Below the pieces are notes generated by a model, which was given only the letters and a program-made list of their open reading frames with translations, was not told where the DNA came from and searched no databases. A DNA stretch of 64,000 nucleotides, taken from positions 1 through 64,000 of the forward strand of contig VOQV01000002.1 in assembly GCA_016642085.1 (NCBI GenBank). The letters are read 5' to 3'. Shown here piece after piece: positions 1 to 64,000 of this stretch (position 1 is the first letter of the stretch; each line of letters starts with the position of its first letter). The translations under genes were made by a program, and so were the position numbers. The DNA is from Pantoea sp. Brub. GTDB lineage: Bacteria > Pseudomonadota > Gammaproteobacteria > Enterobacterales > Enterobacteriaceae.

Positions 1-83
1 TACCGACGCTTTACGCAGATTAGCACGTCCTTCATCGCCTCTGACTGCCAAGGCATCCACCATATACGCTTAATTACTTAATC
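1..83 (-). rRNA. rrl: 23S rRNA, 5' end only (continues beyond window start)
   Basis: Reverse complement reads TTAAGTAATTAAGCGTATATGGTGGATGCCTTGGCAGTCAGAGGCGATGAAGGACGTGCTAATCTGCG, the conserved 5' end of bacterial 23S rRNA. Confidence 0.95.
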
Positions 84-255
84 TTACAACCTACAGGTAT
101 CTCTCATTTTTTATAATAGATAAAAAAATCTTCATTAAAAAATGCATATTTCATATTTTAATCAACATACATTATTAAATTTATTAATCTTAGTCCGAAT
201 TTTTAAAGAACATACTTGGAAAACAATTACATAAATTATTAAAACACTTATAATG

Positions 256-328
256 CGTCCCCTAGGGGATTCGAACCCCTGTTGCCGCCGTGAAAGGGCA
301 GTGTCCTGAGCCTCTAGACGAAGGGGAC
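256..328 (-). tRNA. tRNA-Glu (UUC)
   Basis: Reverse complement GTCCCCTTCGTCTAGAGGCTCAGGACACTGCCCTTTCACGGCGGCAACAGGGGTTCGAATCCCCTAGGGGACG; near match to E. coli tRNA-Glu; CCA not encoded. Confidence 0.97.
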
Positions 329-988
329 AAATAGTTATCAAATAAAAGCATTATAAATATAATATATTATTATATATATGATTATAATTTTTTTAAAACA
401 ATATTTACTTCAAATAACTATTGTGAATGGTATAACTAATATAGGCGATTATAACAGTTAATTTTATAAATAGTCAATTAATAAATTTAAATATCTATTG
501 ATTGATAAATAAATGTTTTATGCATAACTTATTTAAAATAAGTTACAGTTTTTAATAAATTTATTTTTATTTTTTATTCTTATATATTTAGTCTATTTTA
601 TTAAAATTTCAATTTTATTGAAGATCATATAATAATTTTTAAAGTTTTACTAAATATGAATTGTTTTTATACTATTTAAATTAAAATATTAATTGATTCT
701 TTAATTAAAAAAATGATTGATAATCAATCAGGTTAACATATATAATAAATTAAATTGAATTTAAAGATCGTAAGATATATTGAAATCAATTGTAAATAAT
801 CTTACATAGGTGATTATAATGTATTTATTTGATAATCCAATATTAGATTATAACTAAATAAGAATTTATTTCAAATAAATGAAATAATTATTAATTGCAA
901 ACAATATATTGTTTGTTGTTCTATTAGCTAATTTTTTTATCTTATGCAACAACAGTAGTTCTACTCATTCAATTTTAATATATAAGGA

Positions 989-1078
989 GGAGAAGTGGCC
1001 GAGTGGTTTAAGGCAACGGTCTTGAAAACCGTCGATGGCAAAGACTATCCGAGAGTTCGAATCTCTCCTTCTCCGCCA
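989..1078 (+). tRNA. tRNA-Ser (UGA), CCA encoded
   Basis: GGAGAAG...CTTCTCC acceptor, long variable arm, anticodon loop CTTGAAA, GTTCGAATC T-loop, terminal GCCA. Confidence 0.97.
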
Positions 1079-1375
1079 ATTATAAATAGTAAATTTATTT
1101 TATTTACAACACATTGCATACAAATTTTTATATGTATAGGTTATGTTTTATATTTTATATTATATTTTTTATAAAAATTAAACCAAGTCTGTATGTTTGC
1201 TATATATAAAGTTTTATATATTATTAAATACTCTATATATATGTATATTTATATCATATTTATCATAAGTATAACATATATTTTAATAAGTAATAAATGT
1301 TAGTATATACTACTAAATAGTATCATCATAAATAAATGTTCAATATAAATTTTTTAGAAAAAAGAGAAATGTATA

Positions 1376-1660
1376 ATGTTTACTATAAATGTAAAGGAAC
1401 GTATAGAAAAAGGGAAAAGTGCTAGCCGACGTTTACGTGCTAAAAATTTTTTGCCAGCAATTATTTATGGCAAGGGAAAAACTAATGTTTTTGTGGAATT
1501 AGATCATAATATTTTAATAAACTTACAAACTAAACCTAATTTTTACAAAGAAATTTTTAGTATTGTGCTTAATAAAAAAATTCTTAAAGTAAAAATCCAA
1601 GATATTCAGCATCATCCTTTCAGAAAAAGATTACAACACATAGATTTTGTATTAATATAA
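1376..1660 (+). CDS. rplY: 50S ribosomal protein L25
   Basis: 94 aa ORF with L25 pattern (KGKSASRRLRAKNFLPAIIYG ... HPFRKRLQHIDFVLI). Confidence 0.95.
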   Translation: MFTINVKERIEKGKSASRRLRAKNFLPAIIYGKGKTNVFVELDHNILINLQTKPNFYKEIFSIVLNKKILKVKIQDIQHHPFRKRLQHIDFVLI

Positions 1661-1726
1661 ATTAACATCTAATTATACAATAGATCTTTATTATTAAAAT
1701 ATAACAATTTGTCAATAATACATGTA

Positions 1727-1766
1727 TAATAGGTTTATTTTCTGCATTGAAAATAAATTTCTATTA
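1727..1766. terminator. Candidate bidirectional terminator hairpin between convergent rplY and gyrA
   Basis: TAATAG-g-TTTATTTTC-tgcatt-GAAAATAAA-ttt-CTATTA: 9-bp perfect inner stem plus 6-bp outer stem between convergent genes. Confidence 0.5.
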
Positions 1767-1770
1767 TAAT

Positions 1771-4332
1771 TTAATTGAATAGATCTTCTTTTAGTTGAGT
1801 TTTAATATTGATAGATTCAGCTATACGTTGTAATCCAACTACTTTTTCATGTTCTACAGTGCGAAGTAAAATTACACCATGTGTATTGCGACTTATAATA
1901 TTAATTTCAGATACACGAGTGCGAACTAATGTCCCAGCATCAGTAATAATCATAATTTGATCATTATCAACTACTTGTATAGCACCTACTACCAAACCAT
2001 TTCTACTAGTTACCTTAATAGAAATTACTCCTTGTGTAGCTCTTGATTTAATTGGATAAGCGATATTTGCACTACGCTTACCGTAACCATTTTGAGTAAC
2101 AGTTAAAATCGAACCTTTTGTATGAGGAATAATTAGTGAAACAACACGATCTCCTTTGACTAACTTAATACCACGGATTCCAGATGCACTACGACCCATT
2201 TCACGAACAGATATTTCTGAAAAACGAACTACCTTGCCAAATGCAGAAAATAACATAACTTCATCATTACCAGTAGTTAGAGATACACCTATTAATTCAT
2301 CTTCATTATGTAAATTAATAGCAATAATTCCTGTACCACGTGGACGACTAAATTCCTGTAATGGTGTTTTTTTTACAATACCAGTAGCAGTAGCCATAAA
2401 AATATTTAAACCATCAGTATACTTAGTTACTGGAAGAATAGCAGTTATACGTTCATCATTTTTCAATGGAAGAAGATTAACTATAGGCCGTCCTTGTGCC
2501 CCTCGACTAGCTTCAGGTAATTGATAAACTTTCATCCAATATAAACGTCCTTTACTAGAAAAACACAAGATATTATCATGCGTATTAGCTACTAACAAAA
2601 GATAAATAAAATCTTCTTCTTTAATACGAACAGCTGACTTACCCTTTCCTCCACGACGTTGAGCTTCATAATCACTTAATGGTTGATATTTTACATAACC
2701 TTGATAAGATAAAGTAACAACAACATCTTCCTGATTAATTAAATCTTCTACCTTAATATCAACAATATTATTAATAATTTCTGTACGACGTTTATCACCA
2801 AACTGATCTCGTATTTGTTTTAATTCATCACAAATTATTTTTATAAGATATTTTTCATTTGTTAGAATATTATTTAAATTAGAAATTTGAATAATTAAAC
2901 TTTTATAGTCTTCAATCAATTTTTTGTGTTCAAGATTAGTTAATTTTTGTAAGCGTAAATCTAAAATACATTGTATTTGTTCATTAGTAAAAATATAGTG
3001 ATCTTTATTACGATCTTTTTGAAAAAAATTTAATAGTGCAGTATTGTTTTGCTCTTGTTGTAATAGAATGTTTATTTTATTAAAATCCCATTTTTGCAAA
3101 GATAAATTATTTTTAGCTTCTCCTGGAGTAGATGAGAGACGAATTATATTAATAACATCATCAATATTAGATAGTGCTACCATTAATCCTTCAATGATAT
3201 GAGTTTGTTGTTTGGATTTTGTTAATTCAAAAATAGTTCTTTTTGTAACTATTTCTTTGCGATGACAAATAAATGCATGTAAAATTTCTTTTAAATTCAT
3301 GACTTGAGGTTGACCTTGATACAAGGCTACCATATTAATTCCAAAAGAAATTTTTAATTGTGTTAATGAATATAAATTATTTAATACTATTTTAGTAATT
3401 GCATCTCGTTTTATCTCAATAGCTATACGTATGCCATCTTTATCTGATTCATCACGTAAAGCAAAAATTCCTTCAATACGTTTTTCTTTTACTAATTCAG
3501 CAATTTTTTCAATTAAATGTGATTTATTTACTTGATATGGTAATTCATAAATTATAATTATCTGTCTGCCTGTTTTATTATCTATTTCAATTTTATTACG
3601 AGCTTGAATATAAATTTTACCACGTCCAGTACTGTATGCTTTTTCAATCCCTTCTCTACCATTAATTATTGCTGCAGTAGGGAAATCAGGTCCAGGTATA
3701 TATTTCATTAATTCTTTAATTGAAATTTCTTCGTTATTAATATAAATTAAACAACCATTTATAATATCACAAAGATTATGAGGAGGAATATTAGTAGCCA
3801 TACCAACAGCTATACCAGATGAACCATTGATTAATAAATTAGGAATTTTCGTTGGAAGTACTTCTGGAATACGTTCTGTATTATCATAATTCATCAAGAA
3901 ATTAACTGTAGATTTATCTAAATCAGCTAGCAATTCGTGTGTAATTTTAGACATCCGAATTTCCGTATAACGCATAGCAGCTGCTGAATCTCCATCTATA
4001 GATCCAAAATTACCTTGCCCGTCTATTAAAACATAACGTAAAGAAAAATATTGAGACATACGTACAATAGCATCATAAACAGAAGAATCACCATGTGGAT
4101 GATATTTACCAATAACATCACCTACTACTCTAGCAGATTTTTTATAAGGTTTATTCCAATAATTATTTAATTCATTCATAGCAAAAAGTATGCGACGATG
4201 AACTGGTTTTAAGCCATCTCTTACATCTGGTAATGCTCTTCCAATAATAACAGACATAGCATAATCAAGATAAGAATGTTTTAATTCATCTTCTATATCA
4301 ATTAATACAATTTCTTTTGCAAAATTATTCAT
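1771..4332 (-). CDS. gyrA: DNA gyrase subunit A
   Basis: 853 aa; GyrA signature incl. [23 protein letters not shown], and C-terminal beta-propeller repeats. Confidence 0.98.
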
Positions 4333-4759
4333 TTAAAACGATTATCCTAGATCTGATTTAGTAAAATTTTATGTTCATAATTAATATTAACATATAATTA
4401 ATATATAAATAATATGATTTGTAATAATTTTTATATAAAATACTATTAATTTTCTATTATTATATAGAATATACCGACTAATATAATTATATATTACGTA
4501 ATTGTATTTTATATTTTATCTGAATTCATTAAAATTATCTCAATTGAACTTATTTATATCAGTATATATTTTGTATTAGTATGTAAATCATTTTATAAAT
4601 ATTTTATAGATATACTGAATCGTGATTATATTTTTATATTTATTTAATAGATTAAATTTATAAATAATAATACAAATTATTGAATTATTGGTGATAGACT
4701 GTATTTATCATATTGTGCTTAATTTATTATAGATATAAAATATTTTTTGATTATTTAAA

Positions 4760-6196
4760 CTAATTTAATATATTAATTAATAATTGTGGATATATTCCTA
4801 ATAGTACTATTAAAAAAGTAAGTATAATTACAATGATTCCTGGTAATGTGTAATGCCAATTTGTTAGCCATTTGCAATGATATATTTTTGGAGGAGTAAG
4901 ATATAAACTGATTATAATCCGCAAATAATAATATAAACCAAGTCCACTACTTATGACAAGTGCAATAGTTAATAACCACAAATGTGTACTTATACTCAAT
5001 ACAATAATATAAAACTTTCCAATAAATCCTAAAGTTATTGGAATGCCTGCTAAAGATAGCATTATTATTGTCATAATTATAGATAAAATTGGTTTATGCC
5101 AAAACAAACCACGATAAGAATACAAAGAACAGACATCATTATTATTTTGACAAGCATCAGATACTAAATGAAGAATACCAAATATGCTTAAGTTACTAAA
5201 CAAATAAGCAATAAAATAGATTTTAGTTGTTTCTAATGATAATTTATAATTTTCAATTGCAATTAATGTTATCAATAGATATCCTAAATGTGAAATAGAT
5301 GAATAACCTAATAATCTTTTAATATTATTTTGATATATAGCCATAAGATTACCAAAAATAATTGACATAAAAGATATTAATATCATGACTATACGCATAG
5401 ATCTTATATTTGTAATTGGTATGTCAGTAAATAGCCTAAATAAAGCACTAAATATAGCAAATTTACTTCCAGTTGCTAAAAAACAAGAAACTGGTAATGG
5501 AGCTCCTTGATAAACATCTGGAGTCCACAAGTGAAATGGCACTAATGATAATTTAAATCCAATTCCTATAATTATCATTCCAAAACCAACTGAAAAAATT
5601 GGTTCTTGCAACAAAGAATTATGCAGTAATTGTTTTCCAATTGTAATAAAGTCTAAACTGCCTATATCTGTGTAAACTAAAGCAATTCCAAATAATATAA
5701 ATGAAGATGAAATAGATGATAGTATAGTGTATTTTAATGATGCTTCTAAAGATAACTTTTGGCGAAAAGCATAACCAATTAAACCAAATAAAGGTAATGA
5801 TAGTAATTCAATACCTATAAATAAGATTATAAAATTATTAGATGAAGCTAATAACATAGCTCCTATAGTGGAAATTAATAATAATACATAAAATTCTTCT
5901 TTATTATCTTGAAAATTACGCAACCAAAAATAACTAAAGATGCAATTTGACAAACTTATTAATAGTATTATTTTAATATAAAACTTAGCATAATTATTTA
6001 TACAAAGTATAGATATACTATTCGTTATTTGAATATCATTTAAATTATATAATGATATCAAAGCAAAAAACAAACCAATCACAGATAAAATACAATTAAT
6101 AAAATGATTTCTTTGCAAAATAATAGAAATTATAGATACTATTACCGTTGAACCTACAATTAAAAATGGTAATAATAAAATCAATTGTTTAAGCAT
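4760..6196 (-). CDS. nuoN: NADH-quinone oxidoreductase subunit N
   Basis: 478 aa polytopic proton-antiporter-like subunit, last gene of nuo operon. Confidence 0.95.
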   Translation of the reverse strand: MLKQLILLLPFLIVGSTVIVSIISIILQRNHFINCILSVIGLFFALISLYNLNDIQITNSISILCINNYAKFYIKIILLISLSNCIFSYFWLRNFQDNKEEFYVLLLISTIGAMLLASSNNFIILFIGIELLSLPLFGLIGYAFRQKLSLEASLKYTILSSISSSFILFGIALVYTDIGSLDFITIGKQLLHNSLLQEPIFSVGFGMIIIGIGFKLSLVPFHLWTPDVYQGAPLPVSCFLATGSKFAIFSALFRLFTDIPITNIRSMRIVMILISFMSIIFGNLMAIYQNNIKRLLGYSSISHLGYLLITLIAIENYKLSLETTKIYFIAYLFSNLSIFGILHLVSDACQNNNDVCSLYSYRGLFWHKPILSIIMTIIMLSLAGIPITLGFIGKFYIIVLSISTHLWLLTIALVISSGLGLYYYLRIIISLYLTPPKIYHCKWLTNWHYTLPGIIVIILTFLIVLLGIYPQLLINILN

Positions 6197-6198
6197 TA

Positions 6199-7701
6199 TT
6201 ACAGCCTTTTTGAAAAAAATTTTATTAAATTAATTGAAGAAAATGATGTATCTATGATAGGTTGAGGATATAAACCTAATAAAATTAATAATAATAATAA
6301 TATACCAATAATTGTAATTTCACGAAATGACATATTTGAAAGTAATGTTTGAGATTTTGTTTTACCATAAAAAATTTTTTGTATCATTATTAAAGAGTAA
6401 ATAGAAGAAAAAATCAAACCAAAACTTGCAATAACAGATACTATATAATTAGTTTTAAAACTACCAATGAGAATTAAAAATTCGCCTATAAAATTACCAG
6501 TACCAGGTAAACCTAAATTAGCTAAAGCGAAAAAAATTGATAATCCTGGAATTAATTGCATTCTTGACCATAATCCACCCATAAAACGCATATCACGAGT
6601 ATGAAGTCTTTCATAAAGTTGACCACATAAGATAAATAGTGCAGATGCTGAAATTCCATGTGCAATCATCTGGATAATGGCACCTTGCAGTGCTAATTCA
6701 TTATAAGTATATATAGCGATAAGTATAAAACCCATATGTGATATGGAAGTATAAGCAATTAAACGTTTAAGATCAGTTTGTATAAATGCCATCCATGCTC
6801 CATAAAAAATACCGATAATTCCTAAAAACATGCCAATTGGAGCAAAATCCATTGAAGCATGTGGAAATAATAATAAATTAAAACGAATCAACCCATAAGC
6901 AGCAGTTTTTAATAATATTCCTGCAAGATCTACAGATCCAGCTGTTGGAGCTTGACTATGTGCATCTGGTAACCAACCATGAAATGGTATTATTGGCATT
7001 TTTACAGCAAAAGCTATAAAAAACCCTAACATCAAAATATATTCATATGTATATGACATCTTTGTATTTAATAAATTTTCATAGTTAAATGTCCAAATAC
7101 CAGTTGATTTATAATACATATATGCTAAGCCAAGAATAGCAATTAGCATAACTAAACCAGATGATTGAGTGTAAATAAAAAATTTAGTAGCTGCAGCAAT
7201 ACGGCTAGTGCCATTTGTAGCTTTATGTCCCCAAATTGCTATAAGAAAATAAGTTGGAATTAACATAATTTCCCAAAAAAAGAAAAATAAAAACATGTCA
7301 ACAGAAAGGAATACACCGATAACTCCACTTAAAATCCACATGAGATTTAGATAGAAAAAACCTTGATATTTTGTAATTTCCTTCCAAGAACAAAAAATAG
7401 CCATGATCCCAAGTACATTAGTTAAAATGACCATTAGTAAAGATAATCCATCTATTGCTAAATGAAAATTAATACCAAACCGTGAAATCCAAGGTATTAA
7501 AAAAGTAGATTGCCAATGAGGAATTAAATATGATGTTAATAAGTGATAATTGCCATTTAACCATAATTTTAATGAACAAATTAATGCTAATAACATAAAG
7601 CAAATAGCAATATAACGTGATATTTTAATACCTAAATATTCAATTAACCAACTAAATAAACCTCCAATAAAAGGTATAATAATTAACCAAGGTAGTAACA
7701 C
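6199..7701 (-). CDS. nuoM: NADH-quinone oxidoreductase subunit M
   Basis: 500 aa; HGWLPDAHSQAPTAGSVDLAGILLK motif. Confidence 0.97.
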   Translation of the reverse strand: MLLPWLIIIPFIGGLFSWLIEYLGIKISRYIAICFMLLALICSLKLWLNGNYHLLTSYLIPHWQSTFLIPWISRFGINFHLAIDGLSLLMVILTNVLGIMAIFCSWKEITKYQGFFYLNLMWILSGVIGVFLSVDMFLFFFFWEIMLIPTYFLIAIWGHKATNGTSRIAAATKFFIYTQSSGLVMLIAILGLAYMYYKSTGIWTFNYENLLNTKMSYTYEYILMLGFFIAFAVKMPIIPFHGWLPDAHSQAPTAGSVDLAGILLKTAAYGLIRFNLLLFPHASMDFAPIGMFLGIIGIFYGAWMAFIQTDLKRLIAYTSISHMGFILIAIYTYNELALQGAIIQMIAHGISASALFILCGQLYERLHTRDMRFMGGLWSRMQLIPGLSIFFALANLGLPGTGNFIGEFLILIGSFKTNYIVSVIASFGLIFSSIYSLIMIQKIFYGKTKSQTLLSNMSFREITIIGILLLLLILLGLYPQPIIDTSFSSINLIKFFSKRL

Positions 7702-7773
7702 TATATTTATTTCCTTTTTAATTATTTAAATACATCTAATGTGAATTAGATGTTTAGTTGACATAACAAATAG

Positions 7774-9615
7774 CTATACACATAAAATACATGTAAGTAT
7801 AATTAAAGATCCTAAAGCTATTGATATTATATACCACCGTAAATATCCACTTTCTGTCAATAATAATTGTTTATTTATGATATTTAAAAATAATATAGGT
7901 AACTTAATCAAGTAATTGATAGGATCTCGATGTAATAAACTAGCAATGAATATATATGGTTTAACAAATAATTGGTTATATAACCAATCAAATCCCCAAG
8001 CCATAGACCAAAAATTATAAAGAAAACGACCCAATATATTATTAGTAATGTTAATAATTAGTTGAGGGCGATTTAAATATAAAACAACAGATATCAAAAT
8101 ACCTAATATTGATATAAAACTAGATATACATGTAAATATGAATTTATTATTATTAACAATATGATAATCAGGAAAAATATTAGATAACGGAGGTATGATA
8201 AAAGATCCTATAACACTTGATAATACTATAAGAGATATTAAAGGCATATAATATCTAATACCTTTCGTATTTATTTGATCTATAAAATTTGTTTCTTTTC
8301 CATGAAACACAATAAAAATCATACGAAATGTATAAATTGCAGTTAGTAATGTACCAAATAATCCAATACAAATTAATATTGCATTACCATTAGTAAATAC
8401 GCTATAAAGGATTTCCTCTTTACTATAAAATCCTGCAGTAATTAAAGGTAAAGATGATAATGCAGATCCACCTATTAAAAAACAAAAATATAAAAATGGT
8501 ATTTTTTTTCTTAATCCTCCCATTTTAAAAATATTTTGTTCATTATTACAATACATAATAACAGCACCTGCAGATAAAAAAAGCAATGCTTTAAAAAAAG
8601 AATGTATCATTAAATGAAAAATCGCTACACTCCAAGCTTTTACACCTAATGCTAAGAACATATATCCAATTTGGCTCATAGTAGAATAAGCTAAAATGCG
8701 TTTTATATTATTTTGTACTAGAGCAGAACAACTGGCTAAAATTATTGTAACAGCTCCAATTAAACTAATAAAAAATAAAATTTCAGGGTTAATTAAAAAT
8801 AAACTGTTATTTCTTGCAATTAGATATACTCCTGCAGTCACCATAGTAGCAGAGTGAATAAGTGCTGATACTGGAGTTGGACCAACCATTGCATCTGCTA
8901 ACCATGTTTGTAATGGTAATTGTGCTGATTTACCTAATGTACCGATTAATAACATCACATTAGCTAAATAATAAATTGAATGATTAGAATCAAGATGAAA
9001 ATTAATTATTTCTTTTATTTTTAAAAATGTTAGTGTCTTAAATTGATAATAAATGATAAACATCGCTATAATTAAAAAAACATCGCCTACTCTTGTAGTA
9101 ATAAATGCTTTTATAGCTGCTTTACCATTTTTTGGATGTTTATAATAAAATCCAATTAATAAATAAGAACAAATCCCTACACATTCCCAACCAAAATACA
9201 TAACCATTAAATTATCAGCTAGTATTAAGATAATCATACTAGCAATAAATAAGTTAGTATAAGCTAAAAAACGTGAATAACCCTCTTCATAATTCATATA
9301 CCATGAAGAAAATATTTGAATTAATAAACCTACACCAACTACTACTGATAACATTGTTAAAGATAATCCATCAAGAATTAAATTAATTGTTATATTAAAA
9401 TTTCCAATATATATCCAATTCCATAGTGTTTCACTTAATACAATTTGATTGTTATGAAAAAAAATAAATCCTATAACTGCAGTTATTATAGCTGACAACG
9501 CAAGGGAACCAACACCAATTACTGTTGATATATTTTGTGGTAATCTTCCACAAGAAAAAGATAGCAATACAAAGCTAATTAACGGAAATAAAATAGGCAA
9601 GTAAAGCAAATTCAT
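7774..9615 (-). CDS. nuoL: NADH-quinone oxidoreductase subunit L
   Basis: 613 aa; [29 protein letters not shown] motif. Confidence 0.97.
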
Positions 9616-9911
9616 CCTTTCATCTCTCTCATAGAATCGATATTTAAAGAATGATAACGGTGAAGTTGTATTAATAAAGCTAAACCAATGCTTGTTTCAG
9701 CTGCAGCAAGACTAATAGCCATTATATACATTATTTGACCTTCAATTTGTTTCCAATAATTACCTGCAAATACTAACGCTAAAGCAGAAGCATTAAGCAT
9801 AATTTCAATACCAATTAGTATAAACATTAAATTACGACGCACTAATAAAGAAGTTAATCCAATTATAAATAAAATAGCAGAAAGGATTAATCCATACTGT
9901 AAATGGATCAT
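9612..9911 (-). CDS. nuoK: NADH-quinone oxidoreductase subunit K
   Basis: 99 aa; [12 protein letters not shown] motif; overlaps nuoL start by 4 nt. Confidence 0.96.
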
Positions 9912-9956
9912 AAGTACTCCTGATCGATTTGTATAATAACTAATGATATTATCATT

Positions 9957-10451
9957 TTATTTTTCTATTCGTCCAATGTGTAATGCTACTATTAAACTAG
10001 CTAATAACAACATTGAAATTAATTCTACTATTATCATATAATGACCAAATAGACTTATTCCTATTGATTTAGAGTCAATAATGCTTATATTAATTAATTT
10101 ATCATGAGTATTAGATACAGAATATATTATTATACATAATAATAATATAGATATGATTATTGAAATACATATAATTAAAAGATTTAACCAGTTTTTTTCT
10201 TGTTTGTTAGTAACATTACCAATGTTTAGCATCATGATTACAAAAACAAATAAAACAGTAATAGCACCAGCATAAATAATTATTTCTAATGCACCTATAA
10301 AATAAGAACCTATTAAAAAATATATACCAGAAATTGATAATAAAAAACTTATAAAATAAAATAACATATGCATAGGTTTAATATGAGTGATTGCACGTGC
10401 AGCTGTTACAGTAGCTATAAATCCAAGAGAATAAAATATTATTTCTTTCAT
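9957..10451 (-). CDS. nuoJ: NADH-quinone oxidoreductase subunit J
   Basis: 164 aa; YFIGALEIIIYAGAITVLFVFVIMML motif. Confidence 0.95.
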   Translation of the reverse strand: MKEIIFYSLGFIATVTAARAITHIKPMHMLFYFISFLLSISGIYFLIGSYFIGALEIIIYAGAITVLFVFVIMMLNIGNVTNKQEKNWLNLLIICISIIISILLLCIIIYSVSNTHDKLINISIIDSKSIGISLFGHYMIIVELISMLLLASLIVALHIGRIEK

Positions 10452-10461
10452 TTTTTATTCC

Positions 10462-11004
10462 TTAAGGCAATAATTCTTTTACACTTGTTGGCTTTTCTTC
10501 ATTTACAGCTTTGCCTTTATCTTTACCTTCAATGGATATGCCAGTTATACGATAAAAATTATAATCTGGATATTTGCCTGTTCCAGATATCAATAATTCT
10601 TCTTTTTCATAAACTAAATCTTGACGTTTAAATTCAGCTAATTCAAAATCTGGTATTAATTGAATTGCAGTAGTTGGACAAGCTTCTTCACATAAACCAC
10701 AAAAAATACATCTAGAAAAATTAATTCTAAAAAATTCAGGATACCAACGTCCATCTTTAGTTTCATTTTTTTTAAGAGAGATACAACTAACTGGACAAGC
10801 AACTGCACATAAATTACAAGCAACACAACGTTCTTTTCCATCAGGATCACGTGTTAAAACAACTCTACCTCTATAACGTGGAGATAAATAAACTTTTTCT
10901 TCAGGATAAAGTCTAGTTTCTCGTTTAGCGAAAATATGCATACCTGTCATTAAAATACTACGTATTACTGTACCAAAACCAACAATAATATCTTTAAAAC
11001 TCAT
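10462..11004 (-). CDS. nuoI: NADH-quinone oxidoreductase subunit I (2x 4Fe-4S)
   Basis: 180 aa; [15 protein letters not shown] and [15 protein letters not shown] ferredoxin motifs. Confidence 0.98.
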
Positions 11005-11019
11005 TTGTCAGTTCCTTTG

Positions 11020-11997
11020 CTATGTTTTTGTATATATAATTATTGCAGAAGTTACTAATAAATTTAATAAAGTTAAAGGTAAACAAATTTTCCAACTAAA
11101 AGACAACATTTGATCATATCTTGGTCGTGGAAGAGAAGCACGTATTAACATAAATATGATTATAAAAAACATAGTTTTAAATATAAACCATAAATATGGT
11201 GGTAAAAGTGGTCCATGCCAACCACCAAAAAATAACGTAACTATTATGGCAGAAACACTGGTAACTCCTATATATTCTCCTATAAAAAATAAACCAAATT
11301 TCATACCAGAATATTCAATATGATAACCATCAGCTAATTCTTGTTCAGATTCAGGTTGATCAAAAGGATGTCTGTGACAAACTGCAATTGCTGCAATAAA
11401 AAAAGTTAAAAAACCGAAAAATTGTGGTATCACATTCCAAATATATTTTTGACTGTTTATAATGTCATTCATATTAAATGATCCGGCTCTCATTACTACA
11501 CCCATCATAGATAAACCAAGAAAAACTTCATAACTTAATGTTTGTGCAGAAGCACGTATTGCTCCTAATAAAGAATATTTATTATTACTTGACCAACCTG
11601 CAAATAATACACCATAAATAGACAATCCAGCCATCATTAGAAAAAATAATAATCCTATATTTAAATTAATAACAATTAAATTAGATGATATAGGAATTAT
11701 TATAAATATCAATAACATAGACATAAATGTAATAACAGGCGCTAAAGCAAAGAAAAATGGATCGGAAAATGGTGGTATCCAGTCTTCTTTAAAAATGATT
11801 TTAATCATATCAGCTAATAATTGTAAAACCCCTCCCCAACCAACACGATTAGGACCATAACGATTTTGAAACAATCCCAATATGCGACGTTCTAAAAAAC
11901 TCATAAATGATCCACTAATTAATAATACTAATAGAATGATAATAGATTTAAAGATATTTGATGAAATATCTATAAAATTATAATTTAATAAATTCAT
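11020..11997 (-). CDS. nuoH: NADH-quinone oxidoreductase subunit H
   Basis: 325 aa; [21 protein letters not shown] and RPRYDQ motifs. Confidence 0.98.
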
Positions 11998-14717
11998 TAA
12001 ATAACTTCCTGTAAATTATCAATGTTTCTATTTATTAAGAAAAGTGGTACACCAGGCATGCCAATCGGTAAACCAATCTGGCCTGATTGCAATTTAGATG
12101 ATGTTTTTATCGGGAATTTAAATATTTGACCTAAACAAGTAAATTGAACAATTATATTGTTACTAAATTTTAGTTTATAAGCATCTTCCTTATTAAGGAG
12201 TAATATTGGATCTAATGCTATTTGTTGAAAAATTGGATCCCGTTGAAACATTTCTTCGCTATCAAATAGTTTATATAAAGGAACAATACGCCAAAAATTA
12301 CTTGGAATAAAAGCATTCGGTATATTATTAAACCAAGGAAGTAATGTTTTTGTAGTTGTAAATATTTTAACTCCAGGATCTCCATGAATTAGTTCACCAC
12401 CTATTTCATTTTGAAATTTATTCCATGATTGTACAGAATTCCATCCAGGATACCAAGCAAATGGAATTTGTGAATTATGTGATTGAGGTTGGTTATTACC
12501 TTCCATAGAAAAAGTAAACATCGTGTCAACATCTTGAGGTTGACGTGGTTCATGTATATTTTTATTAGCTAATATGGCAGTTCGTCCACTAGCACGACAT
12601 GGTAAACGTGATATTTTTTGACCATGAATGCGAAAGTTCGCATTTGGAGATGCACTTTTAATTTCTTTCAAATTTGGAAAATTTACAATTAAATCGTCAA
12701 TAACATTATCTAAACTTTTCCAGCTCACATCACAATTATTAATTTTGTTTTTTAAATAGTGTAACCAACGCCAACTTGCTAATAAAATAATATTATTATC
12801 ATAATATGAAGGATTATACACTTGAAAAAAGCGTTGAGCACGTCCTTCATTATTAATAACAGTACCACTACTTTCAACATAACTAGCAGTTGGAAATACT
12901 AAATTAGCTTTTTTAACTGTATCAGTATTTTGATGATCGATTGCAATTATATTTGCAGCTTTAGTCAATGCAGAATCAATTGATTGTTTAGGTGCATATC
13001 TGTAAAGATCATTTTCTAATATTACTAAAGTATCAGCTTTACCATTATTAATTTCTTTTAAAGCACTATTTAAAGTTTTTTGACCTATAATACTTAAACC
13101 AATACTATTGGTATATCTTGATAATAAAATAAGACTAACATCACTACCCTTACATTTTAAAGATCTTGCTATATTTCCAGCTGCTTCTATAATTGTAGAG
13201 CTACCTGAATGAACGCCCGAAATGATTAGTGGTTTTTTTGCATTTATTAAAGATTTGACAATTAAATTCACTTTATTTTTTAGAGTATTATTAAAATCAA
13301 TGACACATGGAGAATTACAGTCAATTGAATTAGCAATTGCAAAACCAAGACGAGCTTGATCTTCAACTGCTGCATAATAACTCCAAGATGAAATATCATC
13401 TAATTTAGTTTTATAAAAATTTGTTAAAAATAATGGATATTTATCATTTTGAGCTATATTAGATATAGCTGTTGCATGCCAAGATTCTATTTTATATTTT
13501 TTGGCTATTTTATATGCTTTACTTTTAATTGCTTGACGTATTGATAAAGCAAGACGTGCCCCTACTTGAGTAACATCTTCTCCTAAAATTAATATTGCAT
13601 CACAATTTTCAACTTCTCTTAATGAGGGTATATTTATACCGCTTTCAAATAATATTTTAATTATTACATCAAGACATTTTTGTTCAATATCCAACGTACT
13701 TACATAAAAGTTTTCTGCACCAACTAATTTGTAAAGTGCAAAATTACTTTCAAGACTAGCACGAGGAGATCCAATCCCAATTACTTTTTTTGCTTTTTTA
13801 AATATGTTAGCACCTGTATTAAGTGCTTCTTGTATACTAATTTTTACTCTTTGATGTTTCTTTAATTCTATAGGATATAAAGGACGATCTTTACGATTTA
13901 TATAACCATAATTAAATCTTCCTAAATCACAAAGAAAATAATGATTTAAAGTACCATTATAACGATTATTAATACGGCATATTTTGCCATATCGTTCACT
14001 AACACTGATATTACACCCAATACTGCAATGTTGACATATACTAGGTGCAAATTGCATATCCCATTTACGACTATAATTGTCTAAATTTAATTTATCAGTA
14101 AAAACTCCAGTTGGACATATTTCAATTAAATTACCAGAAAATTCATTATTAAGTACATCTCCATCTATACAACCAAAATAGATATTATCATGAGTCCCAT
14201 ATACACCTAAAGATTTGCCACCAGAGTAATCTTTATAATAACGAATACAACGATAGCAAGTTATGCATCGATTCATTTCATGCCGAATGAATGGACTAAT
14301 ATTTTGATTATAATAAGAACGTTTGTTATAACGATATTTGCGTAAAGTATGTCCATTCATGACAGTCATATCTTGTAAATGGCAATTGCCTCCCTCTTCA
14401 CAAACTGGACAATCATGTGGATGATTATTCATTAATAATTCAATTATACTTTTGCGAAATTTTTTTACTTCACTATCTTCAATAGAAATATATGTATTAT
14501 CAACAGCAGGTGTCATACAAGACATAACAATAAAACCAACAGTATCTTTTGAATTTTTAAATTGTTTAATCGCACATTGACGACATGCTCCAATACTTCC
14601 AAGAACAGGATGCCAACAAAAATATGGAATATCTAAACCAAAAGATAAACATATTTTTAATAAATTATCTTTTTCATTTACACTATATTTTTTACCGTCT
14701 ATATGGATTGTGATCAT
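11997..14717 (-). CDS. nuoG: NADH-quinone oxidoreductase subunit G
   Basis: 906 aa; N-terminal 2Fe-2S and 4Fe-4S motifs, CQHCSIGCN...CDLGRF extra cluster, molybdopterin-oxidoreductase-like domain. Confidence 0.97.
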
Positions 14718-14823
14718 AAAAAATTATCTTCTATACAAACCTGTTTAAATGAATAATAATTGTTATTTATAATAATTAGTAAATATAAATGTGCAAAACA
14801 CTAATTATCATTAAATATATTAT

Positions 14824-16173
14824 TTATATGAATTTGATTTTATAATCATTAGGTTGAATTCCTGCAATTGGTTGAATATCAACAGGCATTGTTGATATTA
14901 TTCCATCTTCAAATTCTTCACGAAAATACTTAATTGCACTTTGTAATGGTTCAACAGCACCAGGTGCGTGAGCACAAAAAGATTTACCAGGACTAAGATT
15001 TTGACATATTTGTTGTAATATTTCAATATCACCAGGTTTACCTTGTTTTTGTTCTAAATCATGTAAAATTTTTACACTCCATGGTAATCCTTCTCGGCAT
15101 GGTGTACATAAGCCACAAGACTCTCTTGCAAAAAATTTTTCGATATTTAATACTAGTGAAACCATGTTAATTTTATCATCGACAGCCATAGCAATAGCAG
15201 TACCTAAACGACTACCAGCTTGAGTAATACTTAAAAATTCCATTGGCAAATGTAAATGTTCATTAGTTAAGAAATCAGTACTTGCTCCTCCTGGTTGCCA
15301 AGCTTTAAGTTTTAATCCAGTTTTCATACCACAGGCATAATCTTCAAGAATTTCATGAGCTGTAATGCCAAATGGTAATTCCCATAAACCAGGATTATTA
15401 ACTCGTCCAGAAAAACCCATTATCTTAGTTCCAGTATCTGGACTTTTAGAAATATTCTTATACCACGATACTCCATTAGCTACAATAGCTGGTATATTTG
15501 ATAAAGTTTCAACATTATTTATACAAGTAGGTCTTCCCCAAAGACCTACATTCGCAGGAAATGGAGGTTTAAAACGAGGGTTAGCCCTTTTACCTTCCAA
15601 TGAATTAATTAATGCAGTTTCTTCTCCACAAATATAACGGCCAGCACCAGTATGAATAATCAAATCAAAATTAAAATTACTATTTAAAATATTATTCCCA
15701 AGTAAATTAGCTTCATATGCTTCATTAATAGCTTTTCTTAAATGAATAGCAGCGTCTATATATTCACCACGCAAAAAAATATAACCTCGATAAGTATTTA
15801 AAGCAAAAGCAGTTATTAACATACCTTCAATTAATTGATGAGGCATTTGTTCCATTAATAAACGATCTTTATAGGTACCTGGTTCCATTTCATCTGCATT
15901 ACAAATTAAATATTTTTTTTTAATTAAATTATCTTTAGGCATTAAACTCCATTTTAAACCAGTAGGAAAACCTGCTCCACCTCTTCCCTTTAAACCAGAT
16001 TCTGAAATTAATGCTATTAATTCACTAGAAAGCATTGTATTTAAAGCTATTTTTGCACCTATATATCCATTTTTACTACAATATTCTTTCATCCAAACTG
16101 GTTTTTTATCTTTTCTTAAACGCCATGTTAAAGGATGAGTTTCAGGGGTCATGATAATTTGTTTTTCTATCAT
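14824..16173 (-). CDS. nuoF: NADH-quinone oxidoreductase subunit F (FMN/NADH/4Fe-4S)
   Basis: 449 aa; [38 protein letters not shown]. Confidence 0.98.
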
Positions 16174-16685
16174 TTATATTGCTCCAAAATAGTAGCAATA
16201 AATTCCTGTTTTAAATTGGTATATGTTTTGTCGTTTATCATTATTACCGGTCCTTTATCACAATTACCTAAACAACAAACAGGTAATAAAGTAAATTTAT
16301 TATCATGAGTAGTTTGACCAGGTTTAATATTTAAATGATTTTCTATAAATAACTTAATATCTTCATAACCATTAATATAACATACCACACTATCACAATA
16401 ACGAATGATATAGCGACCAACAGGTTGACGAAAAATTTGACTATAAAACGTAGCTATACCTTCTAAATCACTAGCAGGAATTTGAAGTATTTTAGAAATA
16501 GCAATGATTGCATCATTAGATATCCATCCTCGGTTATTTTGTACAATTTTTAATGCTTCAATAGATAATGCTCTTGTATTTTCATAATATTTTTTTTCAT
16601 ATTTAATAGCATTACATTCTGCTTGACTTAGCACAAATGATTCTTTGGTATGTTTTTTCGTAACAACTATTTTTTTTATGTACAT
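16170..16685 (-). CDS. nuoE: NADH-quinone oxidoreductase subunit E
   Basis: Open ORF extends to 16721, but homology to NuoE starts near MYIKK at 16685, just past the nuoCD stop; CDSVVC and CLGNC motifs. Confidence 0.93.
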
Positions 16686-16689
16686 ATAC

Positions 16690-18489
16690 TTAACGATCCA
16701 CATCAGACATAACAAAATCAATACTACCTAAATAAACAATTAAATCAGATATTGAACTACCACGTATTACTGAAGGAATTTGTTGAAGATGGGGAAAACT
16801 TGGAGTACGTATACGCGTACGGTAACTCATATTTGTACCATCACTAATTAAATAATAACTATTTATACCTTTAGTTGCTTCTATCATTTGAAAAGTTTCA
16901 TTAGCAGGTATAACTGGACCCCATGATATATTAATAAAATGAGTAATTAAAGTTTCTATATGTTGTAATGTACGTTCTTTAGGTGGAGGTGTAGTTAAAG
17001 GATGATCTACTTTAAATGGTCCTTCAGGCATATTTATTAAACATTGTTTTAAAATAGATAATGATTGCCATATTTCTTCCATCTTTAATTTAACTCTAGT
17101 ATAAGAATCACTAATGCCAGTACCTATGGGAATTTCAAAATCAAACGATTCATAGCCTGAATATGGACGATATTTGCGTAAATCAAAATCTACTCCTGTA
17201 GCTCTTAAGCCTGCACCAGTAGTTCCCCATGCTAATGCTTCATGTTTATTATAAGACGCAATACCTTGTGAGCGTTTCATTAATATTTTATTTTTTAAAG
17301 CAACTGTATCATATTCTTTTATTCTTTTTGGTATCCAATTAAGAAGATTACGTAACAATTTATCCCAACCTTGAGGCAGATCATGAGCTAAGCCTCCAAT
17401 TCTAAACCAAGCAGGGTGCATACGAAAACCAGTAATAGCTTCAATAACATCATAAATTTTTTGACGATCAGTAAATGCTAAAAATACTGGAGTCATAGCA
17501 CCAACATCTTGAATAAAAGTAGAAATATATAGTAAATGACTATTAATGCGAAATAGTTCAGACAACATTACTCGAATAACATTTATACGATCCGATACAA
17601 CAATACCAGCTAGCTTTTCCACTGCTAATATGTATGGCATTTCATTTACACATCCACCTAAGTATTCAATACGATCTGTATATGGAATATAGCTATGCCA
17701 AGATTGTCGTTCAGCCATTTTTTCTGCACCACGATGGTGATAACCTATATCTGGAACACAATCTATTATTTTTTCTCCATTTAATTGAAGAAAAATGCGA
17801 AATGCACCATGTGCAGAAGGATGATTAGGTCCAAGGTTAAGAAACATAAAATCTTGACTACCTGTACTTCGTTCCATACCGTAATCTTCTGGATTTAGAA
17901 CTAATGCTTCCATTTCTAAATCTTCTTTTTGTTTATTTAATATAAAAGGATTAAATTCAGTAGCACGTGCTGGATAATCTTTTCGTAAAGGATGACCTTT
18001 CCAATTAGATGGCATAATAATTCGTACTAAATTTGGGTGTCCATCAAACTTAATACCAAACATTTCCCATGTTTCTCGTTCATACCAATTTGCATTTACA
18101 AAAATTTTAGTAATAGTAGGAATATGTAAATCATTTTCAGATAAAGCTACTTTAATTATCATATCTTTATTATGTAATATAGATAATAAATGATAAAAAA
18201 CGGAAAAATCTGCTTTAGGTAAATTTACACGCTGAGTACGAAAACGTTCATCTATACCGTGTAAATCATATAACATTGTATAAAAATTAGGTTTTTTAGT
18301 TAAAACTTTAACTATTTTTATTAATTGATTGCGATTAATCCATATGACTAAAATACCCATTCTGCTAGATTGAACAATGAAATTTCCTATTCCTAAATAT
18401 TTATTTAATTCATGAATTACTGGATCATCTAAATGATCTTGATTTTTAGGTGCACTAGTATTTTTTACATTGAAATTTATCATAAACAA
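16690..18489 (-). CDS. nuoCD: NADH-quinone oxidoreductase fused subunit C/D
   Basis: 599 aa; NuoC N-terminal part fused to NuoD ([33 protein letters not shown]). Confidence 0.97.
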
Positions 18490-18574
18490 ATCACAAATTT
18501 TAGTTTATAATTAACTAATTTGAACGTTAGTACATAATTAATTTAAAGTTATATGAATTTAAGATAATATTATT

Positions 18575-19249
18575 CTAAATTTTATCTTGTGTTCTTAATT
18601 TACTTACAGAAATATGTTCTTTATGTTTTTTTTTTCTTTCAGATGTAACATTAGCACGATAAATACCTTGATCCCCTATTACCCAGGAAAGTGGCCGACG
18701 TTCTTTATCTATTACATCTTGTAATAATAATAATCCCTGTATATAAGCTTCTGGACGAGGTGGACAACCAGGAATGTATATATCAACAGGTAGAAATTTA
18801 TCAACGCCTTGAACTACAGAATATATATCGTACATACCACCAGAATTAGCACAAGCACCCATAGAAATTACCCATTTAGGTTCTAACATTTGGTCATATA
18901 AACGTTGTATTACTGGTGCCATTTTTATAAAAGGAGTACCTGCTATTACCATAAAATCAGCTTGACGAGGGGATGAACGCATAACTTCTGAACCAAATCG
19001 TGCAACATCATGCACTGCAGTGAAAGATGTTACCATTTCAACATAACAACAAGACAGACCAAAATTATAAGGCCAAAGAGAATTTTTTCTACCCCAATTA
19101 ATTATTTTATGTAATGTTTTTTTAAGTTTACCCATATAAATATTGCGATTAACATATTGCTCTAACGGATCATTAACAATTTGTTTATTTTCTAATGGAT
19201 AATTGTTATTGCTATTGGATATATTAATTTTAGTTAAGGTATATTGCAT
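18575..19249 (-). CDS. nuoB: NADH-quinone oxidoreductase subunit B
   Basis: ORF reaches 19273; start MQYTLTKI (19249) matches Nuo[27 protein letters not shown]. Confidence 0.97.
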
Positions 19250-19250
19250 C

Positions 19251-19706
19251 TTAATATTTGCCTTTTTTAGCATTATTAATTTTTATAAAATAATTATTAA
19301 ACTGGTTATGCAGAATTTCATTTTTATTGGGTATGCAATCCCAATTTAATACTCCCATTTTTATAATATAAATTAAACTTACCAAAAGCACTGCAATAAA
19401 CATTGTTGCTTCTATAAAACCGATCCAGCCATTTTCACGTACAGAAACTGACCATAAATATAAAAACAGTGCTTCAACATCAAATATTACAAATAACATA
19501 GCAATTAAATAAAATTTTATTGATAATCTTATATTTGTATTTCCAACAGATTTAATGCCAGATTCAAAAGGTGTATTCTTGTAACGTGAATAAGATTTAC
19601 CACCTAATATCCAACCGCCTATTAACATTATAATACAAATAAAAAAACTAATAAGAAAAAAAATAGCAAAAGACCAATGATCATTTGTTTCATTATTATA
19701 TAACAT
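19251..19706 (-). CDS. nuoA: NADH-quinone oxidoreductase subunit A
   Basis: 151 aa; [23 protein letters not shown] signature. Confidence 0.96.
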
Positions 19707-19931
19707 ATAATTAAGTTAACTCATGTGTGTAAATTAAATTCATATAATTATGAATAATATATATTATTATATAACAGTAATTGTTATATATAAATAATAT
19801 TAGTATTATATATATTACATCAAATTATAATAACAATTTATTTTGTTATAAAATTTGTATAAAATTGTACACTAAATGCTATCTTTACTATTTAATAACT
19901 TTTATTGTTCTAATGTAAATAAATTATATTT

Positions 19932-19991
19932 ATACGTTAGAAACGTATTAATTATTATTAAATACATTATATATGTATTTAATAATAATTA
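19932..19991. repeat. Two adjacent perfect inverted repeats upstream of nuoA
   Basis: ATACGTT-aga-AACGTAT (19932-19948) directly followed by TAATTATTATTAAATACAT-tatat-ATGTATTTAATAATAATTA (19949-19991, 19-bp perfect stem). Confidence 0.85.
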
Positions 19992-20195
19992 GATAAAACA
20001 TAAAAAATATTTTTTAACTTATTAAAATTTATATTATTTATATACAATATAATTATTATTTATAAATTATAATTTATACTTGTATTAATATATGGTAATA
20101 TAAATAGATATATATAACTGTAGCTAAAATACATATAATATTTTGTCTATTAATGCATGTTAAATATATTAATCAGCAAATATATGAAATAAATT

Positions 20196-21002
20196 CTAAA
20201 TATTAAAAACAGCCCAAATTGGCGCATGATCTGAAGGTTTCATCATACCCCGAATATCATAATCAATACCACTGTCAATACAATATGCAGCAAGTTTTTC
20301 ACTTGCTAATAATAAATCTACACGTAATCCTCTATTTTCAATAAAACCTTTTGATCTATAATCAAACCATGAAAAACAATTATTTATATGTGGATGATGG
20401 TTACGCCATGTATCAATAAATCCTAATTGTAATAAATTATTCATCCACTCACGTTCTTCTGGAAGAAAAGAACATTTACCAATTCGTAACCAACGTTGAC
20501 GATTTTTTTCTCCTATACCAATATCTATATCATTATAACTAATATTCATATCCCCCATGATTATTATCAATTTATTTTTTTCTAATCTTTGAATTAAATA
20601 ATTTTTAAGATCATAAAAAAAATCTTTTTTTTTAGTAAATTTGATTTTATTATTGCGATTTTCTCCTTGAGGAAAATAACCATTAATTACAATGATATTA
20701 CCAATATTACTAGAAATTTCTATTGTAATTAAACGTCGTTGAACATTTTCTTCCTCTGCTGGAAAACCTTTAAATATTTTAATTGGATGTATTTTAGTTA
20801 AAATTGCAACACCATAATGTCTTTTTTCTCCGTGATAAAAAGAATGATAACCTAATGTATTTATATAATCATGTGGAAATAAATCATCTTGTACTTTAGT
20901 TTCTTGTAATCCAATTATATCTGGTTCATGTTTTTTAATTAATGTTTCAAGTTGATGTATTCGTGCTCTTATTCCATTCAGGTTAAATGAAACTAATTTC
21001 AT
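20196..21002 (-). CDS. xthA: Exodeoxyribonuclease III
   Basis: 268 aa; [28 protein letters not shown] motifs. Confidence 0.97.
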
Positions 21003-21360
21003 AAATTATACCACGCAATAAATAAATATATTTTATATACCTATATTAAATTTAACCAACATTAGATATCAATGATATTTTTCTCAATGTATATTTATAT
21101 ATGACATATAAATTGTTTATTGAAAATGTATATTATTTGTTTTATATATTATTATTTTCTTATTAAAAGTATAACATTGATCGCAATAAATATTATTTAA
21201 TAAATTAATAAATGTTAATATAATATATTTAAACATTAAATTATTTTCATTTTAATTGATATAGCTAATTATATTCATTTATCGTTCATATTGATATATC
21301 TATTAATTAGATAAAGAATTATATATGTAATACTCATTTAAAATAAAAGAAATCTCTCAT

Positions 21361-22269
21361 ATGTTTAATGACAAATTTAAAGTTAAACAAGCAATCATAC
21401 CAGCAGCTGGATTAGGAATACGCATGTCACCTGTTACTAAAATAATTCCTAAAGAAATGTTACCATTAGTTGATAAACCTATAATTGAATACATTCTTAG
21501 AGAATGTATTTTATCTGGCATTAATGATATTATTTTAGTTACACATCCATCTAAACATTGTATAAATAATTATTTTAATATTGATCACTCAGATAAACAA
21601 ATAAAACAAAACATTAAATTTCAATTATTAGCTAATTCAGAATCTACTATTTCTGCTAACATTACAATAATACAAATTCCAGAAAATAATATAAAAGGAA
21701 TAGGATATGCAATTATGTGTGCTTATCCTTTAATAGGCAATAAACCGATTGCAATAATTTTACCAGATGTAATTATCGATGAATATAAATCTAATCTAAA
21801 TAAAACTAATTTAGCAGCAATGTTAATTCGTTATGAAAAAACAGGTTGCAGTCAAATTATGGTAAAATCAGTATCTGATGTTACTGCTTATGGTATAGTA
21901 GATTGTAAAGGAGTTGAATTAAATCCAGGTGAATATGCTAAAATAATAGGTGTAATTGAAAAACCAAAATCACATGAAACATTATCTAAGATGGCAATAG
22001 TAGGTCGTTATGTACTATCAGCAGACATTTGGCAAATAATACAGAATACCCCTTTAGGAAAAGATAACGAAATGCAATTAACTGATTCTATTAATATATT
22101 AATAGGCAAAAGATCTGTTGAGGCATATTATTTAGAAGGAGTAAGCTATGATTGCGGAAATAAATTAGGATATATGAAAGCTTTTGTAGAATATGGCATA
22201 CATCATGCAGACTTAGGAAAATATTTTTCTCAATGGCTTTATAATCTCTTTTTTCAAAATAATAATTAA
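21361..22269 (+). CDS. galU: UTP-glucose-1-phosphate uridylyltransferase
   Basis: 302 aa; IIPAAGLGIRMSPVTKIIPKEMLPLVDKPIIEYI. Confidence 0.96.
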   Translation: MFNDKFKVKQAIIPAAGLGIRMSPVTKIIPKEMLPLVDKPIIEYILRECILSGINDIILVTHPSKHCINNYFNIDHSDKQIKQNIKFQLLANSESTISANITIIQIPENNIKGIGYAIMCAYPLIGNKPIAIILPDVIIDEYKSNLNKTNLAAMLIRYEKTGCSQIMVKSVSDVTAYGIVDCKGVELNPGEYAKIIGVIEKPKSHETLSKMAIVGRYVLSADIWQIIQNTPLGKDNEMQLTDSINILIGKRSVEAYYLEGVSYDCGNKLGYMKAFVEYGIHHADLGKYFSQWLYNLFFQNNN

Positions 22270-22474
22270 TTTTTTTGCATTTGTTATTAAAATTTATATT
22301 GTAAATATTTGAAATATTATATTTTTATTATGTGCATTTTATTAAGTATTTTAACTTTATTATTCATTGTTCACATTTTGCATATCAATAACACACTTAT
22401 TTATGTAGTTAATAGTTTGAATATTTCTAATATAAACAAATATTTAAAATACATCAATGTTTATATACACTTTT

Positions 22475-23938
22475 TTATAACAGTGGACTAAAAAAATAAA
22501 ATATTCGTTCAACAATGCGTTTCCACCATGAACGTTTTAACCAAAGTGCTTGATCTAATAAAATAGAATTAGCAATATATTTTTTTTGTAAATAATACAT
22601 ATTATTGCTAAAATTAGAGTCATCTACAATTAATGTAATTTCAAAATTAAGCCATAAACTTCTCATATCAAGATTAAAAGTGCCTAATAAAGTTAATTGT
22701 CTGTCTACTAATATACTCTTTGTATGGAGCAAACCTCCTTTAAATTGATAAATTTTAACTCCTGCTTTTAATAATTCATTAAAAAAAACTCTACTAGCCC
22801 ATTTTACTAAAAAAGAATCATTATGACGTGGAATAATGATTTTTACATTTACACCACGCAAAGCTGTAGTACAAATTGCATGCAATAGATCATCACTAGG
22901 CACAAAGTAAGGTGTAGTAATAATTAATTGTTTGCGTGCTGAGTATATAGAAGTTAATAGTATTTGATGCATAATGTCTTCTAAAAATTCAGGACCAGAA
23001 GCAATTACGTTAACTGCACATTTATTATTGTGTTTATATAAACGCATAAGTTGTGGGTTAATGGTTGGTGGAATATGATTGCCTGTTTCAATTTCCCAAT
23101 CACAACTAAATATAATACCTATTATAGCTGAGATCGGTCCTTGTATTCTTACCATTAAATCTATCCATTGACCAACTCCAGCACTTTGTTTAAAAAAACG
23201 TGGATCAACTAAATTCATGCTACCAATATAAGCAGTATAATTATCAATTAATACTAATTTACGATGTTGCCGCACATCCATACGACGTAAAAATATACCT
23301 AATAATTTAACTTTCAATGCTTCTATTATATTAATACCAGCACTACGCATTATTGCTACCCATGGACTACGGAAAAATGAAGTGCTGCCAGCAGAATCTA
23401 ACATTAATCTACAATTAACTCCTCTGCGTGATGCTTCTATTAAAGATTCTGCAACTTTATCAGCTAATCCTCCTGGATGCCAGGTATAGAATATAATTTC
23501 TATATTTTGATGTGCATTTTTAATATCATTGATGAGTGATATCATAATTTTATCAGTATTAGAAAGTAATTTTAAATAATTACCTTTAATACCAGGAATA
23601 CCTTGTCTTTGTTTACATAATTGGAACAATGAATATGCAACATTACTATATTCTGCTACAAAAAATTTTTTTAATTGTTTAAAATCATTAAGATATTTAG
23701 CAAGAGTTAGATAAGTAGCATGAACTCTTTTTGTGCGACGCTTACCTAAATATAATTCACCAAATGATAAATAAGCTATAATACCTAATATAGGAAAGAT
23801 ATAAATTATTGAAAACCAAGAAATGACTGAATTAATAGATCTGCGTTTCACTATTAATATTCGTAAAACAATTACACTAATTAATAACAAATAAATCAAT
23901 AAAAAAAATAAATTTATAATTTTATAAAAAATAATCAT
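22475..23938 (-). CDS. cls: Cardiolipin synthase A
   Basis: 487 aa; two HKD motifs (HRKLVLID and [10 protein letters not shown]). Confidence 0.96.
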
Positions 23939-24246
23939 ATAAAAATATATACCATTTATAAAATAAATTTAATAAGATAATATCAAGATGATATGTATAA
24001 AAATATTTAATGAACTCCAATTTAATTATAATTAGTACATATCAATAATAATTAAAAACTTTGTTACTAATATTTATATAATTAAAAAATTATTGAATAT
24101 AAAATATAATTGAATTAGTTATATCGAATCCAATAAACTTAAAATGCATTATATTATATAATTATATGTATTCTTATTACTAATAAGAATTTTAAAAAAT
24201 AACTAAACAGTAATTTTATATTAATAATTAATATTTTAAATACGTA

Positions 24247-24282
24247 TTACATGATACTTATCATATATAAAGTATCATGTAA
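24247..24282. repeat. 13-bp perfect inverted repeat between cls and yciB
   Basis: TTACATGATACTT-atcatatata-AAGTATCATGTAA. Confidence 0.85.
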
Positions 24283-24360
24283 AAAATTAATGAAATTTAT
24301 ATGAATAGCATACTTTATATTAAATGAGTTAAATTGAAATAATTGTTTTTATATACATAA

Positions 24361-24888
24361 CTAGCAATTATTTTTTTTCCAAGTATATATTATATTAAAT
24401 ATAACAAACACTAATGTTAAACTAGTTAAACCAAATACTTTAAAATATACCCATAATTCTTCTGATAAATAGGAAGCTACTAAGGTATTAGTTAATCCAC
24501 AAAAAAGCAAAAATATTATCCACGATACATTTAATTTTTTCCAAATATTATGAGAAATTTTTAAATTTTTACCTAACATTTTTTGTATTAACAACCTATC
24601 TGAAAAAAAATGATTAAATAACAATACCATAGCAAAAATTATATAAATAAAAGTTATTTTCCATTTTATAAATAAATTACTATGAAAATGTATTGTCATT
24701 AAAGAAAATACAGTTACTAATGAAAAATTAATCAAATATATTTTTTTTATTTTTTTATCAATTAACCAATTTATAAGCAACACCAAACTACTTGCAAAAA
24801 TTAAAATTTTAGAAGCAATGAATATATTATATATTTTATAAAAAATAAAAAAAGTAATTAAAGGAAAGATTTCTAAAAATAATTTCAT
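24361..24888 (-). CDS. yciB: Inner membrane protein YciB (IspA/IspZ septation family)
   Basis: 175 aa; IKWKITFIYIIFAMVLL and LIQKMLGK match YciB; synteny next to yciC and trp. Confidence 0.9.
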   Translation of the reverse strand: MKLFLEIFPLITFFIFYKIYNIFIASKILIFASSLVLLINWLIDKKIKKIYLINFSLVTVFSLMTIHFHSNLFIKWKITFIYIIFAMVLLFNHFFSDRLLIQKMLGKNLKISHNIWKKLNVSWIIFLLFCGLTNTLVASYLSEELWVYFKVFGLTSLTLVFVIFNIIYTWKKNNC

Positions 24889-24914
24889 ATTATTTAATTT
24901 AAAGTTAACTATAT

Positions 24915-25652
24915 TTAATATAATAGCATATAAAGTCTATACAAATAAACTATTAAAAAAGATGAGATTAAGTTATTTAAAGTTGTAAATAACAATAATG
25001 TAATATATGATGGAATATGAATGGAAATAGTAAAAAATAGTAATAAAATTATTTTTGATATTAATGAAATAATAATTACAGGTATAATTAATTTAATATT
25101 TTTAAAGACTAAGAAATTACTATTAATAAGTGATTTAATAATTCCAGATTTATCATTTACTAAAAATATTGGTGACATTGAAAATAAAATTGTAAATAAA
25201 ATACCTGGTATAAATAATATTATAAAACCTAATTGTATTAAAATGTTAGCTAAAAAATTTAGTAAGAACATCTTTGGAAAAGATAAAATGCATTGATTAA
25301 TATTATAAAATGATAAAAAATTCTTTTTAGACACAACAACTGGAATTAAATTTAATATTATCGAATACAAAATAGAACAATTTATTAATTCAATACTAGT
25401 ATTTATAATAAAAAAACGTAACATTAAAGATTTATCTTGCATCGACATATTTTTTATTATTTCAAATAATGACGAATCTTTTAATTGTTGTTTATTAAAA
25501 ATAATAATTTTTTCACTAATAGGTAAAGCAAATATATAATATAGCAACATAGTTACAACAGATGTTAATAACGATATTATTATAAATATTAATATTCTAT
25601 TCTGAAAAAAATTTTTAGCTTCACGGTATAATAGATTTGCCGTGATAGACAT
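24915..25652 (-). CDS. yciC: UPF0259 family membrane protein YciC
   Basis: 245 aa hydrophobic protein; sequence pattern and synteny with yciB and trpA. Confidence 0.82.
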   Translation of the reverse strand: MSITANLLYREAKNFFQNRILIFIIISLLTSVVTMLLYYIFALPISEKIIIFNKQQLKDSSLFEIIKNMSMQDKSLMLRFFIINTSIELINCSILYSIILNLIPVVVSKKNFLSFYNINQCILSFPKMFLLNFLANILIQLGFIILFIPGILFTILFSMSPIFLVNDKSGIIKSLINSNFLVFKNIKLIIPVIIISLISKIILLLFFTISIHIPSYITLLLFTTLNNLISSFLIVYLYRLYMLLY

Positions 25653-25774
25653 ATCAAATCCTCATGAAAGTATTCATACCTAATATAACATATTTATTAA
25701 ATGAGATATCAATTATATTTAAATTGCTCTGTAATTATAGATATTTGATTGATAAATTAAACAATCAAAATAAT

Positions 25775-25795
25775 TTGTAATTTTAAAAATTACAA
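25775..25795. terminator. Candidate terminator downstream of trpA
   Basis: TTGTAATTTT-a-AAAATTACAA; on the - strand followed by T-rich ATTATTTTGATT, about 47 nt past the trpA stop. Confidence 0.4.
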
Positions 25796-25841
25796 GTTCA
25801 TACTAGCATATAAATACTATTAAAATAAATAAAAAATTAAA

Positions 25842-26648
25842 TTAATAATAAGTAGCAGTCTTAAAAAGACTGACAATTTTTTTAACTTTATCTAACATTG
25901 TAGAAGGATATTTATGATCATTTTCAATTATTTTAATAATTGCTGAACCAGAAATTACTCCCATAATACCAGATTTAATAATTTTTTTTATTTGATTAAT
26001 ATTATAAATACCAAAACCTTGTATTAATGGAGGTGCTTGATATTCACGTAATTTTGATAAAATATATGATGAAGGCAAATAAGAATATTGTTCAGTTCCC
26101 GTGACACCAGGTCTAGATACTAAATAAGTATATCCATGAGTATTAGAAGAAATTTTATATATGACATTATTAGTAGCATTTGGAGGACAAATAAAAATTG
26201 GTGCTATATTTTTTTTTATTGCTATTTGAATAAAAGGTTTAGCTTCTTCGATTGGCAAGTCAGGAATCAAAACTGAATCAATCTTAGCATTAGCGCAATT
26301 ATTATAAAAAGCATTAATTCCATTAGAATAAACTATATTAGAATAAGTTAATAAACCTATTGGTAAATGAGGATATTTACAACGCAATTGATTTATTATA
26401 TCAAAACATTTATTAACAGTAATTCCAGCATTAAATGCACGGATATTAGATTTTTGAATGACTATTCCATCAGCTACTGGGTCAGAAAAAGGAATACCTA
26501 ATTCTAATGCATCCGCTCCTCCTTCAACTAACATATCGATTAATTTAATTGATAACTTTATAGATGGATCGCCTAAAACAATAAATGGAAAAAATGCACC
26601 TTCTTTATTCTTTTTTAAATTTGTAAAAAGTTTTTCATAACGTTCCAC
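25842..26648 (-). CDS. trpA: Tryptophan synthase alpha chain
   Basis: 268 aa; ALELGIPFSDPVADG, GFGI, GVISGSAI. Confidence 0.98.
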   Translation of the reverse strand: MERYEKLFTNLKKNKEGAFFPFIVLGDPSIKLSIKLIDMLVEGGADALELGIPFSDPVADGIVIQKSNIRAFNAGITVNKCFDIINQLRCKYPHLPIGLLTYSNIVYSNGINAFYNNCANAKIDSVLIPDLPIEEAKPFIQIAIKKNIAPIFICPPNATNNVIYKISSNTHGYTYLVSRPGVTGTEQYSYLPSSYILSKLREYQAPPLIQGFGIYNINQIKKIIKSGIMGVISGSAIIKIIENDHKYPSTMLDKVKKIVSLFKTATYY

Positions 26649-26661
26649 TATATTTCCTTAA

Positions 26662-27834
26662 TTATTTTAAGTAGTTATTAACAATAAAAATATCTTTATC
26701 TCCTCTACCAGAAATATTGACTATTATAATTTGTTTTTTATTTGGATTATTTTTAATTAATTTTAAGGCATAGGCTAAAGCATGTGCAGATTCTAAAGCA
26801 GGAATTATTCCTTCATAAAAACTTAATTGTTTGAATGCTTCTATAGCTTCTGTATCATTAATTGAAACATAATTTGCACGACCAATACTATTTAAATATG
26901 CATGTTCTGGACCTACAGAAGGAAAGTCTAAACCAGCAGAAATAGAGTATGATTCTTTTATTTGTCCTTCTTCTGTTTGCATTATCGGTGCTTTCATACC
27001 AAAATAAATACCCAACTTACCATGTTTTAATGGTGCACCATGTTTACCAGTTTTAATACCTAATCCAGCAGGTTCAACACCAATAAGTTTGACTTTATTA
27101 TGAATAAAATGTGAAAATATACCAATAGCATTAGATCCTCCACCTATACATGCAATGATATAATCTGGTAAACAACCTTCTTTTTCTAGGATTTGTTTTT
27201 TTGTTTCTTCACCAATTATACTCTGAAATTCACGTACTATAGTTGGATAAGGATGAGGACCAGCAGCAGTACCCAACATATAATGTGTATTTTCATAATC
27301 GTTAGCCCATGCACGTAAAGCTTCATTACAGGCATCTTTTAATGTTGATGAACCACTTTGAACTGGAATTATTTCGGCACCCATTAAACGCATACGAATT
27401 ACATTAGAAGATTGACGTTTTATATCTTTCGCGCCCATATAAATACGACATTTCATATTAAATAGTGCACAAACCAATGATACAGCTACACCATGTTGAC
27501 CAGCGCCAGTTTCTGCAATAATTTTATTTTTTTTCATCTTTTTAGCTAATAAAGCTTGTCCTAACACTTGATTAATTTTATGTGCACCTCCATGCAGTAA
27601 ATCTTCACGTTTGAGATAAAGAAGCGTATTCGTTCCTTTTGTAAGATTATTACATAATGTTAATGGAGTTGGACGTCCGGCATAATTTTGTAATAATGAA
27701 ATAAATTTATATCGGAATTTATCATCATTTTGTATATCTACAAATGCTTTTTCAAGTTGTAAAAGAGCTGGCATTAATATTTGTGGTAAATACATACCTC
27801 CATATTTTCCAAAATAAGGATTTAATAATGTCAT
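26662..27834 (-). CDS. trpB: Tryptophan synthase beta chain
   Basis: 390 aa; [18 protein letters not shown] site, [18 protein letters not shown]. Confidence 0.98.
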
Positions 27835-27881
27835 TTCACACTTCCTTTGATAAAAATATCATTTGTATCATATAATTAATG

Positions 27882-29246
27882 TTAACAATTACGTAGTATA
27901 TGAAAAATAGTTTTAATCTTATTATCATCTTTAATACCAGGATTAATTTCAATTCCTGAATTTAAATCAAGTCCGGAAAAACCTAACTTAGCAGCTAAAG
28001 CACAATTATTGATATTTAATCCACCTGCTATAATTGCATTACTTAATGATTGTTCATTTTTTAATAAATTCCAATCAAAACTTTGTCCTGATCCACCACA
28101 TTTATAATCATATACATATAAATCAATATTTAAATAATTTCTTTTAGGTATTTTATTCGTTATCTGTAATGCTTTCCAAATTTTTATTTTTGATGGTAAT
28201 TTTTTTCTCAACTCATTGATAAATAATTGATTTTCATCCCCATGTAATTGAACAGCTGATAACTTAAGTTTTACTGCAGTGTCTATAATTTCATTAATTT
28301 TAGCATTTTGATAAATACCTACATATTTCAATTTTACACCAATCATTATTTTTCTGGCTTGTATAATATTAACTTTTCTAGGTGATTTATCTATAAAAAT
28401 CAACCCTCCAAAAATAGCACCAGCTTCATATGCTATGTGAGCATCTTGTGATCTAGTTATTCCACAAATTTTATTATTACCAAATAATATTTTTTTAGTA
28501 GCAAGATGCAGATCATTTTCTTTCATTAATGCAGATCCAATTAAAAACCCATTAACTAAATGATTTAACATGCGAATATCTGAATATTTACTAATACCAG
28601 ATTCACTAATAACTATTTCATCTTTTAAAAGATATGAAGTTAATTTTTTAGTATGATTAAGGTCAACAGATAAATCCTCAAAATTGCGATTATTAATACC
28701 TATTACTTGAGCTTTAAGAGAAATAGCACGTTTTATTTCTTCTTCATTACTAACTTCTGTTAAGATACCCATCTGTAATTTTTTTGCAAGTGCTGAAAGT
28801 TCAAGATATTTTTTATCATCTAAAACTGATAACATTAATAAAATCGCATCAGCACAATAATGACGGGCTAGATATATTTGATAAGAATCAATTATAAAAT
28901 CTTTACATAAAATTGGTTGTTTAACTACAGAACTAATGATTGAAAGAAAATAAAAATCACCTTGAAAATATTTTTCATCTGTTAACACTGAAATAACAGA
29001 TGCATACTTTCTATAAATATTGGCTATCTGTAAGAGATTGAAATTTTTACTAATTAAACCTTTAGAAGGAGAAGCTTTTTTACATTCTAAAATAAATTTA
29101 GTATCTTTCCCTTTTAAAGATTTATAAAAATCACGATTAGATAGTTGAATTTTTTTTTCAAAACTAATTAATGGTTGCATTTTTTTACGTGTTGAGATCC
29201 AATCAATTTTATCTTTAATAATTTTATTTAAAACAGTATCTTGCAT
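27882..29246 (-). CDS. trpCF: Bifunctional indole-3-glycerol-phosphate synthase / phosphoribosylanthranilate isomerase
   Basis: 454 aa; ECKKASPSKG (TrpC) and KICGITRSQDA, VQLHGDE (TrpF). Confidence 0.98.
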   Translation of the reverse strand: MQDTVLNKIIKDKIDWISTRKKMQPLISFEKKIQLSNRDFYKSLKGKDTKFILECKKASPSKGLISKNFNLLQIANIYRKYASVISVLTDEKYFQGDFYFLSIISSVVKQPILCKDFIIDSYQIYLARHYCADAILLMLSVLDDKKYLELSALAKKLQMGILTEVSNEEEIKRAISLKAQVIGINNRNFEDLSVDLNHTKKLTSYLLKDEIVISESGISKYSDIRMLNHLVNGFLIGSALMKENDLHLATKKILFGNNKICGITRSQDAHIAYEAGAIFGGLIFIDKSPRKVNIIQARKIMIGVKLKYVGIYQNAKINEIIDTAVKLKLSAVQLHGDENQLFINELRKKLPSKIKIWKALQITNKIPKRNYLNIDLYVYDYKCGGSGQSFDWNLLKNEQSLSNAIIAGGLNINNCALAAKLGFSGLDLNSGIEINPGIKDDNKIKTIFHILRNC

Positions 29247-29248
29247 AT

Positions 29249-30241
29249 TTATTTGTTTCCTGATAAAGCTAATACTAATTCATATGCTTGTCCACTACGA
29301 ATTTTAGTAAGAGCAAAATGTGCATTTTCACGTAAATCTTCATTGCCAAAAATTTTTAAAAGCATAGCTACATTTATAGCAATAGTTTCTTCATATACTT
29401 GTTTCCCCTTGCCTTGAAGTAATTCAATGACAAGTTTATAATTATTTTGAATGCTCATATTGGATAATATTTTTTTTGAATAAAATCCAAAACTTTCAGC
29501 AGTTAATTGGTAACAATGAATTTCTCCTTTACATAATTCAGCTACGTAAGTATTAGAATTTAATGATATTTCATCTATACCATCTCCATGTACTACTGCT
29601 GCACGATGATAACCTAAAGTTTTTAATATTTTAGCAATTGGCAATACAAGTTTTGGAGTATATACACCAATTAAAGCTAGTTTTGGTCTTGCTGGATTAA
29701 GTAATGGTCCTAAAATATTAAAAATTGTACGAGTTTGTAATTGTTTACGTACCAACATAGTATTACTAAATCCAGTATGATATTTTGATGCTAATAAAAA
29801 ACAAATATTTAAATCGTCTAACATCTTTCTAGATAGTTCTGCTGATATATCTAAATTAATTTTTAATTCTTCTAACAAATTAGATGAACCAAATTTATTA
29901 GATATCCCTTTATTACCATGCTTTACAATTTTTAATCCACAAATTGCAGCAACAATAGCACTAATTGTAGAAACATTAATATACTTTTTTTCACTTCCAC
30001 CTGTGCCAACTATATCAGCAAAATCATAATATGGACGTGGAAAGCTTTTAGCATTTTCTAATAATGCAGTTAATGCACCAAGAATTTCTTTTGATTTTTC
30101 TCCTCTAACTTTCATAGCTATTAAAACAGCTGATAATTGTATTGTATTTAGCTGACCTTTAATAATGCTATGAAATAATTGATAACTCTCCAATTGATTT
30201 AATATCTTTCCTTTATAAACCTTTTCTAAAATATTATTCAT
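29249..30241 (-). CDS. trpD: Anthranilate phosphoribosyltransferase
   Basis: 330 aa; DIVGTGGSEKKYINVST, KHGNKGISNKFGSSNLLE. Confidence 0.97.
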   Translation of the reverse strand: MNNILEKVYKGKILNQLESYQLFHSIIKGQLNTIQLSAVLIAMKVRGEKSKEILGALTALLENAKSFPRPYYDFADIVGTGGSEKKYINVSTISAIVAAICGLKIVKHGNKGISNKFGSSNLLEELKINLDISAELSRKMLDDLNICFLLASKYHTGFSNTMLVRKQLQTRTIFNILGPLLNPARPKLALIGVYTPKLVLPIAKILKTLGYHRAAVVHGDGIDEISLNSNTYVAELCKGEIHCYQLTAESFGFYSKKILSNMSIQNNYKLVIELLQGKGKQVYEETIAINVAMLLKIFGNEDLRENAHFALTKIRSGQAYELVLALSGNK

Positions 30242-30250
30242 AATAAAATA

Positions 30251-30835
30251 TTATATATTGTGTTTTACCCAAGATAGAGTTTGTTGTATTAATAGTGAAC
30301 CATGAGTAGTTAATATGGATTCAGGATGAAATTGAAATCCACAAATATTATCCTTGTTATTACGTATAGCCATGATCATATTATTATAATAAGCGTTAAT
30401 AATTAATTCACTTGGTATATCTTTACCAATTAAAGAATGATATCGTGCAACTGATAAAGGATTAGTTAATCCTTTAAACATATATTTATTATCATGATGA
30501 ATAAATGATGATTTACCATGCAAGATTTCTTTAGCTAAAGAAATTTTTCCACCATAAGATTCTATAATGGCTTGATGACCAAGACAAATACCTATAATTG
30601 GCATATATCCACGAGATATATTTATTAATTCTGGCATACAGCCAGCATTTTTTGGTATACCTGGACCAGGAGATAATATAAGAATCGGATTATCTAAATA
30701 TTCAATTTTTTTTATAATTAAATTGATAGGTATAGTATTACGATAAATAAAAACTTTATGATTTAAACAATGTAATTGATCAATTAAATTATAACTAAAA
30801 GAATCAAGATTATCTAATAATACAATATTTGACAT
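30251..30835 (-). CDS. trpG: Anthranilate synthase glutamine amidotransferase component (free-standing)
   Basis: 194 aa; GICLGHQAI catalytic Cys, FQFHPESILTTHG; in the same frame as downstream trpD, separated by one TAA. Confidence 0.97.
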   Translation of the reverse strand: MSNIVLLDNLDSFSYNLIDQLHCLNHKVFIYRNTIPINLIIKKIEYLDNPILILSPGPGIPKNAGCMPELINISRGYMPIIGICLGHQAIIESYGGKISLAKEILHGKSSFIHHDNKYMFKGLTNPLSVARYHSLIGKDIPSELIINAYYNNMIMAIRNNKDNICGFQFHPESILTTHGSLLIQQTLSWVKHNI

Positions 30836-32397
30836 TAAAAAATATCTTTACAATTATGTGCAATCGCAATAGCTTTTAAAACAGCTCTAGCTTTATTTCT
30901 GCTTTCATCAGCTTCAGATTGGGGATCAGAATCTAATACTATACCAGCACCAGATTGTACTGTAGCAATACCTTTTTCTATATATGCAGATCTAATAACA
31001 ATACATGTATCCATGTCTCCATGTGCAGTTAAGTATCCAATGGCTCCACCATAACTACCTCTTTTAGTTCCTTCTGATGCTGCAATTAATTGCATGGCAC
31101 GTATTTTTGGAGCTCCAGTGACTGTGCCCATATTCATGCATGCTCTATATGCATGCAAAACATCTAGATCATTTCTTAATATTCCAATTACACGTGATAC
31201 TAAATGCATTACAAAAGAATAACGATCTACTTTAATTAAATCAGTTACGTATCGAGTGCCAGGGATACAAATTCGTGCTAAATCATTACGAGCTAAATCT
31301 ACTAGCATTATATGTTCTGCTAATTCTTTGTGATTAGTGCGCATCTCTAATTCAATACGAGTGTCTAGATCTAAATCTAACGAACCATCTATTTTATAAC
31401 CTCTAGGTCTAGTACCTGCTATGGGGTATATTTCAATTTGACATGAATTGGAATTGTATTTAAGAAAACTTTCTGGTGATGCACCAAATAACGAAAAGTT
31501 ATAGTCTTGCATAAAAAACATATAAGGACTTAAATTATTAATTTTTAATATATTATACGCAGATAATGGACATGGACATGGTAAAAAAAATCTACGAGAT
31601 GGTACTATTTGAAAAATTTCTCCTAATAAAATTTTGTTTTTCATTTGAATAATTATATTACAATATTCTTCATCGCTTTGATTAATCACTAATTTCATAT
31701 TTTTTATAGTTTTATTTGGCAATAAAAAATTTTTTTTAGTAATTTGGTATTGTAATTGTTTAATACGATTTTCCAGTCTTTTAACTTCATTATTTGATGA
31801 ACAAAATATACTACCATATAAGAATGCTTTTTTTTCTTGATGATCAAATTTTAATAACACTTCAGATAAATAAAAACAATAATCTGGACAGCATTGTTTA
31901 CTTGTTAATTTAGGTATATCTTCAAAATTTGAAATTAAATCATAAGAAAACAAACCTCCTATTAAAAAAGATTCCTTGTTATTTATAGGAACATTAAATA
32001 ATTGCAACATTAATCTCAATACGTCAAAAATTGATAATGATTTTAGACGGTTATCTTCATCTTGTACTTTTAAAGAAATGGGAAAAGTTAATTTGCGTTT
32101 ATTAGTACTAATCTCATTTTGTATAATACTAGGCAATATTTTATCTAGTAATGATAATATTTTTAAACCATTAACTGATAAAGCTTTTACAAAAACATTT
32201 CTATCCAATGCAGTAATATGTACTGCACTATCTATAATAAGTAAACTTTTTAAATTTTTTTTATTATTAATATCAGCAGATTCAAGTAATAATGTTGCTG
32301 GTTTTGCGTTACATAAACGGTAAAATATTAAAGTAGGATTCGAGCAATATTTTACTTCTCTAGTAATTAATTTAATCATCGGTTTGGTATGTATCAT
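30835..32397 (-). CDS. trpE: Anthranilate synthase component I
   Basis: 520 aa; TLLLESADI, EIFQIVPSRRF, PIAGTRPRG, HMLVDLARNDLARI-type motifs. Confidence 0.98.
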   Translation of the reverse strand: MIHTKPMIKLITREVKYCSNPTLIFYRLCNAKPATLLLESADINNKKNLKSLLIIDSAVHITALDRNVFVKALSVNGLKILSLLDKILPSIIQNEISTNKRKLTFPISLKVQDEDNRLKSLSIFDVLRLMLQLFNVPINNKESFLIGGLFSYDLISNFEDIPKLTSKQCCPDYCFYLSEVLLKFDHQEKKAFLYGSIFCSSNNEVKRLENRIKQLQYQITKKNFLLPNKTIKNMKLVINQSDEEYCNIIIQMKNKILLGEIFQIVPSRRFFLPCPCPLSAYNILKINNLSPYMFFMQDYNFSLFGASPESFLKYNSNSCQIEIYPIAGTRPRGYKIDGSLDLDLDTRIELEMRTNHKELAEHIMLVDLARNDLARICIPGTRYVTDLIKVDRYSFVMHLVSRVIGILRNDLDVLHAYRACMNMGTVTGAPKIRAMQLIAASEGTKRGSYGGAIGYLTAHGDMDTCIVIRSAYIEKGIATVQSGAGIVLDSDPQSEADESRNKARAVLKAIAIAHNCKDIF

Positions 32398-32651
32398 AAT
32401 GATTTCTCTAAAACAATTTTAAAAAACTTTTTGAAGAATAAGTTTATATATCTATATTTATCTTTAAATCACATACAACAACTAAACAGAATTTAGATAA
32501 TAAACATTATATATGCTAAAATTAGTAAGAATTTTTTATTAATAGAATTTATGCTATTGTTATTTAAAATAAGGTAATATAGTAAATATCGTTGAATAAA
32601 ATTAAATTTTTAATGAGAAATAAATCAGTAATATCATAGGGATTTATGATC

Positions 32652-32678
32652 TTATAACTTATTTTGCATAAGTTATAA
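32652..32678. repeat. 11-bp perfect inverted repeat in trpE-sohB divergent spacer
   Basis: TTATAACTTAT-tttgc-ATAAGTTATAA. Confidence 0.85.
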
Positions 32679-33011
32679 AAAAGTAATTTAAATATATTTA
32701 AAATTCAGTTAAACTTATGGCTAGGATATTTAATAAATATAAAAATTTTTATATCTAAAATAGATATTAAATGAAGTTGTTGCTTAATTGTTATATTAAT
32801 TTACTATTATTTATTTTAGAGTATTCATATAATCTATATTTTATTATGATAAAGTTAAATTGTATTATTTATTTAAATTGCTTATGTGTTTTTTAATTAG
32901 TAGCAAGTGTATATATAAATAATATGGATAGTATATTTTAAAATAAAATAATTTGATTAAATTATTTTAATGTATTTGAGTTTTATGTAAGCTAAATTAC
33001 AAGGTAATATA

Positions 33012-34043
33012 ATGAATTTTATTTTTAATTATGGATTATTTTTACTAAAAATAATGACTTTAATAATTATTTTTGCTGGTTTTATAATAGCTTTAACCAA
33101 TTTATCATTAAAAAAACGTAATGCAAATGGACGATTGCGAATTACAAATTTAAGTGATAAATATCAAATAATAAAAAAAGATTTACAATTAGCTAAAATA
33201 CAACCTCAAACACAAAAACAATGGTTAAAAATTTTTAAAAAAGAAACAAAAAAAAAATTAAAGCTTGAAAAGCTTGCTATAAAAACAAACTATAATCAGA
33301 ATAAAAAATCAACATTGTATATAATTGATTTTAAAGGTAGCATGGATGCTAAAGAAGTTTACTCTTTAAGAGAAGAAGTATCTGCTATACTATCAACTAG
33401 CGATAAAACTGATGAAGTACTTGTACGTTTGGAAAGTGCAGGTGGAATAGTCAATGGTTATGGATTAGCTGCATCTCAATTACAACGTTTACGCAATTAT
33501 GGATTAAATGTTACAATAGCTATAGATAAAATAGCTGCTAGTGGAGGTTATATGATGGCATGTGTAGCACATTGTATATTAGCAGCACCGTTTTCTATTG
33601 TTGGCTCCATTGGTGTAATAGCACAAATTCCTAATTTTAATAAATTACTCAAACGTAATGATATTGATATCGAATTACATACTGCTGGACAATATAAGCG
33701 CACTTTGACTTTATTCGGAGAAAATACTGATGAGGGGCGTAGTAAATTTCAAAAAGAATTAAGTAAAACACATTCTTTGTTTAAAGAATTCGTTCATAAC
33801 ATGCGTCCTGCACTTGATATCAATAATGTATCTACAGGAGAATATTGGTATGGTAGTGAAGCTTTAGAATTAGGTTTAGTAGACAAAATTGGCACAAGTG
33901 ATGATTTTATCATTAATAAAATAAATAGTTTTAATGTGTTGAGTATAAATTATGTTCAAAAACGCAATACGATATTAAATTATATTATAGACAATAAAGA
34001 CATAATCACTAAATATTTTTTAACAAAATTTATCAGTAAATAA
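33012..34043 (+). CDS. sohB: Inner membrane serine protease SohB (S49 family)
   Basis: 343 aa; AASGGYMMACVA catalytic Ser, GQYKRTLTLFGENTDEGR Lys motif. Confidence 0.95.
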   Translation: MNFIFNYGLFLLKIMTLIIIFAGFIIALTNLSLKKRNANGRLRITNLSDKYQIIKKDLQLAKIQPQTQKQWLKIFKKETKKKLKLEKLAIKTNYNQNKKSTLYIIDFKGSMDAKEVYSLREEVSAILSTSDKTDEVLVRLESAGGIVNGYGLAASQLQRLRNYGLNVTIAIDKIAASGGYMMACVAHCILAAPFSIVGSIGVIAQIPNFNKLLKRNDIDIELHTAGQYKRTLTLFGENTDEGRSKFQKELSKTHSLFKEFVHNMRPALDINNVSTGEYWYGSEALELGLVDKIGTSDDFIINKINSFNVLSINYVQKRNTILNYIIDNKDIITKYFLTKFISK

Positions 34044-34711
34044 TTATTTAAAGATTCAGTAGTTACTAAAAGATCATTAGTTATAATTTATTAAAACAAA
34101 CACAAATTAATAACAATTATTCTAATAATATTAAATATAATTTACCGTACACAAATAATTAAAATAAAGAATAAATATTATTTTTAAAGTAAATATAAGT
34201 ATATGCTTGATATTTAAAAAACATTGATTATACCTAAAATGATAGGTTAATTAAAAGTGTATTTTTGTCTCATAAAAAAACAATTATTAATAATACATAA
34301 TTAATATAAAAATGCTACAGAAATAGATAGCATGTATTTTATGTATACTTTTTAAAAAAATGTCAGATCTCCATAAACATGAGTTATAAACAATTTTAAA
34401 TAATATTGTTTAATAATATCATTATACAATAATTAAATTGAAAAACAAACAATACAACTATGATGTATTATCTTTAAGTCATTAAAATACATCAATCTTA
34501 CTCATTAGTGTCTGAATAAAGTCTAATAAACTTAGATATTTATTTTAAAATAATTAATACAAGATGATAATACAAGAACCAGAACTATGTGTATGATAAA
34601 TACATATTAATTTTTTGTTTATATTTTTTATGATATAAATATATAATGTTATTTAAATACATAGTATGTGCATAATTAATATTAAGTGATATCAATTATA
34701 TATTGCTCTAA

Positions 34712-35710
<999 letters not shown>

Positions 35711-36002
35711 TATGTACAATGTTTATATATAATATTTATTTGCACTTACTCAATGTAAATATAATGAGCCTATTTACTTAAATAATAGTATTTAATATCA
35801 ATAATCAATTTCATTTTTTCTATAAAATTGATTTAGTTTATTTTACATATTATAGAACAGTTATTACTAATAATTCATATTTATAATTATTTTGTAACAG
35901 ACATGTTTTATATGTCATAGCTTTAAATTTTAATATATTAGCATTTACTTTTAGTAAAGATCAGGCAATAATAAATAATCCTTTAAATAAAGGGAAGATG
36001 AT

Positions 36003-38684
36003 ATGCCATTAATATTAAATGATAATGATCACGAAGTATTATTAATTAATCAAAAACAGTATAATATATTTAATCTTTCTTATATTGAAAAATATTTTGG
36101 TACAATTAAAAATTTACCAAAATCATTGAAAATTATTCTAGAAAATATCATGCGTTGTCAGAATGATAGAGACACTAGAATTAAAGATATTAAAGCTATA
36201 GTTAAATGGCAAAAAAACGCTCATATTGAACATGAAATTTCTTATTATCCAGTAAGAGTTTTAATGCAAGATTTTACTGGAATACCAGCGATTGTAGATT
36301 TAGCTACAATGCGTGAATCAGTAAAAAAGTTAAATGGTGATGCTACTAAAATTAATCCATATATACCTGTTGATTTGGTAATAGATCATTCTATTACAGT
36401 AGATTATTTTGGTAGTGATAACTCATTTAAAAAAAATTTACAATTAGAAATGCAACGTAACTATGAACGATATAAATTTTTAAAATGGGGACAGAATACT
36501 TTTAATAATTTTAGAGTTATTCCTCCTAGTACAGGTATTTGTCATCAAGTTAATCTAGAATATTTAGGAAAGATTGTTTGTTTAGAAAAAATAAATAATA
36601 AAAATTTTATTTGGCCAGATACGGTAATAGGTACTGATTCCCATACAACTATGATTAATGCTTTAGGTATATTAGGATGGGGTACAGGAGGTATTGAAGC
36701 TGAAGCTGCCATGTTAGGTCAGCCACTATCTATGCTCATTCCAGATGTAGTAGGATTTAAATTAATTGGTAAATTACGTAGTGGAATTACAGCAACTGAT
36801 TTAGTATTGACTATAACACAAATGCTTCGTGAACATGGTGTTGTTGATAAATTTGTTGAATTTTATGGTGATGGATTAGATAATTTACCTTTAGTGGACA
36901 GAGGTACTATTGCTAACATGGCTCCAGAATATGGAGCTACTTGTGCATTTTTTCCAGTTGATCAAGTAACTATTGATTATATGGAATTAACTGGAAGAAG
37001 TAATAAACATATTAATTTAATAAAAATTTATACTAAAAAACAAGGTATGTGGCGTAATTCTGGTGAAGAACCAATTTTTACTAATACTATTTGTCTTGAT
37101 TTGAATAAAGTTAATATTAGTATATCTGGTCCACATCGTCCACATGATAGAGTATCATTAAGTAATGTACCTAATATTTTTACTAAAAATTTACTCTCTA
37201 ATATTAAAGTAAGCACAGCTAACAAAAATATAGAATATGTTGATCCTAAAACTGGACTAAAACATATTTTGTCACATGGAACAATCATAATATGTGCAAT
37301 TACTTCTTGCACTAATACATCTAATCATAATCTTTTAATAACAGCTGGATTATTAGCAAAAAAAGCAGTAGATCTTGGATTAAAAAAACAACCTTGGGTA
37401 AAAACGTCATTGGCTCCAGGATCAAAAGTAGTATCAAATTACTTAAATCATACTAAACTCACAAAATATCTTGATAAATTAGGTTTTACTTTAGTAGGTT
37501 ATGGATGCACAACATGTATAGGTAATTCTGGACCAATAGAACCAGAAATTGAAACAGTAATTAAACAAAATAATTTAATAGTAAGTGCTGTATTATCTGG
37601 AAATAGAAATTTTGAAGGAAGAATTCATCCATTAATAAAACATAATTGGTTAGCTTCACCAGCATTAGTAATAGTTTATGCATTAGTAGGAAATATAACA
37701 TGCAACTTAGAAACAGATCCTATAGGTCAAGATCATAAAGGCAATAATATTTTTTTAAAAGATATTTGGCCTTCAAATGAAGAAATTGTAAATTTAACTA
37801 AAAAAATTACTAAAAATATGTTTATACAAGAAAATAGTAATATGTTTCTAGGAACAAAAGCATGGCGTGATATTCAAACAAAAAAAAGTCTAACATATGA
37901 ATGGGATAAAAATTCTACTTATATTCAATTTGCACCTTTTTTAGATGATATAAAAAAAATACCAGAAAAAATGCAAGATATAAAAAATGCAAGAATATTA
38001 GCAATATTTGGTAATTTTATTACTACTGATCATATTTCACCTGCTGGTAATATTAAAATAGATAGTCCTGCTGGAACATATTTATTATCTAATAATATTA
38101 AATATAAAGATTTTAACTCTTATGGAGCACGTCGTGGTAATCATGAAGTAATGATTAGAGGTACTTTTGCAAATATCAGAATTAAAAATGAAATATTACC
38201 TCAAATTGAAGGTGGATATACCAAGCATTATCCAAGTGAACAACAATTAACTATTTATGATGCAGCAATGAAATATAAAGAAGATAAAGTTCCTTTAGTT
38301 ATAATTGCTGGTAAAGCTTATGGCTCAGGATCTAGTCGAGATTGGGCTGCAAAAGGTCCATGTTTATTGGGTATTAAAGTAATTATAGCAGAATCTTTCG
38401 AACGCATTCATCGTTCTAATTTAATAGGAATGGGTATTTTGCCTTTAAGATTTACTGAAGGTACAACACGATTTACTTGGAATTTTACTGGTTCGGAAAT
38501 CATTACTATTAACAACTTAATGCAATTAGAACCAAAATGCATGGTAAAAGTTACAATAATGAATATAAATGGAGAAAAAAAAGAATTTAATACAATTTGT
38601 TGTATTAATACTAAAAGTGAATTAACATACTACAAACATGGAGGTATTTTAAAAAATGTAATACGTAATATATTAAATACATAA
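36003..38684 (+). CDS. acnA: Aconitate hydratase A
   Basis: 893 aa; TSCTNTSN, GCTTCIGNSG Fe-S cysteines, GSGSSRDWAAKG. Confidence 0.98.
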   Translation: MPLILNDNDHEVLLINQKQYNIFNLSYIEKYFGTIKNLPKSLKIILENIMRCQNDRDTRIKDIKAIVKWQKNAHIEHEISYYPVRVLMQDFTGIPAIVDLATMRESVKKLNGDATKINPYIPVDLVIDHSITVDYFGSDNSFKKNLQLEMQRNYERYKFLKWGQNTFNNFRVIPPSTGICHQVNLEYLGKIVCLEKINNKNFIWPDTVIGTDSHTTMINALGILGWGTGGIEAEAAMLGQPLSMLIPDVVGFKLIGKLRSGITATDLVLTITQMLREHGVVDKFVEFYGDGLDNLPLVDRGTIANMAPEYGATCAFFPVDQVTIDYMELTGRSNKHINLIKIYTKKQGMWRNSGEEPIFTNTICLDLNKVNISISGPHRPHDRVSLSNVPNIFTKNLLSNIKVSTANKNIEYVDPKTGLKHILSHGTIIICAITSCTNTSNHNLLITAGLLAKKAVDLGLKKQPWVKTSLAPGSKVVSNYLNHTKLTKYLDKLGFTLVGYGCTTCIGNSGPIEPEIETVIKQNNLIVSAVLSGNRNFEGRIHPLIKHNWLASPALVIVYALVGNITCNLETDPIGQDHKGNNIFLKDIWPSNEEIVNLTKKITKNMFIQENSNMFLGTKAWRDIQTKKSLTYEWDKNSTYIQFAPFLDDIKKIPEKMQDIKNARILAIFGNFITTDHISPAGNIKIDSPAGTYLLSNNIKYKDFNSYGARRGNHEVMIRGTFANIRIKNEILPQIEGGYTKHYPSEQQLTIYDAAMKYKEDKVPLVIIAGKAYGSGSSRDWAAKGPCLLGIKVIIAESFERIHRSNLIGMGILPLRFTEGTTRFTWNFTGSEIITINNLMQLEPKCMVKVTIMNINGEKKEFNTICCINTKSELTYYKHGGILKNVIRNILNT

Positions 38685-38713
38685 CTTAATACAATTACTA
38701 TTTATTTATTATA

Positions 38714-39304
38714 TTATTTTGGTAGTAAATGTCCCATTTTTTTTGCTTTGATACTCAGATATCTACAATTATTAATATTACTACCAACAATTAGAGGAAC
38801 TCTTTCAATAATATTAATTCCTAATTTTGTTAAGACATTAACTTTAAGAGGATTGTTAGTCAACAAACGTACCTGAGTAATACCTAGTATTTTTAACATA
38901 TCTGCACATAATGTAAAATCTCTTTCATCTGCTGCAAAGCCAAGTTGATGATTAGCTTCAACAGTATCGTATCCTTTATCTTGCAGTGCATAAGCAAGAA
39001 TTTTATTTAGTAAACCAATATTTCTACCTTCTTGACGATGGTATAGCAGTACACCTCTATTTTCTCTAGCAATAACATTTAGAGCAGCTTTTAGTTGAAA
39101 TCCACAATCACAACGAAGACTGAAGAGTGCATCCCCTGTTACACATTCAGAATGTATTCTAACAAGCATAGGAGTGTTTTCTTTAATAGAACCACAAATA
39201 AGTGCAATATGATTATGATGAGTTTCTAATTCTTCAAAACCTAGCATAAAAAAATTTCCCCATGGTGTTGGTAGTATAGATTCTGCTACCAATTTAACTT
39301 GCAT
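38714..39304 (-). CDS. ribA: GTP cyclohydrolase II
   Basis: 196 aa; [32 protein letters not shown]. Confidence 0.98.
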
Positions 39305-39495
39305 TGTTGTTCTCCAAGTTTTTATATAATTTGTTCTTATAAATTAATATTTTTTAGATCAAATGATATTTATAAAACATTATAAATAAACATATATTAT
39401 AAAATAGTAATTAATAACTTAAAAACAAATATATATTTTATCAATTCACAATAAACTATAAAAATGTTAATGAGAATTTTAAATAGGGAAAAATA

Positions 39496-40224
39496 ATGTT
39501 AAAAATTTTTTATTATAATACATTGGGAATGTTATTATTATTGCTATTACCAATAATATTTTTTTTGTCAAATTGGCGATGGTATCCAAATAATAAAATT
39601 CTTTCTCAATTCAAGTTAATGTTTTTAATAATGCAAACTGTTACTAATCCATGGGGTATATTAATTAGTATTTTTTTAACATTTTGGATTTTATGGGTTT
39701 TAAATTTTAATTTAAAATCTACTATTAAATATTTTTTAATAATACATATTACTATTTTTCTTGGACAATATATTAAATATTATATGAAATACAAAATCCA
39801 TAAACCGCGTCCTTACATTTTTTGGTTAGAAAAAAATTACGGATTAAATATACAACATTTCTATAAATTAAATAATATTCAGCGCAAAAAAATAATTCAT
39901 GATTTAATTTATAATAAAAATATTGCATTACCTAATTGGCTTAAAGAACACTGGGAAAAAGAAACTGATTTTGCATGTCCTTCAGGTCATGCTATACTAA
40001 TATCTAGTTGGACTTTTTTAATAATTAGCCTACTATTAATACATCGTTATTATAAAACCATGATAATTGCATTTTTATGGTCATACATTGTTATGTTAAG
40101 TCGTTTAATATTTGGTATGCATTGGCCATTAGATTTAATAATAGGAATTATATTATCTTGGTTTTTAGTGAACATAGCACTAATTGTAACATGTCATATT
40201 AATTTCAAAAACAAAATAATATAA
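39496..40224 (+). CDS. pgpB: Phosphatidylglycerophosphatase B (PAP2 superfamily)
   Basis: 242 aa; KIHKPRP, CPSGHA, SRLIFGMHWPLD PAP2 motifs; position next to ribA. Confidence 0.92.
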   Translation: MLKIFYYNTLGMLLLLLLPIIFFLSNWRWYPNNKILSQFKLMFLIMQTVTNPWGILISIFLTFWILWVLNFNLKSTIKYFLIIHITIFLGQYIKYYMKYKIHKPRPYIFWLEKNYGLNIQHFYKLNNIQRKKIIHDLIYNKNIALPNWLKEHWEKETDFACPSGHAILISSWTFLIISLLLIHRYYKTMIIAFLWSYIVMLSRLIFGMHWPLDLIIGIILSWFLVNIALIVTCHINFKNKII

Positions 40225-40501
40225 TTTATGTTATATTTTTTTATTAAATATTTTTTAAAAAAATATATTGTATCATATTTACTATATATATTCGATAAAT
40301 AGTCTCATTTGTTTATGTAATAACTAATTATCAATTATTCAAATAAATATAAATTATGTTTATTTGTTTTTGCTAAATATAAAATATTAATACGATTGTT
40401 AATTATTTTTTGTATTTATAGGATTTACTTGCTACATTATTAACTTGAAAATATTTTTATACAAATTTTATCAATCTAATATTTTTAATGATATTAATAT
40501 C

Positions 40502-41209
40502 ATGATGAAAAATAATAAATCACAAATAATCATAGCATTAAACTTTAATGATATAAATAAAATACTTAATTTTGTTGATCAAATTGATCCTAACATTTAT
40601 TACTTAAAAATAGGTAAAGATTTATTTACACTATTTGGTCCTTCAATAATTAAAAAACTTCAAAAACGTAATTTTTCTATTTTTTTAGATTTAAAATTTT
40701 TTGATATTCCAAGCACTACTGCATACGCTGTTGCTGCTGCTGCAAATTTGGGGATATGGATGATGAATGTACATGCTATGGGTGGAACAAGCATGATGGA
40801 AGCTGCAAAAAAAGCACTATTGCCATTAGGTAAAGATGCTCCTTTATTAATTGCAGTTACCATACTAACTAGTATGAATAATAATGAATTAAAATTATTA
40901 GGTATCAATTCTTCTATTAAACAATCAAAGCGTTTAGCACAAGTTACATATGATTGTGGTCTTGACGGTGTAGTATGTTCTGCTCATGAAGTATCTTATT
41001 TTAGAAAAATAATTAAACAAAAATTTCTTATAGTTACACCAGGTATTAGACCAATAGGTGTTGACAACTATGATCAACATAGAACTGTAACTCCAGAACA
41101 AGCAAAAAAAATAGGGGTAGATTATATGGTTATTGGCCGTCCAATACTACAATCTAGTAATCCAATGGATATGTTGCAATCTATTACAGATAGTTTAAAA
41201 AACAATTAA
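40502..41209 (+). CDS. pyrF: Orotidine-5'-phosphate decarboxylase
   Basis: ORF track starts at TTG 40445; ATG at 40502 fits PyrF length better; FLDLKFFDIPSTTAYAV, VTPGIRP. Confidence 0.96.
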   Translation: MMKNNKSQIIIALNFNDINKILNFVDQIDPNIYYLKIGKDLFTLFGPSIIKKLQKRNFSIFLDLKFFDIPSTTAYAVAAAANLGIWMMNVHAMGGTSMMEAAKKALLPLGKDAPLLIAVTILTSMNNNELKLLGINSSIKQSKRLAQVTYDCGLDGVVCSAHEVSYFRKIIKQKFLIVTPGIRPIGVDNYDQHRTVTPEQAKKIGVDYMVIGRPILQSSNPMDMLQSITDSLKNN

Positions 41210-41235
41210 TTGCTATAAATATTTTATATAATATA

Positions 41236-43173
41236 TTAAAATATTGGTCGAGCAAATATAGTGCGTGAATCTATACATACTTTAATAATATTAACGTTTA
41301 TAATATCAGTAATACGATATATAATTTTATCTTTAATTTCTAAAGTTCCATTTTCTTGATTGCATATTAATTCATCTCTAACTAAATGAATTAGTGAAGC
41401 AGGAATAAAAGCTGTTGCACCATTTTCAATTAAACGAACTTTCATCCCATTACGAGAAACATAAATAATTTCTGTAATAAACTTATAATTTTTAGAAATA
41501 AATTTTGATAAATAGCAAGCATACAGCCAATCACTAATGTTTTTTTCAGCTATACGATTTAACTTACGGCGCTCACTTATTTTAATAATTAATTCGTTAT
41601 CTAATGGACAAATAACTTTTTTATCTCCACGGATAATTGATTTCAATAAGCGATGATTAATCATATCGCTAAATTTACGAATAGGTGAAGTCCATGTTGC
41701 ATAGTTTTCAATACCAAGACCAAAATGTGGTCCTGGTTTAGTACTAATTTCAGCAAACTTTTGAAAACGTCGAAGACAATGATTAAGATATTGTGTAGGT
41801 TGAGCATCTAATTGACGTTTTAATAATATAAATCCATCTAAAGTAGTGATTTTTTTAGCGTCAACATGCATACCATGTGTATTTAAAAATGTAACAGCTT
41901 GTGAAATATTAGCAGTATCAAAACCAAAATGCACATTATAAATACCGAATCCTAAATATGTATGAAGTATTTTACCAGCACACATATTAGCTAAAATCAT
42001 TGCTTCTTCAACAATATGATTAGCGATACGACGAGATTCAGCTATAATATTTAACACCTCGCCTTTTTTACTTATTATAAAACGATAATCTAATTTATCT
42101 TTGAAAATTAACGCATATTTTTTGCGCCATTTAATACGTAATAGACATAAGCGATACAAAAGATATATTTGTTCTTCAATTATACAGTTGTCTGGTTTCC
42201 AGTTGCCAATATTTTCTAACCAATCTGATACATCATTATAAGCCAATTTAGCTTTTGATTTTATCCACGCAGCAAAAAAGTGAATATCTTGTAAACTACC
42301 ATCATTTATTATAGTAACGCTACAAGCTAATACTGGACGCTGTACATTTGGACGTAAAGAACAAATATTATCTGAAATATTTCTAGGTAACATTGGAATA
42401 CTAAAACCCGGTAAATAATTAGTAAAACCACGTTGAGCTGCTAATTGATCTAATTTGCTTCCTTCAGGTATATAAGAAGTAGGATCAGCTATTGCAATTG
42501 TTAAACGTAAAGCATTATCATTTAAACTTTTTATATAAAGTGCATCATCCATATCTTCAGTAGTACTATTATCAATAGTAATAAAAGATAAATGTGTTAA
42601 ATCTTTACGGTTTAGATTTTCATGTAACATTTCATGTGAAATAGTATCTGGTGCTGTACGTTCAAGATTATAGCGTGATAAAGTAACCAACCATGGAGCA
42701 AAATAATCATCACATTTAACAATCAAATCAACTAGTTCAGCATAAAAACCACTATCTCCTCTTAAAGGATGACACCGCATTTCAGCTATAAACCAATCAC
42801 CATTTTTGCATTCATGCTTTAAATCACATAAAACACTGCATGGAATTCTATCTTTAACAAATGGATAATTTGGAATGATCGAAAGATTATTATCTTTTGT
42901 TTGAATGCGACCTATAAAACGATTTAAAAACGGTTCAATTAATTTTTCTGGTATAGCAGTTTCTCGATCTTGATTATTAGATATTGTTGCTATTATTCTA
43001 TCTCCATGCATTACTTTTTTCATTTGTGAATGTGGAATAAAATAATTTTTTTGGGTTTTTACTTCTAAAAAACCAAACCCTTTATCATTACTTTTAACAA
43101 TACCTTCAACAAAGTTATTTGCTAAATGAAGTTTTTTTTTGAGTTGCATGAGTACTGGATTATTATGAAACAT
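41236..43173 (-). CDS. rnb: Exoribonuclease II
   Basis: 645 aa; RNB domain (TTEDMDDALYI, YATWTSPIRKFSDMINHRLL). Confidence 0.97.
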   Translation of the reverse strand: MFHNNPVLMQLKKKLHLANNFVEGIVKSNDKGFGFLEVKTQKNYFIPHSQMKKVMHGDRIIATISNNQDRETAIPEKLIEPFLNRFIGRIQTKDNNLSIIPNYPFVKDRIPCSVLCDLKHECKNGDWFIAEMRCHPLRGDSGFYAELVDLIVKCDDYFAPWLVTLSRYNLERTAPDTISHEMLHENLNRKDLTHLSFITIDNSTTEDMDDALYIKSLNDNALRLTIAIADPTSYIPEGSKLDQLAAQRGFTNYLPGFSIPMLPRNISDNICSLRPNVQRPVLACSVTIINDGSLQDIHFFAAWIKSKAKLAYNDVSDWLENIGNWKPDNCIIEEQIYLLYRLCLLRIKWRKKYALIFKDKLDYRFIISKKGEVLNIIAESRRIANHIVEEAMILANMCAGKILHTYLGFGIYNVHFGFDTANISQAVTFLNTHGMHVDAKKITTLDGFILLKRQLDAQPTQYLNHCLRRFQKFAEISTKPGPHFGLGIENYATWTSPIRKFSDMINHRLLKSIIRGDKKVICPLDNELIIKISERRKLNRIAEKNISDWLYACYLSKFISKNYKFITEIIYVSRNGMKVRLIENGATAFIPASLIHLVRDELICNQENGTLEIKDKIIYRITDIINVNIIKVCIDSRTIFARPIF

Positions 43174-44738
43174 ATTTTAATGTCACAATCTGTAAATAAA
43201 AAATAGTAACTAAATTGAGTTTAAACATAAATAATAATTGAAATAATAAGTAATATAATTATGTAATTTATACAATTTGCGTTTTACCTAAATGAATTTA
43301 GAATTTATAAGATAATTAAGATCCATTAAATTACTTAAAAACATTAAAAAATATTTGTTTCAGGATATGGAACTGTTAAATTAATTTAAAAAACAAAAAT
43401 ATAATTCTAATTTACAGTTAGTATAAAAATGTTAATAACATTATTATTTCATATAATTTTAATATTGATATTCTATACTTCAATAAATTCTATTTTTGAA
43501 TTAATATTAAAATAATGATTTTGGTAATGAATAATTATAAACTACTAATGTAGTTTAAATATTAAATTTCTTATTAAAATTCATGAAGATAGGAATAATT
43601 TATGTAACATATCTATATGATTGCAATTATAATTTGTTAATAATTATTACAATTTTTTTTTATCTCCTTATCTACTAAAAATACATTGTCAGATATTCTA
43701 GTAATCCTATAATTTTATTAATCTACATTAATTTTGCCTAATGTTAACATTAATATTAACATTTTCCATAAGATATTAAATATAAACACAGCATATTCAA
43801 ATATTTAAATTAAATCGTTATTAAAAATTATAGTGTAATTGTTACGAACAACTCACTAACTAGAATATCTCATTAGACACAAATTTGAATTTTTTAATTA
43901 ATTGAAGTCAATAATAATTGCAAGTTAAAAATACATATATAAATGTTTGTTTTATGTTGTATGTGTTGCTTCTTAAAGTGATATATGTTCTTTTAAAGAA
44001 GCTAACATATTAAAACAACTGCATTTAGTATCAAAGAAATCAATCAGCAATATCTTTACTATACTTATTTTGTATATATATTTTATTAAATTTTATAGTT
44101 TAAATTTTAATTAAAAAATAGTTTAAAATACTAATGTTCAAATAACTGTAATTTTATATAATTATTTATTTTAAAAAAATATAATTTCAAATATATTTTT
44201 AAAGTTCTGCAATTGATTTAGTTTGTTTGTTGGAATAATGTATTAAAAATTATTATTTTAACTACTCCAATTATAACCTAAATTCCATTAGGTATAAATT
44301 TGATATATTATGACCTACATGTACATGTTGATTAGATTACAAGTACAAATATTATCTAAATATTTAAATTTATTTTAACTTATCTTACTATTGATAATAT
44401 TGAAAAATTTGTTACTAGTATTTATAATATATATTTCGACAATTAATAAAAATATTATTGCATATTAATAAAAGAATTATTAATCAAACTATTTTATTAT
44501 TAATAATAATCTAAAATAGATTCTTGTATTAGGTATCATGAAAACCTTAAAATTTTTTATTGATGTAAATTAGATAAACTACATGTATAAAAAAATATTA
44601 TTAATAATTAATTTAATTAGCATTCTAAAAAAAATATTTAGGTTGATCAAAAAAATAAACTGTTTTAATGATTTAAACTAAATATATTTTATTATAATAA
44701 TATTGACATAACAAGATGGAATAATTCAAAAATATATT

Positions 44739-45524
44739 TTATACATATAAGTTATTCATTAACGCAATGTTAAAACCACCATCTACATAAATAATTTCCC
44801 CAGTAATACCACTTGCTAAATTAGAACATAAAAAAGCTGATGCATTTCCTATTTCTTCAATAGTTACAATGCGACGAATTGGAGTATTTTTTTCACAAAA
44901 ATGTAACATTTTACGAAAATTTGCAATAGCAGAGGATGCTAAGGTACGAACTGGACCAGCAGAAATAGCATTAACACGTATTCCATCCGGACCCATTGAA
45001 TTAGCAATATATTTTACATTAGCTTCTAGTGATGCCTTTACTGATCCCATTATGTTATAATTTGGAATTGCAATTTTAGATCCCAAATAAGTTAAAGTTA
45101 ATAATGCTGAATTTGTATTTAACATTTTACGTGATTCTTTAGCCATGGATATAAAACTATAAGAACCAATTTCATGTGCAATATTAAATCCGTGTCTGTT
45201 TATATTATTTAAATAATCACCATTTAACTGATCTTTAGGAACAAAACTAATTGCATGAACAAAACCATCAAATTTTGGCCAAAATTTAGCCAATTCATTG
45301 AATAACAATTTTATATTATTATCTTTTGATACATCACAAGGTAAAACAATTTCTGAATTACAATGTTTAGCAACTTCTTGAACCCTATTTTTTAGTTTAT
45401 CGTTTTGATAAGTAAAAGCTAATTCAGCATCTTGTTTATACATTGCTTGTGCAATACCATAGGCTAAAGATAACTTGCTAGCAATTCCAGTAATTAAAAT
45501 ACGTTTACCACTAAGAAAACCCAT
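44739..45524 (-). CDS. fabI: Enoyl-[acyl-carrier-protein] reductase (NADH)
   Basis: Start [13 protein letters not shown] at 45524 matches FabI (open ORF to 45539); Y-x6-K catalytic pattern [11 protein letters not shown]. Confidence 0.97.
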
Positions 45525-46268
45525 TATTTTATCCTTCATTAATATAAACTATTGTATATTATATTATGTATATATAATAAATTGATTTAATGTTTATATC
45601 AGATAATGCATATATGTAACATAAATATTAATAACATAATAATTTAAATTATTTAACTCAACTACTACTATAATATATTTAATAGAATTTATTAAAATTT
45701 TCAATTTATAATTTCATGATATAATAATTGTGTATTTTATGGACAATTTACATTGTTAGTTAACATTATATTTTTAAGTATCATATTTTAAGTATTTCAA
45801 AAAATATTATATAGTTCTAAAAAATATATAATATTAATTAAAATATTATAAAAATTAAACAAGACAAAGAACATCGCATAGCAATTGTTCTTAAATAATA
45901 TAAAGCAATTAATAGATTATATCTGACTTAATAAAAATATCAGTAATAATATAACAGTAATTTTAGTAAATTATTTGTCTAAGTTTTGAATATAATTAAT
46001 AGATATATTTAGTTCTCTAGACAATATTGCTATGCATTATATTGATTATTAAAAATGATTATAAATGCAGTAAATTTTAAAATAGTATCAAATATGAAAC
46101 TACAATAATTCAGTAAGTTAACTTTAACATCCAAGTAAATTAATGTACGCATTAACCGTTAAAGACAAAATAATTAATGACATTCAATAATGTTAAAATA
46201 TCTTGGATATAGTAATGATGTATTCGATTATTTTTAGCTTCAATGTTATCAATTATATAGTGTATATA

Positions 46269-46298
46269 TATAAATTAATTTAATTAAATTAATTTATA
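46269..46298. repeat. 30-bp perfect palindrome in fabI-fumC spacer
   Basis: TATAAATTAATTTAATTAAATTAATTTATA is its own reverse complement. Confidence 0.9.
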
Positions 46299-46478
46299 AA
46301 AATAAACAAGATAATATTATTATTGATTACAATGTTTAACATATCTATAAAAGAAAATAAATAATAGTTATTACATACATAAGATTATTTGCAAACTTTA
46401 AAAAATAAGACATGATTATTTTTAAGGATCTATGAATGTTAATGACACTAGTATTTAAGATAAATTTTTTAACAAAAC

Positions 46479-46496
46479 ACCTAAATGTTATTAGGT
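46479..46496 (-). terminator. Possible fumC terminator hairpin
   Basis: - strand ACCTAA-taacat-TTAGGT then GTTTTGTT; about 80 nt past fumC stop. Confidence 0.3.
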
Positions 46497-46577
46497 ACAT
46501 AATATATATAATTATTTATAAAATATTATATATATGATAAATATACTTAAATATTTATAGTATTAATATAATTAATA

Positions 46578-47966
46578 TTATCTAATCATATTTTTTGGAT
46601 TCATCCAAGAATTAAATTCTTTTTCTGTTAAATATCCTAATTCTAATGCAGATTGTTTTAAAGTTAAACCTTCTTTAAAAGCCTTTTTAGCAATCAACGC
46701 TGCTTTATCATATCCAATATGAGTATTTAATACAGTAACTAACATTAATGATTCATTTAAAAAGTGCTGAATACGTTTATAAACTGGTTTAATTCCACTA
46801 ACACAATAATAATTAAAACTGTGAATACCCTCTGCCAATATTCTAATAGATTGCAAAAAATTATAAATTATCATTGGACGATATACATTTAATTCAAAAT
46901 TACCTGATAATCCACCGATATTAATTGCTACATCATTACCCATAACTTGACTACAAATCATAGTTATTGATTCGCATTGAGTAGGATTAACTTTACCTGG
47001 CATAATAGAGCTTCCTGGTTCATTTGCTGGAATACTGATTTCTCCTATACCACAGCGTGGACCTGAAGATAACCATCTTATATCATTGGCTATTTTCATT
47101 AATGACGTCGCTAAACTTTTTAATGAACCATGAGCATGGACTATAGCATCACAAGTCCCAAGTGATTCAAATTTATTTTTTGAAGTTATAAATGGATATT
47201 TAGTTAATCGAGACAATTCATTTGCTACTAAAGTAGCATATCTTGGATGAGCATTTAATCCAGTACCAACAGCTGTACCACCTAAAGCAATTTCAAATAA
47301 ATAAGACATATTTTCTTCTATGTGTTTAATGTTATTTTCTAACATGGTAACCCAACCAGAAATTTCTTGCCCTAGTGTTAGTGGTACTGCATCTTGTAAA
47401 TGTGTACGACCAACCTTAATAATCTTTTGATACATATTAGATTTATTCATTAAAGTATTTTTTAATTCAATCAATTTTGGAATTAATTGCTCTTTAATAG
47501 AAATAACAGACGCAATATGCATGGCAGTAGGAAATACGTCGTTAGAACTTTGACTTTTATTAACATCATCATTAGGATGAACTAAACGTGATAAGCCACG
47601 CTCTCCCCCAAGAATTTCACTAGCTCTATTTGCTAATACTTCATTCATATTCATGTTAGTTTGAGTACCAGATCCTGTTTGCCAAATAACCAATGGAAAT
47701 TCTTCAATATGCTTGCCATCTATAATTTCATCAGCTGCTTGAATAATTGCATTGGAAATATTTTGTTTTAATATTCCAAGATCACAATTTGTTTTTGATG
47801 CAGCACGTTTGATTAAAGCTAATGAATATATGAATAGTGCTGGCATTTTTTCTGTAGAAATATTAAAATGTTCAAGTGCACGTTGTGTTTGAGCCCCCCA
47901 TAATTTGTCATTCAATACATTAATAGTTCCCATAGAATCTTTTTCAATACGATAGTTAATTATCAT
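46578..47966 (-). CDS. fumC: Fumarate hydratase class II
   Basis: 462 aa; [15 protein letters not shown] signature. Confidence 0.98.
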
Positions 47967-48077
47967 GAAATATATCTCCTAAGAAATATCTAATATGTTA
48001 CAATATAATTATTTAATAGTTTGTATTTACTTATATTTACTATTATTATAGCGTTGGTGTTTATTTTTTTAAATAAC

Positions 48078-49262
48078 ATGATAAAAAAATTAAATAATTC
48101 ATTACAAATTTATCCTTGGGGTAGTAAAACTGCTTTAACAAAATTATTTCAAATTAAAAATCCTAAACGTTTATCTATAGCAGAATTATGGATAGGAGCT
48201 TATCACAAAAATTCTTCTACTATATATCATAACAATAAAATACAGTCTCTTCGTGAAATTATTCATTCAAATCCTTCTAAAATTTTAGGTAATTTAGTAG
48301 CTAAACATTTTGGCGAATTACCATTTTTATTTAAAGTTCTATGTGTTGAGAAGCCTTTATCTGTTCAAGTTCATCCTAATAAAACTATCGCAGAAAAAGG
48401 TTTTATACGTGAAAATTTAAATTTAATTCCACAAAATTCCTATAAACGTAATTATCATGATAATAATCATAAACCTGAATTAGTATATTCTTTGACTTCT
48501 TTTCAAGCAATGAACGGTTTTAAAGATTTTTCTCAAATAGTTTCACTATTGGAACCAATTTCTTACATACATCCCAATATTTCTTTTTTTCAAAAACAAC
48601 CAAATCAAAAAAATTTATTAAATTTATTTTATGTCCTTTTAAATTTAAAAGGACAGTCTAAAATTTCAACTTTAAATTTACTTAAATCAAAAATTAATCA
48701 TTTAGATGGTGAAACATGGAATACAATAAAAAATATTGCTCATTATTATCCTAATGATAATGCATTATTTTTTCCAATATTTTTAAATATTATTAATTTA
48801 AAACCTAATGAAGCTATGTTTGTTTTTCCCGGTACTCCACATTCATATCTAAAAGGAGTAGCGTTAGAAGTAATGGCAAATTCTGACAATGTTTTACGTG
48901 CTGGTTTAACATCTAAATATATTAATGTTTTGGAATTTTTAACAAATTTAACATTTACAGATCAATCAATACAAAATATTTTAATGCGTAGTTTTCAAGT
49001 ACAAAATGAAATTTGTTTTCCTATTACAGTTAAAGATTTTGATTTTAAAATACACCTCTTAAGCAAGAAACCACAATTAATTATTCAAAAAAGTATATCA
49101 TTATTATTTTGCATTAAAGGAGAAGCTCTTATAGCTAAAAAATGTAAATATTTGAAACTTAAAGCAGGAGAATCTTGTTTTATTTCTGCTGATGAAGTAT
49201 ATTTTTATATTAGTGGCATTGGGAAATTAGCAAGAATATTTAATGATATAAACAAATTATAA
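48078..49262 (+). CDS. manA: Mannose-6-phosphate isomerase
   Basis: ORF reaches 48021; M at 48078 (MIKKLNNSLQIYPWGSKTAL) matches ManA; SVQVHPNK, NHKPELV. Confidence 0.96.
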   Translation: MIKKLNNSLQIYPWGSKTALTKLFQIKNPKRLSIAELWIGAYHKNSSTIYHNNKIQSLREIIHSNPSKILGNLVAKHFGELPFLFKVLCVEKPLSVQVHPNKTIAEKGFIRENLNLIPQNSYKRNYHDNNHKPELVYSLTSFQAMNGFKDFSQIVSLLEPISYIHPNISFFQKQPNQKNLLNLFYVLLNLKGQSKISTLNLLKSKINHLDGETWNTIKNIAHYYPNDNALFFPIFLNIINLKPNEAMFVFPGTPHSYLKGVALEVMANSDNVLRAGLTSKYINVLEFLTNLTFTDQSIQNILMRSFQVQNEICFPITVKDFDFKIHLLSKKPQLIIQKSISLLFCIKGEALIAKKCKYLKLKAGESCFISADEVYFYISGIGKLARIFNDINKL

Positions 49263-49846
49263 TGATAGATTACTTTATTTTATTCATTACCACAATGTTA
49301 GTTAATAATTTTGGATTAATACAATTTTTAGGTATTTGTCCTATAATAAGTTTATCTAATATTTTAGAAATAAATATTACTATAGGATTAACTAATACTA
49401 TTATAGCTACCTTAGCATCTATCGTTATATGGTTAATAAATAATTTTATATTAGTTCCTTATAATTTAATACATTTACGTAATATAACATATATACTTAT
49501 ACTTTTATTTTTTGTAAAATTTATTAAGATCATTATTAATGCAATTAATCCTAATCTATATAAATCTATTGCTGTATTTCTTCCTTTAATTATTACTAAT
49601 TGTGCTATATTTAATATATTATTAACAAGTAGTGTTATACCAAAAAAATTTTTTCAATCAATTTTATACAATTTTTCGTCTTTACTTGGTATATCATTAT
49701 TAGCAATATTATGTTCAAGTATGCATCAAAAATTAATGATTGCTAATGTACCAAAACCTTTTAAAGGTTATCCAATTATATTTATAAATATGGGTATAAT
49801 GTCCATGGTTTTTGTAGGTTTTATTAATTTAATTAAATATATATGA
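49262..49846 (+). CDS. rsxA: Rnf/Rsx electron transport complex subunit A
   Basis: 194 aa; FLGICP and LIITNCA conserved Cys motifs of RnfA. Confidence 0.95.
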
Positions 49847-50277
49847 AATTATTTTTTATATCTATAACAATGTTAAGTTCACTTGTGGTTTTATTAGAAT
49901 ATTTTTTATATTATTTACAGACATTAAATTTTTCTATTTTTAAAAAGATCAATAAATTTATTTTTAAAAATCAATTTACCTCTTCTATAAATTTCAAAAT
50001 AATCAATTCATTTAAACGCAAAGTAGTATGGATACAAGAAGATAATTGTATAGGATGTACTAAATGTATCTCAGTATGTCCAGTGGATGCAATTGTAGGA
50101 GCAAGAGGTTGTATACACACAGTATTAAGCAATTTTTGTATAGGATGCAATTTATGTATTAAAATTTGCCCTAGTCATTGTATAGAAATTCATTCAACAG
50201 ACGTAATTGTTAATATTGTAGAGTTAGATAATAAAATTATACCTATAAAGTTAGATGTGGTATATAGTAATGTTTAG
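49843..50277 (+). CDS. rsxB: Rnf/Rsx complex subunit B, N-terminally truncated (lacks first 4Fe-4S domain)
   Basis: 144 aa; [20 protein letters not shown] and [16 protein letters not shown] retained; the CGQCGYPGC...C domain of canonical RnfB is absent. Confidence 0.92.
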
Positions 50278-51883
50278 TTTTTTAAAACAAAAAAATATAT
50301 TTAATTTTTTTAAAAACAAACGTTCTACAAATAAATTACATAATCAAGATGTTTATTTAAATATATTACCTTTACCTAAATATTTCATTATACCCTTAAA
50401 ACAACATGTTGGTTATGAAGGTGAAATATGCGTTACTCCTGGTGATATGGTTTTGCGTGGACAGGCATTAACTTTAGGTAAAAATTATATGTTACCAGTC
50501 CATGCTCCTACATCTGGCGTGATAAAAAGTATTAACTATAATTCCATAACAGATAGTTCTAGTACAAAAAAAATGCATATTTTGTTAATACCTGATCATA
50601 AAGATCAGCAATTATCATGTAATTCTTATCCTGATTATAAGAAATATAATCGCATAAAAATAATTGAACATATCAATAATTTAGGCATTGTTAGTTTAGG
50701 AGGTACAGGAATTCCAAGTGCTATTGAACTTACATTAGGATTAAATTATCAAGTAGATGTATTGATTATAAATACTTATGATTTTAACTCTCTTTTCATA
50801 CAAAAAAATATTTATTTATTAATAGAGCAATATGTTTATGATATAATTGAAGGCATAAATATAATTATTTGGTTATTACAGCCTAATAAAACTGTTCTTA
50901 TTATCGAAGAAAGTAACATTCAAGCTATTATATTATTTAAAAGAGGATTTTTATATAATAAAAAAATACAAATTAAAATTATTTCTGCTAAATATGAATT
51001 TTATAATATTAAACAATTTATATATGATACAATCGGTCAAGTAGTACCAGTTAATAAAGAACCTATTGATGTTGGTATATTCATACAAAACATAAATACT
51101 ATAAAAATAATCAAAAGGGCTATAATTAATGGAGAACCGTTAACTGAACGAATAATTACAATAATAAATAAAAAAAATACTTATCAAATATTAAACATAC
51201 TAATTCGTCTTGGTACTCCAGTTAATCATCTTTTACATCATATAGACAATATTCTAAAATTTAATACAATATCTATAATTGATAAAAACATTGTAAAACA
51301 TCATATCGACTTGTTAAAACAACCATTAACAAAAACTATTAGTTGTATCCTTATATTTGATAGAAATAGATGTATTAATAATAAAACAATAATGGCATGT
51401 ATAAATTGTTCTAAATGTTCTGATATTTGCCCAGTTAAATTATTTCCTCAACAAATATATGCACATATTGAAGCAAATAATAATATCAAATTATATAATC
51501 ATGATATTAATAAGTGTATAGAATGTAGATTTTGTGATTATGTTTGCCCAAGTAATATCGCTTTATCAAAAAGTTTTCATAGAATAAAAATAAAGTTGCT
51601 AGCTATTAATATAGAAAAACAAAGAATAATTAACGTAAAGAAACGTATTCGAATACATAAAAATAGACTGAAAAACATTATACATTTAAACAATTATAAA
51701 AATATTCATGTTTTGAATAAAACAATGGATACTGAATTAATAGGTAATCATACAAACAAAATAAAAGATAATTATTTGCAAAAAGATATAAAAAGTCAAA
51801 CTAACATAGAACGAAAAATAACTGTACAAGAAGCTATTAATCGTGCTCAATCCAGAAAAACATTATTGCCATACGAAGATTAA
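50270..51883 (+). CDS. rsxC: Rnf/Rsx complex subunit C, diverged (flavin/NADH motifs eroded)
   Basis: Start [36 protein letters not shown] and [14 protein letters not shown] retained. Confidence 0.92.
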
Positions 51884-51890
51884 AAGTTTA

Positions 51891-52916
51891 ATGATATTAT
51901 ATAAGAAATTTATCATTTGTGAAAAAAATAAATTAGATACTAGTAAAATTATGCTATTAGTATTAATTGCGATAATTCCAAGTTTTATTTTACAAATTTG
52001 TTTTTTTGGTTATGGAATATTATTACAAGCAACATTAGCTATTGTTACTGCTTTATTTAGTGAAATAATAGTATTTATATTAAGAGGAATTAGTATTTTA
52101 AAAATTTTACAAGATAATTCATCATTCATCACTGCTATGTTAATAGGTATTAATTTACCACCTTTATCTCCATGGTGGATAGTATCCATTGGTACTTGTT
52201 TTGCAATTATCATAGCTAAACATATATATGGTGGATTAGGTCAAAATTTATTTAATCCAGCTATGGTAGGTTATGCTGCTTTACTGATTTCTTTTCCTAT
52301 GCACATGACAAATAACTCATTGATAAAAACATCTGATTATAATAAAATAAATTTATTAGATACAATCAATATAATTTTTTCAAATAGATCATTACAAAAA
52401 GATTTTGAATATCAAAAAAACATAATTAATTATACAAATAAAATAAAATTAATTAACAAATATTCTATTTTAGTGGCATTGTATAAAAAAATATTTACTA
52501 AAAAACATATAAGATTTTTAATGCAATGTAAATGGCAATTGATTAATTTATGTTATTTAATTGCAGGATTATTATTAGTATGGAAAGATATTATTAATTA
52601 TATAATTCCATTTTCAATACTACTATCATTGTTTTTTTTATATACAGTTAAGTGGTTTTTTTTACCTATTGCAATAAATTGTCCTATAAGCTACTTATTT
52701 TCAGGAGCAAATATGTTATGTGCTTTTTTTATAGCTACTGATCCAGTTACTTCAGCAACTACTAACTACGGAAAATTAATTTATGGTATTTTAATCGGTA
52801 TATTATTATTTTTTATCCAGAAAAATACATATTATTTTAATGAAGTAGTTTTTTCTATTTTAATAGCCAATATGTTTGTTCCTTTAATAGATTATTATAC
52901 TATCAAGAGAAATTAA
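51891..52916 (+). CDS. rsxD: Rnf/Rsx complex subunit D (SGAT to SGAN at flavinylation motif)
   Basis: ORF reaches 51843 overlapping rsxC; ATG at 51891 matches RsxD start; GGLGQNLFNPAMVGY, FSGANMLCAFFIATDPVTSATTN. Confidence 0.92.
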   Translation: MILYKKFIICEKNKLDTSKIMLLVLIAIIPSFILQICFFGYGILLQATLAIVTALFSEIIVFILRGISILKILQDNSSFITAMLIGINLPPLSPWWIVSIGTCFAIIIAKHIYGGLGQNLFNPAMVGYAALLISFPMHMTNNSLIKTSDYNKINLLDTINIIFSNRSLQKDFEYQKNIINYTNKIKLINKYSILVALYKKIFTKKHIRFLMQCKWQLINLCYLIAGLLLVWKDIINYIIPFSILLSLFFLYTVKWFFLPIAINCPISYLFSGANMLCAFFIATDPVTSATTNYGKLIYGILIGILLFFIQKNTYYFNEVVFSILIANMFVPLIDYYTIKRN

Positions 52917-52918
52917 TA

Positions 52919-53086
52919 ATGTTATTTTTATTGAAAAAAAATACTTTTATTTTAATAATATATGCATTAATTACTTCTGGATTAATTACCATAGTGCATA
53001 TACATACTACATCTGTAATAAAAGAACAAAAATGTAAATACGGAAAAAAAAATATTAATAATAATTTTTTTAAACAAAGAAATTAA
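52919..53086 (+). pseudogene. rsxG: rsxG remnant: 55-codon ORF, N-terminal membrane anchor only
   Basis: ATG...TAA encodes MLFLLKKNTFILIIYALITSGLITIVHIHTTSVIKEQKCKYGKKNINNNFFKQRN, between rsxD and rsxE at the rsxG position; resembles only the N-terminus of RsxG; below the ORF-track length cutoff. Confidence 0.8.
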
Positions 53087-53121
53087 TATATATTAATGCA
53101 AAACTAATATATATTTTTAAT

Positions 53122-53739
53122 ATGAAAAAAGATTATAATTTATTTTGCATGTTTGGTATTTGTCCTTTAATTATTACAACAGACACAGTGCTTAAAGCAT
53201 TCAGTTTAAGTATAATAATTACAATAACTTTGGTATTAAGTAATATTATTATTTCTTCAACTCGTAATTTAATAACTGAAGACACAAAAATTACAGTTTA
53301 CTTAATGACTATCGCATGTATAGTTAGTTGTGAACAAATGTTATTAAATGCTTATATGCATAATGTATATCTTTATTTAAAAATATATATTCCTTTAATT
53401 ATTACTAATTGTTTTATTATTCATCATATAGTACAAATAGCATCTAAAAATAATGTTATTAAATCTGTTTTATATGGATTATACGCAATGCTAAAAATAA
53501 CATTCATGATGTTATTTTTAGCATTTATCAGAGAAATTTTTAGTAAAGGAACTATATTAAGTGATATTGAGCAAATATTTGGTTATTGGTCTCATATTTT
53601 TATTATACATATTATTAAATTTTCTTCGCCAATGTTGCTATTTAGTTTAACACCTGGAAGTTTTATTATACTTGCTTTTATTCTTGCTGTAAAAAATGCA
53701 TTTACTTATAAAGTAAAAAATAATAATTTATTGAAATAA
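53122..53739 (+). CDS. rsxE: Rnf/Rsx complex subunit E
   Basis: 205 aa; FGICPLI and PLIITNCFII Cys motifs; followed by nth as in E. coli. Confidence 0.92.
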   Translation: MKKDYNLFCMFGICPLIITTDTVLKAFSLSIIITITLVLSNIIISSTRNLITEDTKITVYLMTIACIVSCEQMLLNAYMHNVYLYLKIYIPLIITNCFIIHHIVQIASKNNVIKSVLYGLYAMLKITFMMLFLAFIREIFSKGTILSDIEQIFGYWSHIFIIHIIKFSSPMLLFSLTPGSFIILAFILAVKNAFTYKVKNNNLLK

Positions 53740-53762
53740 AAAAATATCTATAAACATTTAAT

Positions 53763-54416
53763 ATGAATAAAAACAAACGTATAAAAATTTTGAATTGTTT
53801 TAAACAACAACATCCGTATCCAAATATTGAACTTGATTTCACTTCACCATTTGAGTTACTTATTGCTGTAATGTTATCAGCTCAATCTACTGATATTAGA
53901 GTTAATAAAGTTACAAAAAAATTATATAAGATAGCTAATACTCCTAAAACATTTCTAGAATTAGGAATAGATAACATTAAAAATTATATTAATACTATAG
54001 GAATATACAATATAAAAGCAATTAATATTGTTAGAACTTCTTATATTTTATTAAATTATTATAAAAATAATATTCCTTCAGATCGTTATTTACTAGAATC
54101 TTTACCTGGTGTAGGGAGAAAAACTGCAAATGTTATATTAAATAACGTTTATAACAAACCTACAATTGCAGTAGATACTCACGTTTTTCGCGTATGTAAT
54201 CGTACTAAATTTTTAGTAAGCAAAAATGTTAAACAACTAGAAGATAAATTAGTAAAAACATTACCAAATATGTTTAAAAAAAATATAAGCAATTGGATGA
54301 TTTTACATGGTCGTTATATATGCAAATCTCGTAAACCAAACTGTAATGTATGTATTATTAAACATTTATGTGAATTTCCAGAAAAAAATAATTTTTTATT
54401 GCAAAAATCTACTTAA
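53763..54416 (+). CDS. nth: Endonuclease III
   Basis: 217 aa; LPGVGRKTANVIL HhH, VDTHVFRV, C-x6-C-x2-C-x5-C cluster. Confidence 0.98.
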   Translation: MNKNKRIKILNCFKQQHPYPNIELDFTSPFELLIAVMLSAQSTDIRVNKVTKKLYKIANTPKTFLELGIDNIKNYINTIGIYNIKAINIVRTSYILLNYYKNNIPSDRYLLESLPGVGRKTANVILNNVYNKPTIAVDTHVFRVCNRTKFLVSKNVKQLEDKLVKTLPNMFKKNISNWMILHGRYICKSRKPNCNVCIIKHLCEFPEKNNFLLQKST

Positions 54417-54421
54417 TTAGT

Positions 54422-55693
54422 TTATAACCAATCAATCAAACAATGTTTTTTTTTACCTCTACGAATCAATGTATATTTATTAAAATATTTATCACTTTTT
54501 TGAAACTGGTATTTTTGATTTAATTCTTTTTTTCCATTAATATAGATAGCATTTTGACTTATTAAAGTACGTGCTTGACTTAATGAAGGAGCAAAATTTG
54601 CTTTTAGTAATGCTTGTTGTAAATAATTATCAGATTTTTTTAATTTAATAGTTGGCATGCCATCATAAGCAAGTTCTTCAAAATCCGATTCAGTCATATT
54701 ATTGAGATCATTAGTAAATAAACAGTTAGTTATATGTTCTGCTGTAATCAAGCCTTTTTCACCATGAATTAAATAAGTTACTTTTTGTGCTAAAATTTTT
54801 TGTGCTGCTAAATGATCTATAATATTATTATTTTTTAGGTTATTTATCTCTTCAACATTCATAAATGTAAAAATTTTTAAAAAACGATATACATCTGTAT
54901 CAGAAGTATTAATCCAAAATTGATAAAATTTATATGGAGTAGTTTTATTGGCATCTAACCATATTGTTTCATTTTCAGTTTTACCAAATTTAGTACCATC
55001 AGATTTAGTGATCAAAGGAACAGTTAAACCAAAAACTTGTTTGTTATTTAGACGACGTGTTAAATCAATACCTGATGTTATATTTCCCCACTGATCGGAA
55101 CCACCAATTTGTAAAGAAACATTATATTTTTTATTTAAATATGCAAAATCATAACTTTGCAACAAATTATATGAAAATTCAGTAAAAGATATACCATAAT
55201 CATCTCTATTTAGACGTTGAATAATAGATTCTTTATTAATCATTTTATTCACAGAAAAATATTTACCTATATCTCTTAAAAAATCTAATAGATTGATGTT
55301 ATCAAACCAATCTAAATTATTTAAAATCATGACACTATTGAATTCAGAATTAATATTTAAAAAATTAGCAATTTGTCTTTCTATTTTGTTACTCCAATAT
55401 TTTACAATTTTACTTTCATTCAGTTTACGTTCTTTAGATTTAAAACTAGGATCACCTATTAATCCCGTAGCTCCTCCTATTAATATAATTGGTCTATGTC
55501 CAGCATTTTGAAAATGTTTTAAACAAAACAATGGTACTATATGACCTAAATGTAAACTATCTGCAGTAGGATCAAAACCACAGTAAAGAGATATTGGTTT
55601 TTGTAATAACTTATTTAACAATGATTCTTTATGAGTTAATTGAGTGATTAATTCTCTTTCTTCAAGAATTTTTATAATATTACTATTACTCAT
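54422..55693 (-). CDS. tyrS: Tyrosyl-tRNA synthetase
   Basis: 423 aa; [19 protein letters not shown] motif, C-terminal S4 domain. Confidence 0.98.
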
Positions 55694-55817
55694 TTTAATA
55701 ATCCAAGTTAATTAACTAAAAAAATACATCTTATCAAGTTACATTTATTTAAAAATGTAATTATCAAATATGTTATATAAATATATATCATATTTATATT
55801 TTTCAAAAGCAATAAAC

Positions 55818-56468
55818 TTAAGGAGCGAGTCTATTTATATCCCAAATATCATTATGTTTTTCATATAAGAATCTATCATGAAGTCTATATTTACCTCCTT
55901 GCCAAAATTCCATAGTATTAAATTTTACTTTAAATCCACCCCAAAAATCAGGTAAAGGAATATCGCTTTTTTTAAATTTATTTTTAATCAATACAAATTT
56001 TTCTTCAAGTATATCTCTTGAAGAAATATTACATGATTGATTTGATGCCCAAGTGCTAATTTGGCTTTCACGTGGACGACTTTGAAAATATTTTAATACT
56101 TCTATAGTCGATAATTTTTCTACTTCACCAAGTATCATTAATTGTCTTTCTAAAAAATGCCATAAAAAATGTAAAGAAATTTGAGGATTATGTAATAAAT
56201 GAATAGCCTTCCTGCTATTTAAATTAGTATAAAATACCATACTGTTAGTATCATAATGTTTTAATAATACTACACGTTGATAAGGTCTGTTATTTTTATC
56301 TACTGTTGCTATTGTCATAGCTGTTGGATCGGGCAAATTATATTCACAAGCTTGTGTTAACCAATTTTCAAATAAAATTATAGGATTATTTGGCAAATCT
56401 TTTCGACATAGTTTCCCTTTTATATACTCTCGCCTTAAACAAGATATAGCATGTATTTTTTTTTTCAT
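55818..56468 (-). CDS. pdxH: Pyridoxamine 5'-phosphate oxidase
   Basis: 216 aa; [39 protein letters not shown]. Confidence 0.97.
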
Positions 56469-56627
56469 AATAATTTGCTCATTTATATAATATATCTTAT
56501 AATAAAAATGTTTATTTAATTTTCATATTTATAAGCAAGAACTATTTATGTTATGACACATGTTTTAACAAAAATTTTTTATATATACGACTATATTGTA
56601 TATATATACGATATGTGTGATTTATGT

Positions 56628-56659
56628 CATAAATAAATTTTTTAAAAAATTTATTTATG
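56628..56659. repeat. 32-bp perfect palindrome in pdxH-rnt divergent spacer
   Basis: CATAAATAAATTTTTTAAAAAATTTATTTATG is its own reverse complement. Confidence 0.92.
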
Positions 56660-56738
56660 TATTATATAGTGCTAATGAGTTTGTAAAAAAACATGTTATT
56701 ATTTGTTATTTGGTAAAGATATAGATGTATTATATAAC

Positions 56739-56757
56739 TACACATGAAATATGTGTA
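56739..56757. repeat. 7-bp inverted repeat, 5-nt spacer
   Basis: TACACAT-gaaat-ATGTGTA. Confidence 0.7.
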
Positions 56758-57058
56758 TGCTTGCTATAAAAATATAAAATTATTTTAATAGTCTATGTAC
56801 AGTTCAAATAAATATTCATCATTCTAAATGCATCAAAAATGAATTTAAAATACACTATTTTTAGTTAAAAATCTATTATTGAATAACAAAATTAATGCAT
56901 ACATTTGTTTTGATCTAAATCATTTAATTATTGTTTCATAATCAATAATTAGCACTAAACTAATAAGTTAAAATAGTTTTTAATACATTATATTCTCTAT
57001 AATATTACTTAATATAAAATTAAATATGTTGTCTTTTTAACTAATTGATAAATAAAAA

Positions 57059-57096
57059 TATAATAAACAAATTTCTTGCATAATTTGTTTATTATA
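57059..57096. repeat. 15-bp perfect inverted repeat just upstream of rnt
   Basis: TATAATAAACAAATT-tcttgcat-AATTTGTTTATTATA, 42 nt before the rnt ATG. Confidence 0.9.
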
Positions 57097-57138
57097 ATAA
57101 TTTTTATATATTAATAACTATTTAATAATAAGCTATTT

Positions 57139-57771
57139 ATGTCTGAATTAAATGATTCCAATGCAATTAATCAACGTTTTCGAGGTTTTTATCCTGTTGT
57201 AATTGATGTTGAAACTGCAGGTTTTAATGAACAAACTGATGCTTTATTAGAAATAGCTGCCATGACATTAAAAATGGATAAAGAAGGATGGATTCATATT
57301 AATGAAACACAGCATTTTAATATAGAACCTTTCAAAGGTTCTATATTAAATTCTGCATCACTTGATTTTACAGGAATTGATCCAAGTAATCCTTTACGTG
57401 GGGCAGTTAGTGAATATGAAGCTCTTAACTCTATTTTTAATATGATACGTCAAGGAATAAAAGATACTAATTGTAATCAAGCAATTATGGTAGCGCACAA
57501 TGCAACTTTTGATTTTAAATTTGTAGCTGCTGCAGCTGAACGTGTATCTTTAAAAGATAATCCATTTCATCCATTTGCTACTTTCGATACAGCTTCATTA
57601 AGTGGACTTGTATTAGGTCACACTGTATTAGCTAAAGCATGTAAAATTGCTGGTATAGGATTCGATACTAGCAATGCACATTCTGCTCTATATGATACTG
57701 AACAAACTGCAATATTGTTTTGTGAATTAGTAAATCGTTGGAAACGATTAGGAGGATGGCCACCGAATTGA
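57139..57771 (+). CDS. rnt: Ribonuclease T
   Basis: 210 aa; [41 protein letters not shown] (DEDDh exonuclease). Confidence 0.97.
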
Positions 57772-57801
57772 TTTTTTACTAATAATGTAAAATAAAACAA
57801 G

Positions 57802-57832
57802 TAATTCAATAATATTAAATATTATTGAATTA
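57802..57832. terminator. Candidate bidirectional terminator between convergent rnt and grxD
   Basis: TAATTCAATAATATT-a-AATATTATTGAATTA, 15-bp perfect arms, two nt from the grxD stop. Confidence 0.5.
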
Positions 57833-57834
57833 TA

Positions 57835-58185
57835 TTATTGTTTATGTTGATTGGTTTTTTGTAGTATGTCTTGTAATTTATTATTTTGAAACATTTCTAC
57901 TATAATATCGCAACCGCCTATTAATTCTCCATTTACCCATAACTGGGGAAAAGTTGGCCAATTAGAATACTTAGGTAATTCTCTTCTAATATCTGGATTT
58001 TTTAAAATATCTATGTAAGAAAATTTATAACCACAAGCTGATAAAATTTTTGCTACTTGATCAGAAAAACCACAACTAGGTAATTGGGGTGAACCTTTCA
58101 TGTATAATAAAATCGAATGTTCTGCAATTTGAGTCTGAATCTTTTTTACAGTACTTATATTCATATATAAATGTCCTAAAAACAA
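57835..58185 (-). CDS. grxD: Monothiol glutaredoxin (Grx4)
   Basis: 116 aa; LPSCGFSDQV (CGFS), WPTFPQLWVNGELIGGCDI; start probably MNIST or nearby rather than MFLGHLY. Confidence 0.95.
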   Translation of the reverse strand: MFLGHLYMNISTVKKIQTQIAEHSILLYMKGSPQLPSCGFSDQVAKILSACGYKFSYIDILKNPDIRRELPKYSNWPTFPQLWVNGELIGGCDIIVEMFQNNKLQDILQKTNQHKQ

Positions 58186-58411
58186 TATGCACTTAATATA
58201 TTATATATATGTATTATATGTTATACAATACAAATATAATTTTTATTGGATGTTTTAAAATAACAAAAAATACTCAAATGCATTTTAAAATATATCTTTA
58301 TTATAAATAATTAATTATAAAACTAATGATAAATATATCTTATATATATAAAATATATTTACAATAAATTTATATAAATTAAAATTATTTAGTTATTCAT
58401 ATAAATCAGTA

Positions 58412-59059
58412 TTATGTTGATAAATTTAAATTTTTACCAACAATGTTCGTTTTATAGTTATACATAATGCGTTCAACTGTATCTACTATTGCTTGTGTTT
58501 TAAAATCTATTTCAATATTGACACTATCGCCAATATTTTTTTGACTAATTGTAGTACGTTTAATAGTTTCTGGAATTAAAAATACAGAAAATTTATTTTT
58601 AGTAATTGTACTAACTGTAAGACTAATACCATCTATACTAATAAATCCTTTATAAAAAATATATTTCATTAAATTTAAATTTTTCATTTCAAACCATACT
58701 TCATATTTTTTATTTGTTATAACGATTTCTTTTATTTTAGCAGTAGTAACTACATGTCCAGATAATAAATGACCTCCTACTTCACTATTTAATGTTATTG
58801 AGCGTTCTATATTAACTAAATCTTCTATGCATAATTCATTTAAATTGGATATTTTAAGTGTTTCCTCAATTAGATCAAAACTAATCAAACTATCATTAAT
58901 ATCCGTAATAGTTAAACAACAGCCATTAATCATTACAGAAGATCCTAAATTTAAACCTAATAATAATTCTTTAGAGAATTTTAAAATAGCAGTATTATAC
59001 AAATTTTTTTTTCTAATATGTACTATTTCAGCAATACCTTGAACAATACCAGTGAACAT
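58412..59059 (-). CDS. ribE: Riboflavin synthase alpha chain
   Basis: ORF reaches 59089; MFTGIVQGIAEI at 59059 is the canonical start; NGCCLTI, GGHLLSGHV. Confidence 0.97.
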   Translation of the reverse strand: MFTGIVQGIAEIVHIRKKNLYNTAILKFSKELLLGLNLGSSVMINGCCLTITDINDSLISFDLIEETLKISNLNELCIEDLVNIERSITLNSEVGGHLLSGHVVTTAKIKEIVITNKKYEVWFEMKNLNLMKYIFYKGFISIDGISLTVSTITKNKFSVFLIPETIKRTTISQKNIGDSVNIEIDFKTQAIVDTVERIMYNYKTNIVGKNLNLST

Positions 59060-59197
59060 ATTTGTTACTCTTATAAGATTTATAGTCAATATATTTTATA
59101 GATGAATATTTATTAATATTTTATATATTTAGTAATTGACATTAACTATGTCATTTCTTTATGATATCAATAATATTGAACTTAATTGTTTTAAATT

Positions 59198-59271
59198 GCG
59201 TCTTTAGCTCAGTTGGTTAGAGCATCACTTCGACATAGTGAAGGTCAATGGTTCAAATCCATTAAGACGCA
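59198..59271 (+). tRNA. tRNA-Val (GAC) with C33
   Basis: GCGTCTT...AAGACGC acceptor, GCTC/GAGC D-stem, TCACT-TCGACAT-AGTGA anticodon arm, AATGG-TTCAAAT-CCATT T-arm; no encoded CCA; synteny with E. coli valV/W between ribC and suf. Confidence 0.93.
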
Positions 59272-59474
59272 TGTCATTAATTTCATAATAAATTGTTTGA
59301 TGGTCTATTTATAAATCTTCACGAAAACTTATTTAAGTTGAAATGTGTTATCAATTATTCATTTAAATAATTACATGTATTTTTTTATGAAACAATTTTC
59401 AATAATTTACAATAATGATAATTATTTTAAATTATAAATTAAATAAATTTAATTATTCATCAATAACATAATAT

Positions 59475-59894
59475 TTATTTTATTATATATTGTTTAACTA
59501 CTTTAAGTATATAAATAATTATTTCTTCAATTCCTTTTGAACGAGTGGGTGTAATATATCTTATTAATTCAAGTTTATGAAATAAATATCTAATATCTAA
59601 TGAAATAATATCATTAACAGATAAATTTTTATAAAAAATAAAAATTATTGCTATAAGTCCTTTAACAATAGAAGAGTTGCTATCACCTTCAAATATAAAA
59701 GTATTATCGTGATGCGGGGTTATTTTAATCCACACTTGACTATGACAACCAGATATGATATATTTGTTGCTGTATAGATCGTTTGATATTTGTGGTATTT
59801 TTTCTCCAAGTTCAATGAGATAAAGGTATTTTTCTTCCCAATTAATACAGCGATTAAAATTAATAATTAATTGCTCTTTATTTGGTAAAGTCAT
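59475..59894 (-). CDS. sufE: Cysteine desulfuration protein SufE
   Basis: 139 aa; ISGCHSQVWI catalytic Cys. Confidence 0.96.
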   Translation of the reverse strand: MTLPNKEQLIINFNRCINWEEKYLYLIELGEKIPQISNDLYSNKYIISGCHSQVWIKITPHHDNTFIFEGDSNSSIVKGLIAIIFIFYKNLSVNDIISLDIRYLFHKLELIRYITPTRSKGIEEIIIYILKVVKQYIIK

Positions 59895-59899
59895 ATTAA

Positions 59900-61156
59900 T
59901 TACTCCATTGAACTATGTTTTTTTAAAAGTGTATGAATACGTATTAAAGACGATATTAATCGATCAATTTCCTTTTCGCTATTATAAAATGCAAAAGAAA
60001 CTCTACACATTGATTTTACTTTGTAAAAACGCATTAACGGCATAGCACAGTGATGTCCTGTACGGATTGCAATTCCATATTGATCTAAAAAACTTCCAAC
60101 ATCAAAAGCAAGATGATTACCTAGATTAAAAGCAATAATACCAACATTGTTATGTAATGGACTATATATTTGTATATCAGGTACTAATACTAATTTATCT
60201 TGAAGATAATGCATTAATGTTTTTTCACGTTGATGTATTACATGTAATCCAATTTCATTAATATAATCTAAAGCGGCACCCAATCCAATAATTCCACCTA
60301 TGTTTGGAGTACCAGCTTCAAAACGCCAAGGTATATCGTTCCATGTAGTTCCAGTTGGTAATAAAACATTTTCAATCATAGCACCACCACCTTCCCATGG
60401 AGACATTTCATGCAATAATTGTTCTTTGCCATATAAAACTCCAATACCATTAGGTCCATACATTTTATGACTTGAAAAAACATAAAAATCACATCCTATA
60501 TCTTGAACATCAATTTTATTATGCATGATTGCTTGTGCACCATCTACTAAGGTAATCAGACCTGCAGCTTTAGCTTGTGCAATAATTTTTTTTATTGGAT
60601 TTATAATCCCCAAAACATTAGACACATGAGTAATTGCTAATAATTTTGTATTTTTATCAATTAATTGATCAATTTTATTTAAATCTAATTCACCATTATT
60701 TGTTAAAGGCAATATACGAATTTCTATACCAGTATTTTGTGCTAATATTTGCCATGGAACTATGTTTGAATGATGTTCCATTTCAGTAATAATTACATTA
60801 TTAATATGACTTAATTTATTTTTAAATAAGCTATTAGCTACTAAATTAATACCTTCAGTAGTACCTTTAACAAAAATAATTTCTTCTTTTGATTTAGTAT
60901 TTAAAAACTTTGATAGTTTAGTCCGTATGTTTTCTATATTCATAGTAGCTTGCATACTTAGTGTATGAATACCACGATGTACATTAGAATAATCATTTTG
61001 ATAAAAATAATTTTCAGCATTTATGACTTGAATTGGTCTTTGAGTACTTGCTGCATTGTCAAAATATGTTAATGGATGATTATTAATCTTGCGTTTTAAA
61101 ATAGGAAAATCAGACCTAATTTTTTCTAGATTAAATTCTTTTGCAGATTTTTTCAT
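59900..61156 (-). CDS. sufS: Cysteine desulfurase SufS
   Basis: 418 aa; [19 protein letters not shown] Lys, RTGHHCAMP catalytic Cys. Confidence 0.97.
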
Positions 61157-61158
61157 AT

Positions 61159-62427
61159 TTATTTTTTAGATAATAAAATAGATAAATGTTTAAATATACT
61201 ATAACGCAATACATCATTGTCTAATGATTTAATTAATTCCACAATAAATGCATCAATAATCATTTGTTTTGCATTATTTTTGCTAATACCTCTTGATCGT
61301 AAATAGAAAATATGTTCTTTATCAATATAACTAACAGTAACACCATGACTACATTTGACATCATCTGCATAAATTTCTAATTGAGGTTTAGTATTAACTT
61401 CTGCACATTTACCTAATAATAGATTTTTGTTAATCATTTGACCATCAGTTTGTAGTGCTTTTTTATTAACTTTAATATGACCATTAAATATCGCATGACC
61501 GTAATCGAATACTACAGTTTTATGCATTTGTCTGCTAAAACAATAACCTTGATTATGTTCTAAATACGTACGAGTATCGGATACTATGTTCTTATTAGAT
61601 AAAGATAAACTATTAACTACTAATTTTGAATATTTACCATTTAATTGTATACTATTATTGTGACGAGTAACATTTGATCCTAATAAAAAAGTATTGCTAA
61701 TTACCTTTGAATTATCTCCAATGATAATATCATTATGAGAAAAATGATAGCTTGTATTTTTTTCAAATATCAAATTAGTATGTTTTAAAGATGCATTATT
61801 GCCAATATTAAAAGTAAAACGTGAACCAGTAAAATGTTTATTAGAATTTAAAGAAACATAATGTTCTATTACTTCAATTTTGCTATTTTTGCCTAATTGC
61901 AAATGATGACGATAATGTATCATATTCATGAATTTTTTTTGACCACTATTAATATGTAATATATAAAGTGGTTTAGATGCTGTTATATTTTTTTCTATAC
62001 TAATAATACTAATTTTATTTACTAAACTTTCAGTTAAGTGTAAAAATATTTCTGATTGAACATGTAAGGGTAATTTAATATTTTGGTTTAAATCATTATG
62101 TTTTATTTTAAATATTTCTGTATCAATACTACTTAATGATGATTGGAATATACCATTAACAAATATTATACGTACTGAATCTATTGGTATTGCTAATTTA
62201 TTAATTTCTTCAATATTTAATGGTTTCTCTTGGGTAGGTAATATAAATTTCTGAGATAAAAGGTTATTTAATGGAAAATATTTCCAATTTTCGTGTTTGT
62301 TAGTTGGTATACCTAAATTTATTAAATGATTCCAATGTTTTTGAGCATGATTAGAATTATTATTAATTTTAAATAATTCATACCATTTGTTAAGAACAGG
62401 ATCATTGCTTTTCAGTAAGCCATCCAT
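61159..62427 (-). CDS. sufD: Fe-S cluster assembly protein SufD
   Basis: 422 aa; [23 protein letters not shown] motifs; overlaps sufC end by 26 nt. Confidence 0.95.
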
Positions 62428-63151
62428 AACCTTTTTCCTCTAATTGTTTTACTAATGAAAAATCACCAGATTTTATAATCTTACCTTGATATAAAACATG
62501 TACCCAGTCTGGTCTAATATAATTTAAAATACGTTGATAATGTGTAATTAAAATAAAAGAACGTTGTTTACTTCTTAAAAGATTAACAGCACCTGATATA
62601 TTTTTTAATGCATCAATATCTAATCCAGAATCAGTTTCGTCAAGAATACACAATTTAGGTTCTAATAGCGACATTTGTAAAATGTCATTTAATTTTTTCT
62701 CTCCACCAGAAAAACCTACATTGACTGAACGAGTTAATAAATCTGCAGATATTTTTAAAAAGTTAATTTTATCTTTAATAAAATTATTAAATTCAAAACG
62801 ATCTAGTTCTTTTTCATTACGATATTTCCTTATTGCGTTTACAGCAGTATGTAAAAATAATTTATTACTTAGACCAGGAATTTCTACTGGATATTGAAAT
62901 GCCATAAAAATTCCTTCATGAGCTCTTTCTTCAGGAGATAATTCCAATAAATTTTTATTATTAAATATTAATGAACCATTAGTAACATTATAATTTTTGC
63001 GACCAGTTATAACTGTTGCTAAAGTACTTTTTCCTGAACCATTAGGTCCCATCATAGCATGTATTTCGCCTGATTTAATTTCAATATTTAAATCATGTAA
63101 AATATTTTTATTATCAATACTAACATTTAATTTTTTAATACTTAACATCAT
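62402..63151 (-). CDS. sufC: Fe-S assembly ATPase SufC
   Basis: 249 aa; Walker A GPNGSGKSTL, SGGEKK signature, LDETDSGLD. Confidence 0.97.
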   Translation of the reverse strand: MMLSIKKLNVSIDNKNILHDLNIEIKSGEIHAMMGPNGSGKSTLATVITGRKNYNVTNGSLIFNNKNLLELSPEERAHEGIFMAFQYPVEIPGLSNKLFLHTAVNAIRKYRNEKELDRFEFNNFIKDKINFLKISADLLTRSVNVGFSGGEKKLNDILQMSLLEPKLCILDETDSGLDIDALKNISGAVNLLRSKQRSFILITHYQRILNYIRPDWVHVLYQGKIIKSGDFSLVKQLEEKGYGWLTEKQ

Positions 63152-63193
63152 GATTCCTTAGCATTATTGCTAGGTTATTTTATTTGTATTATA

Positions 63194-64000
63194 TTAACCA
63201 ACACTATGCTCAAGATTAACAGTCAACAGTTTTTGAGCTTCTACAGCAAATTCTAATGGTAATTTAGAAAATACATCTTTGCAAAAACCGTTTACTATCA
63301 TCATAATAGCGTTTTCTTCACTAATACCTCTTTGCAGAAAATAAAACATCTGATCTTCTCCTATACGAGAAGTAGTTGCTTCATGTTCTACTTGCGATTT
63401 TTTATTGGATATTTCTATATAAGGAAAAGTATGTGCTCCACAATTATTACCAATTAACATAGAATCACATTGAGTAAAATTACGCGCATTATCTGCTTTT
63501 GGAGTAATTTTTACTAAACCACGATATGTATTTTGACTTTCACCAGTAGATATACCTTTTGATATTATAATAGATTTTGTATTTCTTCCAATGTGAATCA
63601 TTTTGGTTCCACTATCAGCTTGTTGATGTCTACTTGTCAGCACAACTGAATAAAATTTTCCCACTGAATAATCACCTTGTAAAATACAGCTAGGATATTT
63701 CCAAGTAATTGCAGATCCAGTTTCAGATTGTGTCCAGGACATTTTACTATATTTTCCTTTACATAAAGCACGTTTAGTAACAAAATTAAATATTCCTCCC
63801 TCCCCTTTTTCATTACCTGGAAACCAGTTCTGTACTGTACAATATTTAACTTCAGCATTTTTAAGCACAATTACTTCAACTACTGCTGCATGTAATTGAT
63901 AAGTATTACGCATTGGAGCAGAACATCCTTCAATATAACTAACATAACTATTTTCATCTGCAATTAAGATAGTTCTTTCAAATTGTCCAGTTTTTTCTGC
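63194..64000 (-). CDS. sufB: Fe-S cluster assembly protein SufB (5' end beyond window)
   Basis: Frame stays open to window edge ([38 protein letters not shown]...), matching SufB internal sequence. Confidence 0.97.

Follow-up and report, generated by a model that had tools for sequence, protein, structure and literature searches.

The rsx locus of this endosymbiont raises a simple question: what, if anything, is still selected in an Rnf/Rsx complex that has lost several of its flavin sites? Rnf is usually viewed as a single machine in which every cofactor of the electron path is required. RsxABCDGE of E. coli is a member of the family and works as a SoxR-reducing system. In Rnf, the small domain of RnfB passes electrons to the cluster held by RnfA and RnfE, from which RnfG accepts them, and mutation shows that both the small RnfB cluster domain and the FMN on RnfG are needed; direct transfer between RnfB and RnfC is judged unlikely because of their distance (PMC11889175).

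The rsx operon and its cofactor sites

The window, i.e., the whole stretch of 64,000 nucleotides that was analysed, belongs to the 843-kb, AT-rich genome of an enterobacterial endosymbiont (G000). It also carries nuo and trp genes. The rsx operon is flanked by manA and nth. Open reading frames and family models bear out what the preliminary description had said of its layout: rsxA-B-C-D-(G stub)-E stand in the order known from E. coli, and every frame is open. Five of the six subunits are shared with E. coli according to the family models, which recognise RsxG as well, yet only via its first 44 positions. The features are:

49262..49846, + strand: rsxA, 194 aa; both [2Fe-2S] Cys kept (LGICP, TNC); more eroded than comparators
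49843..50277, + strand: rsxB, 144 aa; N-terminal helix and ferredoxin domain with two clusters; relay domain (the first 4Fe-4S) deleted
50047..50082, + strand: RsxB ferredoxin cluster motif 1
50137..50172, + strand: RsxB ferredoxin cluster motif 2
50255..51883, + strand: rsxC, 542 aa; well-preserved barrel; erosion in the FMN domain and in the Fe-S domain, the latter still with its 8 Cys
50699..50716, + strand: RsxC GGTGIP, FMN glycine loop; kept
50780..50794, + strand: RsxC DFNSL replacing ECEPY (FMN site); lost
50990..51007, + strand: RsxC KYEFYN replacing KYPSGG; lost
51398..51433, + strand: RsxC cluster motif; kept
51515..51550, + strand: RsxC cluster motif; kept
51891..52916, + strand: rsxD from its first ATG (the listed ORF starts with GTG at 51843)
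52254..52256, + strand: RsxD Asn (in FNPA), corresponding to the riboflavin ligand N123; retained
52309..52530, + strand: periplasmic loop of RsxD (bounds approximate); lacks the SQAT motif and its FMN threonine
52740..52742, + strand: RsxD Asp (in TDPVT), corresponding to the riboflavin ligand D249; retained
52919..53086, + strand: rsxG stub, 55 codons; reduced to the N-terminal helix, without FMN domain
53122..53739, + strand: rsxE, 205 aa; about 12 N-terminal residues missing; both [2Fe-2S] Cys kept; eroded

Compared with E. coli Rsx, the complex has lost a good deal. The stub of RsxG matches positions 3–44 of the 209-position model, which confirms the claimed loss of its FMN domain, and a search of G000 found no second copy of rsxG, full-length or other. 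RsxB indeed lacks its first 4Fe-4S domain, the relay domain that contains Cys49/52/57/74 in E. coli. The window thus has neither the small RnfB cluster domain nor the RnfG FMN of the Rnf complexes with solved structures (PMC11889175).

Over most of their length, RsxC and RsxD can be aligned with the Rnf proteins of Acetobacterium woodii, Azotobacter vinelandii and Clostridium tetanomorphum (9eri, 8ahx, 7zc6), and key residues were mapped by sequence onto the solved RnfD and RnfC structures. In RsxD, the FMN threonine (Thr187 in E. coli) is gone together with its SQAT motif. The asparagine said to replace this threonine is not established; depending on the alignment, the position is a gap or a residue other than threonine. 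The FMN site of RsxC is partly lost: ECEPY and PSGG have disappeared, while GGxGxP and both clusters are kept and a match to Complex1_51K persists. The reported loss of the FMN/NADH motifs of RsxC is therefore correct for two of them and wrong for the glycine loop. To call the complex "stripped of recognisable flavin determinants" was likewise too strong, since RsxD retains the equivalents of N123 and D249, the riboflavin ligands of Acetobacterium woodii RnfD.

The Fe-S motifs have fared as had been stated. None of the 20 remaining cluster cysteines is missing: RsxA and RsxE have two each, the ferredoxin domain of RsxB and RsxC eight each; these and the riboflavin-ligand equivalents are shared with E. 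coli. ApbE, the flavin transferase, was not found by search of G000. Not even a remnant of apbE is left, which implies that its loss is not very recent. SoxR had no match in G000 either, and the SoxR-like partner that had been suggested for the complex is therefore rejected.

The idea that erosion is confined to the flavin and NADH steps does not hold in the window. Measured against the reduced genomes with a flavin-intact Rnf, erosion is stronger in RsxA (z −2.7), RsxE (z −3.7) and the Fe-S domain of RsxC (z −3.9). It is not stronger in RsxD (z −0.8, and −0.1 outside its periplasmic loop) or the RsxC barrel (z +2.0), and the ferredoxin domain of RsxB is as conserved as in the flavin-intact genomes (z −0.2, n = 23).

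Flavin-stripped complexes in other reduced genomes

G000 is not alone. Two other reduced genomes, G076 and G087, also lack ApbE, the RsxG FMN domain and the RsxD FMN threonine, and their RsxC FMN motifs are degraded. Unlike the window, both still have the relay domain of RsxB. ApbE was present in 23/23 reduced genomes with a flavin-intact Rnf and in 0/3 of the flavin-stripped ones. All three stripped genomes retain every cluster ligand of RsxA, the RsxB ferredoxin domain, RsxC and RsxE, and also both riboflavin-ligand equivalents of RsxD. There were at least two independent flavin losses, G076 versus the others, and probably three. A tree of the Rnf subunits groups G000 with G087; the housekeeping tree, with weak support at G087, does not. 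One loss shared by these two genomes, which the former tree favours and the latter opposes, is the less probable reading.

Rates of change in a stripped lineage were assessed by comparing G076 with G209. The excess change in G076 is strong in RsxG (107:5) and in the FMN domain of RsxC (43:13, p 7e-5), and mild in RsxD (50:31, p 0.045) and in the N-domain of RsxB (17:6, p 0.035). No excess was seen in RsxA, RsxE, the RsxC barrel, the RsxC Fe-S domain, the RsxB ferredoxin domain or Nth. RsxA and RsxE of G076 thus evolve at the expected rate, in contrast to those of the window. That the pattern is unlike random decay had been proposed for the window, and the wider comparison upholds it: the flavin arm and ApbE disappeared together, with the frames left open, at least twice and probably three times, strong acceleration in G076 is limited to RsxG and the FMN domain of RsxC, and a neutral simulation (see below) predicts tens of stop codons where there are none.

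RsxB as a stand-alone ferredoxin

Five congeners (G001–G005) form the sister clade of G000 in the housekeeping tree. At their rsx locus rsxB alone remains, which agrees with the ordered loss that had been offered as one explanation. RsxD is absent from these genomes altogether; RsxA, C, G and E are absent at the locus, where they were searched for. The remaining RsxB is a soluble protein of 104–110 residues that lacks a membrane helix and has 8/8 cysteines, in two CxxCxxCxxxCP motifs. In the two motifs and the lack of a helix it resembles the bacterial 2[4Fe-4S] ferredoxins, but it differs from them in scoring over the RnfB cut-off and in sitting at the rsx locus. RsxB of the window differs from these ferredoxins by its N-terminal helix.

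The RsxB-only state is also found in the genus g63 (3 genomes) and in G095. Pairwise dN/dS of stand-alone rsxB amounts to 0.16–0.46, as obtained by simple counting from diverged pairs. Such remnants in several lineages suggest that the ferredoxin is the part of the complex that still matters. In most reduced symbionts it is dispensable, because only 3 of the 44 searched genera without RnfD keep an intact RsxB. Two roles considered for RsxB were rejected: fldA was matched in 76/76 reduced genomes searched, which speaks against a replacement of flavodoxin, and the RsxB-only genome G283 is without bioB, so biotin synthase cannot be an obligate partner.

What is still selected?

The most plausible answer, with a probability of about 0.6, is a concerted loss of the flavin and ion-pump arm with continuing selection on RsxB. 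ApbE, the FMN domain of RsxG, the FMN threonine of RsxD and, in RsxC, some of the FMN site were lost together. Judged from published mutants and structures, what is left is predicted to support neither electron exchange between NADH and ferredoxin nor ion pumping. The pattern in G076 shows that selection continued to act on the other genes once at least some of the flavin loss had occurred, and the same would apply to the window by analogy. The likeliest target of this selection would be the two-cluster ferredoxin domain of RsxB, a putative electron carrier to cytosolic Fe-S enzymes, which in the window should still be tethered to the membrane by its helix. The sister clade probably represents the end state, the rest being deleted from the locus and RsxB having become a small soluble ferredoxin. 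Against this reading it must be said that selection after the loss is best documented in G076, and that RsxA, RsxE and the RsxC Fe-S domain of the window are eroding. In a more far-reaching version, several unrelated symbionts would actively maintain a flavin-free Rnf remnant with an essential RsxB, which ends as a free-standing ferredoxin, and an ion-pumping complex would converge repeatedly on one small electron carrier. This version is tentative; we would put it somewhat below even odds.

The most serious competitor is plain early pseudogenisation: function would have been lost recently with ApbE and RsxG, the open frames would be residual, and nothing here would be selected. The deletion of RsxG and of one RsxB domain fits, as do the subunits that erode faster than their comparators and the loss of RsxA, C, D, G and E in 5/5 congeners (A, C, G and E being judged at the locus). 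Yet the roughly 1,430 codons of rsxA–E contain neither stop nor frameshift. A neutral simulation predicts about 27–31 stops in A–E, where zero are seen, and a neutral divergence of just 0.02 would already yield about 6. The complete set of cluster cysteines and the disappearance of apbE without remnant also speak against a recent, unselected decay, and G305, which shows what plain decay looks like, differs. We consider pseudogenisation unlikely, if less so than the two explanations that grant the remnant a function of another kind. One of these sees in the membrane core, RsxD with riboflavin plus RsxA/E, a ferredoxin-independent role of its own, e.g., in transport or as a scaffold for RsxB. 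The conservation of RsxD outside its loop would suit such a role, and so would the fact that all three stripped genomes retain its equivalents of the riboflavin ligands, but RsxA and RsxE are eroding in the window and the sister clade has dispensed with the core (RsxD genome-wide, RsxA and RsxE at the locus), which makes the proposal improbable. Least probable of all is the other alternative of the preliminary description, a repurposed flavin-independent wire that runs through the clusters of RsxB, RsxA/E and RsxC to some other Fe-S partner. The intact cluster ligands of the three stripped genomes invite this thought. In G000, however, the RnfA/E cluster has lost its donor with the relay domain and its acceptor with RsxG, a shortcut from RnfB to RnfC is unlikely by distance (PMC11889175), the RsxC Fe-S domain is eroding, and SoxR is missing as a recipient.

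Implications

Comparative genomics here splits Rnf into two parts. A flavin module, consisting of ApbE, RsxG, the RsxD threonine site and the RsxC FMN domain, is lost together; a ferredoxin module outlives the rest and stands alone in three genera. The locus thereby offers a clean example of a complex that is dismantled in order. Neither a flavin-less Rnf nor a lone RsxB in symbionts was found in the literature searched, in which subscription papers are thinly covered. A scan of named genomes for stand-alone RsxB yielded free-living Gammaproteobacteria. For Rsx in organisms without SoxR, electron carriage through RsxB is a testable idea.

The rsx operon of the window

The source genome of the window comprises 843 kb in 30 contigs and is 99.9% complete. 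Its rsx operon is syntenic, as the preliminary description had it: six recognisable genes stand in the E. coli order at the position read there, flanked by manA and nth. RsxA, RsxC, RsxD and RsxE are open throughout, RsxE missing about 12 N-terminal residues. RsxB is shortened to 144 residues (192 in E. coli) and RsxG to 55 (206 in E. coli). The codon-position composition of these genes is still gene-like.

Residues were called from an alignment with E. coli and about 30 other rsx operons. It confirmed that RsxB lacks its first 4Fe-4S domain and RsxG its FMN domain; a search of the genome did not find a second RsxG copy. RsxD has lost its whole SQAT motif and with it the FMN threonine, yet the Asn said to replace that residue depends on the alignment. 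Similarly, the reported loss of the RsxC FMN motifs holds for ECEPY and PSGG but not for GGxGxP, which is kept. RsxD also keeps an Asn and an Asp that correspond to N123 and D249, the residues binding riboflavin in Acetobacterium woodii RnfD, which implies that one flavin site may survive. The Fe-S motifs are indeed retained: not one of the 20 cysteines of the remaining clusters has been lost. Given the erosion of each domain, the probability of this by chance is about 7e-6, although cysteine ligands are slow sites in any case.

Erosion was measured against 23 reduced genomes in which the RsxD Thr site is intact and RsxG is full, at equal conservation of Nth. Conservation falls below expectation in RsxA, RsxE and both the FMN and the Fe-S domain of RsxC, but not in RsxD, the RsxC barrel or the RsxB ferredoxin domain. 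The view that erosion is confined to the flavin/NADH steps thus does not hold for the window.

Elsewhere in the window (7774-18489 and 27882-32397, minus strand), nuoL, nuoG and nuoCD of Complex I and trpE, trpD and trpC/F are intact; the symbiont thus respires NADH via complex I and is able to make tryptophan.

ApbE and the loss of flavin sites

ApbE loads flavin onto RsxD and RsxG. The window genome lacks it; a genome search yielded zero candidates of any kind. It is lacking in all three genomes with an open but flavin-stripped Rnf, i.e., the window genome, G076 (contig of 836,724 bp) and G087 (contig of 745,590 bp), and present in 23 of the 23 flavin-intact ones. By simple counting, the chance of this split is 1 in 2,600, a guide only, since the genomes are related. 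The Rnf-less genomes searched are also devoid of ApbE, with the exceptions of G145 and G248; the RnfD match of these two stays under the cut-off, lies in a frame of 416 residues and probably represents NqrB, which is likewise a target of ApbE. The window genome and G087 may have lost their flavin sites independently. The nth frame of G087 (L069) is open for only 164 residues, aligning from residue 48 of the window Nth, which may reflect a lost or frameshifted start.

In 4 of the 23 flavin-intact genomes Ser replaces the RsxG Thr. The motif TGAT reads TGAS in the Buchnera-like loci L064 (G139), L065 (G245), L057 (G251) and L058 (G316), where ApbE is present and the flavin acceptor would be Ser. 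In Buchnera-like genomes whose RsxD and RsxG flavin sites are intact (L045-L065 etc.), RsxC motifs are altered too (ECEP reads ESEP) and conservation of the RsxC barrel is weak.

Selective erosion or plain decay

G076, whose genus we take to be Arsenophonus-like from its tree position, was compared with the equally reduced, flavin-intact relative G209 at columns invariant in six outgroups. RsxG shows 107 changes in G076 versus 5 in G209, the RsxC FMN domain 43 versus 13 (p 7e-5). RsxD has a slight excess (50:31, p 0.045), as has the RsxB N-domain (17:6, p 0.035); at these columns the excess is not significant in RsxA, RsxE, the RsxC barrel and Fe-S domain, the RsxB ferredoxin domain and Nth. 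Against the pooled unaffected parts, the FMN domain differs with a Fisher p of 0.005.

According to a neutral simulation, about 0.1 substitutions per site are required before the FMN domain reaches an excess near 20%. At that divergence about 31 stops are expected in the rsxA-E frames of G076 and about 27 in those of the window; neither has any. With strong change in G076 limited to RsxG and the RsxC FMN domain, the claim that this is not random decay is supported. G305 provides the contrast: Rnf and ApbE, both kept in its congeners, have decayed with many stops across rsx (L070), and by its sequence this is plain pseudogenisation. Judged by its residues, the window is further along in erosion than G076. 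In the latter, rsxG (L066, 5910-6442) is apparently a decaying remnant: an open stub of 97 codons, with about 240 bases between it and rsxE.

What remains of Rnf

Electron flow in the solved Rnf starts at RnfB, whose small tethered 4Fe-4S domain hands over to the RnfA/E cluster; the FMN of RnfG comes next, then the FMN and riboflavin of RnfD, and finally RnfC. Function is abolished by mutations affecting the tethered domain, the RnfA/E cluster, FMN on RnfG or the riboflavin site of RnfD, and a direct step from RnfB to RnfC is held unlikely (PMC11889175). In the window several stations are gone, among them the first, which makes the proposed flavin-independent wire via the clusters left over implausible there. 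SoxR, one of the partners suggested for it, was not found in the window genome (for the roles of ApbE and SoxR in E. coli, see PMC12174285).

What remains is the RsxB ferredoxin domain, the very part that outlives the other subunits elsewhere; its inferred role is that of an electron carrier. In five congeners, which a tree built from four neighbouring proteins places as the sister clade of the window genome, rsxB still lies between manA and nth. RsxD was not found in their entire genomes, nor RsxA, RsxC, RsxG and RsxE at the rsx locus. Their RsxB (104-110 residues) has 8 of 8 ferredoxin cysteines and scores above the RnfB family cut-off, without membrane helix and first cluster domain. Three genomes of genus g63 (one a contig of 686,194 bp) and G095 arrived at the same outcome, with rsxB next to or near tyrS. 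Among congener and g63 copies, dN/dS of the stand-alone gene is 0.16-0.46 (simple counting, diverged pairs). The RsxB-only congeners would represent the end state of Rnf dismantling. A survey of 80 genomes from 44 genera, picked for RnfD being lacking or, in G305, broken, yielded RnfB matches in 4 of the 44 genera (those of the congeners, g63 and G095, plus the broken copy in G305); retention is therefore recurrent, not the rule.

Flavodoxin always accompanies RsxB in the reduced genomes searched. Biotin synthase was rejected as the common RsxB partner. In the congener G005 (L042), manA, the neighbour of the lone rsxB, is matched only piecewise, its longest frame having 130 residues, and thus looks broken.
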